From Achromobacter xylosoxidans (lineage in GTDB: Bacteria > Pseudomonadota > Gammaproteobacteria > Burkholderiales > Burkholderiaceae_B), in the NCBI RefSeq assembly GCF_014490035.1, contig NZ_CP061008.1, positions 6,324,001 to 6,388,000 on the forward strand: a stretch of 64,000 bases of DNA. Direction: 5' to 3'. The position numbers were made by a program, and so were the translations under genes. Below, one piece after another: positions 1 to 64,000 of this stretch (position 1 is its first letter; every line of letters starts with the position of its first letter). The notes under the pieces were generated by a model. The model saw nothing but the letters and a program-made list of their open reading frames with translations. It was not told the DNA's origin and searched no databases.

Positions 1-567
1 AAGAACCCTGACGCCAAGTTCATGTCGCACGCCCAGGCTGGCGACCCCGCGCTGGAAGCCATGGCTGGCGGCGCGGGCAGCGGCATCGGCACGGGCGGCA
101 TGCTGACCAAGGTGTTGGCGGCCAAGCGCGCGGCGCATAGCGGCGCGCATACCGTCATCGCATCGGGCCGCGAGCGCAACGTGCTCACGCGCCTGGCCCA
201 GGGCGAGTGCATCGGCAGCGAATTGCGCGCCGTGCTGCCCGTGTGGTCCGCGCGCAAGCAGTGGCTGGCCGATCACCTGCGCCTGCGCGGACGCGTGGTG
301 CTGGATGACGGCGCCGTGCAGGCGCTGCTGCGCGAGGGCAAGAGCCTCCTGCCCATCGGCGTGACCGAGGTGGAAGGCGAGTTCGGCCGCGGCGACGTGG
401 TCGCCTGCGTGGATGGCCAGGGCCGCGAATGCGCCCGCGGCCTGATCAACTACTCATCGGCCGACACTCGCCGCATCCTGCGCCAGCCTTCGTCGCAGAT
501 CGCGCGCATTCTGGGCAGCATGACCGAACCCGAGCTCATGCATCGGGATAACCTGGTAGTGCTCTAA
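1..567 (+). CDS. proB: Glutamate 5-kinase, C-terminal part (partial at window start)
   Basis: The frame is open from base 1 and stops at 565-567, leaving 188 codons of the gene. The visible part carries [10 protein letters not shown] near residue 30, the substrate/ATP-binding stretch of the amino-acid kinase fold in ProB. A PUA domain follows over roughly the last 85 residues ([15 protein letters not shown] ... GLINYSS). ProB phosphorylates glutamate in the first step of proline synthesis in the cytoplasm. The PUA domain is the usual proteobacterial arrangement. The 3' end overlaps the converging downstream regulator gene by 32 bp. The upstream catalytic half lies outside the window. Confidence 0.95.
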
Positions 568-1246
568 GACCCTGCATGCTTGCTGCGCCTTGGGGCAGCA
601 GGATGTAGCCCCACCCCCGCACCGCGAGCACGGGCAAGTCGATATTGAGGCGGCGCGCCTTGCTGCGCAGCCGCGACAAGAGCACGTCAACCCGCCGCGC
701 CCCATCCAGGGCTTTGCGCTTACCGGCAGGGAAAAAGCATTCGCGGCGCAGGCAATAGCCCGGCGCGCTCAACAAGCGGACAAAAAAAGCGCGCTCGGTG
801 ACCGTCAACGGCAGAAACTCGCCAGCCGGCCCCGCCAGCGCGCCGGCGTGCGGGTCTAGCCTCCAAGGCAAGGCGGTGGACGGCGCGCGCCGGTACAGAT
901 TGCGCAGCAGGGCATCCCATTCCAACGCGTCCATACCTGCAGCGGTACAGACGTCCGCGCCCGCATCCAGCGCGGCGATGCGATCGGACGCGTCGACATC
1001 TGCGGCCTGCCACAGCACCGCCATAGCGGGCGCCGCCCGGCGCAGCATGGCAATGAGGCTTGGCACTCCCTGAGTACCTCCCAAAAGTACCAGGGCATCA
1101 GCGCCCTGCGCCTGCAAGTGTTCCAATACGGCAGCGGACGAATCGAACACGCGGACCTGCCAACGCAACAGACGCAAAGCCTCGGCGAAATTCTCGTCCG
1201 CCCTTGCGTCGAGCCGTACGACGAAGACGCTGCCTCGTTGCTCCAT
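536..1246 (-). CDS. OmpR/PhoB-type winged-helix regulator with a degenerate receiver
   Basis: This 236-residue protein has a response-regulator-like N-terminal half (about 1-115) and an OmpR-type winged helix at the C-terminus (about 140-228). The recognition part reads [16 protein letters not shown] followed by [11 protein letters not shown], typical of the family. In the receiver, the place where the phospho-accepting Asp is expected reads [10 protein letters not shown], so that Asp is replaced by Gly. The protein is therefore probably not controlled by phosphorylation. I chose the ATG at 1246 because AAAGGTGAG lies just upstream. A frame start at 1270 would fall inside a palindrome. No sensor kinase gene is adjacent. 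It overlaps the proB 3' end by 32 bp and is divergent from the XRE gene. Confidence 0.75.
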
Positions 1247-1261
1247 GCGCTCACCTTTGAT

Positions 1262-1283
1262 AAATATCACTTAAGTAATATTT
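1262..1283. promoter_or_regulatory. 22-bp near-perfect palindrome between two divergent regulators
   Basis: The sequence reads AAATAT-c-ACTTAAGT-a-ATATTT. All positions pair about the centre at 1272.5 except 1268/1277. It lies 15 bp before the OmpR-type gene and 42 bp before the XRE gene, in a short AT-rich patch. It is a probable operator for one or both neighbours (inference). Confidence 0.5.
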
Positions 1284-1325
1284 ATAACCACCAAAGCGCG
1301 TGACCAGCAAGCTTCAATCGCCGGT

Positions 1326-1778
1326 GTGAAAACATTCTCAGACCGACTGAAGCATGCGCGCCTGCTGCGTGGCCACACGCAGAAAGACCTCGCTCGTCTG
1401 GCGCGCATTTCGCAAAGCGCCATCGGCAGCTACGAAAGCGGCCTGCGGCACTCAAGCCGCTCGGCCCGCAAGCTGGCACAGGTCCTGAAGGTCGAGGTCG
1501 AATGGCTGGAAACCGGCAAGGGCCCGCTGGAACTTCCCGTGGAAGGCTACGACCTCAGCAACACGCTGCCCGCGCCCGGCGTGGCCGAACCCGTACCGCG
1601 CCCCGGCGGTCGGCCGCGTCCGATGGCGCCCTGGCCCTTCCCGAATATTTCGCCTTCGCTGTTCGAATCGCTCACGGCCGACGACCGCGTGATCCTTGAA
1701 TCGATCACACAGGCCTACATCGAAAAAACCATCCTCATCCGCCGCGGCGCCAAAACGCGCGGCCGCAAGCTGGGCTGA
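1326..1778 (+). CDS. XRE-family helix-turn-helix regulator
   Basis: The gene encodes 150 residues from a GTG start, with no clear ribosome binding site. A Cro/CI-type helix-turn-helix occupies about residues 5-60 (TQKDLARLARISQSAIGSYESG). A proline-rich linker follows, and a C-terminal segment containing LTADDRVILESITQAYIEKTI. There is no peptidase or ligand domain, so it is not a LexA-type or cupin repressor. It is divergent from the OmpR-type gene across the palindrome at 1262-1283 and is a plausible autoregulator there. The surroundings are less GC-rich than the rest of the window, consistent with acquired DNA, but no mobility genes are visible. Confidence 0.75.
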   Translation: MKTFSDRLKHARLLRGHTQKDLARLARISQSAIGSYESGLRHSSRSARKLAQVLKVEVEWLETGKGPLELPVEGYDLSNTLPAPGVAEPVPRPGGRPRPMAPWPFPNISPSLFESLTADDRVILESITQAYIEKTILIRRGAKTRGRKLG

Positions 1779-1935
1779 TCGCGGGCAGCCTTTGCGGGCC
1801 TCGCGCAAGCTCACGTCCGCCAAGCGCATCCCAGTGACAGAAATCGCGCAGTAGCTCCCCTGCCTCTCGATAAAGCACATACAGTGGTCGGCGATTTTTC
1901 GCGCCGCCGCTTGCGGTATTACGTGCAACTTCGAC

Positions 1936-1950
1936 TACGCCATTGGCGTA
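1936..1950. promoter_or_regulatory. 15-bp palindromic operator of the antitoxin locus
   Basis: TACGCCA-T-TGGCGTA is a perfect palindrome about its centre base. It ends 10 bp before the start codon of the broken toxin gene. Type II antitoxins usually repress their own operon from such a site. The same design occurs at 43244-43258 before another antitoxin-like gene. Confidence 0.6.
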
Positions 1951-1960
1951 CAAACCAATC

Positions 1961-2222
1961 ATGGTTTTCATAGAAACCAGCGTCTTTACCCGGCAAATCA
2001 CCTCCTTGCTGCCCGATGATGGCTATCGAGAATTGCAGCGATGTTGCTGGAGGATCCCGCATGCGGCCGGGAACCGGCAAGAGCGGTGGGATACGGGTGA
2101 TCTACGACTGGCTCACCGATGAAGACCAGATTCTGATGCTGTTGGCCTACCCAAAGAGCGTGCGGGACAACCTGAGCGCAGCGGAACTTTCTGAACTGCG
2201 GGCGCTGGTAAAGGACTTGTGA
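1961..2222 (+). pseudogene. Frameshifted and internally deleted RelE/HigB-type toxin
   Basis: From the ATG at 1961 the frame reads MVFIETSVFTRQITSLLPDDGYREL, a typical start of RelE/HigB-like toxins paired with NadS-type antitoxins. One base is then missing near 2038: the expected reading AMLLEDPACGR continues from 2038 in another frame. Around 2070 the coding sense jumps to a third frame, giving PGTGKSGGIRVIY and running to the stop at 2220-2222 (ILMLLAYPKSVRDNL ... ALVKDL). The stretch expected between CGR and PGTGKSGG, about 15 residues with the conserved basic segment, is absent. No intact toxin can be made. The 3' end is 1 bp from the antitoxin start, as in intact operons. Confidence 0.85.
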
Positions 2223-2223
2223 A

Positions 2224-2583
2224 ATGGACAAGCAGTTACTTGCCGATTTGAAGACAAGCCTCAAAGAAGCGGCAGCGATACGCAAGGGAGAGACGCGTCC
2301 TTCGAGGATATCCACGCTCGATCCTCTGGACGTGAAGCAGGTGCGCGAACAGACCAAGCTGTCTCAAGCTGAGTTTGCGGCGGCGTTGCAGGTCAGCGTT
2401 CGCACCTTGCAAAACTGGGAGCAAAAGCGCCGGGTTCCTACCGGACCGGCTGCCGCTCTGCTGAAAGTCGTGGCCAACGAGCCTGAGATCGCGCTACGCG
2501 CCTTGCACCGTCAGGCACACGGGGCCGCGCAAAAGACGCCAAGCCCTCATCAATCCTCCTCCGCGCATCGTGCGCGGACGTAA
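2224..2583 (+). CDS. NadS/HigA-like antitoxin, XRE-type HTH
   Basis: This 119-residue protein has a helix-turn-helix at about 40-95, containing LSQAEFAAALQVSVRTLQNWEQKRRVPTG cut into its usual helices, as in NadS/HigA antitoxins placed downstream of RelE-type toxins. The last 20 residues (HQSSSAHRART at the end) look like an unstructured extension. The frame is intact although the partner toxin directly upstream is destroyed. It may persist as a DNA-binding regulator, or protect against related toxins elsewhere. The likely binding site is the palindrome at 1936-1950. Confidence 0.8.
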   Translation: MDKQLLADLKTSLKEAAAIRKGETRPSRISTLDPLDVKQVREQTKLSQAEFAAALQVSVRTLQNWEQKRRVPTGPAAALLKVVANEPEIALRALHRQAHGAAQKTPSPHQSSSAHRART

Positions 2584-2608
2584 AAAAGCCCGGCATTGCC
2601 GGGCTTTT
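2584..2608. terminator. Bidirectional intrinsic terminator
   Basis: GCCCGGC-ATT-GCCGGGC (2588-2604) is preceded by an A run and followed by TTTT. It separates the converging antitoxin and lipoprotein genes and would work on both strands. Confidence 0.85.
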
Positions 2609-2623
2609 CGCCGCTAGCCTCGC

Positions 2624-3187
2624 TCAGGGCTTGGCAGCGGGAGCCGGAGCAGCACCGCCAGCCGGCGGCACGGCGGCGTCGCCGCGGATCTTGGCGGCGA
2701 TTTCCGAGGCGGCCTGGGCCGAGGCCACACCGAAGGCCAGCACGCCGCGGTTCAGCGGTTCGCCGATGAGCGGGGCGGCGACCAGTTCCTGGTCGATCAC
2801 GAGCGCCAGCATGTTGCCGACGTTCTTCGTGCTGACGTCATTGAGCTTGCGCGCGCCGGCTTCCGAGAAGCGCAGGCCGACGAAGTTCTGGCCCTGGCGG
2901 TCGACCAGCGCGGCGGCGTCGGTGAGATCTGCGCGCGTCAGGACGGGCACCGTCTGCATGTAGAGCTTGCCGTCGGGCAGGTTGATTTCGCGCATGCCGG
3001 CGCCGGGCTGCTTCTGCGCCAGGTAGAAGTCCACTGAGGCCGCGGCGGCGGCGGGCTTGGCGGCCTCTTGGCCTGCTTGCGGCGTGGCGGTATCGCCAGA
3101 CGTCTTAGTCGGGGCGGTCTTGCAACCCGCTAGCGCCAACGTCACGACTACCAGGGCGGGCGCCAATTTGCGTAGGGTCAGTTGCAT
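2624..3187 (-). CDS. Lipoprotein with SecD P1-head-like domain
   Basis: The gene encodes 187 residues. The N-terminus is a lipoprotein signal ending in the lipobox LAGC with Cys22 as the lipidation site. A short Ala/Pro/Thr-rich linker follows. A domain over about 60-165 resembles the periplasmic head of SecD (GKLYMQTVPVLTRADLTDAA ... ALVIDQELVAAPLIGEPLNRG). The C-terminus is an Ala/Pro-rich tail. The ATG at 3187 is preceded by AAGGA at a good distance. Longer open frames upstream run through the noncoding leader and were not used. The protein probably sits in an envelope membrane facing the periplasm. Its role is unknown. Similar stand-alone SecD-head lipoproteins are common in related bacteria. 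Confidence 0.75.
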   Translation of the reverse strand: MQLTLRKLAPALVVVTLALAGCKTAPTKTSGDTATPQAGQEAAKPAAAAASVDFYLAQKQPGAGMREINLPDGKLYMQTVPVLTRADLTDAAALVDRQGQNFVGLRFSEAGARKLNDVSTKNVGNMLALVIDQELVAAPLIGEPLNRGVLAFGVASAQAASEIAAKIRGDAAVPPAGGAAPAPAAKP

Positions 3188-3394
3188 GCTCGTTTCCTTC
3201 TTAATGTGGACTAAGACCAGGCGATGCACTCCATCCCCGGCACTGGAAAAGTGTACCGAACCTGAATGACAGTGTCGCCCCAGTCTGAATCCAATTGTAA
3301 AGCGGTAATACCAGCTGCCGCCTGCTCCGGCTGACACGGCGCAGCAGCCACGCGATTCGTCGGAACGCGCGCCAGCCTCTATACTTCGCTTTCG

Positions 3395-5472
<2,078 letters not shown>

Positions 5473-5611
5473 TGTTGTTGCTACGTCTGTTTTGAGTTCT
5501 TGAGACGCACGACGCGGCAGTGGCCTGCCGGACGCTGGGGCGAGCGGTTTGCTTGGCGTTCTTGCCACCGGTGGGGGATGGGCGAGAATCTTGCGGGGCC
5601 CGCCCCCGGCC

Positions 5612-5630
5612 GGCCGCGCGGGCGGCCTTT
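5612..5630 (+). terminator. Possible weak terminator after thiC
   Basis: GGCCGC-gcgg-GCGGCC is followed by only three T residues, 140 bp after the thiC stop. The short T run makes this doubtful. Confidence 0.3.
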
Positions 5631-5985
5631 GAGGGGCTTACGCGGTGTCTCGCGTCGGATGATGACGCTGCGCGCAGGTGGTGAGTGCGTGGAGGTGGGC
5701 AGGACGGAAGAGTGCGTGAGGGTCCGGCCGTGGGCTACTTGTGCTGGACGCTGGGGTTCTTGCTTGGTGCTTCACCCATCCCACGGAAGCGTCATGAGGC
5801 GCCAAACGTTCGTCATTTCAACTCCGCCGCCGGATGGGCGGCGCGCGCGAGACGATCTGCGTGCGCAAGCTTCTGTCCAACGCGTGCCGCCCATCACCGC
5901 CCCTCCCCCAAAACGGCGACACCCACCAGCAAACCACCCGTCGCACTCGCGCCAGCGCCCCCCTCACGACGCACGCAAGCGCGCA

Positions 5986-6021
5986 TGCTCATTACGGCCG
6001 CCCGGGCGGCCGCAATGAGCA
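5986..6021. repeat. 36-bp palindrome
   Basis: The element pairs about 6003.5 over 18 bp per arm (TGCTCATT..CGGCCGCCC against its complement). The only mismatch is 5994/6013. There is no loop, so in RNA the hairpin would lose a few central pairs. Not attached to any gene end. Confidence 0.7.
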
Positions 6022-6082
6022 GGCCTCGCAAGACTCGACACTGAACACGGCTCTAGCGATGCGACAGGCCAAGACGCAGGTA

Positions 6083-6246
6083 GCACGGCGGCGCTGGCGG
6101 TGTGGCGGCGAGCAACCTCGATGCGCCCGAGGGAATCCGAAGGGAAGGCCGAAGGCCTGGACGAGGATGACAACGGGGCAGTCCGGAGCGAAGGCTCCGG
6201 ACCGCAATCGTGGGCGCTCGCCGCCACACCGCCAGCGCCGCCGTGC
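6083..6246. repeat. 31-bp perfect inverted repeat enclosing smaller hairpins
   Basis: The arm at 6083-6113 (starts GCACGGCGGCGCTGG) is the exact reverse complement of 6216-6246. Between the arms lie GTCCGGAGC-gaag-GCTCCGGAC (6181-6202) and AGGCC-gaa-GGCCT. Together they could fold into a branched structure. It could be a dispersed palindromic element or a structured RNA. Neither can be decided from one copy. Confidence 0.7.
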
Positions 6247-6307
6247 GGCCTACGAAGCTTCGCTCATGCACACCGACGAAGCTCCGCTCAAAAACGCCCC
6301 AAAAAAA

Positions 6308-7720
6308 CTACAGCAACTTCCCAGGATTCATAATCCCCGCAGGATCCAACACAGCCTTGATTTCCCGCATCAACCGCAACTCCAGCGCATCCTTGCTATG
6401 CAGGAAATGATCCCGCTTCAGCTGCCCGATCCCGTGCTCAGCCGAAATGCTCCCGCCATAGCGATTGACCTCGTCCAGCACCGCGTCCGTGATCCCCGCC
6501 CCATGCACCGCCACCCAGTCGCGGTCGGCGCCCGCCGGACGCGACAGGTTGTAGTGCAGGTTGCCGTCGCCGAAGTGGCCGAAGATGAAGGGGCGGATGT
6601 CCGGGTACAGCGCGCGCACGCGCGCTTCAGCGGATTCCATGAAAGCGGGAATGTGTTCGATCGGCAGCGACACGTCGTGCTTCAGGTGCGGGCCGTCGGC
6701 ACGCTGGGCTTCGGAGATTTCCTCGCGCAGCTTCCATAGCGCCTGCAATTGCGCCAGCGATGCGGAAACGGCCGCGTCCAGGCACAGGCCACGCTCCAGC
6801 GCCGTGCCGATCACGTTTTCAACAAGGCCGTTTAGCGCGGCCTCGTCGGCCGTGTCCGCCAGCTCCACCAGCACATAGGCCGGATAGCGCTGAGCAAAAG
6901 GTTCCTGTACGCCTGCGGCATGCGTCAGCACCAGGTCCAGGCAATCGCCCGAGAAGTATTCGAATGCCTGCAGCCGCGCGCCGCATTGCTCGAACAGGAT
7001 CTCGAACAGTTGCAGCGCCTGCATCGGCGATTCGACGGCGGCCAGCACCACCGAGCGCACGTCGGTGCGCGGGAACAGGCGCAAGGCAACGGCGGTGATG
7101 ACGCCCAGCGTGCCTTCGGAACCGATCAGCAATTGCTTAAGGTCATAGCCGGTATTGTCCTTGCGCAGCGTGCGCAGGCCGTGAAAGATCTCGCCCGCGG
7201 GCAGCACGGCTTCCAGGCCCAGCACCAGTTCGCGCGCCATGCCGTAGCGCACCACGTTCACGCCGCCCGCGTTGGTGGCGACGTTGCCGCCGATCTGGCT
7301 GGAGTCTTCCGCCGCCAGGCTCAGCGGCAGCAGACGGCCAGCGTCCTGCGCGGCGCGGCGCAAGTTGCCCAGGATGGCGCCGGCCTCGGCCACCATGGTG
7401 TTGGCGATGGTGTCGATGGAGCGCACCGCATTCATGCGGTCCAGGCTCAGCACCACGTTGCCCGCGGCGGCATCCGGCGTGGCGCCGCCGCACAGGCCGG
7501 TGTTGCCGCCGCGCGGCACCACCGGCACGCCTGCCTCCTGGCACAGCGCCAGGCAGGTGGAGACCTCGGCGGTCGTGCGCGGGCGCACCACCGCCTGCGC
7601 GTTGCCCTTGTACAGGCCGCGCCAGTCGGACAACCAGGGCGCGATGTCGGCCTCGGCGGTGATGACGGTGTCAGGGCCCAGGGCCTGGACCAGGCGTTGC
7701 GTAAAGTCGGATGCGCTCAT
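6308..7720 (-). CDS. FAD-linked oxidase, D-2-hydroxyglutarate dehydrogenase type
   Basis: The 470-residue protein belongs to the GlcD/D2HGDH family of FAD enzymes that oxidise D-2-hydroxy acids. The FAD-binding domain carries PRGGNTGLCGGATP (about 70-83), GGNVATNAGG and GSEGTLGVI. The C-terminal oxidase domain has FGHFGDGNLHYN (metal/substrate site) and AEHGIGQLKR. The size and the FGHFGDGNLHYN spacing match D-2-hydroxyglutarate or D-lactate dehydrogenases better than the glycolate oxidase subunit, which needs partner subunits absent here. It overlaps the upstream GntR gene by 4 bp (ATGA), so the two are translationally coupled and the regulator probably senses a related hydroxy acid (inference). 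Confidence 0.85.
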   Translation of the reverse strand: MSASDFTQRLVQALGPDTVITAEADIAPWLSDWRGLYKGNAQAVVRPRTTAEVSTCLALCQEAGVPVVPRGGNTGLCGGATPDAAAGNVVLSLDRMNAVRSIDTIANTMVAEAGAILGNLRRAAQDAGRLLPLSLAAEDSSQIGGNVATNAGGVNVVRYGMARELVLGLEAVLPAGEIFHGLRTLRKDNTGYDLKQLLIGSEGTLGVITAVALRLFPRTDVRSVVLAAVESPMQALQLFEILFEQCGARLQAFEYFSGDCLDLVLTHAAGVQEPFAQRYPAYVLVELADTADEAALNGLVENVIGTALERGLCLDAAVSASLAQLQALWKLREEISEAQRADGPHLKHDVSLPIEHIPAFMESAEARVRALYPDIRPFIFGHFGDGNLHYNLSRPAGADRDWVAVHGAGITDAVLDEVNRYGGSISAEHGIGQLKRDHFLHSKDALELRLMREIKAVLDPAGIMNPGKLL

Positions 7721-8436
7721 GATGTCTGCCTTGCGGCGGGAGAGAGGAGATCGAGTTGCAGGCGGCTGGCCGCCTGTTGCAGATGGCGGGCGGCGGCGTG
7801 CCGCGCCCGTTCGGGATCGCGGGCGCGGATGGCCTCGAACACGGCCACGTGTTCCTGGTGCACGGCGGCCGTCAGGCCGGCTTGCAGCCGGCTATTGCTG
7901 CGCGCGGTGCTGACCGCCAGCCTGAGCTGCAGGTTCAAATACTGCAGCAGGTCCTGGTAGCAGCTGTTGTGCGTGGCGGCGGCGATGGCGCGGTGAAAGG
8001 CGATGTCGTGTTCCACGCCCTGCTCCGGGTCGTCCAGATGCGATTCCAGGTCGGCCAGGGCGCTCGCCATGGCAGCCAGGTCCGCATCGTCGCGCCGCAG
8101 CGCGGCAAGCGCGGCCGCGCCGCCTTCCAGCTCCATGCGCAGTTCGTAGACCCCGGCCAGCTGCTTGCGGTCCACGGCGATGCCGGCGGATAGCTGGAAG
8201 CCCTGTGCGCCGGTGCGCGACAGCACGGTGCTGCCGGACCCCTGCCGGCTCTGGATCAGGCCCTGGGCGCGCAGCCGTTCAGTGGCTTCGCGGATGACTG
8301 CGGCGCTGACGCCGTATTGCTCAGCCAGCACGCGGCCCGCCGGCAGCTTGGCGCCAATGGGATAGGCGCCCCCGGCGATGTCGGCGGCGATCTGGCGGGC
8401 GACCTGTTCGGTCAAGGTGAGGCTCTTGGTCAGCAT
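7717..8436 (-). CDS. GntR-family (FadR subfamily) transcriptional regulator
   Basis: The gene encodes 239 residues: a winged helix at about 5-72 (IAADIAGGAYPIGAKLPAGRVLA, then VSAAVIREATERLRAQGL) and an all-helical FCD ligand domain. The latter has the expected metal-site residues in ELRMELEGG, HDIAFHRAI and QEHVAVFEAI. FCD regulators usually bind small organic acids. The coupled dehydrogenase suggests a hydroxy acid effector. No Shine-Dalgarno sequence precedes the ATG. A consensus -10 box ends 6 nt before it, so the transcript may be leaderless. A 17-bp palindrome spans the -35 position. Confidence 0.88.
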   Translation of the reverse strand: MLTKSLTLTEQVARQIAADIAGGAYPIGAKLPAGRVLAEQYGVSAAVIREATERLRAQGLIQSRQGSGSTVLSRTGAQGFQLSAGIAVDRKQLAGVYELRMELEGGAAALAALRRDDADLAAMASALADLESHLDDPEQGVEHDIAFHRAIAAATHNSCYQDLLQYLNLQLRLAVSTARSNSRLQAGLTAAVHQEHVAVFEAIRARDPERARHAAARHLQQAASRLQLDLLSPAARQTS

Positions 8437-8442
8437 CCGGGC

Positions 8443-8448
8443 ATTATA
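8443..8448 (-). promoter_or_regulatory. -10 box TATAAT of the GntR gene
   Basis: On the minus strand TATAAT is followed by 6 nt and then the ATG at 8436. Transcription would start at or next to the start codon. The -35 position (8466-8471) is not consensus and lies inside the palindrome. Confidence 0.5.
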
Positions 8449-8460
8449 GGCACACTTCTC

Positions 8461-8477
8461 AGGTTATCTGATAACCT
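8461..8477. promoter_or_regulatory. GntR operator palindrome
   Basis: AGGTTATC-T-GATAACCT is a perfect 17-bp palindrome centred on 8469. It covers the expected -35 region of the GntR gene, fitting autorepression of the regulator-dehydrogenase operon. Confidence 0.65.
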
Positions 8478-8539
8478 TCAAGAAAGAAGCCGCGTCCAGA
8501 TCGGCTTCAAGCTTGATGGGCTGCCGCGGGCGCGGTGGA

Positions 8540-9745
8540 TCAGGCGACGGCGGGTTCGCCGTCCGGCACGGTATTCTCGACTTCGTCCGCTCCCGCCACG
8601 GCGCAGCAGCGGCCGCCCTGCGCCTTGGCGCGGTAGAGGGCGGCGTCGGCGGAATGCATGGCAGCTTCCGGGCTGCGGTTGGCGCCGGACACGATGGAAA
8701 TGCCTATCGACAGGCCGACGCTGACCCGCGTGCCATCCGCCAGGGTGATCGGCTGGGAGGCGTCGTGCAGCAGGTGCTCGCCCAGCCGCAGGGCGGCCGT
8801 GGCGTCGATGCCGGTCACCAGCACGATGAACTCGTCGCCGCCGATCCGCGCCGCCACGTCATCCACCCGCAGCATGGAGCGCATGCGCTGGGCGATGGTC
8901 ATCAACACCTGGTCGCCGGCGGCATGGCCGTAGGTGTCGTTAATGAGCTTGAAGTCGTCCATGTCCATGTACAGCAGCGCTGCGGAGCTGTCCTGGCCGC
9001 GCGCGCTGGTGCAGACGCGTTCCAGCGCGGCCTGCAGGCCGGCGCGATTGGCCAGGCCGGTCAGCGCGTCTTCGCTGGCGCGGCGTTCGCTGGCGCGCTC
9101 GGCCAGCATGGTGGATACTAGGATGCGATTGAGCCGGTGCGAGGCGACGCTCATGCTGACCAGATAGAACGGGATCTGGATGAAGACGATGGCCGTGACG
9201 TATTCGCCGGTAAAGGCCGCGCCCAGGCACATCGGCCCCAGGCTCAGGAAGATCATGGCGCCGACCAGCCGCGGCGCGCCGTAGTTCCGGAAGCAGATGC
9301 CGCCGGCCATGGCCCCGCAAGACACCCCGGCCAAGGTGGCAGCCAGCCAGTCGCCGTTGATGAAAGTGACGAAGACGCCATAGCCCACGCTGAACGCCCA
9401 CAACAGGGCCAGCAGGATGTAGATGTCGGTATGGGTATTGCCGCCCTTGGCCGCGGCACGCAAGGCGGACCGCAGGATCAGCACGCGGACCAGCGCCAGC
9501 GCCACCTCCAGCGCCAGCCAGGACAGATACAACGGCTCTGGGCGACGCCAGGCGACCACGCCGGAGATCATCAGGGTGTTGATGACGCCGCCGGCGAAAA
9601 TGGGCAGCGTGCCGAACAGGCTGGCGATCAGGGCCGAACGGATGTCCGCAGGGGTATCGTGCCCGGAATGCGTCAGCCAACGCGTCAGGCGCCATTTGGG
9701 CAAACTGAACTTCAGTGCTGTATCCACGCGGTAACCCCAGGCCAT
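8540..9745 (-). CDS. Membrane-bound diguanylate cyclase (GGDEF)
   Basis: The protein has 401 residues. The N-terminal half holds about five to six hydrophobic segments (about residues 40-205). A GGDEF domain occupies about 225-385, with the intact motif IGGDEFIVL and the substrate-binding stretch DMDDFKLINDTYGHAAGD. RVDD lies five residues before GGDEF, the spacing of the inhibitory c-di-GMP site, so product inhibition is likely. It should make c-di-GMP at the inner membrane. No sensory domain is recognised in the membrane part. There is no EAL domain. It stands alone between divergent or unrelated genes. Confidence 0.9.
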   Translation of the reverse strand: MAWGYRVDTALKFSLPKWRLTRWLTHSGHDTPADIRSALIASLFGTLPIFAGGVINTLMISGVVAWRRPEPLYLSWLALEVALALVRVLILRSALRAAAKGGNTHTDIYILLALLWAFSVGYGVFVTFINGDWLAATLAGVSCGAMAGGICFRNYGAPRLVGAMIFLSLGPMCLGAAFTGEYVTAIVFIQIPFYLVSMSVASHRLNRILVSTMLAERASERRASEDALTGLANRAGLQAALERVCTSARGQDSSAALLYMDMDDFKLINDTYGHAAGDQVLMTIAQRMRSMLRVDDVAARIGGDEFIVLVTGIDATAALRLGEHLLHDASQPITLADGTRVSVGLSIGISIVSGANRSPEAAMHSADAALYRAKAQGGRCCAVAGADEVENTVPDGEPAVA

Positions 9746-9832
9746 CTACCCGCTTTCGGGTAGGCTGGCTGGCGTTATAGCAGGTATTACAAGCGTTTTA
9801 TATTGTCCGCGGGGCCAATCCCGGGTAGGAAA

Positions 9833-10588
9833 TCAGTGCCCACGATGGCCGCAGACGGCACATTCCGGGTCGCGCTGAACGTTGACGCTGCGCCATTGCA
9901 TGGTGCGCACGTCCAGCCACAACAGCCGGCCCGACAGGCTTTCGCCCACCCCGGACAGCAGTTTCAGGGCCTCTGCGGCCTGCATGCTGCCGATGATGCC
10001 CACGACCGGGGCGAACACGCCCATCGTGGCGCAATTGGCTTGCTCGACGTCGTCCGCTTCCGGGAACAGGCAGTGGTAACAGGGCGCGTTGTCATCGCGC
10101 AGGTCATAGACGCTGACCTGGCCGTCGAAGCGGATCGCGGCGCCCGACACCAGCGGCTTGCGGTGCTGCACGCAGGCGCGGTTGATGGCGTGGCGGGTGG
10201 CGAAGTTGTCGGTGCAGTCCAGCACCAGGTCTGCCTGGGCGACGGCGTCGGACAGGGCCTGGCCTTCCAGCCGCTCGACGCGGGCATGAACACGGGTCTG
10301 CGGATTGAAGGCCGCCAGCATGTCGCGCCCCGACTCGGCCTTGTGACGGCCGACGCTCGCGGTGGTATGCAGGATCTGGCGTTGCAGGTTGCTCAGCTCG
10401 ACGACGTCGTCGTCGGCCAGGGTGATGTCGCCCACGCCGGCGGTGGCCAGGTAGAGCGCGGCGGGGGAACCCAGTCCGCCCGCCCCCACGATGAGCACAC
10501 GCGCCGCCAGCAGTTTTTCCTGCCCTTCGATTCCCAGCTCGTCGAGCAGGATATGGCGGGCGTAGCGCAGCAGTTGCTCGTCGTTCAT
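9833..10588 (-). CDS. moeB: MoeB/ThiF-type adenylyltransferase
   Basis: The 251-residue E1-like enzyme adenylates the C-terminal Gly-Gly of a small sulfur-carrier protein, MoaD in molybdopterin synthesis. Visible motifs are the nucleotide-binding GAGGLGSPAALYLATAG (about 34-50), DDDVVELSNLQRQ, and the zinc-binding pairs CYHC (about 170) and CAVC near the end. There is no rhodanese domain, unlike MOCS3-type proteins. The start overlaps the ctpA stop by 4 bp (ATGA), so it is the last gene of the gpmA-envC-ctpA-moeB operon. ThiF is a close alternative, but no thiS or thiG is nearby. Confidence 0.88.
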   Translation of the reverse strand: MNDEQLLRYARHILLDELGIEGQEKLLAARVLIVGAGGLGSPAALYLATAGVGDITLADDDVVELSNLQRQILHTTASVGRHKAESGRDMLAAFNPQTRVHARVERLEGQALSDAVAQADLVLDCTDNFATRHAINRACVQHRKPLVSGAAIRFDGQVSVYDLRDDNAPCYHCLFPEADDVEQANCATMGVFAPVVGIIGSMQAAEALKLLSGVGESLSGRLLWLDVRTMQWRSVNVQRDPECAVCGHRGH

Positions 10589-12030
10589 TTGTCCTTGCTG
10601 GGCTCGACTCCGGTCGGCGTGATCTTCATGCGCTGGGGCGTGCCGCCGCCGGCCTTGGCGTCAGCCTTGGCCTGGGCGCGGGCCGAACCCTTCTGCACGG
10701 GCTTGCCGGCCAGTACGTTCAAGGCCTGCTGCAGCTGGAAGTCGTCCTTGCCGCCGAATTCGAACACCTTGGCAGGCAGGTCGGCGTTATCTTCGCCGGC
10801 GCTGGACTTCACTTCGTTGGCGGTCTGCTGGTTGGACAGGTGGCGCTGCAGGTCGGCTTCGCGCGGCAGGCGGAACAGGTCGCCTTCGGCCGTGTCGGCG
10901 ACGACGTAGTCAGGTTCGATGCCGGTGGCCTGGATGGAGCGGCCGCTGGGCGTGAAGTAGCGCGAGGTGGTCAGCTTGACCGCGGTGGTTTCGGACAGCG
11001 GCAGGATCACCTGCACCGAGCCCTTGCCGAAGGTGCGGTTGCCCAGGACCTTGGCGCGCTTGTGGTCCTGCAGCGCGCCGGCCACGATCTCGGAGGCCGA
11101 GGCGGAGCCAACGTTCACCAGCACCACCATCGGCACGGTCTTGGTCCAGGCCGGCAGGCCGGCCAGGTAGTTACTTTCGCCGCGGGCGTACTCCGAAGGC
11201 GTGGCCAGGTACTTATGGCGAGCGTCGGGAGTGCGGCCGTCGGTGGTCACCACCACCGAGTCAGGCGGCAGGAACGCGCCGGACACGCCGATGGCGCTGG
11301 TCAGCAGGCCGCCCGGATCGTTGCGCAGGTCCAGCACCAGGCCCTTGGGGGCTTCCTTGGCGCCGAGGTCCTTCAATTGCTTGGCCAGGTCGGAGCCGGT
11401 CTTTTCCTGGAACTGGGCGACGCGGACGTAGCCGATGCCGTTGTCCAGCATCTTGCTGCGCACGCTGCGCACCTTGATGATGTCGCGCACGATCTTCAGC
11501 ACGATGGGCTGCGGACGGTCGGCGCGCATGATGGTCAGCGTGATCGGCGACTTGGGCGCGCCGCGCATCAGCTTGACGGCGTCGTTGAGCGTCATGCCCT
11601 TGGTGGGCGTGTCGTCGATCTTGATGATGAGGTCGCCGGCCATCACGCCAGCGCGGGCCGCGGGCGTATCTTCGATGGGGGAGATGACCTTCACGAAGCC
11701 GTCTTCGGCGCCGACCTCGATGCCCAGGCCGCCGAACTCGCCTTGCGTGGCCGTCTGCATTTCGCGGAAGGCGTCGGCGTCCAGGTAGGCCGAGTGCGGA
11801 TCCAGGTTCGACACCATGCCGGAGATGGCATTGTCGATCAGGGTCTTGTCGTCGACGGCCTCGACGTAGTTGTTCTTGATGGCGGCGAACACATTGCTCA
11901 GCTGCCTGAGTTCGTCCAGTGGCAGAGGGCTGCCGCGCTGGGCGACCGCAGTCACGCCTACGCTGAGCAACACACCAGCCACCGCACCGATGGCAATCAG
12001 ACCGAAACCGCGAAACTTACGAGTGCCCAT
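10585..12030 (-). CDS. ctpA: Carboxy-terminal processing protease, S41 family
   Basis: The 481-residue protein has an N-terminal signal-anchor (about 8-31). A PDZ domain lies at about 95-175 (FGGLGIEVGAEDGFVKVISPIEDTPA broken across the PDZ loop). The S41 catalytic domain has the serine in GSASASEIVAG and the lysine in FGKGSVQ, the expected Ser-Lys dyad. It acts in the periplasm on C-termini of envelope proteins. Its location after envC fits a role in peptidoglycan-enzyme turnover (inference). I prefer the ATG at 12030 over a GTG six bases upstream because GGGAAG is spaced better. The C-terminal tail is Lys/Ala rich. Confidence 0.93.
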   Translation of the reverse strand: MGTRKFRGFGLIAIGAVAGVLLSVGVTAVAQRGSPLPLDELRQLSNVFAAIKNNYVEAVDDKTLIDNAISGMVSNLDPHSAYLDADAFREMQTATQGEFGGLGIEVGAEDGFVKVISPIEDTPAARAGVMAGDLIIKIDDTPTKGMTLNDAVKLMRGAPKSPITLTIMRADRPQPIVLKIVRDIIKVRSVRSKMLDNGIGYVRVAQFQEKTGSDLAKQLKDLGAKEAPKGLVLDLRNDPGGLLTSAIGVSGAFLPPDSVVVTTDGRTPDARHKYLATPSEYARGESNYLAGLPAWTKTVPMVVLVNVGSASASEIVAGALQDHKRAKVLGNRTFGKGSVQVILPLSETTAVKLTTSRYFTPSGRSIQATGIEPDYVVADTAEGDLFRLPREADLQRHLSNQQTANEVKSSAGEDNADLPAKVFEFGGKDDFQLQQALNVLAGKPVQKGSARAQAKADAKAGGGTPQRMKITPTGVEPSKDK

Positions 12031-12065
12031 GCACACTTCCCGAATTTTGTTTTCGCCGATGGGGT

Positions 12066-12079
12066 TTGGTAATTACCAA
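12066..12079. promoter_or_regulatory. 14-bp perfect palindrome upstream of ctpA
   Basis: TTGGTAATTACCAA lies in the 59-bp gap between envC and ctpA. It is nearly identical to TTGGTAACTACCAA at 39159-39172. Possibly an operator. A chance AT-rich palindrome cannot be excluded. Confidence 0.35.
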
Positions 12080-12089
12080 CGACATCAAT

Positions 12090-13706
12090 CTACTGCGCCA
12101 GCCATTGTGCCGGATCCACAGGAGCGCCACGATGGCGAATTTCAAAGTATAGGCCGGATTCCACTTGGCCGCCGGTCGCCCCGACCGTGGCGATGGTATC
12201 GCCACCCGTCACCGAATCTCCCACCCGTTTGAGCAGACTTTGGTTGTAAGCATAGACGGTCAGGTATTGCTGCCCATGATCCACAATGATGAGGTTGCCA
12301 AAACCCCGCAGCCAATCGGCGTAGACCACCGTGCCGGGGGCCACCACCTTGACCGGCGTGCCTTCAGCCGCGCGCAGCACCACTCCGCGCCATACGCCGC
12401 CGTCCGGGCGGTCGACCCCGAAACGTCCCTGCACCTGGCCGCGCACCGGCATGGACAGCCCGTGGCGCAAGCCGTTGCCGCCGCCCACCGGCGCGGCGCG
12501 CGCGGTCTGGGTCTGCTGAGCGGGCTCACTACGGGTTGGAGCGGGTTTTTCCTCTATAGGTTCCGCCTTTTTGGGCGGTTCCGCGGGTTTGGCCTGAGGC
12601 GGCGGTTCGGGCGTGGTCAGCCGCGACTGCTTCTGCTCGGCCGGGCGCAGTCCGGCAGCATCCGGGTCGGCCACCGCCACGGGACCGCGGTTCTGGCGCG
12701 AGGCGGCTTCGACCTGTTCGCGCGCCTGGGCGGCATCGCGGGCATCGCGGGCGTCACGCTCGCGCTTGGCATTGTCGGCGGCCTGCTTGGCGTTGTCGGC
12801 GGCGAGCTTGCGGTCAGCCTCGGCCTTCTTGCGAGCGTCTTCGGCGGCGCGGCGCTCGGCGTCGGCGCGCTTCTTGGCTTCTTCAGCGGCGCGGCGCGCT
12901 TCTTCCGCGCGGCGCACTTCCTCGGCCCGCTTGCGCGCTTCCTCGGCGCGGCGGGCGTCCTCGATCTGCTTGGCGATGGCCGCGTCCAGATCGGTGATGA
13001 GCCGCGACAGGCGCTGGTCGTCGCGTCCCAGTTTGTTGGCTTCGGCACGCTGGGCGGCGATCTGCCCTTCCAGCTGGGCCAGCAGCGTGGCGCGCTCCTT
13101 CTGCTGACCGACCAGCGCGGTCTTCTGCTCGGAGGTCTCGGCCACGACTTTTTCGATTTCGGCGCGGCGGGCGTCGGCGCGCCCCTGAAGGGCGGCCAGG
13201 CGCTCGATGTCCTCGCGCAGGGCCTGCACGGCCTTGGCGCGAGCCTGAGACACGTAATCCAGATAGCCCAGGTTGCGCCCCAGCACCTGGGGATCGTCGC
13301 CGGACAACAGGGCGGTCCAGGGTGACAGGCCGCTGGTGTACTGGGTGCGCAGCTGTTCGGCCAGTTCGGTGCGGCGCTTGGCCAGCACCACCTGCTGGGC
13401 GCCGATCTGTTTTTCCAGGCCGGTCAGGTCGGCCTGCGCCTGACGGTTGGCCTCGGCCAGCTCCCGCAGGCGCAGGTTGATCTTGGAAATCGCCGACTCG
13501 GACTGCTTGAGCGCGTCGGCGGCTTCCTTGCGGGCAGCCTCGCGGTCATCGATATCCTTTTGCAGGTTCTCGATGCGGTCGCGCAAGGCGGCCTGCTGCT
13601 TTTCCGCGTCGGACTGGCGGCCGGCGAGGTCATTGGGCGCGGCGCGAGCCGACAGCGCTCCACCGGTCAACATGACCGCCAACAACAACCCTGCCGCGCG
13701 ACGCAT
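12090..13706 (-). CDS. envC: EnvC-like murein hydrolase activator
   Basis: The gene encodes 538 residues: a signal peptide (about 1-23), a long coiled coil with an Ala/Glu/Arg/Lys-rich central part, and a C-terminal LytM/M23 domain (about 405-538). The M23 zinc ligands are missing. Where active enzymes have a His-x-His in a LYAH-type strand, this protein reads TVYAYNQS, as in E. coli EnvC (YGYNQS), so it should activate amidases rather than cut peptidoglycan. It would act at the division septum in the periplasm. ATG 13706 lies 7 bp after the gpmA stop. Longer frames upstream run into gpmA and are rejected. Confidence 0.9.
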   Translation of the reverse strand: MRRAAGLLLAVMLTGGALSARAAPNDLAGRQSDAEKQQAALRDRIENLQKDIDDREAARKEAADALKQSESAISKINLRLRELAEANRQAQADLTGLEKQIGAQQVVLAKRRTELAEQLRTQYTSGLSPWTALLSGDDPQVLGRNLGYLDYVSQARAKAVQALREDIERLAALQGRADARRAEIEKVVAETSEQKTALVGQQKERATLLAQLEGQIAAQRAEANKLGRDDQRLSRLITDLDAAIAKQIEDARRAEEARKRAEEVRRAEEARRAAEEAKKRADAERRAAEDARKKAEADRKLAADNAKQAADNAKRERDARDARDAAQAREQVEAASRQNRGPVAVADPDAAGLRPAEQKQSRLTTPEPPPQAKPAEPPKKAEPIEEKPAPTRSEPAQQTQTARAAPVGGGNGLRHGLSMPVRGQVQGRFGVDRPDGGVWRGVVLRAAEGTPVKVVAPGTVVYADWLRGFGNLIIVDHGQQYLTVYAYNQSLLKRVGDSVTGGDTIATVGATGGQVESGLYFEIRHRGAPVDPAQWLAQ

Positions 13707-13713
13707 AGGAATA

Positions 13714-14466
13714 TCAGTCCTTCTTAGCCTTGCCCTGGGCTGCCACCGCAGCCATGGCCGCCTCGATCTCGGCGGCATCGCCCAGATAATAGTGGCGGAT
13801 CGGGCGCAGGTCATCATCCAATTCGTACACCAGCGGCTGGCCGGTGGGAATATTCAGGTTGACGATGTCTTCGTCCGACACGTTGTCCAGGTGCTTGATC
13901 AGGGCGCGCAGGCTGTTGCCGTGGGCGGCGATCAGGACATTGCGGCCGGCGCGGATGGCCGGGGCGATGGATTCGTTCCAGAACGGCAGCACGCGAGCCA
14001 CGGTGTCCTTCAGGCATTCGGTGGCGGGCAGCTGGTCGGCCGGCACCTTGGCGTAGCGCTTGTCGAAACGCGGATGGCGCTCGTCGTCCAGGGCCAGCGG
14101 CTCCGGGGCGATGGCGTAGGCGCGGCGCCAGACCAGCACTTGCTCGTCGCCGTACTTGGCGGCGGTTTCAGCCTTGTTCAGGCCTTGCAGCGCACCGTAG
14201 TGGCGTTCGTTCAGGCGCCAGGTCACGCCGACCGGGGTGTACATGGCGTCCATGGCGTCCAGGGCGATCCACAGGGTGCGGATGGCGCGCTTGAGCAGCG
14301 ACGAGTAGGCCAGGTCGAAGGTGTAGCCTTCTTTCTTGAGCAGTTCGCCGGCCTTGCGGGCCTGTTCGCGGCCGGTCTCGGTGAGGTCGACGTCGGTCCA
14401 ACCGGTGAAGCGGTTTTCCAGATTCCACTGGCTTTCGCCGTGGCGCATCAGAACGAGTTTGTGCAT
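13714..14466 (-). CDS. gpmA: 2,3-bisphosphoglycerate-dependent phosphoglycerate mutase
   Basis: The 250-residue cytoplasmic glycolytic enzyme interconverts 3- and 2-phosphoglycerate. The phospho-accepting histidine is in [12 protein letters not shown] (His about 8-10). Further motifs are [24 protein letters not shown] and [13 protein letters not shown], with the second catalytic His. Length and motifs match dPGM. It is the first gene of the minus-strand operon with envC, ctpA and moeB, and is divergent from the rhodanese-grxC-secB-gpsA operon. Confidence 0.97.
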
Positions 14467-14628
14467 GATTTGGGACGCTTGTAACGCGGGTTAAAGTGAA
14501 GGAATGCGCTCATTTTATAATTGAGCGATTTTGCCCTTGATTTTGCCCCGGCGCACCCGCCCATTTCCGCGGCGCGGCGCATCAGGGTTTGCCTATACCA
14601 GGCTAGTCGCCGCACTTCAGGATGCCCC

Positions 14629-15051
14629 GTGGACCTTTTGCAATTCTTGATCGATAAAAACAACGTCTTCATCGTCGCCGTTGCCGTGATCTCCGGCATC
14701 ATGCTGGCCATCCCCGCCCTGCGCAAAGGCCGCACCGGTTCGGCCGTGAGCACGACCGAGGCCATCCAGATGGTCAACCAGCGCCAGGCCGTATGGGTCG
14801 ACGTCCGTCCCGCCGAACAGTTCCAGGCCGGCCACATCGCCCAGGCCCGCAACGTGCCGGCTGCCGATCTGGAGCAGAAAGCCGCCTCGCTGCCCAAGAA
14901 CAAGCCGCTGGTCGTGGTTTGCGACAATGGCCGCGATTCGGCCCGCGCCGCCGCCAAGCTGCGCGCCCAGGGTTTCGCCGACGTCGTGCCGCTGGAAGGC
15001 GGCATGCGCGCCTGGTCGGCGGCCAGCCTGCCCGTGACCCAGAAGGGTTGA
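14629..15051 (+). CDS. Membrane-anchored rhodanese (YibN-like)
   Basis: The 140-residue protein has one N-terminal transmembrane segment (about 10-30) followed by a rhodanese domain. The active-site loop is VCDNGRDSA with Cys at about 102. It is likely a sulfurtransferase on the cytoplasmic side of the inner membrane. I chose the GTG at 14629 because CAGGA precedes it. An ATG-started longer frame from 14521 has no ribosome binding site and adds unrelated sequence. In E. coli yibN also precedes grxC-secB-gpsA, so the gene order is ancient. Confidence 0.85.
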   Translation: MDLLQFLIDKNNVFIVAVAVISGIMLAIPALRKGRTGSAVSTTEAIQMVNQRQAVWVDVRPAEQFQAGHIAQARNVPAADLEQKAASLPKNKPLVVVCDNGRDSARAAAKLRAQGFADVVPLEGGMRAWSAASLPVTQKG

Positions 15052-15102
15052 AGCCTGGGGCCTCGCCCCCATCTACCTATTCTTGTACTCACAGGAGCGC
15101 CC

Positions 15103-15360
15103 ATGAATAAAGTCGTCATGTACAGCAAGGACTATTGTCCCTATTGCGCCCGCGCCAAGGCCTTGCTCGAGCAGCGCGGCGTGACCGACCTGGAAATCAT
15201 CCAGATCGACCGGGACCCGTCCCAACGCGACGTCATGATCGAACGCACCGGCCGGCGCACCGTCCCGCAGATCTTCATCGGCGATACCCATGTCGGCGGT
15301 TGCGACGACCTGATGGCCCTGGACCGCTCGGGTGGCCTTGCCCCCATGCTGGCCAGCTAA
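15103..15360 (+). CDS. grxC: Glutaredoxin 3
   Basis: This 85-residue glutaredoxin has the dithiol active site CPYC at residues 12-15, the cis-proline segment [10 protein letters not shown] and the glutathione-binding GGCDDLMAL. It reduces protein and low-molecular disulfides with glutathione in the cytoplasm. The strong AGGAG before the ATG supports the start. It is the second gene of the rhodanese-grxC-secB-gpsA operon, 51 bp after the rhodanese gene. Confidence 0.96.
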
Positions 15361-15397
15361 TCGCCCCTTTTTGCCCCTCCCACCAACGGAAACACTC

Positions 15398-15928
15398 ATG
15401 GCTGATCAAGACCAAAACTCCCAGCAAGAAGGCGGCAACGCGCCCTCGTTCAATCTGCAGCGCGTCTACCTGAAAGACCTTTCGCTGGAAATGCCGAACG
15501 CGCCCCACGTCTTCCTGGAGCAGGAAGCGCCCCAGGTCGAGGTGAGCATCACCGTGGGCGGCCAACGCCTGGCTGAAACCGTGTTCGAAACCACGGTCAC
15601 CGTCACCGTCACCACCCGCATCAACGAGAAGGTCGTGTACCTGGTCGAAGGCACGCAAGCCGGTATCTTCGAGGCCGCCAACATCCCCGAAGAACAGCTC
15701 GACCCGCTGCTGGGCATCGTCTGCCCGACCATGCTGTACCCCTACCTGCGCGCCAACATCGCCGACGCGATCACCCGCACCTCGATGCCGCCGTTGCACC
15801 TGACCGAAGTGAACTTCCAGGCCCTGTACGAGCAACGCCTGGCCGAGCTGCAACAGCAGCAAAGCGCCGCCAATGGCAACGGCAGCGACTCGGGCATCAT
15901 CCTGCCCCCCGGCGCGACCCGCCAGTAA
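15398..15928 (+). CDS. secB: Protein-export chaperone SecB
   Basis: The 176-residue cytosolic tetrameric chaperone keeps preproteins unfolded and hands them to SecA. Characteristic segments are [19 protein letters not shown] (about 16-34), the interaction motif of the family near [24 protein letters not shown], and [18 protein letters not shown]. The acidic/Asn-rich start and Gly/Ser-rich tail are usual. I placed the start at 15398 because the preceding in-frame codons are Pro-rich and lie in the grxC-secB gap. Confidence 0.97.
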
Positions 15929-15947
15929 GGCAGCCACGGCGCCCCAT

Positions 15948-16003
15948 GAAAAGAGCCCCCACGCCGCGCCTTCGGCTTGCTGCCCCCCGTGGGGGCGCTT
16001 TTC
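15948..16003. terminator. Long inverted repeat / intrinsic terminator after secB
   Basis: Bases 15948-15963 pair with 15988-16003 over 16 positions with one A-G mismatch (GAAAAG..GCCCCC..ACG). The 24-nt loop contains a small C-UUCG-G hairpin. Flanking A and T runs allow termination on either strand. It sits between secB and gpsA, so it may only attenuate. GC-rich elements of this style may be dispersed in the genome. Confidence 0.65.
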
Positions 16004-16022
16004 ATCTTGAGGCGGCTCGGCG

Positions 16023-17105
16023 ATGAAAAATCCCATCCAGCCACGCCTGCGCGTCGCCGTCCTGGGTGCGGGAAGTTGGGGCACCGCGCTGGCGGCGGCC
16101 GCCAGCCGCCGCCACGCCACCGTACTCTGGGCGCGCGATGCCGCGCAGGCCGCCGACATGGCGGCCTCGCACGAAAACGCGCGCTACCTGCCAGGCATCG
16201 CCCTGCCGCAGGCACTGAATATCTCCTCCGATCTCGACGCCACGCTGCGCAGCCTGCAAGAAGACGGCGCGCGCCGCCTGATCGTGCTGGGCGTGCCCGT
16301 GGCCGGCCTGACCGCCATCTGCGGCGAGCTGTCCCGCCGGCTGCCCGCGCTGGGATTACAGGACACGCCCATCGTCTGGACGTGCAAGGGCTTTGAAGCC
16401 GACACGGCCAGGCTGCCCCATGAAATCATGCGCGAGGCCTTGCCCGGCGCCACTGGCGGCGCATTGTCGGGCCCCTCGTTCGCGCGCGAAGTCGCGCAGG
16501 GCCTGCCGGTCGCGCTGACCGTGGCCAGCGACAGCCCCGCCTTGCGCGAAGCCACCACCGCCGCCTTCCATGGCGCGGCGCTGCGCGTGTATGCCAGCAC
16601 CGACCTGGTCGGCGTGGAAGTGGGCGGCGCGCTGAAGAACGTGATCGCGGTCGCCTGCGGCATCGGCGACGGCCTGGCCCTGGGCACCAATGCCCGCGCC
16701 GCGCTGATCACCCGCGGCCTGGCCGAGATGACCCGCTTCGGCGTGGCGCTGGGCGCGCAGGCCGAGACCTTCGCCGGGCTGACCGGCCTGGGCGACCTGG
16801 TCCTGACCGCGACCGGCGAGCTGTCGCGCAACCGCCGCGTGGGCCTGGAGATCGGCGCCGGCCGCAAGCTGGCCGACATCCTGGCCAGCGGCATCACGGC
16901 CGAAGGCGTGCGCTGCGCGCGCGCTGCGCTGGACCGCGCCCGCGCCATCGGCGTCGAACTGCCCATCACCGAAGCCGTCTGCGCCGTGCTGTTCGACGGC
17001 GTGGCCCCCATGACGGCCGTGTCCGCCCTGCTGGCGCGCGACGCCCGCTACGAAAGCGGGGTAGCCAGCCAGCCGGAAGCGGCGCCGGACGACCGGCCCC
17101 ACTGA
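16023..17105 (+). CDS. gpsA: NAD(P)H-dependent glycerol-3-phosphate dehydrogenase
   Basis: The enzyme makes sn-glycerol-3-phosphate for phospholipids by reducing dihydroxyacetone phosphate. The 360-residue protein has the Rossmann motif [14 protein letters not shown] (about 12-25), [14 protein letters not shown], the catalytic-lysine segment [16 protein letters not shown] and [11 protein letters not shown]. The C-terminal 25 residues ([17 protein letters not shown]) exceed the usual length and look disordered. Placement after secB repeats the enterobacterial order. It is separated from secB by the long hairpin at 15948-16003. Confidence 0.96.
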
Positions 17106-17152
17106 GTCGCCCCAAAAACAAATACCCCGCACAACCCGAGGAGACATCCTTC

Positions 17153-18145
17153 ATGACGCAAGCCCGCAAGTTCCGGGTCGGCCCGCTGCTACGCGGCCTG
17201 TGCCTGAGCCTGGCCGCGATTCTGCCGGCCGCCGCCCACGCCGACTGGCCCGACCGTCCGATCCACATGGTCGTGCCCTTCCCGCCCGGCTCGTCGCCCG
17301 ACATCCTGGCGCGCACCATCTCGGAACCGCTGTCGCAGGCGCTGGGCCAGCCCATCGTGATCGACAACAAGCCGGGCGCGGGCGGCAACATCGGCACCCG
17401 CATCGTGTCGCAGGCCAAGCCGGACGGCTACACGCTGCTCTACACGATCAACGGCCCGCTGGTCACCGCCCCCACGCTGTACAAGAAGACGCTGGGCTAC
17501 GACCCGCTGCGCGATCTGCAGCCGGTATCGCTGGTGGGCACCAGCCCCAACGTGCTGGTCGTGCCCAGCAGCCTGAAGGTCGATAACGTCAAGGACTTCG
17601 TCGCGCTGGTGAAGGGCCGCGGCAATTCGCTGAACTACGGTTCCGTCGGCCCGGGCAGCTCGGCCCACCTGGCGATGGAGATGTTCAAGGAAAGCGCGGG
17701 CGTGGACCTGGCGCACATCCCCTATTCCGGCTTCCCGCAGGTCATCTCGGCCATCATCGGCGGCGACGTCCAGGCCGGCTTCATGGTGCCGGCCATCGCC
17801 GTGCCCCAGGCGCGCGACGGCAAGGTGAAGCTGCTGGCCGTGACCAGCCTGCAGCCCAGCGAGGCACTGCCGGGCGTGCCGACGATGGCGTCCCAGGGCT
17901 ATCCGGACTTTGAAGCCATTTCCTGGAACGCCGTGCTGGTTCCGGCCGGCACGCCCACGCCCATCGTCGAACGGCTCAACAGCGAGCTGGCGCGCATCAT
18001 CGGCAGCGACGCGGTGCGCAAGCAGCTGGCGCTGCAGTACTTCACGCCCGCGCCGTCCACGCCCGAAGCCCTGACCGCCCGCATCAAGAATGAAAAGGCG
18101 CGCTGGGATCAGGTGATCGAGAAGTTGAATCTGTCGCTGGACTGA
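17153..18145 (+). CDS. Bug/TctC-family periplasmic binding protein
   Basis: The 330-residue protein has a signal peptide ending at about residue 29 (AAHA-DW) and the family signature WPDRPIHMVVPFPPGSSPDILAR. Further conserved parts are NKPGAGGNIGTRIVSQAKPDGYTLL and the pocket loop GSVGPGSSAHLAMEMF. Bug proteins bind small carboxylates or related solutes in the periplasm. No tctA/tctB permease genes are near, as is normal for the expanded Bug families of this group. GAGGAG precedes the ATG. The ligand cannot be inferred. Confidence 0.9.
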   Translation: MTQARKFRVGPLLRGLCLSLAAILPAAAHADWPDRPIHMVVPFPPGSSPDILARTISEPLSQALGQPIVIDNKPGAGGNIGTRIVSQAKPDGYTLLYTINGPLVTAPTLYKKTLGYDPLRDLQPVSLVGTSPNVLVVPSSLKVDNVKDFVALVKGRGNSLNYGSVGPGSSAHLAMEMFKESAGVDLAHIPYSGFPQVISAIIGGDVQAGFMVPAIAVPQARDGKVKLLAVTSLQPSEALPGVPTMASQGYPDFEAISWNAVLVPAGTPTPIVERLNSELARIIGSDAVRKQLALQYFTPAPSTPEALTARIKNEKARWDQVIEKLNLSLD

Positions 18146-18158
18146 TTGCAGCCCAGCC

Positions 18159-18198
18159 GTGACGGGCCGGGCGCGCCGGATTCAGCGCGCCCCGTCAC
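18159..18198. terminator. Hairpin between converging Bug and trmL genes
   Basis: GTGACGGG (18159-18166) pairs with CCCGTCAC (18191-18198), and an inner GCGCGC/GCGCGC stem extends it with a 4-nt bulge. The right arm overlaps the trmL stop codon. There is no T run, so it may stabilise 3' ends rather than terminate. Confidence 0.4.
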
Positions 18199-18665
18199 AC
18201 TCCCCCTTCATACCCCTGCTGGCGCCAGGCCTCGAACACCGTCACCGCGACGGCATTGGACAGGTTCAGGCTGCGTTGGCCGGCGCGCATCGGCAGGCGC
18301 AGGCGCTGCTGGGGCGGGAACATCGCCTGATGTTCCTCCGACAGGCCCGCGGTTTCGCGGCCGAACACGAACACGTCGCCCGGCTTGAAGCCGATGTCCG
18401 CCACGCTGCGCTGCGCGTGCGTGGTCAGCGCGTAGATGCTGGACGGCGCGGCGCCGGTATCGGCCAGGGCCTCTTGCAGCGTGTCATGCACGCGGACCGG
18501 CTGCCATTCGTGGTAATCCAAGCCGGCGCGGCGCATGCGGGCGTCGTCGAGCTCGAAGCCCAAGGGACGCACCAAGTGCAATTGCGCGCCCGTATTGGCG
18601 CACAGGCGGATGGCGTTGCCGGTATTGGGCGGGATTTCGGGACAAACGAGGATGACATGGAACAT
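18195..18665 (-). CDS. trmL: tRNA 2'-O-methyltransferase TrmL (SPOUT)
   Basis: The 156-residue enzyme methylates the 2'-OH of the wobble C/U at position 34 of certain leucine tRNAs. The SPOUT knot motifs are present: [18 protein letters not shown] near the N-terminus, [12 protein letters not shown] in the middle and [26 protein letters not shown] at the end. I set the start at ATG 18665 ([10 protein letters not shown]), the conserved beginning. In-frame codons upstream encode an Arg/Ser-rich stretch unlike the family. Confidence 0.93.
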
Positions 18666-18745
18666 GGTGCTCGGGACTCGGGACGACTTGCGGCGGAAAC
18701 GTCGCCGCACACCGGGAATTGTCGCCGATTTGCCTGCGGGCCGGC

Positions 18746-19552
18746 TCAGGGCGTGCGCGCGGCCACCAGCACCATGACGTCCGCCGCGCCCGCCGCCCGC
18801 AGCGCGGCGGCGGCCGCGTTGGCGGTGCTGCCGGTGGTCATGACGTCATCCACCAATAGCAGCTGCCGGCCGCGCACGTCGCCCACGCAATAGAACAGGT
18901 TTTGCGCCCCGAGCCGGCGGGCCTGGCGGCCCTGTGCGGTCTGCCGGGGCGTCTCGCGCCGGCGCCGCAGCAGCCCGCGCGCCAGCGGCAGCCCCAGCTC
19001 CGCCGCCAGGCTGCGCGCAATTTCACCGGCCGGATTCATGCCACGCTGGCGCAGCGATGCGCGGCTGGCGGGAACGGCCGCCAGCAAGGCGCCGTCCGGT
19101 ACCGGACCGTCGCGGGCGACGGCAGCCGCGATCAACCGGGCCAACACCGGCGCCATGCTGAGCCGCAGGCGGGTCTTCAGCATCAGGATCAGGGTGTCGG
19201 CGGGCGGCGCGTAGTCGAAGGCGGCAATCGTGCGCGAAAACGCCCGGGGCGCGCCCAGGCAGGCGGCGCAGTGCGGCGCGTCCGGACGCAACCGCAGGGC
19301 GCAAAAAGGGCAGCGGCGCGGAGCATGGCCGCGCGCGACGGCCGGGGCCGCGGCCCCGGCCCCGGCCCCGGCCCCGGCCCGGTGGAGAGCATCCCCGCAG
19401 ATATCCGCCTCGCAGCCCGCGCAAAGCTGCGCACCCGCCACCCGGGCGCCGCACAAGGGGCAATCGCAACCGACCCGCGACAGCAGCCACCGCCCCATGG
19501 CCCGTAGGGGCAATCGGAAGCCGCGGCCGGGATGCGCAATAATGGATGCCAT
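18746..19552 (-). CDS. comF: ComF-family phosphoribosyltransferase-like protein
   Basis: The 268-residue protein has the ComF layout. A zinc-ribbon-like N-terminus holds CPLC, CAGC, CPFC and CAAC pairs (about 30-95). A type I phosphoribosyltransferase domain follows, with the PRPP loop [17 protein letters not shown] near residue 225. ComF supports uptake of transforming DNA in competent bacteria. A hexanucleotide GGCCCC repeat encodes the Gly-Ala stretch between the two cysteine clusters. The start is uncertain: an ATG at 19498 (MGRWLLSR) is an alternative. It is divergent from the BioC-like gene with a 50-bp gap. Confidence 0.85.
19352..19382. repeat. GGCCCC hexanucleotide tandem repeat inside comF
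   Basis: Four complete GGCCCC units and a partial one encode alternating Gly and Ala in ComF. Because the unit is six bases, slippage would lengthen or shorten the linker in frame instead of switching the gene off. Confidence 0.8.
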
Positions 19553-19602
19553 CCCTCATGAAACCATGATCCGCCCGTGTTGCAGACGCGGGCGCGACCG
19601 AA

Positions 19603-20535
19603 ATGTCCCTGCCAGAATCCGCAACGCTCCCCTCCCTGCCCATCGTCAGCGCTGACGTACCCCGGCAATTCGCCCGCCGCGGCGACCTGGCCGAGGCCCA
19701 GTTCCTGTACGGGGAAGTCGCCCGCCGCATGCTGGGCCGCCTGCAATACATTCGGGTCCAGCCGCAAGCCATGCTGGACGCAGGCTGCGGCGCAGGCGAC
19801 AACCTGCCGCTGCTGCGCGAACGCTATCCCGACGCCGCCTATACCGGCCTGGACAACTGCGAACCGCTGCTGGAACAGGCGCGCAAGCGCTACGCCCCCG
19901 CCGGCCTGTCGGCCTGGATCGGCAAGCTGGCGCGCCGCGGCCCGGCCGCCCCTGCCTTCGTCAATGCCGACCTGGCGGCGACGGGCCTGGCGCCCGAATC
20001 ACTCGAACTGGTGTGGTCCAACCTGGCCATGCACTGGCACCGCGCCCCGCACGCCGTGCTGGCGGAATGGCGGCGCGTCCTGAAAGTCGGCGGGCTGGCG
20101 ATGTTCTCCTGTCTGGGGCCGGCCACGCTGCGCGAGCTGCGCCAGGCCCTGGACGATGCCGGACTGCGCACGGCCACGCCGTCCTTCGTGGACATGCATG
20201 ATTTCGGCGACCTGTTGGTGGAAAACGGCTTCGCGGATCCGGTCATGGACCAGGAGATCCTGACCCTGACCTACCGCAGCCCGGAAAAGCTGCTGCAGGA
20301 CGTGCGCGCGCTGGGTGGCAACCCGGCCGAAGGCCGGCGCGGCGGGCTGGTGGGCCGCGACTGGCGCGACCGCCTCTGCGCCGCACTGGAAGCGCAGCGC
20401 CGGCCCGACGGCCTGATTGTCCTGAGCATTGAAGTCGCCTACGGCCACGCCTGGCGCGCCGCCGCGCATCGCACCGTGGCCGGTGAAACCCGGCTGTCGG
20501 TCAGCGCGATTGGCGGCCGGCACCGCGCGCCCTGA
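19603..20535 (+). CDS. BioC-like SAM-dependent methyltransferase
   Basis: The 310-residue class I methyltransferase has motif I in MLDAGCGAGDNLPLL (about 57-71), GLDNCEPLLEQAR, LVWSNLAMHWHRAPHAVLAEWRRVLKVGG and FSCLGPATLRELR. The paired NLALHW-type segment and downstream LGPATLRELR are hallmarks of malonyl-ACP O-methyltransferase BioC, first step of the biotin pimelate path. No other bio gene is adjacent, so the substrate is inferred only from sequence. NdufaF5-type methyltransferases are a close alternative. It converges on the YbdK-type ligase gene. Confidence 0.75.
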   Translation: MSLPESATLPSLPIVSADVPRQFARRGDLAEAQFLYGEVARRMLGRLQYIRVQPQAMLDAGCGAGDNLPLLRERYPDAAYTGLDNCEPLLEQARKRYAPAGLSAWIGKLARRGPAAPAFVNADLAATGLAPESLELVWSNLAMHWHRAPHAVLAEWRRVLKVGGLAMFSCLGPATLRELRQALDDAGLRTATPSFVDMHDFGDLLVENGFADPVMDQEILTLTYRSPEKLLQDVRALGGNPAEGRRGGLVGRDWRDRLCAALEAQRRPDGLIVLSIEVAYGHAWRAAAHRTVAGETRLSVSAIGGRHRAP

Positions 20536-20562
20536 TCGGGGCGGCAGAGGCTGACCGGCGGA

Positions 20563-20585
20563 GCCGGCGCCTTGCGAGCGCCGGC
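20563..20585. terminator. Hairpin between converging genes
   Basis: GCCGGCGC-cttgcga-GCGCCGGC is a perfect 8-bp stem in the 58-bp gap between the methyltransferase and ligase genes. There is no real T run, so terminator strength is doubtful. Confidence 0.45.
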
Positions 20586-20593
20586 CTTCCCGC

Positions 20594-21838
20594 CTAGTGC
20601 AGCCGTTCCGGCATCGGCACGCTGACCCCGGGCTCGGAAGCCGGCAGCGCCGACATAGGCTCTGAGGTTGCGCGAATACGGCGCCTCAAGACTGCCGTCG
20701 GTTCCGCGGGCCCTACGCCAGGCGAGGCCGCGCCGCGCCAGGCGTTCGACATGGCCTCCACCACCAGCGGCAGGTCGCGCAAGCGGTGGAACTGGCTGCG
20801 CAGCCAGCGGGAATCGTTGCCGCTGCGCATGGATTCGTCGCGCAGGGCAGCGATCATGTCGCCCGTGCCCAGCTCTTCCGCCACCGGCATCAGGCGCTGG
20901 AACAGGTTGCGCAGGTGGTCCATCAGCCGCAGACGCTGGCCGTCCGGCGTCACGTAGCTGCCCTGCAGACCGAAGCGGCAGGCCTGGAAGTGGTTGCTGC
21001 GGTAGGACAGCCAGGCGCCGTCGCCCGGGTCGCCCTCGCGCATCAGCAGCACCGCCAGGGCCTGGGCGAAGGCTGCCAGCTGGCAAGCCCGCTCGACCGT
21101 CAGCGGCGTGTCGCATACGCGGATTTCGACGGTGCCGAATTCCGGCTTGGGACGAATGTCCCAGTACAGGTCCTTGATGCTTTCCGCCAGGCCATAGGCG
21201 CGCAGCTGCGCCAGATGGGCCTCGAACTGGTACCAGTCCTTCACTTCGGGCGGCATGTGGCCGGCCAGCGGGAAGCTGTTGACCGCGTTCAGGCGCGAGC
21301 ACGAAAACAAGGTGTCCACCCCCTCGCAATAGGGCGACGAGGCCGACAAGGCGATAAAGTGCGGCACATAGGGCGACAGGCGGCGCAACAGTTTGATGGA
21401 ATCGTCGCCGCTCTTGACGCCCAGGTGGATGTGCTGGCCGAAGACCGTAAATTGACGCGCCAGGTAACCGTACATTTCGGCCAGGTACTGGAAGCGCGGG
21501 GTGTCCGAAATGGACCGTTCCTGCCACCGCATGAAGGGGTGGGCGCCGCCGCCGGCGACCGACACGCCCACGGCGTCCGCCGCTTCGATCAGCGCGTCGC
21601 GCATTTCGCGCATCTCGGCCAGGAGGCCCATGGGGTGCTCGTGCACCGAGGAATTCAGTTCAATCATGGACCGCGTGATTTCCGGTTTAACGCGGTCGGC
21701 GATGGGGTGGTTGGCCATTTGGGCCAGCAGCTCGTCCGAGGCTGCGGTCAGGTCAAAACTGCGCGGGTCTATCAGTTGCAGCTCGAGCTCGATGCCCAGG
21801 GTGTTGGGGGCCGACGAAATGAACGGGATCTGTTCCAT
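20594..21838 (-). CDS. ybdK: YbdK-family carboxylate-amine ligase (glutamate-cysteine ligase type 2)
   Basis: The 414-residue protein has the ATP-grasp-like GCS2 signature: [12 protein letters not shown] at the N-terminus, [44 protein letters not shown] and [13 protein letters not shown]. Members ligate glutamate to cysteine or another amine and are cytoplasmic. The last 40 residues (Pro/Ser/Glu-rich) exceed the core. The ATG has an ideal AAGGAG. The 308-bp upstream region contains a TetR-operator-like palindrome. YbdK in E. coli has only weak gamma-glutamylcysteine activity, so the physiological substrate remains open. Confidence 0.87.
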
Positions 21839-22026
21839 CTCGGACTCCTTTCTGAATGTTTGATGAGGGTGTGCGCCGTTCGACCTTGAAGCCCGGAAAC
21901 AGCCCGGGGGGCACTAGACGGCAGCTTGTGCACGCATGATAGCCGCTGTTTTGTGGCAAGAAGATGGAAAATCGTGACATTTATGTGCAACATCACGAAG
22001 CAATCGGTTTTTCCCTGTGAAGGAAA

Positions 22027-22042
22027 GTGAGCGAGCGCTCAC
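22027..22042. promoter_or_regulatory. TetR-operator-like palindrome GTGAGCGAGCGCTCAC
   Basis: The arms are 7 bp with a 2-bp spacer and pair perfectly. The shape resembles many TetR-family operators. It is 189 bp upstream of ybdK. No tetR gene is nearby. Confidence 0.4.
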
Positions 22043-22121
22043 GGCATAGAAACGGCGCGGCCTCCCGGCCTGCGGCGGCCGGACAGCAAGCGCTCAAGGG
22101 GCTTCCGAGAGGGGGTGGGAC

Positions 22122-22137
22122 AACCCTTATAAGGGTT
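22122..22137. terminator. 16-bp palindrome just past the trkH stop
   Basis: AACCCTTATAAGGGTT ends 10 bp after trkH on the minus strand. It could form a short 3'-end hairpin. It has no loop and is a weak terminator at best. Confidence 0.3.
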
Positions 22138-22146
22138 ATCCCTGAA

Positions 22147-23616
22147 CTATTTCCGCCAGAAAATAGGGGTGAACAGCACCAGCACCGTCAGCAGTTCCAG
22201 GCGCCCGATCAGCATCGCGAAGGTGCAGACCCAGATCTGGAAATCGGACAGGACGGCGAAGTTGCCCATGGGGCCGACCGGGCCCAGGCCAGGACCGGTG
22301 TTGTTGACGCTGGCGAAAACGGCCGAGAAGGCGGTGATCGGATCCAGGCCGGACAGGAGCAGCAGACTGGTGAAAACGGCGATGGAAAGGCCGTAGAACA
22401 GCATGAAGGCCAGCACCGACGACATGGTGCGGGTCTCGACCGCGCGGCCATTGATACGCACCGGGCTGACCGCGTGCGGGTGCAACATTGTTACCAACTC
22501 GTTGCGCGCCTGCTTGACCAGCAGGATCGCCCGGATCATCTTGATGCCGCCCCCGGTCGACCCGGCCGACGTGGCAAAGCCCGACAGCAGCAGCATGGTC
22601 AGCGGCGCGAACAGCGGCCACTGCGCGAAGTCGGTATTGGCGTAGCCCGTGGTGGTCGCCATGGAAATCGTGTTGAACATGCCGTAGCGCAGCGCCTGCA
22701 GCGGGTCTTCATAGACCCCTTTCAGGAACAGGAACACCGAGATGACCAGCCCCACTCCCAAGACCACCACCAGGTAGGGAATCGCCTCCGGACAGCGCAC
22801 GTAGGCGCGCGCGCTGCGCTGGCGGAAGGCGTTGAAGTGGGTAGCGAAGTTGATGCCCGCGATCAGCATGAACACCATCGCCACCATTTCCACCGCCACC
22901 GAATCGAAATGGGCGAAGCCATCGTCCCAGGTCGAAAAGCCGCCCAGGCCCATGGTGGTGGCCATATGGCACCAGGCCTCGAACCACGACAGCCCGACCG
23001 CCCGATAGGCCAGGAAGCACAGGATGGAGAACACGAAATAGACCGCGTACAGCGCCTTGGCGGTGCTGGCGATGCGGGGCGTGAGCCGTTCGTCCTTCAT
23101 CGGCCCGGGCGTTTCCGCCCGCACCACCTGGTGTCCGCCCACCCCGAGCAGGGGCAGAATGGCCACGGCCAGCACCAGGATGCCCATGCCGCCGATCCAG
23201 ATCAGCGTGGCCCGCCACAGGTTGATCGACGGGGGCAAGGTGTCCAGATTGGTCAGGACGGTGGCGCCGGTGGTGGTCAGGCCCGACATGGCCTCGAAAT
23301 AGGCGCCGGTAAACGACAGCGGCAAGCCGGCGCCGTGGAAGTAGAGCAGCAGCGGAATGGCCGCCAGCAGGGGCAGGCCCGCCCACACGGCCGACACCAG
23401 CACGAAGCCATCGCGCGCCCGCAGTTCGCAGCGGGCGCGGCGCGTTATCGCGGCCAGGCCCCCGCCTATGCCCACCGAGATCAGGAACCCGTCCAGGAAG
23501 GCCTCGCGCGCGCCGTCGCCGCCCACGTAGGCGACGGTCAGCGGGATCAGCATGGTGAGCGCGAACATCACCATCGTCAGGCCCAGGATGTAGAGGGTGC
23601 CCAGAACGCGCTTCAT
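22147..23616 (-). CDS. trkH: Trk potassium uptake channel TrkH
   Basis: The 489-residue polytopic membrane protein is the K+ translocating subunit of Trk. The four pore loops with the selectivity glycines are visible: LTTTGATVLTNLD, MGLGGFSTWDDG, MATTTGYANTDF and SVNNTGPGLGPVG. It pairs with the regulatory ring protein TrkA encoded 51 bp upstream. It is the last gene of the operon starting at rsmB. The size matches TrkH/TrkG rather than the longer KtrB variants. Confidence 0.95.
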   Translation of the reverse strand: MKRVLGTLYILGLTMVMFALTMLIPLTVAYVGGDGAREAFLDGFLISVGIGGGLAAITRRARCELRARDGFVLVSAVWAGLPLLAAIPLLLYFHGAGLPLSFTGAYFEAMSGLTTTGATVLTNLDTLPPSINLWRATLIWIGGMGILVLAVAILPLLGVGGHQVVRAETPGPMKDERLTPRIASTAKALYAVYFVFSILCFLAYRAVGLSWFEAWCHMATTMGLGGFSTWDDGFAHFDSVAVEMVAMVFMLIAGINFATHFNAFRQRSARAYVRCPEAIPYLVVVLGVGLVISVFLFLKGVYEDPLQALRYGMFNTISMATTTGYANTDFAQWPLFAPLTMLLLSGFATSAGSTGGGIKMIRAILLVKQARNELVTMLHPHAVSPVRINGRAVETRTMSSVLAFMLFYGLSIAVFTSLLLLSGLDPITAFSAVFASVNNTGPGLGPVGPMGNFAVLSDFQIWVCTFAMLIGRLELLTVLVLFTPIFWRK

Positions 23617-23667
23617 GGAGCTATCCGGCCGCGCGCGGCCCGCGCAGTAGGAAGGAGGCGGCGCGCA

Positions 23668-25047
23668 TCAGAAGAACGACGCCGAGACTTGGAACAGCTT
23701 TTCCACGCGCGGCATCTGCCGGCGCGAGGGCACGAAAACGATGACGTGGTCGTCGGATTCGATCACGGTGTCGGCGTCCGGCAGGATGATTTCGTCTTCC
23801 CGCACCAGGGCGCCGATGCTGGCGCCCTTGGGCAGGCTGATCTGCCCGACCGCGCGCCCCACCACCTTGGAGGTGGAGCGGTCGCCGTGGGCGATGGCCT
23901 CCAGCGCTTCCGCCACGCCTTGGCGCAGCCGGTGCACGGCGGCCACGTCGCCGCGGCGCACGTGCCGCAGGAGTTCGCTCATGGTGGCCTGGGACGGCGA
24001 CACCGCGATGTCGATATGGCTGCCCTGCATCAGTTCGCCGTAGGCCTGGCGGTTGATCAGCGCAATCACCTTGCGCGCGCCCAGGCGCTTGGCCAGCAGC
24101 GAGGACATGATGTTGTCCTCGTCGTCGCTGGTCAGCGCCAGCCAGGTGTCCATGTCCTCGATGTTCTCGCGTTCCAGCAGCGCTTCGTCGGTGCCGCTGC
24201 CGTGCAGCACCAGCACGCTGTCGGGCAGCTGGGTCGCCAGGTATTCGCAGCGCTTCTGGTCGCGCTCGATGATGCGGACGCTGTATTTTTCCTCGGCCAG
24301 CTGGCGCGCCAGGCGCAGGCCGATATTGCCGCCGCCCGCGATCATCACGCGGCGCACGGCGCGCTCGGCCTCGCGCAGCTGCCGCACGGCGCGGCGCGCA
24401 TCGCGCGAGTCGACCACCAGCACCACCTCGTCGCCCGGGGCGATGACGGTGCCGCTGCCAGCCCGCAGCGGCCGGCCGCCGCGCAGCACGTCGATCACGC
24501 GCGCTTTCACGTCGGGCCAGACGTCGCGCAGCTTGTCGACCGGCGAATGGGCCATCGGGCTGCCCGCCCCGACCCGCACGGTCACGACGCTGACCCGGCC
24601 TTCGGCGAACTCCACCACCTGCAAAGCCTCGGGGAACTCGATCAGGCTGTGCAGATAGGTGGTGACGCTGCGCTCGGGGCTGATCAGGGCGTCGATGCAG
24701 AAGCCCTCTTCGCTCATGAGTTCCGGGTGCTCGGCGAACTCGACCGAGCGGATGCGGGCGATGCGGCGGGGAATGTTGAACAGCTGGCGCGCGATCTTGC
24801 AGGCCACCATATTGGCCGAATCCGAGGCCGCACAGGCGATCAGCAGGTCGGTGTCGGCGGCGCCGGCGGCCTCCAGCACCGATACCTGCGAGCCGTCGCC
24901 ATGGACGACACGCAGGTCGAAGTGTTCTTGCAGGTATTGGAGCTGGACAGGATCCGAGTCGATCACCGTGATGTCGTTCTCTTCGGACACCAGGTTCTCG
25001 GCCACGCTGGTGCCTACGCGACCAGCGCCCATGATCAGGATCTTCAT
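23668..25047 (-). CDS. trkA: Trk system regulatory protein TrkA
   Basis: The 459-residue cytoplasmic protein has two RCK modules. Each starts with a Rossmann motif: MGAGRVGTSVAENL at residue 6 and IAGGGNIGLRLARQL at about 234. RCK-C domains follow them (FAEGRVSVVTVRVGAGSPMA and GASIGALVREDEIILPDADTVI). NAD(H)/ATP binding to the ring gates TrkH. The start overlaps the response-regulator stop by 4 bp (ATGA), so K+ uptake is translationally coupled to the two-component system. Confidence 0.95.
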   Translation of the reverse strand: MKILIMGAGRVGTSVAENLVSEENDITVIDSDPVQLQYLQEHFDLRVVHGDGSQVSVLEAAGAADTDLLIACAASDSANMVACKIARQLFNIPRRIARIRSVEFAEHPELMSEEGFCIDALISPERSVTTYLHSLIEFPEALQVVEFAEGRVSVVTVRVGAGSPMAHSPVDKLRDVWPDVKARVIDVLRGGRPLRAGSGTVIAPGDEVVLVVDSRDARRAVRQLREAERAVRRVMIAGGGNIGLRLARQLAEEKYSVRIIERDQKRCEYLATQLPDSVLVLHGSGTDEALLERENIEDMDTWLALTSDDEDNIMSSLLAKRLGARKVIALINRQAYGELMQGSHIDIAVSPSQATMSELLRHVRRGDVAAVHRLRQGVAEALEAIAHGDRSTSKVVGRAVGQISLPKGASIGALVREDEIILPDADTVIESDDHVIVFVPSRRQMPRVEKLFQVSASFF

Positions 25048-25736
25048 GAGCTCCGCTTGCGGGCGGACTCGATGCCCAATTGCTTGAGCTTGCGGTACAG
25101 GTGGGTGCGTTCCAGCCCCGTGCGTTCCGACACGCGGGTCATGCTGTGGCTTTCGCGGACCAGGTGGTATTCAAAATAGATGCGCTCGAATTCGTCGCGC
25201 GCCTCGCGCAGCGGCTGGTCCAGCGAAATGCTGCCGAGTTGGCCGTTGGACGTGACCGGAACTTCGTTGGCCGGCGCGGCGGCGGCGACCGGGGGATCGA
25301 GCTCGTCTTCCAGCGCCACCGCGGCGCTGGCGACGGCCGGATGCGCGGCGGCAGGCGCCGGATGCGGCGCGCGCCCGCGCGCCAGGCCGGCGGCGACGGT
25401 CTTCAGCAGACGCTGCAGCGTGATCGGTTTTTCAAGGAAGTCCATGGCGCCGATGCGCGTGGCCTCGACTGCCGTGTCGATGGTGGCATGGCCGCTCATC
25501 ATGATCACGGGCATGTCCAACAGACCTTGCGAGCCCCATTCCTTGAGCAGGCTGACGCCGTCCGTGTCCGGCATCCAGATGTCCAGCAACACCAGGTCAG
25601 GACGCATGCGCAAGCGTGCGGCGCGCGCTTGCGCCGCGTTTTCAGCCAGCTCGACCGTGTGTCCTTCGTCGTATAGGATTTCCGACAAAAGCTCGCGTAT
25701 ACCGACTTCGTCGTCAACCACCAGAATTCTGGCCAT
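25044..25736 (-). CDS. NtrX-like response regulator lacking the AAA+ domain
   Basis: The 230-residue protein has a canonical receiver (1-120: VVDDEVGIRE, phospho-Asp in DLVLLDIWMPD, MSGHATI, and the Lys in FLEKP). An Ala/Pro-rich linker follows, and a C-terminal Fis-type helix-turn-helix (about 180-228: YHLVRESHSMTRVSERTGLERTHLYRKLKQLGI). The sigma54-activating ATPase domain found between these parts in NtrX and NtrC is absent, so it cannot drive sigma54 promoters. The adjacent NtrY-like kinase gene ends 11 bp upstream. Similar short forms are common in betaproteobacteria. Its targets are unknown. Coupling to trkA is suggestive. Confidence 0.9.
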   Translation of the reverse strand: MARILVVDDEVGIRELLSEILYDEGHTVELAENAAQARAARLRMRPDLVLLDIWMPDTDGVSLLKEWGSQGLLDMPVIMMSGHATIDTAVEATRIGAMDFLEKPITLQRLLKTVAAGLARGRAPHPAPAAAHPAVASAAVALEDELDPPVAAAAPANEVPVTSNGQLGSISLDQPLREARDEFERIYFEYHLVRESHSMTRVSERTGLERTHLYRKLKQLGIESARKRSS

Positions 25737-25747
25737 AAAGCATCCAC

Positions 25748-28063
25748 CTATTGCGTAGCCGCATTATCCTTTTCTTGCGCGGTCGCGTCCATAGTATCGG
25801 CCTCGGAAGCCAGCCGGGTCAACAATATGGAGATCCGCGCGCCCCCTTCCTTGCGGTTCGCAAGGTCGATACGCCCGCCGTGTTCTTCCACGATCTTGCG
25901 TACGATTGCCAATCCTAACCCAGTCCCGTGGGACTTGGTGGTGACGTAGGGCTCGAACGCGCGCTGCATGACCTGGGGAGGAAAGCCCGGGCCCGTATCG
26001 GCGACCGTGAATCTGAGCGCCTGATGCGCCGCCCGGTCGGGCTGCTCGCTGCGCATGAGCTGCGTGGTCACGCTGACCCGCCCTTGCCCGCCCTGCTCGG
26101 CGATCGCGTCGCGGGCATTGGACATCAGGTTGTGGATCACCTGGCGCAACTGGGTGGGATCGCCCTCGATGAGCGGCAGGTCCGGCGCCAGCGTCACGTC
26201 CAGATTCAAGGCCTTTTCGGCCAGGCGTGACGCACCGCCTTCGGGCTCCCAGCCGTACAGCGACAGCACGTCCGCCACCAGGGCGTTGAAGTCGATGCGC
26301 TGCATCACGGCCGGCGGCGTGCGGGCATACTCGCGGAAATCGTCCACCATCTGCTTGAGCGATGCCACCTGGTTGACGATGGTATTGGTGGACCTTTCCA
26401 CGATCTGGGCCTCGGCGGGCGGCAGCTTGCCCTCCAGCTTCATCGCCAGGCGCTCGGCCGACAGCTGGATCGGCGTCAGCGGGTTCTTGATCTCGTGCGC
26501 CAGCCGGCGGGCGACCTCGCCCCAGGCCACGGTCCGGTTGGCCGAGATCACTTCGGTGATGTCGTCAAACACCACCAGATAGCCGTTGCCGCGCCCATCC
26601 ACGCGCAGATGCGTGCCGCGCGCCAGCAGGGTCAGGGGCTGCGCGCCAGCGGGCGCGTCGTCCTGGCCCGGGGCGATCTCGAATTGCTGCTGCCAGTGCT
26701 GGCGCTCGGAACCCACCGCGGCGTGGGCGGAAAAAGCCTGCCGCACGATGTTGGCGAACTCCAGCATGCCGGCCACCGTCTCCAGCGGCCGGCCGATCAC
26801 CGAGCGCAGATCCGCGCCCAGGATGGTCTGGGCGCCCTGGTTGACGGTGGTGACGCGGAACGATTCGTCGAACACCAGCACCCCGGAGGACAGGTTCGAC
26901 AGCACGCTTTCCAGATAGACATTGGAGCGTTCCAGCTGTTGCCGGTTGCTCTCGACCATGCGGCGGGCCTCGTCGAGCTGGCGCGTCATGGCATTGAAGG
27001 AACGCGTGAGCTGGCCGACTTCGTCGCGCTCGGGCGGCTCGGGCAAAGGCCGGTAGTCGCCCACGCCCACGGCCTGCGTGCCGCCCGCCAGGCTGAGCAG
27101 CGGGCGCACCAGCCGTTTGGACAGCGATAGCGCCACCGCGATGGCGCCGAAGGCCGCCAGCAGCAAGGCCAGGGTCAGGGTGATGCCATACAGCTTGCGC
27201 AGGCCCAGCCGCGACAGCGCCAGCTCCTGGTAGTCGCGAAAACCCTGCTGCACCAGATTGGCGTTATGGGCGATCTGCTCGGGCACCGGCTGCAGCAGCT
27301 GCAGCCAGCGCGGTTCGGACGCCGCCCCCAACAGATTGTCGTAGCGGTCGGGGCCCGTCAGCGGGATCACCACCCGCAGATGCAGCCCGCCTTCGGCGCC
27401 GGGAGTCACGGGGTCATCGGCCTCGGCGGCGGAATAGCCGCGCGCCAGCCGCAATTGGTTCATGACGGTGGACGGCGGCGTCGCCGGCAGCAGTTGCCCG
27501 TACTGGCTGGTGGAGAACGCGATCATGCGCCCGCTGCCGGTGAAGACCATGGCTTCCTGCACGCCGTTGGCCTCGCGCAGCCGCGTCAAGGCAAGCGTCA
27601 CGCCGCTGTCGGAGCTGCGGTTCAGTTCCATGGCCATGGAGCGCGCGCGCGCGTCCAGGTCGGCCAGCAGCGAGTCCAGCGCGGCCCGGCCCAGGTTCAG
27701 GCCCGCCTCCAGCGCCGTGTCCACGCGCACGTTGAACCAGGATTCGATCGAGCGCGACATGAACTGCACCGACACGGTGTAGATCAGGGCGCCGGGCACC
27801 ACGCCGATCAGCGCGAACGCCAGGGAAAAGCGGGCCGTCAGCCGCGCGCCGAACTGACGCCGGCGGATCTGCCGCGCCAGCCTCACGGTCAGCGCCACCA
27901 CCCAGATGAAGAGCGCCAGCGCGAAAATGCCGTTCAGCACCAGCAGCGTGTCGTAGTAGCGCGCAAAGCGCGAGGCATTGCCGGTGGACCACGCCAGCAG
28001 CCCCAGCAATGCCAGGCCGCTTGCGGCGCCAACCATCAGGGCCAGCCGAAGCACAAGCCTCAT
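25748..28063 (-). CDS. NtrY-like membrane sensor histidine kinase
   Basis: The 771-residue kinase has several N-terminal membrane segments and an extracytoplasmic region. A HAMP (about 330-385), a PAS (about 400-500) and HisKA/HATPase domains follow. The H-box is RLAHEIKNPLTPIQLS, the N-box NLMSNARDAI and the G-box GTGLGLAIVRKI. It should phosphorylate the short regulator encoded next. I chose ATG 28063 (MRLVLRLALMVG), which overlaps the DUF4390 stop (ATGA) and follows AAGGAG. A frame start at 28111 lies within the upstream gene. The signal is unknown. Confidence 0.92.
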   Translation of the reverse strand: MRLVLRLALMVGAASGLALLGLLAWSTGNASRFARYYDTLLVLNGIFALALFIWVVALTVRLARQIRRRQFGARLTARFSLAFALIGVVPGALIYTVSVQFMSRSIESWFNVRVDTALEAGLNLGRAALDSLLADLDARARSMAMELNRSSDSGVTLALTRLREANGVQEAMVFTGSGRMIAFSTSQYGQLLPATPPSTVMNQLRLARGYSAAEADDPVTPGAEGGLHLRVVIPLTGPDRYDNLLGAASEPRWLQLLQPVPEQIAHNANLVQQGFRDYQELALSRLGLRKLYGITLTLALLLAAFGAIAVALSLSKRLVRPLLSLAGGTQAVGVGDYRPLPEPPERDEVGQLTRSFNAMTRQLDEARRMVESNRQQLERSNVYLESVLSNLSSGVLVFDESFRVTTVNQGAQTILGADLRSVIGRPLETVAGMLEFANIVRQAFSAHAAVGSERQHWQQQFEIAPGQDDAPAGAQPLTLLARGTHLRVDGRGNGYLVVFDDITEVISANRTVAWGEVARRLAHEIKNPLTPIQLSAERLAMKLEGKLPPAEAQIVERSTNTIVNQVASLKQMVDDFREYARTPPAVMQRIDFNALVADVLSLYGWEPEGGASRLAEKALNLDVTLAPDLPLIEGDPTQLRQVIHNLMSNARDAIAEQGGQGRVSVTTQLMRSEQPDRAAHQALRFTVADTGPGFPPQVMQRAFEPYVTTKSHGTGLGLAIVRKIVEEHGGRIDLANRKEGGARISILLTRLASEADTMDATAQEKDNAATQ

Positions 28064-28650
28064 GACGGGTCTTTCTCCTTGTCGCTGAGCACGAACGTGA
28101 AGTCCATCCACGGCGTCGACTGTACCCAGGAGCTGCTATTCAGGGCGTTGACCTGGAAGGGCCGCGGCAACAGCGACGTATCCAGGCGCAGGCGCAACTG
28201 GCCGCCGTACAGCACGCCCGCGTCAAAGTCGCCAGCGTCCGCCACCGGCCAGTTGCGGATGTGCCGGATGACCCCCATGGCGTCATCCAGCGAGGCGACC
28301 GGGAAGGTCAGTTCGCCCACGCCGACCCGCCATTGCCGGGTCAGGGCGTTGTAGATGATGCGCCAGGTGCGGGATGTATCGACCAGGGACTTGTCGAACC
28401 ACCACCAGCGTTCGCGGTTGATGTTGAGATCAGCAGTTAGGTAGAGCGGAACACCGCGCTGGGCCGCGTCCCGCAGTTGCTGGTTCAGTTCGAACTCGAT
28501 GTCCGCGTCGATTTCCAATTTGCCGTCGCGCACCGCCGGGCGAACTTCGGTGACTTTGGGTTCGGCCCCATGCGCCTGCCCGCCCGGCACAAGAGAAAGC
28601 AAGGCAGATGCGAGCAACAACCCGAGAATTAAGCGCGGAATAATGGACAT
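28060..28650 (-). CDS. DUF4390-family exported protein
   Basis: The 196-residue protein has a signal peptide (about 1-29). The rest matches the DUF4390 pattern (KLEIDADIEFELNQQLRDAAQRG..., RWWWFDKS, TWRIIYNALTRQWRVG). No enzymatic motif is visible. The gene lies between rsmB (40-bp gap) and the sensor kinase (4-bp overlap), an arrangement seen in related genomes. It may be a periplasmic partner of the sensor (inference). The function is not established. Confidence 0.85.
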   Translation of the reverse strand: MSIIPRLILGLLLASALLSLVPGGQAHGAEPKVTEVRPAVRDGKLEIDADIEFELNQQLRDAAQRGVPLYLTADLNINRERWWWFDKSLVDTSRTWRIIYNALTRQWRVGVGELTFPVASLDDAMGVIRHIRNWPVADAGDFDAGVLYGGQLRLRLDTSLLPRPFQVNALNSSSWVQSTPWMDFTFVLSDKEKDPS

Positions 28651-28690
28651 ACGGCACCGGAACTACGTCATGCCCCCTATTCTTGGCGAT

Positions 28691-30028
28691 TCAGGACTGC
28701 TTGGCAAACAAGGCGTAGAAAAACCCGTCGCGCTGCGCCGCAGGTGTTGCATCGACCGCAACTGGCAGCAATTGGCCGGGCGCGTCCAGCCGCTGCGCCT
28801 CCGGATGGCGCTGCATGAACTCCAGCGCCTGGCGCGTGCCCTCGATCGGGAAGATCGAGCAGGTCACGTAGAGCAGCCGCCCGCCGGGCGCCACCGTGCG
28901 CCAGAGCGCGTCCAGGATGCTGGCCTGCAGGGTGGCCGTGCGGCGCACGTCGTTCTCGCGCCGCAGCCAGCGGATATCAGGATGGCGGCGCACGATGCCC
29001 GAGGCCGTGCAGGGCACGTCGGCCAGCACCGCGTCGAACGGCTTGCCGTCCCACCAGGCGTCCAGGTCCGCCGCATCCGCCGCTTTCAATTGGACACGGT
29101 CGCTTGCCAGGCCCAGCCGGTCCAGGTTCTGCCCGACGCGGGCCAACCGGTCGGCATCGGCATCCAGCGCCAGCAGGTCGATATCGGCCAGCTCCAGCAG
29201 GTGGGCGGTCTTGCCGCCGGGTGCCGAGCAGGCGTCCAGCACCCGCATGCCATCGGCGGGCGCCAGCAGCTCGGCCGCCAGCTGCGCGCCGGCGTCCTGC
29301 ACCGACCACCAGCCCTCGGCAAAACCGGGCAATTGCGCCACCGGCTTGGGCGTGGCTAGCACCAGGCCGGACTGGCCCACGGGCTCGGCCGCCAGGCCCA
29401 CGGCCTGGAAGGCGGCCAACACCTGTTCGCGGCTGGCGCGGCGGCGGTTGACGCGCAGCGTCAGCGGCGCTGGCAGGTTGGCCGCGGCCAGGATCTCGCG
29501 CCACTCGCGCGGGTAAGCCACGCTCAGCTGCTTGACCCACCAGCCGGGGTGGTTCCATTGGGCCTCGGGGCTATCCGCCACGGCAGCCTCGAGCGCCGCG
29601 CGCTCGCGCAGGAAACGGCGCAGGCAGGCGTTGAGCATGCCCTTATAGGAAGCCAGGGCGCGGCTGCGGGAGGCCGCCGTCACGGCCTGATCCACCACCG
29701 TGTGCGCCGCGTAGACCGGCATGCCCGGCAGGGCTGCCGCGGCGTCGCCCTCTTCCTTCAGCAGGGTCAGCGACACCAGCAGCAGCGATTCGAACAGCAC
29801 GCTGGGATAGCGCTGCACCATCTCGCGGCCCACGGCGTCGGCCCAGCCCAGATAGCGCATCGCATGGAACGACACGGCCTGCGTGGCGGGCCGCAAGGAC
29901 GATTCCACGCCGGCCAGCGCGTCCGTCAGGGAGCGGCCGTCCAGCACGCCCTCGACCACCTCCGCGCTGGAAAGCAGGACGGAGGACAGCGGAGGGGCCA
30001 GATTGGGGGAGTCGGAACGCGTGGACAT
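28691..30028 (-). CDS. rsmB: 16S rRNA (cytosine967-C5)-methyltransferase RsmB
   Basis: The 445-residue protein has an N-terminal NusB-like RNA-binding domain (about 20-160) and a C-terminal methyltransferase. The SAM motif is LDACSAPGGKTAHLLELA. Two catalytic cysteines sit in DVPCTASGIVRRHPDIRWLR (release) and YVTCSIFPIEG (nucleophile). It methylates C967 of 16S rRNA. It is the first gene of the rsmB-DUF4390-kinase-regulator-trkA-trkH operon. The commonly adjacent fmt/def are instead 20 kb away in this window. Confidence 0.95.
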   Translation of the reverse strand: MSTRSDSPNLAPPLSSVLLSSAEVVEGVLDGRSLTDALAGVESSLRPATQAVSFHAMRYLGWADAVGREMVQRYPSVLFESLLLVSLTLLKEEGDAAAALPGMPVYAAHTVVDQAVTAASRSRALASYKGMLNACLRRFLRERAALEAAVADSPEAQWNHPGWWVKQLSVAYPREWREILAAANLPAPLTLRVNRRRASREQVLAAFQAVGLAAEPVGQSGLVLATPKPVAQLPGFAEGWWSVQDAGAQLAAELLAPADGMRVLDACSAPGGKTAHLLELADIDLLALDADADRLARVGQNLDRLGLASDRVQLKAADAADLDAWWDGKPFDAVLADVPCTASGIVRRHPDIRWLRRENDVRRTATLQASILDALWRTVAPGGRLLYVTCSIFPIEGTRQALEFMQRHPEAQRLDAPGQLLPVAVDATPAAQRDGFFYALFAKQS

Positions 30029-30120
30029 GATGCAAATTCAGGAGATAAGACCGCTATGGTAGCCGGACCTGGACGAATGGCGGCCGTCACGGCACACTGG
30101 CCCCAGCCACGGAGCCCCTC

Positions 30121-30753
30121 ATGACCCTCGCCACCCTGCTGCTCTTCATCCTGGCCTCGGCCGTCACCATCATCACGCCAGGCCCCACCGTCCTGCTCGC
30201 CATGAGCAACGGTTCGCGCCACGGCGTGCGCGCGGCCTGCTGGGGCATGGCCGGCGCGGTACTGGCCGACCTGGTCCTGATCGGCGCGGTGGCGTCGGGC
30301 CTGGGCGTGGTGCTGGCGGCGTCCGAAATCGCCTTCCAGCTCATCAAATGGGTGGGCGCGGCCTATCTGGCCTATCTGGGCTGGAAGATGCTGCGCTCGG
30401 ACGCGGCGCTGGTCATGCCTGCCGCCCAGGCGGACGCCCGGCGTCCGGCCGGCCTGGCACTAGGCCTGCGCAGCTTCGCGGTGGCGCTGACCAACCCCAA
30501 GGCGCTGCTGTTCATGTCCGCCTTCCTGCCCCAGTTCATCAATCCGGCCGCCCCTCTGCTGGCGCAATACGCCGTGCTGGCCGGGGTCATGGCGCTGATG
30601 AACATCGCCGTGATGCTGGCCTATGCCGCGCTGGGCGCCCAGATGGTGCGCGCCTTCCAGGGCGCCGGCCTGCGCTGGCTGAACCGCGTCTGCGGGGGGC
30701 TGCTGATTGGGCTGGCGGGGACGCTGGCCTTGTACCGGCGCAGCGCGCCTTGA
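30121..30753 (+). CDS. LysE/RhtB-family amino-acid exporter
   Basis: The 210-residue protein has about six hydrophobic segments. The family signature is TIITPGPTVLLAMSNGSRHG (residues 17-36). AYLAYLGWKML and FAVALTNPKALLFMSAFLPQF follow. Such carriers export amino acids such as threonine, homoserine or leucine, driven by the proton gradient. It is divergent from rsmB and converges on the IclR gene 28 bp away. The substrate cannot be told from sequence. Confidence 0.9.
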   Translation: MTLATLLLFILASAVTIITPGPTVLLAMSNGSRHGVRAACWGMAGAVLADLVLIGAVASGLGVVLAASEIAFQLIKWVGAAYLAYLGWKMLRSDAALVMPAAQADARRPAGLALGLRSFAVALTNPKALLFMSAFLPQFINPAAPLLAQYAVLAGVMALMNIAVMLAYAALGAQMVRAFQGAGLRWLNRVCGGLLIGLAGTLALYRRSAP

Positions 30754-30781
30754 GCGGTTTTCCCCGCGGCGAGGCCGCCCG

Positions 30782-31534
30782 CTAGGCCCGCCCCAGCTGT
30801 CGCGACAAAAAGCTGCAGGTCGCCACCAGCAGCTTGGCGCACTCGGCCACGTTGCCCTCCATGCGGTGCTTGGGTCCGGCAACCGCCACGGCCAGCGTCT
30901 CGTTGTTGATGGTAAGCGTCGTCGCGACTGCCCACACGTCGTAGACGTTCTCGCCCCGGGTCACGAAATAGCCGTTCTTGCGGCTTTCCAGAATGTCCTG
31001 GATCAGCGCCGCATGCTCCGTCTTGGTCTCCGGCGTGATCGCGGCGAGTTGCTGGTCTTCCAGCCATGCGCGCAGCTCGCGCTCCTTCAGGGTGCCCAGG
31101 AAGGCCTTGCCGATGGAACTCGAATGCAGCGGCTTGAACTCCCCGGGCTTGGCCGAATAGCGGATGGAGTGCAGCCCCTCGATGACCTGCAGGTAGATCG
31201 CCGATTCGCCCAGGCGCTTGCCCAGGATCACGGTTTCGCGCGTGGAATCGCGCAGCCGCTCCAGGACCTGGGTGACGTGCTCGATGAACGGGTCTTTGGC
31301 CAGGATGTCGCTCGTCACGTCATACATGCGTTTGGTGGGATACAGCGTGCGCGGACGGTTCAGCGTGTACAGGTAGCCGCGCGCCGTCAGCGTCGAAACG
31401 ATGGCATGGCAGGTGCTCTTGGGAATGCCGGCCGCCTCGGCCAGGTCGGTCAGCGATAAAGGCCGTTCGTTGGCCTGAAACGCTTCAAAGACGTCAAGCA
31501 CACGCTCGACGCCGGTCACCGTGACTCCAGACAT
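30782..31534 (-). CDS. IclR-family transcriptional regulator of the mutase island
   Basis: The 250-residue protein has the IclR winged helix (about 8-70: TGVERVLDVFEAF, LSLTDLAEAAGIPKSTCHAIVSTL) and the IclR ligand domain (about 80-245: GKRLGESAIYLQVIEG, SSIGKAFLG, FVTRGENVYDVWAVATTL). I set the start at ATG 31534, preceded by AAGGAAG. Longer in-frame extensions upstream have no ribosome binding site and cross the promoter region. It is divergent from the crotonase-mutase operon, which it most likely controls in response to a pathway intermediate (inference). Confidence 0.9.
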   Translation of the reverse strand: MSGVTVTGVERVLDVFEAFQANERPLSLTDLAEAAGIPKSTCHAIVSTLTARGYLYTLNRPRTLYPTKRMYDVTSDILAKDPFIEHVTQVLERLRDSTRETVILGKRLGESAIYLQVIEGLHSIRYSAKPGEFKPLHSSSIGKAFLGTLKERELRAWLEDQQLAAITPETKTEHAALIQDILESRKNGYFVTRGENVYDVWAVATTLTINNETLAVAVAGPKHRMEGNVAECAKLLVATCSFLSRQLGRA

Positions 31535-31625
31535 GGCGCTTCCTTCATGGAAAGTGGGATAGCCGAAATTCAGCCCGCTGAATAAATCCGATAAATCCGT
31601 TCCGTTCCCGATTTGCCGCAGGATT

Positions 31626-31645
31626 TTGTTCGTAATACCGAACAA
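31626..31645. promoter_or_regulatory. Candidate IclR operator TTGTTCG-N6-CGAACAA
   Basis: The 7-bp arms are perfect, with a 6-bp spacer, in the divergent control region. It lies just upstream of the possible -35 of the mutase operon, where an IclR activator would bind. GTTCCCGA also occurs twice nearby (31604 and 31654). Confidence 0.45.
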
Positions 31646-31651
31646 CTGTCC

Positions 31652-31680
31652 TTGTTCCCGAATATTTTGCTTCATACCAT
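31652..31680 (+). promoter_or_regulatory. Possible promoter of the mutase operon
   Basis: TTGTTC (31652-31657) and TACCAT (31675-31680) are separated by 17 bp, 39 bp before the crotonase start. The -10 is weak, as expected of an activator-dependent promoter. Confidence 0.3.
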
Positions 31681-31718
31681 CCTCAGCACGCAATACACCT
31701 CGACGGAGATCAGAAAGC

Positions 31719-32494
31719 GTGCAGACGAACAAGGACATCGCGGTAGAGGAGCGCGCAGGCGGCGAAGTGTGGGTCACCATCGAGCGGCCGCACAAGCACA
31801 ACGCGCTTGCCCGCACGGTGCTCACCGAACTCGGCCAGGCAGTGCTGGCGTTGGGCGCGCGCAAGGATACGCGCTTCGTCGTGCTGACCGGCGCCGGCGA
31901 CCGGTTCTTCGCGGCGGGCGGCGATCTGGTGGAACTGGCCGACGTGCGCGAAGAAGCCGCAGCCATCGACATGGCCGAACAATCCCGCGCCGCGCTGGAC
32001 GCAGTGCGCAACTGCCCTGTACCGGTGCTGGCCTACCTGAACGGCGACGCGATCGGCGGCGGCGCCGAGCTGGCCCTGGCCTGCGACATGCGCATGCTGG
32101 CCAGCCACGCGCACATCGGCTTCATCCAGGCGCGTCTGGCCATCTCGTCCGTGTGGGGCGGCGGCGTCGATCTGTGCCAATTGGCCGGCGGCGCCCGCGC
32201 CATGCGCATGATGAGCCGCGGCGAACTGATAGACGCGCCGCTGGCGTTGGACTGGGGCCTGGCCGACGCCATCGGCTCCGACGGGCCAGCGGGCGCGGAC
32301 ATGCAGGCCTTCCTCAAGCCGCTGCGACTCTGCGCGCCGCAGGTACTGCGGGCCATCAAGGCGCAAACCGCGGCCTGGCGCCAAGGCGCATCGTACGAGG
32401 CGCGCCGCGCCGTCGAACGGCAGCACGCGATCGGCACCTGGCTGCATGAGGATCACTGGCGCGCGTCCGACGCGTTTCTTGCGAGGAGTGCCAA

Positions 32495-32498
<4 letters not shown>
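31719..32498 (+). CDS. Crotonase-superfamily enzyme, possible acyl-CoA decarboxylase
   Basis: The 259-residue protein has the crotonase fold: oxyanion-hole segments RFFAAGGDLVEL and AIGGGAELALACDMRML. The first hydratase glutamate (GGGAEL) is present. By eye the second one falls in FIQARLAISSVWGGG, where no Glu is found, so a classical hydratase is unlikely. Methylmalonyl-CoA decarboxylase (ScpB) is a crotonase that sits in the E. coli mutase operon, which suggests a similar role here (inference). I chose the GTG start at 31719 because of GGAGAT upstream. The stop overlaps the mutase start by 4 bp. Confidence 0.8.
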
Positions 32499-34113
<1,615 letters not shown>

Positions 34114-34117
<4 letters not shown>

Positions 34118-34530
34118 GCGCCCAACAGACCTCTGCCGCCCTGGCGGCCAAGCGTATCCTGATCGGCAAGCCCGGCCTGGACGGCCACGATATCGGCGCC
34201 AAGATCGTCGCGCTGACACTGCGCAACGCAGGCGCGGAAGTCATCTACACCGGCCTGCGCCGCAGCCCGCTGCAGATCGCGCAGGTCGCGGTGGACGAAG
34301 GCGTGGACGCGGTCGGCCTGAGCATCCTGTCCGGCAGCCACCGAGAGCTGGTCGCCGAGGTCATGGCGCAGCTGCGTGAACTGCGGGCGCACGGCGTGAA
34401 GGTCTTCGTGGGCGGCACCATTCCCGCCGAAGACTGGCCCTACCTGAAAGAACTGGGCGTGGCGGCGATCTTCACCGCAGACATGCCGCTGGACGACATG
34501 GTCCGGGCCCTGGCGCAGAGCCTGTCATGA
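34114..34530 (+). CDS. Acyl-CoA mutase small subunit, B12-binding
   Basis: The 138-residue protein is a stand-alone cobalamin-binding domain. It has the DxHxxG motif in KPGLDGHDIGAKIV, whose histidine ligates cobalt in the base-off/His-on mode, together with LSILSGSH and VFVGGTIP lining the nucleotide tail. It completes the catalytic subunit encoded upstream, with a 4-bp ATGA overlap. Split large/small subunits are known for isobutyryl- and 2-hydroxyisobutyryl-CoA mutases and for archaeal methylmalonyl-CoA mutase. Confidence 0.94.
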
Positions 34531-35654
34531 ACGCGCCGCTCGCGGGGATCCGGATCGTCGAAGTCGGCCACATGCTGGCCGGCCCCTATTGCGGCCTGAT
34601 GCTGGCCGACATGGGCGCCGAGGTCATCAAGATCGAAACGCCCGAAGGCGATATCGGTCGCAGCGTCAGCCCCCATTTCGTGGGCCCGCACAACGCCTAC
34701 TTCGCCAGCCTGAACCGCAACAAGAAGAGCGTGGTGCTCGACCTGGCCGGCGACGAGGGTCGCGCGGCGCTGGGGCGCATCGTCGAAACCTCGCACGCGC
34801 TGGTGACCAACCTGCGGCCTTCGGCCATCCGCAAGCTCGGCCTCACCTACGACGCGCTGCGGCGCTGGAACGAACGGCTGGTCTGCGTGGCGTTGACCGG
34901 TTATGGACTGGACGGCCCCTACGCGGACAATCCCGCCTACGACTATGTCATCCAGGCGATGACGGGCGTCATGGCGTTGACCGGCGACCCCGACGCGCCG
35001 CCCACCAAGGCCGGCTATTCGGCGGTCGACAACTCCGCCGGCCTGGTGGCCGCGGTAGGACTGCTGGCCAAGATCGTGCAGGGCCAGGGCGGCCAGGTCG
35101 ACGTGGCGATGTACGACGTCATGCTCTCGCAGCTCAACTACCTGGCAGGCGCGGCGCTGAACGCGGGCGAAACCATAGAGCGCCTGGCGGACTCCTCGCA
35201 CCCCTATGTAGTGCCGGCGCAGATTTTCGCGACGGCGAACGGCTGGCTCACGCTGTTCATCACCCACGACAAATTCTGGCAGACCTTCTGCGGCGAGATC
35301 GGTCGCCCCGAATGGATCGCGGACCCGAAGTTCGCCACCATGGCGGGACGCCGCAAGCACAGGGCCGAGGTCATCGCCGCCATCGCGCAAGTGCTGCGCC
35401 AGGCGCCCGCCAGCGCGTGGGTGCGCCGCCTGAGCCCGCTGGGCGTGGTGGTGGCCGAGGTCGGCACCTTGAATGCGGCGCTTTCCAGCGACATCACCGC
35501 TGCCCGCGAACTGGTCGTGGCACTGGGCGATGGCCGCCTGCCGCTGCAGGCCGTGGCCAGCCCGATCCGCTTCCAGGGGTATGCCCCCGCCTATGGCTTG
35601 CCCCCGCTGCTGGACGAGCACGGCGACGAAGTGCTGGGCAGGGTCAGGACATGA
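34527..35654 (+). CDS. Class III (CaiB/BaiF-type) CoA-transferase
   Basis: The 375-residue protein starts with the family pattern GIRIVEVGHMLAGPYCGLMLADMGAEVIKIE. It has RNKKSVVLDLAGDEGR and the catalytic aspartate in NPAYDYVIQAMTGVM (about residue 135). These enzymes transfer CoA between carboxylic acids in the cytoplasm. In this operon it probably makes the CoA ester that feeds the mutase, with succinyl-CoA or a product CoA ester as donor (inference). It is unrelated in fold to ScpC, the transferase of the E. coli sbm operon. It overlaps both neighbours by 4 bp. Confidence 0.92.
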   Translation: MNAPLAGIRIVEVGHMLAGPYCGLMLADMGAEVIKIETPEGDIGRSVSPHFVGPHNAYFASLNRNKKSVVLDLAGDEGRAALGRIVETSHALVTNLRPSAIRKLGLTYDALRRWNERLVCVALTGYGLDGPYADNPAYDYVIQAMTGVMALTGDPDAPPTKAGYSAVDNSAGLVAAVGLLAKIVQGQGGQVDVAMYDVMLSQLNYLAGAALNAGETIERLADSSHPYVVPAQIFATANGWLTLFITHDKFWQTFCGEIGRPEWIADPKFATMAGRRKHRAEVIAAIAQVLRQAPASAWVRRLSPLGVVVAEVGTLNAALSSDITAARELVVALGDGRLPLQAVASPIRFQGYAPAYGLPPLLDEHGDEVLGRVRT

Positions 35655-36556
35655 GCGCCCCGCCCCTGGACCGCTGGGCGCTGAGCCGCGCGCTCACGCG
35701 CATGGCCAACGCCGACGCTGCTGAAGTTGCGCGCTTCGCGCTGCGCGACGCGACGTCGCACGCCGCCCGGCGGATCGGCATCACAGGAGCTCCCGGCGCC
35801 GGCAAGAGCACCCTGGTCGGACACCTGGCGCTGGAACGCGCGCCGCAGGGACGGCTGGGCGTGCTGGCCGTCGATCCGAGCAGCCCGAAGAGCGGCGGCG
35901 CCATCCTGGGCGACCGCGTGCGCATGGACGACCTGGCCGGCATCGGCGACTTGTACATCCGCTCGCTGGGTTCGCGCCGCACTTGCGACGGGCTGGCCGA
36001 CAACCTGCCCGAGATGCTCGACATCATGGACGAGTTCGGTTTCGACGAAGTGCTTCTGGAGACGGTCGGCATCGGCCAGGCCGAGTATGCAGCCCGTGCG
36101 CAAGTCGACACGCTGGTGCTGGTCCTGCTGCCCGAAAGCGGCGACATGGTCCAGGCCATGAAGGCCGGCATCATGGAAATGGCCGACATCTACGTCGTGA
36201 ACAAGGCGGACCTGCCGGGCGCGAAAAGAATGGCCACCGACATACAGCGCATCGCCGCTGTGAACCGGCAACCGGAGGGAGCGTGGCGCGCGCCGGTGCT
36301 GCTGGCCTCGTCCACGCAACCGGACTCGATCCGGGCGCTATCGGAAGCCATAGACCGGCATCAAGCCTGGCGCGCCACCGACCCGGCACGGCGCCAGCGC
36401 CTGCGCGCCGAGCGGCTGCGCTACCGGCTGCGGCGCATGCTCGAAATGCGCATCGCACATGCCATCTCGCACGCGGACGATGGCTTGTTCGACGCCCCAC
36501 TACGCCAGCAGATGAGCCGGATACTCGCCGCAGCCGGCGCCACGCTCGATTCTTGA
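35651..36556 (+). CDS. meaB: MeaB/ArgK-type mutase-chaperone GTPase
   Basis: The 301-residue G3E GTPase has the P-loop GITGAPGAGKSTLVGHL (about 41-57), VDPSSPKSGGAILGDRVRM, the switch region LETVGIGQAEYA and the base-specificity motif NKAD. MeaB proteins load and protect adenosylcobalamin on acyl-CoA mutases. The C-terminal dimerisation arm is Arg-rich. The start overlaps the CoA-transferase stop by 4 bp, and the coupling to the mutase genes confirms the partner. Confidence 0.95.
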   Translation: MSAPPLDRWALSRALTRMANADAAEVARFALRDATSHAARRIGITGAPGAGKSTLVGHLALERAPQGRLGVLAVDPSSPKSGGAILGDRVRMDDLAGIGDLYIRSLGSRRTCDGLADNLPEMLDIMDEFGFDEVLLETVGIGQAEYAARAQVDTLVLVLLPESGDMVQAMKAGIMEMADIYVVNKADLPGAKRMATDIQRIAAVNRQPEGAWRAPVLLASSTQPDSIRALSEAIDRHQAWRATDPARRQRLRAERLRYRLRRMLEMRIAHAISHADDGLFDAPLRQQMSRILAAAGATLDS

Positions 36557-36572
36557 CCCCCGGGGACCCGTC

Positions 36573-37538
36573 ATGCTCACACGCCTGTTCGCATCGCTGT
36601 TGACCGCCGTCTGCATCGCCGCGCCGGCTGCGGGCGCGGACGCCGCATTTCCAGACAAGCCTGTCAGGATCATCGTCCCGCAGACGCCGGGCGGCGCCTC
36701 CGATGTGCTGGCCCGCATCATCGGCCAGAAGCTCACGGCCAAATGGGGCCAACCAGTAGTGGTGGAAAACCACGCCGGCGCGGGCGGCAATGTGGGTATG
36801 GAACTGGTCGTGCGCGCCGCGCCCGACGGCTACACCCTGCTGATGAGCTACGTCGGCACCCAAGCCATCAACGGCGCGCTGTACCGCAAGCTTTCCTTTG
36901 ATCCTGTCCGGGATTTCGCGCCGGTCGCCACGCTGGCCACCCTGCCCTTCGTGATGGTGACCCGGGCGGACTCGCCGTTCAAGACCGTTGCCGCGGTCGT
37001 GGCTGCCGCGCGCACGTCGCACATCACCTACGGCTCGGCCGGCAATGGCTCCGTCAATCACCTGCTGGGGGAGATGTTCAACGCCGCCACCGGCGTCAAG
37101 CTCACGCACATTCCCTACCGGGGCGCGGCGCCGGCGCTGCAGGACTTGATGGGAGGACGGATCCAGGTGGTGTTCACCAGCCTGCCCTCCGTCATCGGCG
37201 CCCTCAAGAGTGCCACCCTTTATCCGATTGCCGTCACCAGCGCGCGCCCCGCCGCCGCATTCGACAGCATTCCAACCATCGCGCAGGCCGGGTTCAAGGA
37301 CTTCGACGTCAATCCGTGGTTCGGCCTCATGGCCCCCGGACGCACGCCCCCCGCGTTGATCCAAAAGATCAATAGCGACGTGAACGACATCCTGCGCACG
37401 CCGGAAGTCGCGGCCAGCTTCGCAGCGCAGGGCGCCGAACCCTACATCACGCAGCCGGATGAGTTCGCGGAGATCCTGCGGGTCGATGCCCTGAAGTGGG
37501 GCGAAGTGGTGCGCGCCTCCGGCGCGCAAGTGGATTGA
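36573..37538 (+). CDS. Bug/TctC-family binding protein of the mutase island
   Basis: The 321-residue exported protein has a signal peptide (about 1-23) and the Bug pattern FPDKPVRIIVPQTPGGASDVLARIIGQ, NHAGAGGNVGMELVVRAAPDGYTLL and GSAGNGSVNHLLGEMF. It starts 16 bp after meaB in the same operon, so it probably binds the pathway substrate, presumably a carboxylate, in the periplasm (inference). No matching permease is encoded in the island. Confidence 0.9.
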   Translation: MLTRLFASLLTAVCIAAPAAGADAAFPDKPVRIIVPQTPGGASDVLARIIGQKLTAKWGQPVVVENHAGAGGNVGMELVVRAAPDGYTLLMSYVGTQAINGALYRKLSFDPVRDFAPVATLATLPFVMVTRADSPFKTVAAVVAAARTSHITYGSAGNGSVNHLLGEMFNAATGVKLTHIPYRGAAPALQDLMGGRIQVVFTSLPSVIGALKSATLYPIAVTSARPAAAFDSIPTIAQAGFKDFDVNPWFGLMAPGRTPPALIQKINSDVNDILRTPEVAASFAAQGAEPYITQPDEFAEILRVDALKWGEVVRASGAQVD

Positions 37539-37541
37539 TCC

Positions 37542-37883
37542 ATGTCGCGCGCGCTGATCCGGTCGTTGAAGAAGACGCAGCGCCTGGGAGCGCATGCCCA
37601 GGCATCGACCGCGCAGCGGCAGGACGCGCGTTCGGCCGCGCAATCGCTGTTGCAACGCAGTGTGAGATTCAAGCATGACCGCCTGGCCGTCCTGCGGCTG
37701 GCGAACGCGGTACAGCTGGGCGCCAACGTCGACGAGACGCTGTGGGATTACTGCCTTGCGGTAGCAAGCAATTTGGCGGACCCGACGCAGTTGCAGAAGG
37801 TCCTGGCGCTGCGCCGCGGCGCGACGGACCAGCCGACCGGCGGCACAACGCCGGCGGAACCGAACCCCAGGAGACAGGCATGA
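37542..37883 (+). CDS. Unknown 113-residue protein locked into the operon
   Basis: I do not recognise this protein. It has no signal peptide, membrane segment or cysteine-rich motif. The first 45 residues are rich in Arg, Lys, Ala and Gln (KKTQRLGAHAQASTAQRQDAR), the middle looks helical (LAVLRLANAVQLGANVDETLWDYCLAVASNL), and the tail is Pro/Thr-rich. It starts 3 bp after the Bug gene stop, and its own stop overlaps the next start by 4 bp, so it is very likely translated. It may be a soluble accessory factor. No function can be assigned. Confidence 0.6.
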   Translation: MSRALIRSLKKTQRLGAHAQASTAQRQDARSAAQSLLQRSVRFKHDRLAVLRLANAVQLGANVDETLWDYCLAVASNLADPTQLQKVLALRRGATDQPTGGTTPAEPNPRRQA

Positions 37884-39121
37884 GAACTTCTTCCTATCGC
37901 TGTTCGTTGCGCAAGCTTCCGTCGCCAGGCCGCCGCGTCATGGCGTCCCTGTTCTGCCTCGCGTCCTGTGCCCCCGCCTGGGCCCTGGCAAGCGGCGACG
38001 TCATCAAGATCGGCGTGCTGGCCGACATGTCGGGCATCTATTCGGACATGGGCGGCGCCGGCATCACCGAGGCGGTCAGGATGGCCATTGCCGATTTCGG
38101 CGGCCAGGTCCACGGCAAGAAGATCGAGGTCGTCACGTCCAATCATTCGGCCAAGCCCGACGTCGCGGCGACCGCGGCGCGCGGCTGGTTCGACACCCAA
38201 GGGGTGGACATGATCATCAGCGGCCCCAGCTCGGGCACCAGCCTGGCCATCGCCACGGTCGCGGCGGAAAAAAAGAAGATCGTCATCGTCACGGGCGGCG
38301 TCGCCGCCCAGCTGACCAACGAGGAATGCTCGCCGTACACGGTCCACTACCTCTATGACACGGTGGCCCTGGCCCGCGGCACCGGCACCGCCATGACGCG
38401 GCAAGGCGGCAAGACCTGGTACTTCCTGACCGTCGACTACGCCTTCGGCAAGTCGCTGGAGAAAGAGACCACGGAGGTCGTCAAGGCCAATGGCGGCAGC
38501 GTGCTGGGCAGCGTGCGCCATCCCCTGTCCACCCCCGATTTCTCGTCCTTCCTGTTGCAGGCCAAAGCCTCGGGCGCGCAAGTCCTGGGACTGGCCAACG
38601 GCGGCGCCGACACCATCAACTCCGTCAAGGCCGCGAGCGAGTTCGGCCTGTCTTCGTCGATGAAACTGGCGGGTTTGATGCTGTTCATCACCGACGTGCA
38701 TGCGCTGGGGCTGGAGCAGACCCGCGGCATCAACCTGACCGAAGCCTGGTACTGGGACTCGGACGATAAATCGCGCGCCTGGGCCGCCCGCTTCCAGCAG
38801 AAGATGAACAAGATGCCCACCAGCATGCAGGCAGCCAGCTACTCGGCCACGCTGCACTATCTGCAGGCTGTCCAGCACGCGGCCACCAGCCAGGCCGAGG
38901 ACGTGATGGCGCAGATGCGGAAAGAGAAAATCAACGACATGTACACGCAAAACGGCTACATCCGGGAGGACGGCCGCATGGTCCACGATCTGCGGCTCAT
39001 GGAGATCAAGAGCCCGGCCGAATCCAAGGGGCCTTGGGACTATTACAAGCAGGTGCAGATGATTCCCGGAGAGCAGGCGTTTGCCTCCAAGGCGGAATCC
39101 AAGTGCAAGTTCTGGAACTGA
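37880..39121 (+). CDS. ABC-type periplasmic binding protein (Leu/Ile/Val-binding family)
   Basis: The 413-residue protein has a signal peptide (about 1-36). It carries the Peripla_BP_6 fold typical of branched-chain amino acid and amide binding proteins (IKIGVLADMSGIYSDMGGAGITEAVRMAI, GPSSGTSLAIATVAAEKKKIVIVTGG, SPDFSSFLLQAKASGAQVL-type segment). CAGGAGAC precedes the ATG. It overlaps the unknown gene by 4 bp. It is the second binding protein of the island and again has no permease or ATPase genes beside it. Such proteins can also feed signalling or use distant permeases. Confidence 0.87.
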   Translation: MRTSSYRCSLRKLPSPGRRVMASLFCLASCAPAWALASGDVIKIGVLADMSGIYSDMGGAGITEAVRMAIADFGGQVHGKKIEVVTSNHSAKPDVAATAARGWFDTQGVDMIISGPSSGTSLAIATVAAEKKKIVIVTGGVAAQLTNEECSPYTVHYLYDTVALARGTGTAMTRQGGKTWYFLTVDYAFGKSLEKETTEVVKANGGSVLGSVRHPLSTPDFSSFLLQAKASGAQVLGLANGGADTINSVKAASEFGLSSSMKLAGLMLFITDVHALGLEQTRGINLTEAWYWDSDDKSRAWAARFQQKMNKMPTSMQAASYSATLHYLQAVQHAATSQAEDVMAQMRKEKINDMYTQNGYIREDGRMVHDLRLMEIKSPAESKGPWDYYKQVQMIPGEQAFASKAESKCKFWN

Positions 39122-39158
39122 TGAAAACGCCGTCCGAGTGTTTGAAGACCAGAGTGGT

Positions 39159-39172
39159 TTGGTAACTACCAA
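39159..39172. promoter_or_regulatory. Palindrome TTGGTA-AC-TACCAA before the oxygenase gene
   Basis: It sits 21 bp before the oxygenase ATG, in the 72-bp gap that breaks the otherwise coupled operon. The 11-mer TTTGGTAACTA (39158-39168) recurs exactly at 45547-45557 over the start of the HxlR gene. Confidence 0.45.
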
Positions 39173-39193
39173 TACATCAAGGAGACATGGATC

Positions 39194-40270
39194 ATGACTA
39201 CTTCAGTGAATCAGGTAAGCGCTTCGGAAAACGTCAGGCAAGCCATCGAAAGCGGTAAGGGCCTGCCAATTCTCGACGTCGGCCCCTATCTGGCCGGCGA
39301 ACCCGGCGCGCTCGAACAGTTGGCGGCCGACGTGCGTTGGATCCAGGAAAACCTGGGCTTCTTCGCCATCGTCAACCATGGCATTCCGCAGGAACTCATC
39401 GACGAATCATTCCGCCAGACCGCCCAGCTCTTCGAGATCCCGATGGAAGAAAAGCTCAGGCACCGGGTCGGCTTCCACCACCAGGGCTATCTGCCGCCCA
39501 AGGCATCGATCCTGCAATCGACCGCCATCAAAGAGAAGATCGCGCTCAATACCAAGAAGGACACCAATGCCGCGTGGCTCTTCATGCGCAACCGCACGGC
39601 CGACGATCCCAAGGTCGTCGCCAATGTGCGGCACCGCGGCCTGAACCAATGGCCCGAAAGCCTGCCAGAATTCCGCAAGACGCTGTTCACCTACCAGACC
39701 TCCATGGAGGCGCTCGCGACCAAGCTGCTGCCGATCTATGCGCGGGCGCTGGATCTCCCGGCCGAGTATTTCAACGACATGTTCAAGGCACCCGAGTACT
39801 ACCAGCGCTGCGCTTACTACCATCCGGAAGAACGCATGGAGGAAGGCCAGTACGCCCTGGCCCCGCACTCCGACGGCAGCTTCCTGACGCTGCTGCCGAT
39901 GACGCCGGTGCCGGGCCTGCAGGTCATGACGCCTTCCAAGGAATGGCTCAACGTGACCTACGTCAAGGACGCGCTGATCGTGAACACCGGCCAGGTCCTC
40001 AACCGCCTGTCCAATGACCGCTTCATCGCCACCCCGCACCGCGTGGTCAATCCGCCGATGAAGCGCTACGCGCTCACGTTCTTCTTCTACCCCGACGACG
40101 ACGCCAACGTCGGCCCCATCCCGGCCTGTGTCAAACCGGGCGAAAAGGCCAAGTACGACTCCCGCTCCTTCTACGACTTCTTCGTGCCCTACCTGGACGA
40201 TCTGTACCACTACAACGATCCCAAGTTCATGAGCGAAGTCGAGCCCGAAGGCATCCGTTCGCAAGCCTGA
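39194..40270 (+). CDS. 2-oxoglutarate/Fe(II) oxygenase, isopenicillin-N-synthase-like
   Basis: The 358-residue cytoplasmic enzyme has the N-terminal DIOX_N pattern (LPILDVGPYLAGEPGAL, NLGFFAIVNHGIPQELID). The C-terminal Fe/2OG domain has the metal triad in APHSDGSFLTLL (His and Asp) and ATPHRVVNPPMKRYALTFFF (His), with the Arg of RYA for 2-oxoglutarate. It should hydroxylate a small organic molecule, producing succinate and CO2 from 2-oxoglutarate. AAGGAG precedes the ATG. It is followed by aldehyde dehydrogenase and SDR genes, fitting an oxidative start of the island pathway (inference). Confidence 0.92.
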   Translation: MTTSVNQVSASENVRQAIESGKGLPILDVGPYLAGEPGALEQLAADVRWIQENLGFFAIVNHGIPQELIDESFRQTAQLFEIPMEEKLRHRVGFHHQGYLPPKASILQSTAIKEKIALNTKKDTNAAWLFMRNRTADDPKVVANVRHRGLNQWPESLPEFRKTLFTYQTSMEALATKLLPIYARALDLPAEYFNDMFKAPEYYQRCAYYHPEERMEEGQYALAPHSDGSFLTLLPMTPVPGLQVMTPSKEWLNVTYVKDALIVNTGQVLNRLSNDRFIATPHRVVNPPMKRYALTFFFYPDDDANVGPIPACVKPGEKAKYDSRSFYDFFVPYLDDLYHYNDPKFMSEVEPEGIRSQA

Positions 40271-40338
40271 CGGCGTGCGGCTGCGGGCGGCAGCGCCTTC
40301 GAGGCCGCTGCCGCCGTCTCAACATCAAGGAGCGGCGC

Positions 40339-41772
40339 GTGAACAAATTGTTGATCGACGGCCGGTGGGTCGATGCGCTCGACGGCGAAACAATAGATGT
40401 CATCGATCCCTGCAGCGGGGAGGCCTTCACGCGGATCGCGCGCGGCCGGGCGGCGGACGTGGACCTGGCGGTCGCGGCGGCGCGGCGGGCGGTGGAAGGC
40501 GCCTGGGGCAGCATGACGGCGACCGAACGCGGCCGGATCCTGCAACGCCTGGGCCAACTCATCCTGGACCATGGCGAAGAACTGGCCGACCTGGAAGCGC
40601 GCGACACCGGCAAGCCCATGTCCGTGGCGCGCGCGGACGCCGGGGCCGTGGCCCGCTACTTCGAGTTCTACGGCGGCGCGGCCGACAAGGTACACGGGCA
40701 GACCATTCCTTACCTGTCCGGCTACAACGTCAGCGTGGTCCGCATTCCGCATGGCGTCACGGCCCACATCATTCCCTGGAACTATCCCGCGCAAATGATG
40801 GGACGCACGCTGGCGCCGGCCTTGGCCATGGGCAACGCGGCGGTGGTCAAACCCTCCGAGGATGCCTGCCTGACCGTCCTGAAGCTGGGCGAGCTGGCGC
40901 TGCAAGCCGGCCTTCCGCCTGGCGCGCTCAACATCGTGACGGGCTATGGCGCGGAAGCCGGCGCGGCGCTGACCGCGCACCCCGGCATCAACTTCGCGAC
41001 CTTCACCGGGTCCCCGGAAGTCGGCATCCAGGTCCAGCAAGCCACCGCGCGCAACCATGTGCCCTGCGTGTTGGAACTGGGCGGAAAATCGCCGCAAATC
41101 GTATTCGACGACGCGGACCTGGCGAAGGCCGCGCCCATCATCGTCCGGGCCATCGTCCAGAACGCGGGCCAGACCTGCTCCGCCGGCAGCCGCCTGTTGG
41201 TGCAACAGAGCATTCATGACCGCTTCGTCGATATCATCGCGACCCGCTACGCCGAGCTGAAGGCCGGCACGCCGCAGATGGATCTGGACTGCGGTCCGCT
41301 GATCAACGCGCGGCAACGCGACAAGGTGCAGGCCTTCATCGCCGAGGCTACCGCCATGGGCGTGCCGATGCTTGCGCAAGGCAACCTGGCGCCAGACCTG
41401 CCCGCCGGCGGGTACTTCGTCAAGCCGGCCTTGTTCGGCCCGGTCCCCCGTGAACACCGCCTGGCCTGCCAGGAAGTCTTTGGCCCGGTGCTTTCAGTCA
41501 TGCCGTTCAGCGACGAGGACGACGCCGTCCGGCTGGCCAATGCGACGGACTACGGCCTGGTCGCGGGCGTCTGGACGGAGAACGGCAGCCGCCAGTCCCG
41601 CTTGGCGCAGCGTATCGCCAGCGGCCAGGTATTCATCAATTGCTACGGCGCGGGCGGCGGCGTGGAACTGCCCTTCGGCGGCGTCAAGAAAAGCGGCTAC
41701 GGCCGCGAAAAGGGGTTTGTCGCCCTGGAAGAAATGAGTACGACCAAGACCATTGTTCAACACTACGCATAA
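40339..41772 (+). CDS. NAD(P)-dependent aldehyde dehydrogenase
   Basis: The 477-residue enzyme has all ALDH landmarks: IIPWNYPAQMMGRTLAPALAMGNAAVVKPSE, FTGSPEVG, the catalytic Glu in LELGGKSPQIV, the nucleophilic Cys in NAGQTCSAGSRLLV, and GPVLSVMPF. It starts with GTG after AAGGAG. It oxidises an aldehyde to the acid, here probably the product of the upstream oxygenase or SDR. Betaine/gamma-aminobutyraldehyde-type ALDHs are its nearest general class, but the substrate is not predictable. Confidence 0.93.
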   Translation: MNKLLIDGRWVDALDGETIDVIDPCSGEAFTRIARGRAADVDLAVAAARRAVEGAWGSMTATERGRILQRLGQLILDHGEELADLEARDTGKPMSVARADAGAVARYFEFYGGAADKVHGQTIPYLSGYNVSVVRIPHGVTAHIIPWNYPAQMMGRTLAPALAMGNAAVVKPSEDACLTVLKLGELALQAGLPPGALNIVTGYGAEAGAALTAHPGINFATFTGSPEVGIQVQQATARNHVPCVLELGGKSPQIVFDDADLAKAAPIIVRAIVQNAGQTCSAGSRLLVQQSIHDRFVDIIATRYAELKAGTPQMDLDCGPLINARQRDKVQAFIAEATAMGVPMLAQGNLAPDLPAGGYFVKPALFGPVPREHRLACQEVFGPVLSVMPFSDEDDAVRLANATDYGLVAGVWTENGSRQSRLAQRIASGQVFINCYGAGGGVELPFGGVKKSGYGREKGFVALEEMSTTKTIVQHYA

Positions 41773-41783
41773 GGAATGCCATC

Positions 41784-42536
41784 ATGTCCGGATTGAGCAA
41801 CAAGATCGCGATCGTCACGGGAGCGGGCAGCGGCTTCGGTGCCGCCATCGCCCGCGCCTATGCAAAGGCAAACGCCAAGGTCGTCCTCGCCGACCTCAAT
41901 CTCGAAGCCGCCCAGCGGGTCGCCAAGGAGCTTGGCGAAAACGGCAGCGCCGTCGCCTGCGACGTCAGCAACGGCGACCAGGTGCAGGCTATGGTGCGCC
42001 ATTGCGTGGCACGTTTCGGCGCGCCCGACGTGGTGATCAACAACGCCGGCACCACGCACCGCAACCAGCCCATGCTGGATGTGGACGAAGCGACCTTCGA
42101 CCGCGTTTTCGCGGTCAACGTGAAGTCGATCTATCTCATGGCACAGGCGGTCATTCCCCTGATGCGGGAGAAGAAGGACGGCGTGATCATCAATGTAGGC
42201 TCGGTGGGCGCCATCCGGCCGCGTCCCGGCCTGACTTGGTACAACAGTTCGAAGGGCGCGGTCAGGGTCATGACCAAGTCGATGGCCGCCGAACTCGCCT
42301 CGGACGGCATCCGCGTCAATCTCATTTCGCCGGTCATGGCGCCCACTGGGCTGCTCAACGACTTCATGGGCGTGGCCGACAATGCCGAAAACCGGGCCCG
42401 CTTCGTGTCGACGATACCGCTGGGCCGGATGTGCGATCCCGACGACGTGGCGAACGTGGCCGTATTCCTGGCCAGCGCCGAAGCGCGCTTCCTGACCGGC
42501 GTCGAAGTCCCGGTCGACGGCGGACGTTCCATCTAA
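41784..42536 (+). CDS. Short-chain dehydrogenase/reductase
   Basis: The 250-residue classical SDR has the cofactor motif VTGAGSGFGAAIARAYA (about 11-27), NNAG, the catalytic Ser in INVGSVGAIRPRPG, and the YxxxK motif in WYNSSKGAVRVMTKSMA. Asp at the end of the second strand (VVLADLN) suggests NAD(H). It starts 12 bp after the aldehyde dehydrogenase with AAGGAA. In the pathway it may oxidise an alcohol made by the oxygenase (inference). Confidence 0.92.
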   Translation: MSGLSNKIAIVTGAGSGFGAAIARAYAKANAKVVLADLNLEAAQRVAKELGENGSAVACDVSNGDQVQAMVRHCVARFGAPDVVINNAGTTHRNQPMLDVDEATFDRVFAVNVKSIYLMAQAVIPLMREKKDGVIINVGSVGAIRPRPGLTWYNSSKGAVRVMTKSMAAELASDGIRVNLISPVMAPTGLLNDFMGVADNAENRARFVSTIPLGRMCDPDDVANVAVFLASAEARFLTGVEVPVDGGRSI

Positions 42537-42602
42537 GACAAGGGGCGCGGCCCCGTCAGACGCTTGCGCGCGCCGCGCGCGGCCCGACCCAGGAAGGAAA
42601 CC

Positions 42603-43160
42603 ATGGCCAACCGCTTATCCGTCATCGCCACCCGCACCGGCGATGACGGCACCACCGGACTGGGCGACGGCTCGCGCACGCCCAAGGACGCCCCTCGCAT
42701 CGCCGCCTTGGGCGATGTGGACGAACTGAATAGCGTCATCGGCGTATTGCTTGCCGAAAATCTGCCCGACGACGTCGCGGCGGATCTGCACGTCATCCAG
42801 AACGACCTGTTCGACATGGGCGCCGAGCTCTGCATCCCCGGGCATCGCGCGCTGGACGAGGCACAGATCGCCCATCTGGACCGCCGCCTGGCGCACTATA
42901 ACGCCGCCCTGCCGCCCCTGAAGGAATTCATTCTGCCCGGCGGCTCGCGCGCATCGGCGCAATTCCACATGGCCCGCACCGTCTGCCGCCGCGCCGAACG
43001 CGCGGTAGTGGCGCTGGCGCGCACCGGCAGTCTCAACCCGACGGTGCGCCAGTACCTCAACCGGCTTTCGGATCTGATGTTCGTGCTGGCTCGCGACGCG
43101 AACCGGCGGCTGGGCTTGTCAGATGTGTATTGGAGCAGTCAGCATTCGCGATCGACTTGA
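42603..43160 (+). CDS. pduO: ATP:cob(I)alamin adenosyltransferase, PduO type
   Basis: The 185-residue enzyme makes adenosylcobalamin from cob(I)alamin and ATP. Motifs are the N-terminal ATRTGDDGTTGLGDGSR that binds ATP, ALGDVDELNSVIGVL, ILPGGSRASAQFHMARTVCRRAERAVV and YLNRLSDLMFVLARDAN. The ATG follows AGGAAGGAAA. Its place at the end of the island supplies the cofactor of the mutase. It is 66 bp after the SDR on the same strand, so co-transcription is likely. Confidence 0.95.
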   Translation: MANRLSVIATRTGDDGTTGLGDGSRTPKDAPRIAALGDVDELNSVIGVLLAENLPDDVAADLHVIQNDLFDMGAELCIPGHRALDEAQIAHLDRRLAHYNAALPPLKEFILPGGSRASAQFHMARTVCRRAERAVVALARTGSLNPTVRQYLNRLSDLMFVLARDANRRLGLSDVYWSSQHSRST

Positions 43161-43243
43161 CCTTCTCGCAGAGTGAAGGTGTCCACCGCCGGGCAAGGAG
43201 GTGCGCCATGGTCCATCAAGTCTCGGCCCTGCCGCACCTGGCC

Positions 43244-43262
43244 TACGGCAATGCCGTATAAT
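43244..43262 (+). promoter_or_regulatory. Operator palindrome overlapping a -10 box
   Basis: TACGGCA-A-TGCCGTA (43244-43258) is a perfect 15-bp palindrome with the same design as 1936-1950. TATAAT at 43257-43262 overlaps its end, so binding would block the promoter of the downstream HTH gene. The -35 region is not consensus. Confidence 0.6.
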
Positions 43263-43345
43263 TAAAAATTCGCCTTCGCCCCCAATCATGGTGCGACGGC
43301 ATGACCCCCTGGGACGCCGCACAGGCGCCCGACTTTTGAAGAGCC

Positions 43346-43603
43346 ATGAAGAATGCTGCCCCGACGGCGCGCAGCGCACCGTGGCAGGCGTCGCATATCA
43401 GCGAAGCACGCAATCGCGTGGGCCTGCCGCAAACGGATTTCGCTGAGCTGCTGGGCGTGAGCGTGCGCACGCTGCAAGATTGGGAGCAAGGACGGCGCAC
43501 CCCCTCGGGTGCGGCAAAGACCCTGCTACAGGTAGCAATGCTGCACCCCGAGACCCTGCGAGAGCTGCCCCCGTGGCCCGCCAACGAACACGCTGAATCT
43601 TGA
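43346..43603 (+). CDS. Solitary antitoxin-like HTH regulator
   Basis: This 85-residue protein is essentially one XRE-type helix-turn-helix (about 18-72, with LPQTDFAELLGVSVRTLQDWEQGRRTPSG), closely similar to the antitoxin at 2224-2583 in its recognition region. No toxin gene precedes or follows it. The 185-bp upstream stretch holds only the promoter-operator and a 12-codon frame. GAAGAG precedes the ATG. It probably represses itself through the palindrome at 43244-43258 and may act as a free regulator or as a guard against a related toxin. Confidence 0.8.
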   Translation: MKNAAPTARSAPWQASHISEARNRVGLPQTDFAELLGVSVRTLQDWEQGRRTPSGAAKTLLQVAMLHPETLRELPPWPANEHAES

Positions 43604-43646
43604 GGCCAGCCGCCCCGGCCTCGCCCGACATGAAAAACACATCCGC

Positions 43647-43675
43647 CGCGCGACACGCTTGCCGCGCGTTTTTTT
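43647..43675 (+). terminator. Intrinsic terminator of the HTH gene
   Basis: CGCGCG (43647-43652) and CGCGCG (43663-43668) form a stem with a 10-nt loop, followed by seven T residues. It lies 12 bp before the rimO start, so rimO needs a promoter inside or through the terminator. Confidence 0.7.
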
Positions 43676-43686
43676 GGTGAACGACA

Positions 43687-45120
43687 TTGGAAATCCTCGA
43701 AACCTCCCGGCCTGGCAAGGGCCCCGGCAAGGCCAACAGCGCTGACGCGAACGCGTCCGCCACCTCCGCCCTGGCCGACACTATCGCCGCGGCCAACGCC
43801 GACGGCCGAACCCCGCGCGTGGGCTTCGTATCCCTGGGCTGTCCCAAAGCCCTGGTCGACTCCGAACGCATCCTGACCCAGCTGCGGACCGAAGGGTACG
43901 TCGTCACGCCCGAGTACAACGATGCCGACGTGGTCGTGGTCAATACCTGCGGCTTCATCGACAGCGCCAAGGCGGAATCGCTGGAGGCCATCGGCGAAGC
44001 CCTGGCCGAGAACGGCAAGGTCATCGTGACCGGCTGCATGGGCGTCGAGGAATCGGTGATCCGCGACGTGCACCCCAGCGTGCTGGCCGTGACCGGCCCG
44101 CAGCAATACGAAGAGGTGGTGCGCGCGGTGCACCAGGCCGCGCCGCCCAAGAAGGACCACAACCCCTATCTGGACCTGGTGCCGCCGCAAGGCATCAAGC
44201 TCACGCCGCGCCACTACGCCTATCTGAAGATCTCGGAAGGCTGTAATCACCGCTGCAGCTTCTGCATCATCCCGTCGATGCGCGGCGACCTGGTCAGCCG
44301 GCCGGTGGGTGACGTGCTGAGCGAAGCCGAGCGCCTGGTCAAGGCGGGCGTGAAGGAATTGCTGGTGATCTCGCAAGACACCAGCGCCTATGGCGTGGAC
44401 ATGAAGTACCGCAGCGGTTTCTGGAACGGCCGTCCGGTAAAGACCCGCATGACCGAACTCTGTATGGCCTTGTCCGAGATGGGCGTGTGGACGCGCCTGC
44501 ACTACGTGTATCCGTACCCGCACGTGGACGAAGTCATTCCGCTGATGGCCGAGGGCAAGATCCTGCCCTACCTGGACATTCCGTTCCAGCACGCCAGCCC
44601 GCGCATCCTGAAGGCCATGAAGCGCCCGGCCTTCGAGGACAAGACCCTGGCCCGCATCAAGCGCTGGCGCGAGATCTGCCCGGATCTGACGATACGCTCG
44701 ACCTTCATTGTCGGCTTCCCCGGGGAAACCGAGGAAGACTTCCAGTACCTGCTGGACTGGATGCAGGAAGCGCAGCTGGACCGCGTGGGCTGTTTCCAGT
44801 ATTCGCCGGTGGAAGGCGCACCCGCGAACCTGCTGGACAATCCGGTGCCGGACGAGGTCAAGCAGGAACGTTGGGAACGCTTCATGGAGCTGCAGCAATC
44901 GATCTCCAGCGCCCGCCTGGCCAGGAAGGTGGGCCGCGAGATCGACGTGCTGATCGACGAAGTGGACGAAGACGGCGCCGTGGGCCGCAGCAGCGCCGAC
45001 GCGCCGGAGATCGACGGCTGCGTCTACGTCAGCTCGGACAAGCCCCTGAAGGCGGGCGACCTGGTGCGCGTGCGCGTCACCGATTCCGACGAATACGACC
45101 TCTGGGCCGACGCGATCTGA
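43687..45120 (+). CDS. rimO: Ribosomal protein S12 methylthiotransferase RimO
   Basis: The 477-residue radical-SAM enzyme adds a methylthio group to the conserved Asp of ribosomal protein S12. The N-terminal UPF0004 domain starts at [19 protein letters not shown]. The radical SAM cluster is in [19 protein letters not shown], and a C-terminal TRAM domain binds RNA. The TTG start at 43687 has GGTGA upstream and yields a 40-residue Ala/Ser-rich extension before the usual start. A later start near 43817 (GTG of RVGFVS) cannot be excluded. Confidence 0.93.
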
Positions 45121-45157
45121 GCCCGGTCCCGCGCGCGGCGCCCGCCGCGTGCTGGGC

Positions 45158-45475
45158 TCAAGCTTCCAGCAGCTTGAGCCCAGCCACCCCGCCCACGATC
45201 ATCGCAATGCACAGCAGGCGGGCGGCGGACGGCGAATCCCCGAACAGCATGATCCCCAGCACGGTGATGCCCACGGACCCGATGCCGGTCCAGATGGCAT
45301 AGGCAGTGCCTGCGGGCAGTTGCTTCATAGCCAAGGTCAGCAAGAACACGCTGCCCAGCGCGGCCGCGATACCGATCACGCTGGGCCACAAACGCGTCCA
45401 GCCATCGGCATACTTCAAGGCCAGGGCCATCACGATTTCCACCGCGCTCGCGGCGACCAGAATCAACCAGGCCAT
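45158..45475 (-). CDS. Small multidrug resistance (SMR) transporter
   Basis: The 105-residue protein has four membrane helices. The conserved membrane glutamate is Glu13 (SAVEIVMALALKYADG), and the later LPAGTAYAIWTGIGSVGITVLGIMLFGD is the SMR signature. It works as an antiparallel dimer exchanging protons for cations. It could be a multidrug (EmrE/QacE) or a guanidinium (Gdx/SugE) exporter. I see no guanidine riboswitch in its leader. It is divergent from the HxlR gene with a shared operator, so the HxlR protein probably controls it. Confidence 0.88.
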   Translation of the reverse strand: MAWLILVAASAVEIVMALALKYADGWTRLWPSVIGIAAALGSVFLLTLAMKQLPAGTAYAIWTGIGSVGITVLGIMLFGDSPSAARLLCIAMIVGGVAGLKLLEA

Positions 45476-45518
45476 TGCGGCCTCCTGCCAGGACTAGGGA
45501 ACGGCTAGCTTAGAGACT

Positions 45519-45558
45519 ATAGTTACCGCACGACAAGTACGCACCTTTTGGTAACTAT
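45519..45558. promoter_or_regulatory. Inverted repeat between SMR and HxlR genes
   Basis: ATAGTTACC (45519-45527) is the exact reverse complement of GGTAACTAT (45550-45558), 22 bp apart. The right arm covers the HxlR start codon. Likely binding half-sites of the HxlR regulator. Confidence 0.6.
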
Positions 45559-45952
45559 GAAAAAGCCATCCGCCTCCACGCCCGCGGGCGACGTGTTCGA
45601 CGCCGCCTGTCCGTCGCGCCGCGCCCTGGAACTGATCGCCGGCAAATGGGTGCCGCTGATCCTGCCTGCGCTGGAGCATGGCCCCATGCGCAACAACGAG
45701 CTGCTGCGCAGGCTGGACGGGATTTCGCAAAAGGTCATGACGCAGACGCTCAAGGAACTGGAGCGCCACGGCCTGGTGCTGCGCGAGGACCTGGGCACCG
45801 TGCCGCCTCACGTGAACTACCGGCTGAGCGAACTGGGCCAGTCCCTGAACGTGGCCCTGATCGCGCTGGACCGGTGGGCCGAGACCCATCATGCGGCGCT
45901 GGACACGGCCGCGCGCCGCCACGATGCCCGGGCGGCGCGCCGCGCCCGCTAG
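45557..45952 (+). CDS. HxlR-family winged-helix regulator
   Basis: The 131-residue protein has the HxlR fold with the conserved N-terminal cysteine region (FDAACPSRRALELIAGKWVPLILPAL). The recognition wing is present (MRNNELLRRLDGISQKVMTQTLKELERHGLVLRE, then VNYRLSELG). Many HxlR members sense electrophiles or oxidants through that Cys. ATG 45557 has no Shine-Dalgarno sequence. It is divergent from the SMR transporter. Its 3' end overlaps the converging bacterioferritin gene by 4 bp. Confidence 0.9.
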   Translation: MKKPSASTPAGDVFDAACPSRRALELIAGKWVPLILPALEHGPMRNNELLRRLDGISQKVMTQTLKELERHGLVLREDLGTVPPHVNYRLSELGQSLNVALIALDRWAETHHAALDTAARRHDARAARRAR

Positions 45953-46509
45953 CGCTTGGCCAGGAAGTCCGACATGTCGTCGGCGTGCTCTTCCTCCACC
46001 GCCAGGATTTCCTCCAGCAGGCGGCGCGTGGTGGTGTCCTGTTCGCCGATGTACTCGATCATCTGGCGGTAGCTGTCGATGGCGATGCGCTCGGCGATCA
46101 GGTTCTCCTTGATCATGTCCTCCAGCGAGGTGCCTTCGACGTACTCAGAATGGCTGCGCTCCAACAGACCCTTGGGCGACAGGTCGGGCTCGCCGCCCAG
46201 CTGCACGATGCGTTCCGAGAGCCGGTCGGCATGGTCCTGTTCCTGCGTGGCGTGCTCGGCGAATTCCGCGGCCACGGGCTCGGCGTTCAGTCCGCGGGCC
46301 ATGAAGTAATGGCGCTTGTAGCGCAGCACACAGACGATCTCGGTAGCCAACGCTTCATTCAGCAGCTTCAACACGGTCTGGCGGTCGGCGCGATAAGTGT
46401 CGGTCACGGCGCCGGACTCGATGTCCTTGCGCGCCTTGGCGCGTATGGCCTTCACGTCCATGTCGAACGGGCGGCTCGCCTGCGCGTGGGTACGGGTTGC
46501 TTGTTCCAT
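45949..46509 (-). CDS. bfr: Bacterioferritin-like ferritin protein
   Basis: The 186-residue protein is a four-helix ferritin. Diiron ligands fit the bacterioferritin pattern: Glu in LNEALATEIVCVLRYKRHYF, Glu/His in AEHATQEQDHADRL, Glu in KENLIAERIAIDSYRQMI, and Glu/His in LAVEEEHADDMSDFL. An N-terminal extension of about 30 residues (THAQASRPFDMD) exceeds classical Bfr. It stores or detoxifies iron in the cytoplasm. The start at 46509 follows GAGGAG. Confidence 0.82.
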   Translation of the reverse strand: MEQATRTHAQASRPFDMDVKAIRAKARKDIESGAVTDTYRADRQTVLKLLNEALATEIVCVLRYKRHYFMARGLNAEPVAAEFAEHATQEQDHADRLSERIVQLGGEPDLSPKGLLERSHSEYVEGTSLEDMIKENLIAERIAIDSYRQMIEYIGEQDTTTRRLLEEILAVEEEHADDMSDFLAKR

Positions 46510-46730
46510 ATCGTGGCTCCTCTTGGTTAAGTGAAAGCACTGCGACACTGGGCTTCCAGTCTCTCCGTACAACCCAGTCTACCGATCGTGGCCGAACATG
46601 CTGTGTCCAAACATTGCCTGCGCCCCCCAAAATTGCCCGGCGAAACCGGTTTTCGAACCTTGCGTAAACTATGGGCTTCCCGAAAACCCGTGACGCAATC
46701 TGTAACGGGATAGGCATCACCCGAAGATCT

Positions 46731-47318
46731 ATGACTCTGAAGAACATTTGCGTGTATTGCGGCTCGAACCCGGGCGCCCGGCCGGATTACATCGAGCAGG
46801 CCCGCGTGCTGGCCCGCGAACTGGTGCGGCGCGATCTGGGACTGGTGTACGGCGGCTCGGTCGTGGGCATCATGGGCGTGGTGGCCAATGAGGTGTTGGC
46901 CGCCGGCGGCCGCGTGATCGGCGTGATCCCGGAACTGCTGATGAAGAAGGAACAGGCGCACCGCGGCCTGACCGAACTGCACCTGGTGCAGAGCATGCAC
47001 GAGCGCAAGGCCATGATGATGGAAAAGGCCGACGGCTTCATCGCGCTGCCAGGCGGCGCGGGCACGCTGGAAGAGTTCTTCGAAGTCTGGACCTGGGCCC
47101 AGCTGAACATGCACCAGAAGCCCTGCGGCCTGTTGAACATTGCCGGCTACTACGACGCGCTGGTCCAGTTCGTGGACCACGCGGTCGAGGAAGAATTCAT
47201 CCGCCCCCAGCATCGCGACATGCTGGTGGTGGAAGAGGACCCTGCTTTGCTGCTGGACCGCTACGCCATGTACGAACCGCCCAATGTCTCGAAGTGGTTC
47301 GAACAGATCAAGGCCTGA
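46731..47318 (+). CDS. LOG-family nucleoside 5'-monophosphate phosphoribohydrolase
   Basis: The 195-residue protein has the TIGR00730/LOG layout: ICVYCGSNPG, GLVYGGSVVGIMGVVANEV, the motif MHERKAMMMEKADGFIALPGGAGTLEEFFEVWTWAQL with PGGAGTxEE, and GYYDALVQFVDHAV. LOG enzymes cleave N6-modified AMP to the free base. In bacteria without cytokinin signalling they probably recycle nucleotides. ATG 46731 begins the conserved sequence. The upstream in-frame codons lie in the promoter region. Confidence 0.88.
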   Translation: MTLKNICVYCGSNPGARPDYIEQARVLARELVRRDLGLVYGGSVVGIMGVVANEVLAAGGRVIGVIPELLMKKEQAHRGLTELHLVQSMHERKAMMMEKADGFIALPGGAGTLEEFFEVWTWAQLNMHQKPCGLLNIAGYYDALVQFVDHAVEEEFIRPQHRDMLVVEEDPALLLDRYAMYEPPNVSKWFEQIKA

Positions 47319-47355
47319 GGCCATCCATTCACCAGACCACAACGGAAGCCCCGCA

Positions 47356-47922
47356 ATGCCCACCCATGCGTTGACTCCCGCCAGTACCGAATCCGTCCTG
47401 CGCGACTACTTTCACGCCAAGGACGAGAACCGCCCGCACTACATGGCGCGCGCGTTCGCGCCGGACGCCGTGCTGAAGATGGCCTTGCGCACGCAGGCCA
47501 TCGCCTTTCCGCCCGAGTCGCACGGCCTGGCCGCCATCACCGATACGCTGGTGCGCAAGTTCGGCCAGACCTACGACAACGTCTACACGTTCTACCTGGC
47601 GCGGCCCGAGGCTGGCGCGCGCCTGCCCGACTATCAGTGCGACTGGATCGTGGGCATGACGGAAAAGGCCACGGGCAACGTCCGCGTGGGCTGTGGCCGC
47701 TATGACTGGGAATTCCAGCCCGAGCCCTATCGCGCCAGCAACCTCGTCATCACCATCGAAACCATGGTGACGCTGCCCGCGCACGACACCGAAGCGGTGT
47801 TCGGATGGCTGCTGGGCCTGGACTATCCCTGGGCCAGCGCCGCCCGCGTCGTGGCCGGCGCGCCGCCGCTCGAAGGCCTGGCTCCCGTCGTGCACTATCT
47901 GCTGCATCCGAACGGCGCCTAG
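47356..47922 (+). CDS. NTF2/SnoaL-like domain protein
   Basis: The 188-residue protein begins with a pattern usual for NTF2-like folds (ESVLRDYFHAKDENRPHYMARAFAPDAVLKM) and continues YDNVYTFYLARP, DWIVGMTEKATGNVRVGCGRYDWEF. No catalytic residue set is obvious and there is no signal peptide. It follows the LOG gene by 37 bp on the same strand. The function is unknown. Confidence 0.7.
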   Translation: MPTHALTPASTESVLRDYFHAKDENRPHYMARAFAPDAVLKMALRTQAIAFPPESHGLAAITDTLVRKFGQTYDNVYTFYLARPEAGARLPDYQCDWIVGMTEKATGNVRVGCGRYDWEFQPEPYRASNLVITIETMVTLPAHDTEAVFGWLLGLDYPWASAARVVAGAPPLEGLAPVVHYLLHPNGA

Positions 47923-47971
47923 GGTCGGTACACGGCCATTTCAGCATCAACAGGCTCTAGAGATCCGCGAC

Positions 47972-48598
47972 TTGAAATACGACATCGCTGCTTTTGATTT
48001 TGATGGAACCCTGGCGGACACCATGCCATGGTTCAACTCCATCCTGAATACGGTGGCCGACAAATATGGCTTCCGCAAGATCGACGCCTCCGAACGCGAC
48101 CAGCTGCGCCATCGCGATGCCGCCGAGATCCTCAAGTTTCTCGGCATCCCGCTGTGGAAGCTGCCCGCCATCATGGCCCATGTGCGCACGCTGATGCAGG
48201 AAATCGACCCCAGCGTGCACCTGTTCGACGGCATTCCCGACGCGCTGGCGCGCCTGAAGGCGGGCGGGCTGCGGCTGGCGGTGGTCAGCTCGAACTCCAT
48301 CGAGAACGTGCAGCGCGTGCTGGGCGCGGAAACCGCCGCCCTGTTCGACAACTACGAATGCGGCACCGACCTGTTCGGCAAGTCCGCCAAGATCGACCGC
48401 CTGCTCAAGCAGCACGGCACCGCCCCCGAGCGCTTTCTGCTGGTGGGCGACGAAATGCGCGACATCGACGCCGCCCGCAAGGCGGGTGTGCGCGTGGGCT
48501 CCGTCGCCTGGGGCTATAACCATGTCGAGGCGCTGCGCGAACGCGGCCCCGACGAGCTGTTCTTGACCGTTGCCGACCTGCCAGCCGCGCTGGCCTGA
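47972..48598 (+). CDS. HAD-superfamily hydrolase, phosphoglycolate-phosphatase-like
   Basis: The 208-residue protein has HAD motif I AFDFDGTLADT (nucleophile Asp9, acid/base Asp11), motif II VVSSNS, motif III Lys around GKSAKIDRL, and motif IV LVGDEMRDIDAARKAG. An alpha-helical cap lies between I and II. It should dephosphorylate a small metabolite. I accept the TTG start at 47972, which begins the conserved fold, although no strong ribosome binding site is seen. Confidence 0.85.
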   Translation: MKYDIAAFDFDGTLADTMPWFNSILNTVADKYGFRKIDASERDQLRHRDAAEILKFLGIPLWKLPAIMAHVRTLMQEIDPSVHLFDGIPDALARLKAGGLRLAVVSSNSIENVQRVLGAETAALFDNYECGTDLFGKSAKIDRLLKQHGTAPERFLLVGDEMRDIDAARKAGVRVGSVAWGYNHVEALRERGPDELFLTVADLPAALA

Positions 48599-48616
48599 AC
48601 CTGGGACCTCACTGCC

Positions 48617-49243
48617 ATGCATATCGACCCCGCCCACCTGGTTACTGACGCGGACGCCCTGCAAGCGCTGTACGGCTCGCCTGGCGAAGCCTCGATCAAA
48701 AAGGAAGTGGACCATGTGCATCCGCACTACCGCGCCTTCATCGAAACCGCGCCGTTCGCGATGCTGGCGACCGCGGGTCCCGATGGCCTGGACGCCTCGC
48801 CGCGCGGCGACCCCGCGGGCTTTGTAGTGGTGGAGGACGAAAAGACGCTGCTGCTGCCGGACCGCCGCGGCAACAATCGCATCGACAGCTTGCGCAACAT
48901 CCTGGCCGACCCGCGGGTCGCGTTGCTGTTCCTCGTGCCTGGCGTGGGCGAAACCCTGCGCGTCAACGGCGCGGCGCGCATCAGCGTGGACCCCGCCCTG
49001 CTCGCCCGCTTCGAGATGGACGGCAGGCTGCCGCGCTCGGTGCTCGTCGTCGACGTGCACACCGTGTATTTCCAGTGTTCGCGCGCCCTGCTGCGCTCCA
49101 AGCTGTGGGATCCCGCTACCCAGGTGCCGCGCAGCGCCTTGCCCAGCGCCGGCCGCATCCTGTCGGACCTGACGGCAGGCACCTTCGACGGCGTCACCTA
49201 CGACCGCGATCTACCCGCCCGCGTGGCCAGCACCTTGTATTGA
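48617..49243 (+). CDS. Pyridoxamine-5'-phosphate-oxidase-family FMN protein
   Basis: The 208-residue protein has the split-barrel FMN fold (FIETAPFAMLATAGPDGLDASPRGDPAGFVVVEDEKTLLLPDRRGNNRIDSLRNIL broken into its strands). It has the longer form of the MSMEG_1061-like subfamily (FQCSRALLRSKLW). It probably binds FMN or F420 and reduces a small substrate. It is not PdxH, because the PLP-binding C-terminal motif is absent. It follows the HAD gene by 18 bp. Confidence 0.82.
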   Translation: MHIDPAHLVTDADALQALYGSPGEASIKKEVDHVHPHYRAFIETAPFAMLATAGPDGLDASPRGDPAGFVVVEDEKTLLLPDRRGNNRIDSLRNILADPRVALLFLVPGVGETLRVNGAARISVDPALLARFEMDGRLPRSVLVVDVHTVYFQCSRALLRSKLWDPATQVPRSALPSAGRILSDLTAGTFDGVTYDRDLPARVASTLY

Positions 49244-49252
49244 AAGCGAGTT

Positions 49253-49272
49253 CCGGGGCGGCTCGGCCCCGG
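49253..49272. terminator. Hairpin between converging oxidase and fmt genes
   Basis: CCGGGGC-ggctcg-GCCCCGG, followed by TGTTGT. It is a compact 7-bp stem in the 34-bp gap and probably serves both strands. Confidence 0.55.
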
Positions 49273-49277
49273 TGTTG

Positions 49278-50219
49278 TCAGGCCGGCTGCCAGCCGCGCG
49301 CGAACACGTCCACGGGCTGGCGCTTGCCGCCCGCCTTCTGCAATTCCAGCAGGCGCAGCACGCCGTTGCCGGTGGCGATGTCGATGCCTGAGACATCGGC
49401 CCGCAGCACGCTGCCGGGCGCAGCCGTCGTGGCCTGATCCAGCGCCTGCGCGCGCCACACCTTCACCGGGTCTGCCAGGCCGGGCAGGCGGATGCTGGCG
49501 CCCGGCACGGGATTGAAGGCGCGCACGCGGCGCGCCAGCAGTTCCGCTGGCTGCGTGCAATCCAGCGCGCCCTCGGCCTTGTCGAGCTTGGCGGCGTAGG
49601 TCACACCGGCCTCGGGCTGCTTGCGCGGCGTCAGTCCACCTTGAGCCAGCGCATCCAGCGCCGCGACGATCGCCTCGCCGCCCGCCAGCGCCAACGCATC
49701 GTGCAGTTCGGCCGCCGTGGTGTCGCCGCCGATGGGCACGACGCGTTCAAGCAGCATGTCACCCGTATCCAGGCCCTGATCCATTTGCATGATGGTCACG
49801 CCAGTCTGCGCGTCGCCGGCCTCGATGGCGCGCTGGATGGGCGCGGCGCCGCGCCAGCGCGGCAGCAGGCTGGCATGGATGTTCAGGCAGCCCAGGCGCG
49901 GCAGGTCCAGCACCCATTGCGGCAGGATCAGGCCATAGGCGGCCACCACCATCACGTCGGGGGCCACACGCTCAAGCAGCGCCCGGGCCTCGCCGGCCTC
50001 TTCGGGATAGCGGCCGTCCAGGCGCAGGCTGCGCGGCTGGGCGACCTCGATGCCGGCGTCCAGCGCCGCCTGCTTCACGGGGCTGGGCGTCAGCTTCAGC
50101 CCGCGCCCGGCAGGCCGGTCGGGCTGGGTCATGACCAGCGGGATCTCATGGCCTGCGGCGCGCAGGGCGTCAAAAGCGATACGGGCGAATTCCGGCGTGC
50201 CGGCAAAGACTAGGCGCAT
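49278..50219 (-). CDS. fmt: Methionyl-tRNA formyltransferase
   Basis: The 313-residue enzyme formylates initiator methionyl-tRNA with 10-formyl-tetrahydrofolate. It has [40 protein letters not shown], the catalytic signature [25 protein letters not shown], and the C-terminal OB-like domain ([17 protein letters not shown]). It follows def in the same direction with a 170-bp gap containing a GC-rich inverted repeat. Confidence 0.97.
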
Positions 50220-50340
50220 GGGACGTGAAAAGAAGAATGGAACGGACGTTCAAAGAATCGCGTTGCCCGCAGCCAGGAGGCCTGGCCGATCCGGGGCGCC
50301 GCGGATCCGGCTTTGCCGGTCCGCCTGCGCCGCCCCCTGG

Positions 50341-50391
50341 AGAGGGGCCCGCCTAGGGGGGCCGCGCAGCGGGTAGGGGGTGGGCCCCTCT
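50341..50391. repeat. Inverted repeat in the def-fmt gap
   Basis: AGAGGGGCCC (50341-50350) pairs perfectly with GGGCCCCTCT (50382-50391), whose last bases overlap the def stop codon. The enclosed bases are G-rich (GGGGGG, GGGTAGGGGGTGGG). Next to it GGATCCGGC-ttt-GCCGGTCC (around 50303-50321) forms another imperfect hairpin. It could attenuate read-through from def into fmt. Confidence 0.5.
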
Positions 50392-50902
50392 ACGCTCGCA
50401 ACGCTTCGCGCTCGGCCTTTTTCAGCCTGGTCTTGATGCGGTTCTGCTTCAGGCTGGACAGGTATTCCACGAACACCTTCCCTTCCAGATGATCGAGCTC
50501 GTGCTGCACGCACACGGCCAGCAGACCGTCGGCCTCGAACTCGAAGGGCTTGCCATCCACGTCCAGCGCCTTGCAGCGGATGCGGGAGGCGCGCTCGACG
50601 TCGTCATAGACGCCGGGCACGGACAGGCACCCCTCTTCGTAGATCTTGTAGTCGTCGCTGCGCCACGTGATCTCGGGATTGATCAGGACCAGCAGCTGGT
50701 TGCTTTCCTCGGACACATCGATCACGACGACGCGCTCATGCACGTCGACCTGGGTCGCGGCCAAGCCTACGCCCGGCGCGTCGTACATGGTTTCGGCCAT
50801 GTCGCGCACCAGTTGGCGGATGCGGTCGTCGACCTCGGCGACCGGCTTGGCCTTTTTGTGCAGGCGCGGGTCCGGGTAGCGAAGAATAGGAAGTAAAGCC
50901 AT
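50390..50902 (-). CDS. def: Peptide deformylase
   Basis: The 170-residue metalloenzyme removes the N-formyl group from new proteins. All three motifs are present: [10 protein letters not shown] (about 45), EGCLSVPG (about 90, metal Cys) and [12 protein letters not shown] (about 133, metal His and catalytic Glu). Length is normal for type 1. It is the first gene of def-fmt and is divergent from dprA across an AT-rich control region. Confidence 0.97.
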
Positions 50903-51119
50903 TGCGGGGGAAATGCCAGTAGTCAGGTTTATATAAGAGTTTAATTCATTAGACTCTTGATTTCTAATAGTTTTCGGCTAATCCCGGGATTGGCAGGATT
51001 GCCATGTGCCCGGGAGTTTCCTGGCCGCGCCACGCCGCAAATCAATCCGCCCCGGCCCGCGGCCCAACGCCCCGCATGCGACACTCTCGCACCACCGACG
51101 CCCTTACGCGCCCCGCACG
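50903..51119. promoter_or_regulatory. Divergent control region of def-fmt and dprA
   Basis: An AT-rich island (50925-50975) in otherwise GC-rich DNA holds TTTATATAAG. It also holds a 6-bp inverted repeat AAGAGT/ACTCTT (50935-50940 and 50953-50958). This is the only plausible promoter area for def and dprA. No consensus -35/-10 pair stands out. Confidence 0.45.
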
Positions 51120-52232
51120 ATGCCGCTTACGCAATCCCCTTCCGAACTGGCCGCCTGGCTGCGCCTGTCCCTGGAACCGAACATCGGCTCCGCCACCGCC
51201 TGCACCCTGCTCGGCGCGCTCGGCCTGCCGGAACAGATCTACGCCCAGCGCGCCGCGGCTCTGTCGCGTCATCTGCCCGAAGCGCTGGCGCGGCAGCTGG
51301 CCGCCCCGATGCCGCCAGAGATGGCGGCGCAGGTCGAAAGCGCGCTGGAATGGGTGGCCGCGCCCGGCCGGCACATCCTGACGCTGGCCGATCCCACCTA
51401 TCCGCAAAGCCTGCTGACCATCGCCGACCCGCCCATCCTGCTCTATGTGGCGGGCGACCCCGCTTTCCTGCAGGGGCCGTCGCTGGCCGTGGTGGGCGCG
51501 CGCAACGCCACGCCCGGCGGCCAGGAAAACGCCCGCGCCTTTGCGCGGCATCTGGCCGGGCATGGCTGGCGCGTCGTCAGCGGGCTGGCGCTAGGTATCG
51601 ACGGCGCCGCCCATGAAGGCGCGCTGGACGCCGGCCCCGATGGCGCCGGCACGGTGGCCGTCATGGGCACCGGCATAGACCGCATCTACCCCGCCAAGCA
51701 TCGCGACCTGGCGCACCGCATCGCGGCGCACGGCGCGCTAGTATCGGAACTGCCGCTGGGCACGGGCGCGCTGCCGCAGCACTTCCCCAAGCGCAACCGC
51801 ATCGTGGCCGGGTTGGCGCGCGGCGTGCTGGTGGTGGAAGCCGCCCGCCAGAGCGGATCGCTGATCACGGCCAGGCTTGCCGCGGAAGGCGGGCGCGAGG
51901 TCTTCGCCATTCCCGGATCCATCCATTCGCCGCTTTCGCGCGGCTGCCATGCGCTGATCCGCCAGGGCGCCAAACTCGTGGAAACCGCCCGCGACATCAC
52001 CGACGAATTGGGCGGCGACCCCACGCCGGCCGCGCGCACCCAGCCCGCCGCCGCTAAGGCCTTGCCTGACCACCCGGTGCTGGACGCGCTGGGCTACGAT
52101 CCGCTGCACCTGGATGCGATCCAGGCCCGCAGTGGAATGGACACCGCCGACCTGCAGACGCAGTTGGTCGAACTGGAGCTGCAAGGCCGCATCGTCCGGC
52201 TCGACGATGGCCGTTACCAGCGCATGAAATAG
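51120..52232 (+). CDS. dprA: DNA-processing protein DprA
   Basis: The 370-residue protein protects incoming single-stranded DNA and loads RecA in natural transformation. It has the Rossmann-like DprA core (LAVVGARNATPGGQENARAFARHLAG, VVSGLALGIDGAAHEGALDAG, GTGIDRIYPAKHRDLAHRI, NRIVAGLARGVLVVEAARQSGSLITA). A C-terminal winged helix lies at about 315-370. I chose ATG 51120 (MPLTQSPSELAAWLRL). Earlier in-frame codons are Pro/Arg-rich and lie upstream of the conserved domain. With comF it suggests at least remnants of competence. Confidence 0.95.
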   Translation: MPLTQSPSELAAWLRLSLEPNIGSATACTLLGALGLPEQIYAQRAAALSRHLPEALARQLAAPMPPEMAAQVESALEWVAAPGRHILTLADPTYPQSLLTIADPPILLYVAGDPAFLQGPSLAVVGARNATPGGQENARAFARHLAGHGWRVVSGLALGIDGAAHEGALDAGPDGAGTVAVMGTGIDRIYPAKHRDLAHRIAAHGALVSELPLGTGALPQHFPKRNRIVAGLARGVLVVEAARQSGSLITARLAAEGGREVFAIPGSIHSPLSRGCHALIRQGAKLVETARDITDELGGDPTPAARTQPAAAKALPDHPVLDALGYDPLHLDAIQARSGMDTADLQTQLVELELQGRIVRLDDGRYQRMK

Positions 52233-52344
52233 GGTTGTTCCCCCCGGACCTCCCTGCAAAACAGGGTCGGCGCTATGGCGCTAATATTGGGCAGATAGCG
52301 CCGCCCTGCCGCGCCGCTTACCCCATCCCGAGACAGGAACAAAC

Positions 52345-53253
52345 ATGGCTTTGCCCTCCCGCGTGAAGATCGTCGAGGTGTCGCCCCGCGATGGCCTGCA
52401 GAACGAAAAGGAATTCGTCCCCACCGACATCAAGGTGGAATTGGTCAACCGCTTATCCGCCGCCGGTTTCCCCAATGTGGAAGCCGCTTCGTTCGTGTCG
52501 CCCAAATGGGTGCCGCAAATGGCCGACGGCGCCGAAGTGATGGCCCGCATCGAGCGCCGTCCCGGCACCATCTATTCCGTGCTGACGCCCAACATGAAGG
52601 GCTTCGAGGGCGCGCTGGCCGCCGGCGCCGATGAAATCGTGATCTTTGGCGCGGCCAGCGAAGCCTTCTCGCAAAAGAACATCAACTGTTCCATCGCCGA
52701 ATCGATCGCGCGCTTCGAACCCGTGGTGCAGGCCGCACGCGCCGCCGGTATCCGCGTGCGCGGCAGCATCAGCTGCGCGCTGGGCTGTCCCTACCAGGGC
52801 GAAGTGCCGGTGGAAGCGGTCGTGGATGTGGCGCAGCGCTATCTGGCGATGCAGGTCGACGAGATCGACGTGGCAGACACCATCGGCGTGGGCACGCCCA
52901 AGCGCGTGCGCGAAGTGATGAGCGCAGTGACGCGCGTGGCCGACCCGGCCCGCATCTCCGGCCACTTCCATGACACCTACGGGCAGGCCTTGGCCAACAT
53001 CCTGGCGGCGCTGGAAACCGGCATCTCGATTTTCCACACTTCAGTGGCCGGCCTGGGCGGCTGCCCCTACGCCAAGGGCGCCACCGGCAACGTCGCCACC
53101 GAAGACGTGCTGTACATGCTGCGCGGCCTGGACATCGACACCGGCGTGGACTTCGACGCCGTGGTCGACATCGGCCAATGGATGTCGGCCCACCTGAACC
53201 GCAAGGGCGCAAGCCGCGCGGGCAACGCCATTGCCGCCAAACGGGCGGCATGA
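52345..53253 (+). CDS. mvaB: Hydroxymethylglutaryl-CoA lyase
   Basis: The 302-residue TIM-barrel enzyme cleaves HMG-CoA to acetoacetate and acetyl-CoA, the last step of leucine breakdown. It has EVSPRDGLQNEKEFVPT (metal/catalytic Arg-Asp), SFVSPKWVPQMADG, GHFHDTYGQALANILAAL (metal His) and the catalytic-loop Cys in GLGGCPYAKGATGNVATEDV. No other leucine degradation gene is adjacent. It overlaps the next gene by 4 bp. Confidence 0.95.
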   Translation: MALPSRVKIVEVSPRDGLQNEKEFVPTDIKVELVNRLSAAGFPNVEAASFVSPKWVPQMADGAEVMARIERRPGTIYSVLTPNMKGFEGALAAGADEIVIFGAASEAFSQKNINCSIAESIARFEPVVQAARAAGIRVRGSISCALGCPYQGEVPVEAVVDVAQRYLAMQVDEIDVADTIGVGTPKRVREVMSAVTRVADPARISGHFHDTYGQALANILAALETGISIFHTSVAGLGGCPYAKGATGNVATEDVLYMLRGLDIDTGVDFDAVVDIGQWMSAHLNRKGASRAGNAIAAKRAA

Positions 53254-53735
53254 CGGACCGCATGAACGCTTCGGCCAGCACGCCCTCCGCCGAGGAACAC
53301 GCGGCGCTGCTGCGTACCATCGGTCCCCTGCCCTTGTCCGGCCAAGCCTGGCCCGACTGGGTCCGCATCCTGACCTGGGTCATCCTGGCGGTGCTGGGCG
53401 TGCAGGTGGTCACCACCGCCATCCGCGCGCCCTCGCAGCCCTTCGACACCTTGCTGGCCGTCGTGGTGGGGCTGTGCTTTCTGGGGCTGCTGTTCGTTTC
53501 CTGGCACATGCAGACGTCCATCACCACCATCGACGAACGCGGCCTGCGCCAGACCTGGTTCACGCGCCGCGAAGTCGCCTGGGAAGACGTGCGCTACGCG
53601 CGCTTCGTGCCGATGCTGTTTTCCAAGCGGCTGGTGGTGTTCACGCACCGCGGCCGGCCGATGATCTTCCAGGGCGGCACGCGGGAATTGCGGGCGGCGT
53701 TCGTGAAGATCGCGGAGTTGTACCGGCGCGGATAA
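53250..53735 (+). CDS. Small membrane protein with PH-like domain
   Basis: The 161-residue protein has two predicted membrane segments (about 34-52 and 62-82). A soluble C-terminal part starts at TSITTIDERGLRQTWFTRREVAWEDVRYARFVP, which resembles bacterial PH-like domains. The ATG overlaps the HMG-CoA lyase stop (ATGA), so the two are coupled, but no functional link is known. A second ATG 12 bases in (MNAS) is possible. Confidence 0.65.
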   Translation: MTDRMNASASTPSAEEHAALLRTIGPLPLSGQAWPDWVRILTWVILAVLGVQVVTTAIRAPSQPFDTLLAVVVGLCFLGLLFVSWHMQTSITTIDERGLRQTWFTRREVAWEDVRYARFVPMLFSKRLVVFTHRGRPMIFQGGTRELRAAFVKIAELYRRG

Positions 53736-53742
53736 AGCCATT

Positions 53743-53786
53743 GGGCTTCGCGCACGGGGCAATCGATTGCCCAACGCGCGAAACCC
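53743..53786. terminator. Large hairpin between converging genes
   Basis: Bases 53743-53753 pair with 53776-53786 with one mismatch, enclosing the perfect palindrome GGGCAATCGATTGCCC (53757-53772). It separates the PH-like gene and the amino-acid binding protein and has no T run. Confidence 0.5.
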
Positions 53787-53793
53787 GTCGTCG

Positions 53794-54810
53794 TCACCGT
53801 ATCGGCAACGCGTACATCAAGCCGCCCTGCGTCCACTGCGCATTCAGCCCGCGCTTGATCTTCAGGGGGCTGCCCTGGCCCACGTTACGCTCGAAGCTCT
53901 CGCCGTAGTTGCCCACCTGCTTGACGATGTTGTAGGCCCATTTCTCGTCCAGCCCCAGGTTGGCGCCGCTGCCGGGCGTGACGCCCAGGATGCGCTTGAT
54001 GTTGGGGTTGGCGCTCTTGGCCTGCTCGTCCACGTTCGCGGACGACACGCCGTACTCCTCGGCTTCGATCATGGCCGACAGCGACCAGCGCACGATGTTC
54101 AGCCAGGCATCATCGCCCTGGCGCACGAAGGGCCCCAGCGGTTCCTTGGAGATGATCTCGGGCAGCACCACGTAGTCGTCGGGGTTCTGCAGCTTGGAAA
54201 TGCGGATCGAGGCCAGGCCCGAGGCATCGGTGCTGAAGACGTCGCAGCGGCCGGCGGCGAACGCGTTGACCACTTCGTTGAAGGTCTCGATCACGACCGG
54301 CTTGTAGCTCACGTTGTTGGCGCGCGCCCAGTCGGCCAGCGTGTTTTCGTTGGACGTGCCGGTCTGCAGGCAAATGGTGGCGCCGTTGATCTCCTTGGCG
54401 CTCTTCACGCCCAGGGACTTCGGCACCAGGAAGCCCTGGCCGTCATAGAAGTTGATGCCGGCGTGGATGATGCCCAGTGCGGTGTCGCGCTGCTGCGTCA
54501 CGGTGGTATTGCGCGTCAGCACGTCCACCTCGCCAGATTGCAGGGCGGTGAAGCGCTGCTGCGAATTCAACGGCACCACCTTGATCTTGTTGGCGTCGCC
54601 GAAGACCGCCGCGGCAATTGCGCGGCACAGGTCCACGTCCAGGCCTTGCCACTTGCCTTGCGCGTCGGGCGCGGAGAAGCCCGCGAAGCCCGTGGTCGTG
54701 CCGCAAGCCACGGCGCCGCGCTGGCGCACCACGTCCAGCGTGGCCGCTTGCGCGCCCTGTGCCGCTGCCGCCAGCAACGCCGCGCCGATCAACCCTTTTG
54801 CAATGTTCAT
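53794..54810 (-). CDS. Amino-acid ABC transporter binding protein (AapJ-like)
   Basis: The 338-residue exported protein has a signal peptide (about 1-22). It has the SBP_bac_3 fold as in general L-amino-acid binding proteins AapJ/BztA: VACGTTTGFAGFSAPDAQGKWQGLDVDLCRAIAAAVFGD, LTRNTTVTQQRDTALGI, CLQTGTSNENTLADWAR and DVFSTDASGLASIR. The length exceeds typical family 3 proteins (about 260), which is normal for AapJ. The permease and ATPase genes are not in the window. Confidence 0.92.
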   Translation of the reverse strand: MNIAKGLIGAALLAAAAQGAQAATLDVVRQRGAVACGTTTGFAGFSAPDAQGKWQGLDVDLCRAIAAAVFGDANKIKVVPLNSQQRFTALQSGEVDVLTRNTTVTQQRDTALGIIHAGINFYDGQGFLVPKSLGVKSAKEINGATICLQTGTSNENTLADWARANNVSYKPVVIETFNEVVNAFAAGRCDVFSTDASGLASIRISKLQNPDDYVVLPEIISKEPLGPFVRQGDDAWLNIVRWSLSAMIEAEEYGVSSANVDEQAKSANPNIKRILGVTPGSGANLGLDEKWAYNIVKQVGNYGESFERNVGQGSPLKIKRGLNAQWTQGGLMYALPIR

Positions 54811-55010
54811 GACCTCGTTTCCTGTTCTGCTTTGCGGGCGCGGGAACGCGCCGAGGCAAGAAGCTTATAGACATGAAGCGCCCAAACCAAATAACGAGCG
54901 CTTATTTAGGTATGCGCACCCCGCACGCAAGCGCCGGGGCGGACAGTCTGAAGAGCTTAGCAACAGGCCAGCCAGAGGCGCATGCGCGCCGTCAAGCCGG
55001 CATCAGAGCA

Positions 55011-56252
55011 TCAGGCGGCCAGCGAGATCGACACCGGTTGGTTGGCCTCGCACGCGTCCAGCGCGCGGCCCAGCCGCACCATGCCCTGGGCGATCTGGCT
55101 TTCATTCATGGTGGCGAAAGACATGCGCATGGCGTGCAGGTCGGCCTGCGCCGCGTCCGCGTAGAACGCCTTGCCCGGCACGTAGACGACCTCGTGCTCG
55201 ATGGCGTAGGGCAACAGCCGCGTGGCGTCGATCTCACCGGTCAGCCGGGCCCAGAAGAACATGCCGCCCTCGGGCTTGCTGAAGGTGACGCGGCCGTTGA
55301 GTTCGCGGGCCAGGGATTCCGCCATCGCGTCGCAGCGCTGGCCGTAGGCCGCGCGGATGCGCGGCACGTGCTCGCCGTAGCGGCCGTTGGCCAGGTACTG
55401 GGCCACGACTTCCTGGATCCAGGCGGACGAGGCCATATCGTCGGCCGCCTTGGCGCTGACGCAGCGGCGGCGGACTTCCGGCGGCGCCACCAGCCAACCG
55501 ATGCGCAGCGCCGGCGCCATGGTCTTGGACATGCTGGCCAGGTACACGGCCCAGTGGCGCGCTTCGCCCTCGGCCAGCGCGGCGATGGGCGGCACCGCCT
55601 CGCCGGCAAAGCGCAGTTCGCTGTAAGGATCGTCCTCGACGATCAGGAAGCGGTGCTTGACCGCCAGTTCCAGCAGCCGCAGGCGGCGCTCACGCGTCAG
55701 GGTCGCGCCGCAAGGGTTGGAGAAGGAGGCGACCACGCAGACCATCTTGGGCTTGATGCGGCCGGCCAGTTCGTCCAGCGCGTCCACGTCGATGCCTTCG
55801 GGACCCGACTGCACCGTATGCACCGTTGCGCCGGTGTAACGCAGCGCCTGTACGGAATTGGGAAACGCGGGCGATTCGATGATGGCGTGGTCGCCGGGCT
55901 GCAGCATGACGCGGGTCAGCAGCGCCAGTGCCTGTTGCGAGCCGCCGGTCACGACCAGCTCGGTATCGGCGTTGCAATGGAGGCCGCGTTCGGCCGACAG
56001 GCGCGCCAACTCGTGGCGCAGGCTGGCCTGGCCGTCGATGTTGGAATACTGCAGGCAGGCGCCCAGGCGGGCCAGGACCTGGGTCGAGGCGATCGACAGG
56101 CCTTCCACGTCGAACAGTTCCTGCGCGGGATAGCCGCCCGCCAGCGAAATGGTGCCCGGCCGCATGGCATACGGCATGAGCGATCGGATGGGGGAAGCGG
56201 GAGGATTCAGGAAAGGCGTGGCGAAAGCGTATTCAGGCGCTGCGGTGGACAT
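55011..56252 (-). CDS. PLP-dependent aminotransferase, class I/II (MocR-type/2-aminoadipate-like)
   Basis: The 413-residue fold-type I enzyme has ISLAGGYPAQELFD, TGGSQQALALLTRVML, the PLP-contacting NPCGATLTRERR, DDPYSELRF, and the Schiff-base lysine in YLASMSKTMAPALRIGW. Closest general groups are 2-aminoadipate, valine-pyruvate or aromatic aminotransferases (LysN/ARO8 class). I set the start at 56252 because the preceding codons are unlike the family. The gene is divergent from yggS, another PLP protein. The donor and acceptor are not predictable. Confidence 0.88.
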   Translation of the reverse strand: MSTAAPEYAFATPFLNPPASPIRSLMPYAMRPGTISLAGGYPAQELFDVEGLSIASTQVLARLGACLQYSNIDGQASLRHELARLSAERGLHCNADTELVVTGGSQQALALLTRVMLQPGDHAIIESPAFPNSVQALRYTGATVHTVQSGPEGIDVDALDELAGRIKPKMVCVVASFSNPCGATLTRERRLRLLELAVKHRFLIVEDDPYSELRFAGEAVPPIAALAEGEARHWAVYLASMSKTMAPALRIGWLVAPPEVRRRCVSAKAADDMASSAWIQEVVAQYLANGRYGEHVPRIRAAYGQRCDAMAESLARELNGRVTFSKPEGGMFFWARLTGEIDATRLLPYAIEHEVVYVPGKAFYADAAQADLHAMRMSFATMNESQIAQGMVRLGRALDACEANQPVSISLAA

Positions 56253-56451
56253 GGCGGGAGACTGTGTAGGTTGGATACCGTGTCGCCCGCAGGGGCGGCG
56301 CCGGAAGGCATAGAACATTGAAATATAAACAAATATCTTCAAATTCTAAGCCTGCCAATCAGACAGGGTCAACGACGCCGGCGGACGTTGTGGCGAAACG
56401 ATCCGGCGCAGTCCTACACTATGGGACATCCCGTTCCTACCAGAGAGCTGA

Positions 56452-57171
56452 ATGACCGCCGTAGACACCATGGCCGGGCGCCTTGCCCAGATCCAGCAAC
56501 GCATCGCCGACGCCTGCACGCGCGCCGGCCGTAGCCCGGACAGCGTGACGCTGCTGCCCGTCAGCAAGACCTTCGGCGTGGACGCCATCCGCGAGGGCAT
56601 GGCGCTGGGGCTGACCCGCTACGGCGAAAACAAGACGCAGGAAATCCGCCAGAAAGCCGCGGCCCTGGACGGCCTGGGCCTGCAATGGGTGCTGATCGGC
56701 CACCTGCAGACCAACAAGGCCCGCGACGCCGCGCGCGACGCGGCCGAAGTCCAGTCGCTGGACCGGGTGGAGCTGGCCGAAGCCCTGCACCGCCGCCTGG
56801 CCAACGAAGGCCGGACCCTGGACGTGCTGGTGCAGGTCAAGACGTCGTCCGAGCCCACCAAGTACGGCATGGATCCCGCCGACGTGGCCGCCTTCCTGCG
56901 CCGCATCGCCGCTGACTTTCCGACGCTGCGCGTGCAAGGCCTGATGACGCTGGCCGTGAATTCGCCGGATCCCGCCGAAGTGCGCGCCTGCTTCCGTACC
57001 CTGCGCGAATTGCGCGACCGCCTGCGCCAGGAAAACCTGCCCGGCGTATCGCTGGACCGGCTCTCGATGGGCATGAGCGGAGACTTCGAACTGGCGATCG
57101 AGGAAGGCTCGACCGAGGTGCGTATCGGCTCGGCGATCTTCGGCGCCCGCAGCTACCCCGATCCGCAATAA
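56452..57171 (+). CDS. yggS: YggS/PLPBP pyridoxal-phosphate homeostasis protein
   Basis: The 239-residue protein has the alanine-racemase-like barrel with the PLP lysine in LLPVSKTFGVDAIRE (about residue 43). It also has RYGENKTQEIRQKA, WVLIGHLQTNKARD, SSEPTKYGMDP and the phosphate-binding SMGMSGDFELAIEEGSTEVRIGSAIFG. It has no racemase activity in known homologues and carries PLP safely in the cytoplasm. It is often near proC or pilT. Here the neighbours are an aminotransferase and a Bug receptor. Confidence 0.95.
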   Translation: MTAVDTMAGRLAQIQQRIADACTRAGRSPDSVTLLPVSKTFGVDAIREGMALGLTRYGENKTQEIRQKAAALDGLGLQWVLIGHLQTNKARDAARDAAEVQSLDRVELAEALHRRLANEGRTLDVLVQVKTSSEPTKYGMDPADVAAFLRRIAADFPTLRVQGLMTLAVNSPDPAEVRACFRTLRELRDRLRQENLPGVSLDRLSMGMSGDFELAIEEGSTEVRIGSAIFGARSYPDPQ

Positions 57172-57300
57172 GCCGCTGAAAACAGGGCACAAAACATCTG
57201 CCGATTGCCGGGGACGCAAGGCATAATAACGGCGCATAACAGGCCCCCCGCGCACCCTGCGGCGGCGGCCCATACTTAATTCCGCACTTGGAGACACCCC

Positions 57301-58269
57301 ATGCATAAGCACGCGAAGCGCCTGTTGGCGCTGGCCGCCCTGTCCCTGGCCGCCGGCGCGGCCTCCGCCCAATCCTGGCCCACCCAGCCGGTCCGCTGGA
57401 TCGTGCCCTACCCGGCCGGCGGCGGCACCGACGTCGTGGCGCGCACGGTGGCAAGCGGCCTGGAAAAACCGTTGGGCCAGACCATCGTGGTCGAGAACCG
57501 CCCCGGCGCCGCCACCATCATCGGCGCTACCGCCATCGCCCAGGCCGAGGCCAACGGCTACATGGTCGGCACGGCCGACTCGGGCACGCTGGCGTTCAAC
57601 CCGTCGCTGTACGCCAAGCTGTCCTACGATCCGTCCAAGTTCACCTACATCGGCGGCATCGCCAAGTTCCCGCTGCTGCTGGCCGTGAATGTCAATTCGC
57701 CGTTCAAGACCGTGGACGACGTGATCCAGGCCGCCAAGAAAGAACCGGGCAAGCTGTCGGCGGCATCCGCCGGCGCGGGCTCGCCGCATCACCTGGCGCT
57801 GGAACTCTTCAAGCAGCGCACCAACGCCAACGTGCTGCACGTGCCCTACAAGGGCGCGGCGCCCGCCGTCCAGGATCTGCTGGGCGGACAGGTGGACCTG
57901 ATGTTCATCGATCTGGCCTCGGGCCTGCCCAACGTCAAGGCCGGCAAGCTGCGCGTGTTGGCCGCGGCCACTCCGGAACGCGTCGCCGCGCTGCCGGACG
58001 TGCCCACCATGGCCGAGCAAGGCGTGCCCAACTTCACCGCCTATGCCTGGCAAGGCCTGGTCGGCCCGGCCGGCCTGCCGGAGCCCGTCGTCAAGAAGCT
58101 GGCCGCCGACCTGGAAGCCACGCTGAAGTCGCCCGCCGTATCGCAGAAGATCCTGGACATGGGCGTCATCCCGATGCCAATGTCCTCGCAAGACTTCAAG
58201 GCCTACGCCGAACAAGAACGCAGCGCCTGGGCGGACGTGATCAAGAAGGCCGGCATCAAGCTGGAGTAA
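57301..58269 (+). CDS. Bug/TctC-family periplasmic binding protein
   Basis: The 322-residue protein has a signal peptide cut at about residue 23 (ASAQ-SWP). It carries the Bug pattern WPTQPVRWIVPYPAGGGTDVVARTVASG, NRPGAATIIGATAIAQAEANGYMVG and SAGAGSPHHLALELF. The usual GAGGNIG stretch reads GAATIIG. This is the third Bug receptor in the window, again without tctAB. A strong terminator follows at 58299. The ligand is unknown. Confidence 0.9.
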   Translation: MHKHAKRLLALAALSLAAGAASAQSWPTQPVRWIVPYPAGGGTDVVARTVASGLEKPLGQTIVVENRPGAATIIGATAIAQAEANGYMVGTADSGTLAFNPSLYAKLSYDPSKFTYIGGIAKFPLLLAVNVNSPFKTVDDVIQAAKKEPGKLSAASAGAGSPHHLALELFKQRTNANVLHVPYKGAAPAVQDLLGGQVDLMFIDLASGLPNVKAGKLRVLAAATPERVAALPDVPTMAEQGVPNFTAYAWQGLVGPAGLPEPVVKKLAADLEATLKSPAVSQKILDMGVIPMPMSSQDFKAYAEQERSAWADVIKKAGIKLE

Positions 58270-58298
58270 TCCTCACAGCTCGCTGCCACAGTTGAAAA

Positions 58299-58331
58299 GA
58301 AAACCGCGACCAGCAATGGTCGCGGTTTTTT
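58299..58331. terminator. Strong bidirectional intrinsic terminator
   Basis: AAAACCGCGACCA-gcaa-TGGTCGCGGTTTTTT is a perfect stem with a GCAA loop, an A run on the left and a T run on the right, between the converging Bug and dehydrogenase genes. Confidence 0.95.
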
Positions 58332-58360
58332 CTTGTGCGCTTCTTGCGTGGACTGCCGGC

Positions 58361-61300
58361 CTAAACCAGCACCCGCTCGATGCCGCCCGCATTGGCGCGG
58401 CGCACGTACTCTTCCATCCAGCCTTCGCCCAGGATGTGACGCGCCATCTCGACCACGATGTAGTCCGCGTCCATGCCGGTGTCGCCTTCATAGCGCGACA
58501 GGCCCTGCAGGCACGACGGGCAGGAGGTCAGCACCTTCACGTCGCCGGTGAAGCCGTCGCTGCGCAAGGCGGCATCGCCCTTGAGCAGCTCTTCCTGCTT
58601 GCGGAAGCGCACCTGCGTGGAGATGTCGGGGCGGCTGACGGCCAGCGTGCCCGATTCGCCGCAGCAGCGGTCGCTCTTGACGGCGTCGTCGCCGACCAGG
58701 GCGCGCACGGTCTTCATGGGTTCCTGCAGCTTCATGGGCGTGTGGCAGGGGTCGTGGTACATGTAGCGCACGCCCTTGGCCCCTTCCAGCTTGATGCCCT
58801 TTTCCAGCAGGTATTCGTGGATGTCGATCAGGCGGCAGCCCGGGAAGATCTTGTCGAACTCGTAGCCCGCCAACTGGTCGTAGCAGGTGCCGCAGCTGAC
58901 CACCACCGTCTTGATATCCAGGTAGTTCAGCGTGTTGGCGACGCGATGGAACAGCACCCGGTTGTCGGTGATGATCTGCTCGGCCTTGTCCGTCATGCCG
59001 TTGCCGCGCTGGGGATAGCCGCAACACAGGTAGCCCGGCGGCAGCACGGTCTGCACGCCCGCGTGCCACAGCATGGCTTGCGTGGCCAGGCCCACCTGGG
59101 AGAACAGGCGCTCCGAGCCGCAGCCCGGGAAATAGAACACCGCTTCCGTGTCGGCCGTGGTGGCCTTGGGATCGCGGATGATCGGCACGTAGTTCGCGTC
59201 TTCGATGTCCAGCAGCTTGCGCGCCGCCTGCTTGGGCAGCCCGCCAGGCATCTTCTTGTTCACGAAATGCACCACCTGCTCGCGCAGCGGCGGCTTGCCC
59301 ACCGTCGCCGGAGGCGCGGCGGTCTGCTTCTTCACCAGGCCCGACAGCAGGTCGTGCGCGGCGCGCTGGACCTTGTAGCCCACGCCCACCATTGCCTTGC
59401 GGGTGGCGTTGATGGTGGCCGGATCCTTGGCGTTCAGGAAGAACATGGCGCTGGCCGTGCCCGGATTGAACGACTTGCGGCCCATGCGGCGCAGCACGGC
59501 GCGCATGTTCATGGACACGTCGCCGAAATCGATGTCGACCGGACAGGGGTTGTAGCACTTGTGGCAGACCGTGCAATGGTCGGCCACGTCCTCGAACTCT
59601 TCCCAGTGCTTGAGGCTGACGCCGCGGCGGGTCTGCTCTTCGTACAGGAAGGCTTCCACCAGCAGCGAGGTGGCCAGGATCTTGTTGCGCGGCGAATACA
59701 GCAGGTTGGCGCGCGGCACGTGGGTCGCGCACACCGGTTTGCACTTGCCGCAGCGCAGACAGTCCTTGATGGATTCGGAGATGGCGCCGATGTCGCTTTG
59801 CTGCATGATCAGCGACTCGTGGCCCATCAGGTTGAAGCTGGGCGTCCAGGCGTGGCGCAGGTCCGCGCCCGGCATCAGCTTGCCGGCGTTGAAGTGGCCG
59901 TTGGGATCGACGCGGCGCTTGTAGTCCTGGAACGGCGCCAGTTCGGCCTCGGTCAGGAATTCATACTTGGTCAGGCCGATGCCATGCTCGCCGGAAATCA
60001 CGCCGTCCAGGTCGCGGGCGATCTGCATGATGCGTTCGACGGCCTGGTGGGCCTCCTGCAGCATGCCGTAGTCGTCCGAGTTGACCGGGATGTTGGTATG
60101 CACGTTGCCGTCGCCGGCGTGCATGTGCAGCGCCACGAAGACGCGGCTCTTCAACACGCGGCCATGGATGGCGATCATCTCGTCGACGATCTTCTTGTAG
60201 GCCGCGCCCGAAAAAGTGCGCTGCAGGCCCGCCAGCACTTCCGTCTTCCAGGACAGGCGGATGGTGCGATCCTGCACCACGTCGAAAACGCGCGCGCCGG
60301 GCTGCGCCGCGAGGCGGTCCGACAGCACGGGCTGCAGCTCGCCCAGGCCCAGGCCATGCAGCTCGGGCAGCGCCTGCAGAAGCGGCAGGTCGAGGTTGTC
60401 CAGCAACCACTGCCAGCGCTGCCTGACGGCGGCCAGCAGTTCCAGCGCCTGGCGCGTGCGCTCGGCCAGCATTTCGGCGCGGGTGGTCTCGACGTCCGTG
60501 TCGTCGATCTTGCCGACCGGCAACGGCGTGCACAGATAGGCGTCCAGCTCGCCCAGCAGCTTGAGCTTGTTGCTGGTCGAGAGTTCGATGTTGATGCGCT
60601 CGATGTGATCCGTGTACTCGCCCATGCGGGGCAGCGGGATCACCACGTCTTCGTTGATCTTGAAGGCGTTGGTGTGGCGAGCGATGGCGGCGGTGCGCGA
60701 ACGGTCCAGCCAGAACTTCTTGCGCGCCTCGGGGCTGACGGCCACGAAGCCTTCGCCATGGCGCGTGTTGGCCAGGCGCACGACTTCGCTAGAAGCCGCG
60801 GCCACGGCGTCTTCGTCGTCGCCGACGATGTCGCCGATCAGGACCATCTTGGGCAGCACGCCGCGCTTGCTCTTGGTGGCGTAGCCCACCGCGCGCAGAT
60901 AGCGTTCGTCCAGATGCTCGAGACCGGCCAGGATGGCGCCGCGGGCGCGGCCTTCGCCGTCCAGGTAGCCCTTGACCTCGACGATCGACGGGATCGCGTC
61001 GCGCGCCTGGCCGAAGAACTCCATACAGACGGTGCGCGTGTAGCGCGGCATGCGGTGCAGCACCCAGCGCGCCGATGTGATCAGGCCGTCGCAGCCTTCC
61101 TTCTGGATGCCAGGCAGGCCGGCCAGGAACTTGTCGGTAACGTCCTTGCCCAGGCCTTCCTTGCGGAACACGCGGCCCTGGATTTCCAGGGTTTCGGTCT
61201 TCAGCAGGCGTTCGCCCGGCTTGCCGCGGCCGTCGAACCACTTGAGCTCGAAGCGCGCCACGTCCACGTCATGGATCTTGCCCATGTTGTGGTCCAGGCG

Positions 61301-62320
61301 GCTGACTTCCAGCCAGTTGCCGTTCGGGTCAACCATGCGCCACCAGGCCAGGTTGTCCAGCGCGGTGCCCCACAGCACGGCCTTCTTGCCGCCCGCGTTC
61401 ATGGCGATGTTGCCGCCGACACAGGAGGCCTCGGCCGAGGTCGGGTCGACGGCGAACACGAAGCCGGCCGCCTCGGCAGCCTCGGAAACGCGCTTGGTCA
61501 CGACGCCGGCGCCGGCATGGATGACCGCCACGGGCTCGGTCAGCCCGGGCAGCAGACAGGACTCGACCTTGCCGAGCTTGTCGAATTTCTCGGTGTTGAT
61601 CACCGCCGACTTCCAGGTCAGCGGAATGGCGCCGCCGGTATAGCCGGTGCCGCCGCCTCGCGGGATGATGGTCAGCCCGAGTTCAATACAGGCGGTGACC
61701 AGGGCGGCGATCTCGTCTTCCGTGTCCGGCGTCAGCACCACGAAGGGGTATTCCACGCGCCAGTCGGTGGCGTCGGTCACGTGCGAGACGCGCGACAGGC
61801 CGTCGAACTTGATGTTGTCGCGCGCGGTGATGCGGCCCAGCACCTTCTGCGCCTGTTTGCGCATCATGGCGGTCTGATCGAACTCGCCCTCGAACGCGGC
61901 GATGGCGGAGCGCGCCCGCGCCAGCAGTCCGACGACCTTCTCGTCGCGGTGCGGATCGTGGCCGGCCTCGGCGGGCACGTCCGGTTCGCGGCGGCGGTCG
62001 ATTTCACCCAGGCGGTGATGCAGGGCTTCGATGAGCTGCTTGCGGCGCTTGGGATTGTCGAGCAGGTCGTCCTGCAGATAGGGGTTGCGGCGCACCACCC
62101 AGATGTCGCCCAGGACCTCGTACAGCATGCGCGCGGAACGGCCGGTGCGGCGTTCGCCGCGCAGGTCGCTCAGCAGGCTCCAGGCGTCGTCGCCCAGCAA
62201 GCGGCCGACGATCTCGCGGTCGGAAAACGACGTGTAGTTGTACGGGATTTCGCGCAAGCGCGCGGGTGCTGCGGGCGGCATCGCCCCGTTCAAGATGTGG
62301 CTAGCGAGTGGGGCGTTCAT
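58361..62320 (-). CDS. FAD/Fe-S fusion 2-hydroxy-acid dehydrogenase with DUF3683
   Basis: The 1319-residue protein fuses, in order: an N-terminal DUF3683 region (about 1-170), an FAD-binding GlcD-like part ([28 protein letters not shown]), the oxidase C-terminal part ([28 protein letters not shown]), two 4Fe-4S motifs ([11 protein letters not shown] and [12 protein letters not shown]), and two CCG domains ([16 protein letters not shown]) as in GlcF/heterodisulfide-reductase subunits. It resembles a single-chain GlcD-GlcF or YdiJ D-2-hydroxyglutarate/D-lactate dehydrogenase passing electrons to quinone. The exact hydroxy acid is unknown. It stands alone. Confidence 0.9.
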
Positions 62321-62453
62321 GGCTGCAAGAAGGGGGCCCTTAAAAAATTATTTTATGCCATAGGCCGAGTCTGGCCCCTAATACCCCTAGGGAAGCGCTC
62401 GAAACTCGGAAATGATAGGGATGGTGCGTCCCCAATTAAGTGCAATCCTGGCG

Positions 62454-62990
62454 CTAGACCTGCCCGGGAAAAAACCACAGCAGTCCGGCCGTCATGACCA
62501 GATAGCGCAGGAATTTGCCGATGGCCATGTAGAGCACGCAGGGCCAGAACGACAGCCGCAGCCACCCCGCCACGGCGCATAGCGGATCGCCCACGGCGGG
62601 CAGCCAGGACAGCAGCAGCGCCGGCGGTCCCATGCGATGGATCCAGTCGTGGGCACGCTCGTTCCAGCGTCCGCGCATGCGTCCGCCTTCGGTCGCATCG
62701 GGATGCGGATGGGGGTGGTGTTCCTTCCAGCGCTGCACGGCGCGCTCGGCGCCCAGGCCCATGGCGTAGCTGATGGCGCCGCCCACCGTATTGCCCAGGG
62801 TCGCCACCAGGATGGCCGGCCAGAACATGTCCGGCGCCAGCTTGATGTAGCCGAATACAGCGGGTTCCGAACCCAAGGGCAGCAGGGTCGCGGACACCAG
62901 CGAAACCGTGAAGATGGCGGACAGGCCGACCGAGGGCAGCGACAGCACCCCCAGCATCCAATGCACAGCGGATAGCAGACTTTCTTCCAT
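62454..62990 (-). CDS. YqaA-type VTT/DedA-like membrane protein
   Basis: The 178-residue protein has about four hydrophobic segments and the VTT core pattern (FTVSLVSATLLPLGSEPAV, LVATLGNTVGGAISYAMGLGAERAV, LLSWLPAVGDPLCAVAGWLRLSFW). A His/Pro-rich cytoplasmic loop (KEHHPHPHPDATEGG) is inserted. Members of this superfamily are suspected lipid scramblases or undecaprenyl-phosphate carriers. The role of YqaA itself is not established. Confidence 0.87.
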   Translation of the reverse strand: MEESLLSAVHWMLGVLSLPSVGLSAIFTVSLVSATLLPLGSEPAVFGYIKLAPDMFWPAILVATLGNTVGGAISYAMGLGAERAVQRWKEHHPHPHPDATEGGRMRGRWNERAHDWIHRMGPPALLLSWLPAVGDPLCAVAGWLRLSFWPCVLYMAIGKFLRYLVMTAGLLWFFPGQV

Positions 62991-63063
62991 AGTGCGCCGA
63001 GTGTAGCCGCGCGCGGGTGCATAATCTGCCCCACCTCCCTACTTCTTGCCCCGCCTGCTGTCC

Positions 63064-64000
<937 letters not shown>

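Follow-up and report, generated by a model that had tools for sequence, protein, structure and literature searches.

Gene Organization of the Locus

The window, a stretch of 64,000 nucleotides of the Achromobacter xylosoxidans contig NZ_CP061008.1, contained a block of 13 genes read at positions 30782–43160. All members named in the initial annotation were located, and its gene inventory was confirmed. The features were as follows.

30782..31534, minus strand: IclR-type regulator (PF09339/PF01614), divergent from the cassette
31719..32498, plus strand: crotonase-fold enzyme, predicted acyl-CoA decarboxylase (PF00378)
32495..34117, plus strand: AdoCbl-dependent acyl-CoA mutase, large subunit (PF01642, 618.7 bits)
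34114..34530, plus strand: mutase small (B12-binding) subunit (PF02310, TIGR00640)
34527..35654, plus strand: class III CoA-transferase (PF02515)
35651..36556, plus strand: divergent MeaB-type GTPase chaperone (PF03308)
36573..37538, plus strand: Bug/TctC solute receptor (PF03401)
37542..37883, plus strand: small uncharacterised protein, no Pfam or NCBIfam match
37880..39121, plus strand: Leu/Ile/Val-type periplasmic binding protein (Peripla_BP_6)
39194..40270, plus strand: 2-oxoglutarate/Fe(II) oxygenase, IPNS-like (PF14226/PF03171)
40339..41772, plus strand: aldehyde dehydrogenase (ALDH; NCBIfam ALDH-type matches, all shown below cut-off)
41784..42536, plus strand: short-chain dehydrogenase/reductase (SDR; PF13561/PF00106)
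42603..43160, plus strand: PduO-type cob(I)alamin adenosyltransferase (PF01923, TIGR00636)
30754..43345, no strand: entire accessory block, between LysE (30121–30753) and HTH/RimO (43346–45120)

The four successive ATGA overlaps reported earlier from the crotonase to MeaB were all real (32495, 34114, 34527 and 35651), and a fifth was found at 37880, between the genes of the uncharacterised protein and the binding protein. Homologs of the uncharacterised protein, for which the Pfam and NCBIfam profile searches gave zero matches, sit after the Bug gene in loci L002 and L106.

The mutase was split into subunits of 540 and 138 amino acids, and DxHxxG, which we take to be the small-subunit motif, was intact by inspection. 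The CoA-transferase matched PF02515 over its full length (361 bits, residues 5–365 of 375), with the presumed class III transferase Asp intact by inspection. The MeaB-type protein scored 221.4 bits, slightly under the TIGR00750 cut-off of 240.75; what we take to be its P-loop was likewise intact. The PduO adenosyltransferase was above the cut-off of TIGR00636, and the genome holds two such proteins. The Sbm-like logic proposed for the locus was supported by the joint presence of mutase, MeaB, crotonase and CoA-transferase.

Distribution and Accessory Status

An empty site was found at the locus of the block in all three complete same-genus genomes checked (G075, G192 and G168) when these were queried with 11 of the 13 block genes. 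The block behaves as a single accessory unit, gained or lost whole. A core of crotonase, both mutase subunits, class III CoA-transferase and MeaB recurs across alpha-, beta- and gammaproteobacteria, often joined by IclR, homologs of which adjoin the modules of many relatives. With the core present in three proteobacterial classes and the block absent from the same locus in relatives, the grouping of the genes exceeds chance. At three loci (L013, L018 and L022) no CoA-transferase lay between the small subunit and MeaB.

Of the 200 family genomes, 12 carried an ortholog of the mutase, and at the cut-offs used exactly these also carried one of the CoA-transferase; the accessions of the seven best plasmid records were identical for the two proteins. 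Of the 399 genomes in the order sample, two had the mutase at E ≤ 1e-200; relaxing the threshold to E ≤ 1e-110 added G462, aligned as two pieces. These counts may be low because at most three candidates per genome were scored. The homolog sets of mutase and oxygenase comprised the best 120 listed. Among the loci, the Paraburkholderia plasmids L003 and L086 hardly differ from each other, and the contigs of L007 and G164 are probably one and the same.

The Mutase Subfamily and Its Active Site

The large subunit was the sole PF01642 protein of the genome. In the tree, it belonged to a sharply bounded subfamily of 33 rows (support 100) nested in a clade of 44 rows; 20 of the 56 rows outside that clade were taken, namely two references and every third of the remainder. 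The L022 mutase, aligned in two pieces, was counted among the 34 subfamily loci and stood outside the 33-row residue table and the tree. Among the 120 listed homologs, subfamily members are currently annotated as "methylmalonyl-CoA mutase" or "acyl-CoA mutase large subunit family protein".

Tyr67 and Arg185, the carboxylate-binding pair that presumably matches Tyr89 and Arg207 of methylmalonyl-CoA mutase (MCM), were retained in 33 of 33 subfamily rows, and the Tyr/Arg pair is likewise a feature of the 44-row clade. Since this pair is kept here and replaced by Ile/Gln in HcmA types, the mutase substrate should be a carboxylate-bearing CoA ester, which supports the dicarboxylate-type substrate of the initial annotation.

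Four further pocket positions were changed in all 33 subfamily rows and in 11 sister rows: Y to A221, H to G307, Q to V309 and H to F343. Their MCM counterparts are, as we assume, Tyr243, His328, Gln330 and His364 (P. shermanii numbering), and E. coli Sbm shows Y/H/Q/H there. Judged from these residues, the pocket is remodelled, unlike those of the known mutases compared here.

Three known activities were considered and rejected. A propionate-type MCM disagreed with the replacement of the four pocket residues in 33/33 rows and with a score of 531.3 bits against the cut-off of 876 of the MCM equivalog NF006944, a model of the fused enzyme, here split. In addition, methylmalonyl-CoA epimerase gave six weak matches in the genome, the best at 35.7 bits and none above 114.95. 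The earlier view that this is not plain MCM was therefore upheld by pocket, score and epimerase search. A 2-hydroxyisobutyryl-CoA mutase of the HcmA form, the one compared, was rejected by Tyr67/Arg185 versus Ile/Gln in Methylibium HcmA; Ile/Gln, which we take to be the specificity pair of that enzyme, was also carried by ten HcmA-like Burkholderiales sequences. An IaaGH phenylsuccinyl-/benzylmalonyl-CoA mutase was rejected by its different pocket residues and by the lack of a GGG-motif acyl-CoA dehydrogenase gene among the 13.

The Crotonase-Fold Enzyme

In all 31 module sequences aligned, the first catalytic Glu of the crotonase was retained and the second was Gln or His. The motif read FIQ...VWGG in the window, and AWGG occurred in 28 of the 31. 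Identity to E. coli ScpB was 24% across 161 residues (E-value 1.6e-10), and the nearest solved structures mostly bear hydratase names. The replacement of one Glu does not prove that the enzyme decarboxylates.

Where a module locus extended far enough, the mutase was nearly always accompanied by a crotonase. This did not hold for L012, where IclR immediately precedes the mutase and no crotonase is present. The motif type was present at only 5 of 11 sister loci, adjoining the mutase in L024, L025 and L031 and lying 6–8 kb from it in L027 and L028.

Proposed Pathway

It was proposed that the block is an accessory cassette for the aerobic catabolism of a short dicarboxylic acid that is substituted (branched). 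Reactions, direction and substrate being deduced from the genes, we assign this reading a probability of about 0.48, close to an even chance. The class III CoA-transferase would place CoA on the diacid, with succinyl-CoA as the probable donor, and MeaB and PduO would load the AdoCbl mutase. The mutase would then shift the thioester between adjacent carbons, converting an R-succinyl-CoA to an R-substituted malonyl-CoA, and the crotonase-fold enzyme may decarboxylate the latter to a plain acyl-CoA destined for beta-oxidation. These steps may be preceded, in this lineage, by an optional feeder: a binding protein, the 2-oxoglutarate oxygenase hydroxylating a precursor, and SDR and ALDH oxidizing it to the diacid. 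The coherent catabolic cassette suggested initially was supported; what the data show directly are gene content, conservation, linkage and active-site composition.

The Oxidative Genes

The oxygenase residues H225, D227, H282 and R291, the first three being the Fe ligands, were unchanged in 115 of 115 rows (the window and 114 of the 120 listed homologs, of at least 330 amino acids). The ALDH had 45 NCBIfam matches; the 25 shown were all ALDH-type, none reaching its cut-off.

The set of oxygenase, ALDH, SDR and binding protein was found near 5 of the 34 subfamily mutase loci, and 9 of the 29 negative loci were on contigs shorter than 13 kb. It is an optional add-on outside the conserved core. 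Thus, when conservation of the whole set was examined, the core was found conserved and the oxidative front end of the initial annotation was not part of it. The linkage of that front end did hold in all three oxygenase-bearing genomes among the 200 of the family (orthologs of at least 80% identity, the window's own genome included); roughly 5 kb separate oxygenase and mutase in each, and two different orientations occur.

These data bear on the possibility that the core and the oxidative set are two independent accessory pathways lying side by side in some betaproteobacteria. The low number of loci with the set, the many relatives having the core without it, and its separate convergent block in L104 and L105 all speak for independence. 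We nevertheless consider it unlikely, as the constant distance in two arrangements argues against it, and so does the single insertion unit in the window's genome. Moreover, of 30 oxygenase clusters with contigs of at least 10 kb, 12 had a longest contig of exactly the length found for a mutase cluster among the 120 listed. In L011, homologs of the Liv ABC genes come after the LivJ-2OG-ALDH-SDR set.

Receptors and Possible Direction of the Pathway

No permease gene was among the 13. The best solved match of the Bug/TctC receptor was Bug27. Importers varied among the loci (Bug, TAXI-TRAP, DctP-TRAP, MFS and Liv), so a single common substrate is not assured. A DctP receptor adjoins the module in L110, L003 and L086; its best solved relative was 4mco (211 bits, the runner-up having 86), which contains malonate according to PMC4086125. 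Among the solved relatives of the receptors, no other ligand was found. The malonate of the 4mco crystal may be a buffer component.

The malonate-holding relative would suit a pathway running in reverse, in which the feeder makes an alkylmalonate by turning a methyl group beside a carboxyl into a second carboxyl, the mutase converts its CoA ester to an R-succinyl-CoA for the TCA cycle, and the crotonase works on a by-product or as a hydratase. Methyl-to-carboxyl oxidation suits the oxygenase, SDR and ALDH, and IaaGH-type mutase steps are called reversible in PMC8360864. However, a side role for the crotonase would be odd given its pairing with the mutase at nearly all module loci long enough to show it (not at L012) and at several sister loci, no epimerase scored above the cut-off in the genome, and the crystal ligand is weakened as an argument by its possible origin from buffer. 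The reverse direction was accordingly regarded as improbable.

Comparison with Known Systems

As in the window, the E. coli Sbm operon (scpA-argK-scpB-scpC) combines mutase, GTPase chaperone, crotonase-fold enzyme and CoA-transferase. Its mutase, however, is a single chain of 714 amino acids with 41.5% identity to the large subunit and with different pocket residues, its crotonase is the distant ScpB described above, and its transferase belongs to another class than the class III enzyme found here. HcmAB shares the split subunits, a MeaB-like chaperone and a nearby adenosyltransferase, but differs in the specificity pair; its locus has an AMP-binding (ligase) protein where the window has a CoA-transferase, and the part of the Methylibium locus viewed, 9.5 kb long, had no annotated crotonase. 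Ethylmalonyl-CoA mutase, compared by description only, is a single chain with the B12 domain fused, unlike the split mutase of the window.

The cassette logic is not new. The MTBE/tert-butanol route via 2-hydroxyisobutyrate and HcmAB shares its design with the cassette: as outlined in PMC7176365, it comprises oxygenation, oxidation of the alcohol and then the aldehyde to give an acid, CoA activation and isomerisation. The same paper names Kyrpidia RcmAB as a form of 2-hydroxyisobutyryl-CoA mutase. Alkyl-/arylsuccinyl/malonyl-CoA mutases have precedents in PMC8360864 and PMC5719088. MatB/ActD (matlystatin/actinonin) are, in the latter, split mutases of the 2-HIB subclass proposed for substituted malonyl-/succinyl-CoA; these hexylmalonyl-CoA mutases, compared by description only, differ in being biosynthetic and accompanied by carboxylase/reductase and epimerase.

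The indoleacetate route is likewise similar in design. IaaL/IaaGH/IaaF employ a class III CoA-transferase, a split mutase interconverting substituted succinyl-CoA and malonyl-CoA, and then decarboxylation, but in anaerobic degradation and with a GGG-motif acyl-CoA dehydrogenase in place of the crotonase. This shared order of steps, together with the space plausibly opened by Y to A221, would fit an arylsuccinyl-CoA pathway with a pocket enlarged for an aromatic side chain; it was judged very unlikely, given that identities were about 41% (mutase) and 27% (transferase), that the IaaG-type mutases located (L157–L161) kept Tyr and had I, G or A, A and C at positions 307, 309, 343 and 345, C345 being the only pocket residue common to both groups, and that neither acyl-CoA dehydrogenase nor hydantoinase genes were among the 13. 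In L175 and L178, the GGG motif was found next to the mutase.

The initial annotation, partly supported overall, knew of no described pathway with exactly this gene set; none was found in the open-licence PMC literature, which was the literature covered, so wider print may differ. Routes of the same logic were already published. Returning to the dicarboxylate cassette, it is quite possible, at a little under an even bet, that the members of the AGAH clade form a class of AdoCbl acyl-CoA mutase that has yet to be described. Such enzymes might accept a branched acyl-CoA that is bulky and bears a carboxylate, in partnership with a crotonase-type decarboxylase dedicated to them. Together with a 2-oxoglutarate oxygenase feeder they would make up an aerobic, B12-dependent pathway for the as yet undescribed catabolism of a dicarboxylate or of its methyl, ether or other precursor.

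To our knowledge, only a few natural specificities of acyl-CoA mutases have been established. The substrate is directly testable because the subfamily is well bounded, its partner genes are fairly constant and the pocket changes are few. The result would mend the annotation of the subfamily, would give biotechnology another carbon-skeleton rearrangement and may explain the use of branched dicarboxylates by soil betaproteobacteria.

A Second Dioxygenase Type

A TauD-like dioxygenase was also encountered. A sulfosuccinate pathway was considered and set aside, as a TauD-like oxygenase acting on sulfosuccinate would probably yield oxaloacetate and leave the mutase without use; a combined search of the open-licence literature gave no match, the term itself occurring in one surfactant review (PMC5445686). 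Orthologs of at least 75% identity occurred in 21 of 200 family genomes, namely in 10 of the 12 with the mutase and in 11 of the 188 others, and not in the window's genome. The gene was not counted in the cassette because it is linked to the mutase in only two family genomes and the comparison of 10/12 with 11/188 ignores shared ancestry. The TauD-like proteins had 67–84% mutual identity, and their genes lay at most 1.4 kb from MeaB in L010, L106 and L112.

The cassette and its site

Gene calls and domain searches on the window bore out the 13 genes and the gene order (IclR to PduO, 30782..43160) described in the initial annotation, and a fifth ATGA overlap was found at 37880 beyond the four recorded there. 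The cassette is real and coherent, and its pathway is a predicted one. The exact gene set had matched no pathway known to the initial annotation; likewise, no described pathway matching it was met in the open-licence literature searched. The genome is a single contig of 6.76 Mb, in which the mutase was the only PF01642 protein and the cassette PduO was one of two.

Among the matches listed, the closest named mutase proteins were from Achromobacter. The family sample lists 10 more genomes of the genus, and none of them gave a mutase match (E<=1e-150). In the three complete same-genus genomes examined (G075, G192 and G168), TrkA, NtrY-like, DUF4390, RsmB and LysE genes were followed by an HTH/RimO pair ~1.5, 0.2 and 0.15 kb after LysE, respectively, except that no small HTH gene turned up in G168. 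Queries with 11 cassette genes, the small subunit and the unknown gene being left out, gave no matches at this site. The site was empty in all three genomes, therefore the segment 30754-43345 was gained or lost in one piece.

The mutase and its core module

The module of IclR, crotonase, both mutase subunits, CoA-transferase and MeaB was also found, with variations, in Diaphorobacter, Paraburkholderia, Marinobacter, Sulfitobacter, Hydrogenophaga, Bradyrhizobium, Billgrantia, Litchfieldella and several MAGs. At loci L004, L013, L104, L105 and L112 no adjoining IclR gene was found, no crotonase lay between IclR and mutase in L012, and the CoA-transferase was missing from its place in L013, L018 and L022. 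The mutase (E<=1e-150) and CoA-transferase (E<=1e-140) matched the identical 12 of 200 family genomes, the window's own included.

A plasmid search with the mutase showed a break in identity: 7 records fell at 69.7-87.8%, whereas 421 stayed below 60%, and 49.1% was the highest value listed among these. In a 64-row tree, built by a quick method with 20 of 56 outside rows and with reference rows on long branches, a single branch (SH-aLRT 100) set the 33 subfamily rows apart from the rest. The enclosing 44-row group (support 99) added eight actinobacterial rows, one deltaproteobacterial/myxococcal row and two others, and left out both E. coli Sbm and Methylibium HcmA.

Tyr67, Arg185 and His222 were conserved in all 33 subfamily rows. 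Ala221, Gly307, Val309 and Phe343 were equally invariant and common to 11 of 67 other rows; Sbm and HcmA had Tyr, His, Gln and His there. In P. shermanii numbering these four positions are Tyr243, His328, Gln330 and His364, and Tyr67 and Arg185 would be the specificity pair.

The initial annotation had named a plain propionate-pathway methylmalonyl-CoA mutase as one of the outcomes that would refute its reading. This identity was rejected, since the protein scored below the MCM model cut-off, its pocket residues differed and no epimerase exceeded the cut-off. HcmAB was rejected by residue comparison with Methylibium HcmA, and IaaGH because the mutases of L157-L161 have a different residue signature. 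Two IaaGH-type mutases were ~41% identical to the window mutase. An acyl-CoA dehydrogenase carrying the GGG motif of IaaF (taken from an excerpt of PMC8360864) adjoined the mutases of L175 and L178, and hydantoinase-like genes, named by eye, were present at both.

On the Diaphorobacter sp. HDW4B plasmid NZ_CP049906 (L117:16522-27125), a second split acyl-CoA mutase, accompanied by MeaB, an AMP-binding protein and a Liv-type ABC transporter, lay directly upstream of the cassette copy. The L164 mutase (G209:C33:5257-6822), with small-subunit and MeaB matches just downstream, had Asn for the specificity-pair Tyr and Cys for Tyr243, and is a further variant that seems unassigned. Actinobacterial sister mutases (L026, L027, L029) were followed by a luciferase-like (LLM) oxidoreductase, a CoA-transferase match, an AMP-binding protein and two acyl-CoA dehydrogenase-like genes (neighbours partly identified by eye).

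Crotonase and proposed route

The first catalytic Glu was present in all 31 aligned module crotonases; the second position was Gln in 27 and His in four. The motif after it was AWGG in 28, VWGG in the window and GFSG in L003 and L086. A crotonase of the same motif type occurred at 5 of 11 sister loci, adjoining the mutase in L024, L025 and L031 and 6-8 kb off in L027 and L028; this recurrence suggests that the crotonase acts on the mutase product. The module crotonase presumably resembles mammalian ECHDC1 in sequence. From this likeness and that to ScpB (24%), we infer a decarboxylating function; published abstracts describe such an activity for mammalian ECHDC1.

The most likely order would be uptake of a diacid, CoA transfer onto it, rearrangement by the mutase to a malonyl-type CoA, decarboxylation, and entry of the product into beta-oxidation, with the oxidative set as an optional feeder. 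A substituted succinate or alkylmalonate is the favoured candidate substrate because of Tyr67/Arg185 and, weakly, because of the malonate in 4mco (PMC4086125, in excerpt), the best solved relative of the DctP receptor beside the module in L110, L003 and L086. The cassette would operate like the Sbm pathway, and its front end would resemble an MTBE-type oxidative front; it was filed as a member of neither.

Oxidative genes

The LivJ-2OG-ALDH-SDR set was linked to the mutase in 5 of 34 subfamily loci (the window, L002, L011, L104 and L105), 9 of the other 29 lying on contigs <13 kb. An oxygenase ortholog (>=80%) occurred in 3 of 200 family genomes, one being the window's own; all three carried the mutase, ~5 kb away. 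The link to the mutase posited in the initial annotation held in the family genomes with the ortholog; the set was found at few of the subfamily loci. The set formed a convergent block in G042 and G072. Two further family genomes had oxygenase relatives of just 37-40%, and the order sample had the oxygenase in the window's genome only (1/399, E<=1e-120).

When 30 oxygenase clusters (>=73% identity, longest contig >=10 kb) were compared with 120 listed mutase clusters, at least 12 had a longest contig of identical length to that of a mutase cluster; these equal lengths point to linkage in at least those 12. A second oxygenase group among the matches listed (P0185-P0240) was mostly 51-61% identical, some members being named as coming from Alphaproteobacteria MAGs. 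Hydrogenophaga sp. 2FB (P0065 and P0131 vs L006) seemingly had two copies, on 40.4-kb and 135.9-kb contigs; the oxygenase shared the former, and none was found within 10 kb of the copy on the latter.

A TauD-like dioxygenase lay <=1.4 kb from MeaB in L010, L106 and L112 (67-84% identity between loci). A further 10 TauD regions were fetched; five of them had an IclR homolog next to TauD and three a TRAP transporter, the receptors of which were 78-83% identical to the mutase-adjacent receptor in L110; these counts, which ignore ancestry, hint at a wider regulon. In L136, L139 and L144 a TauD-like dioxygenase came together with both an IclR homolog and a TRAP transporter of the DctP/Q/M type, and two of their three genomes (G072 and G042) also carried the mutase module on another contig.
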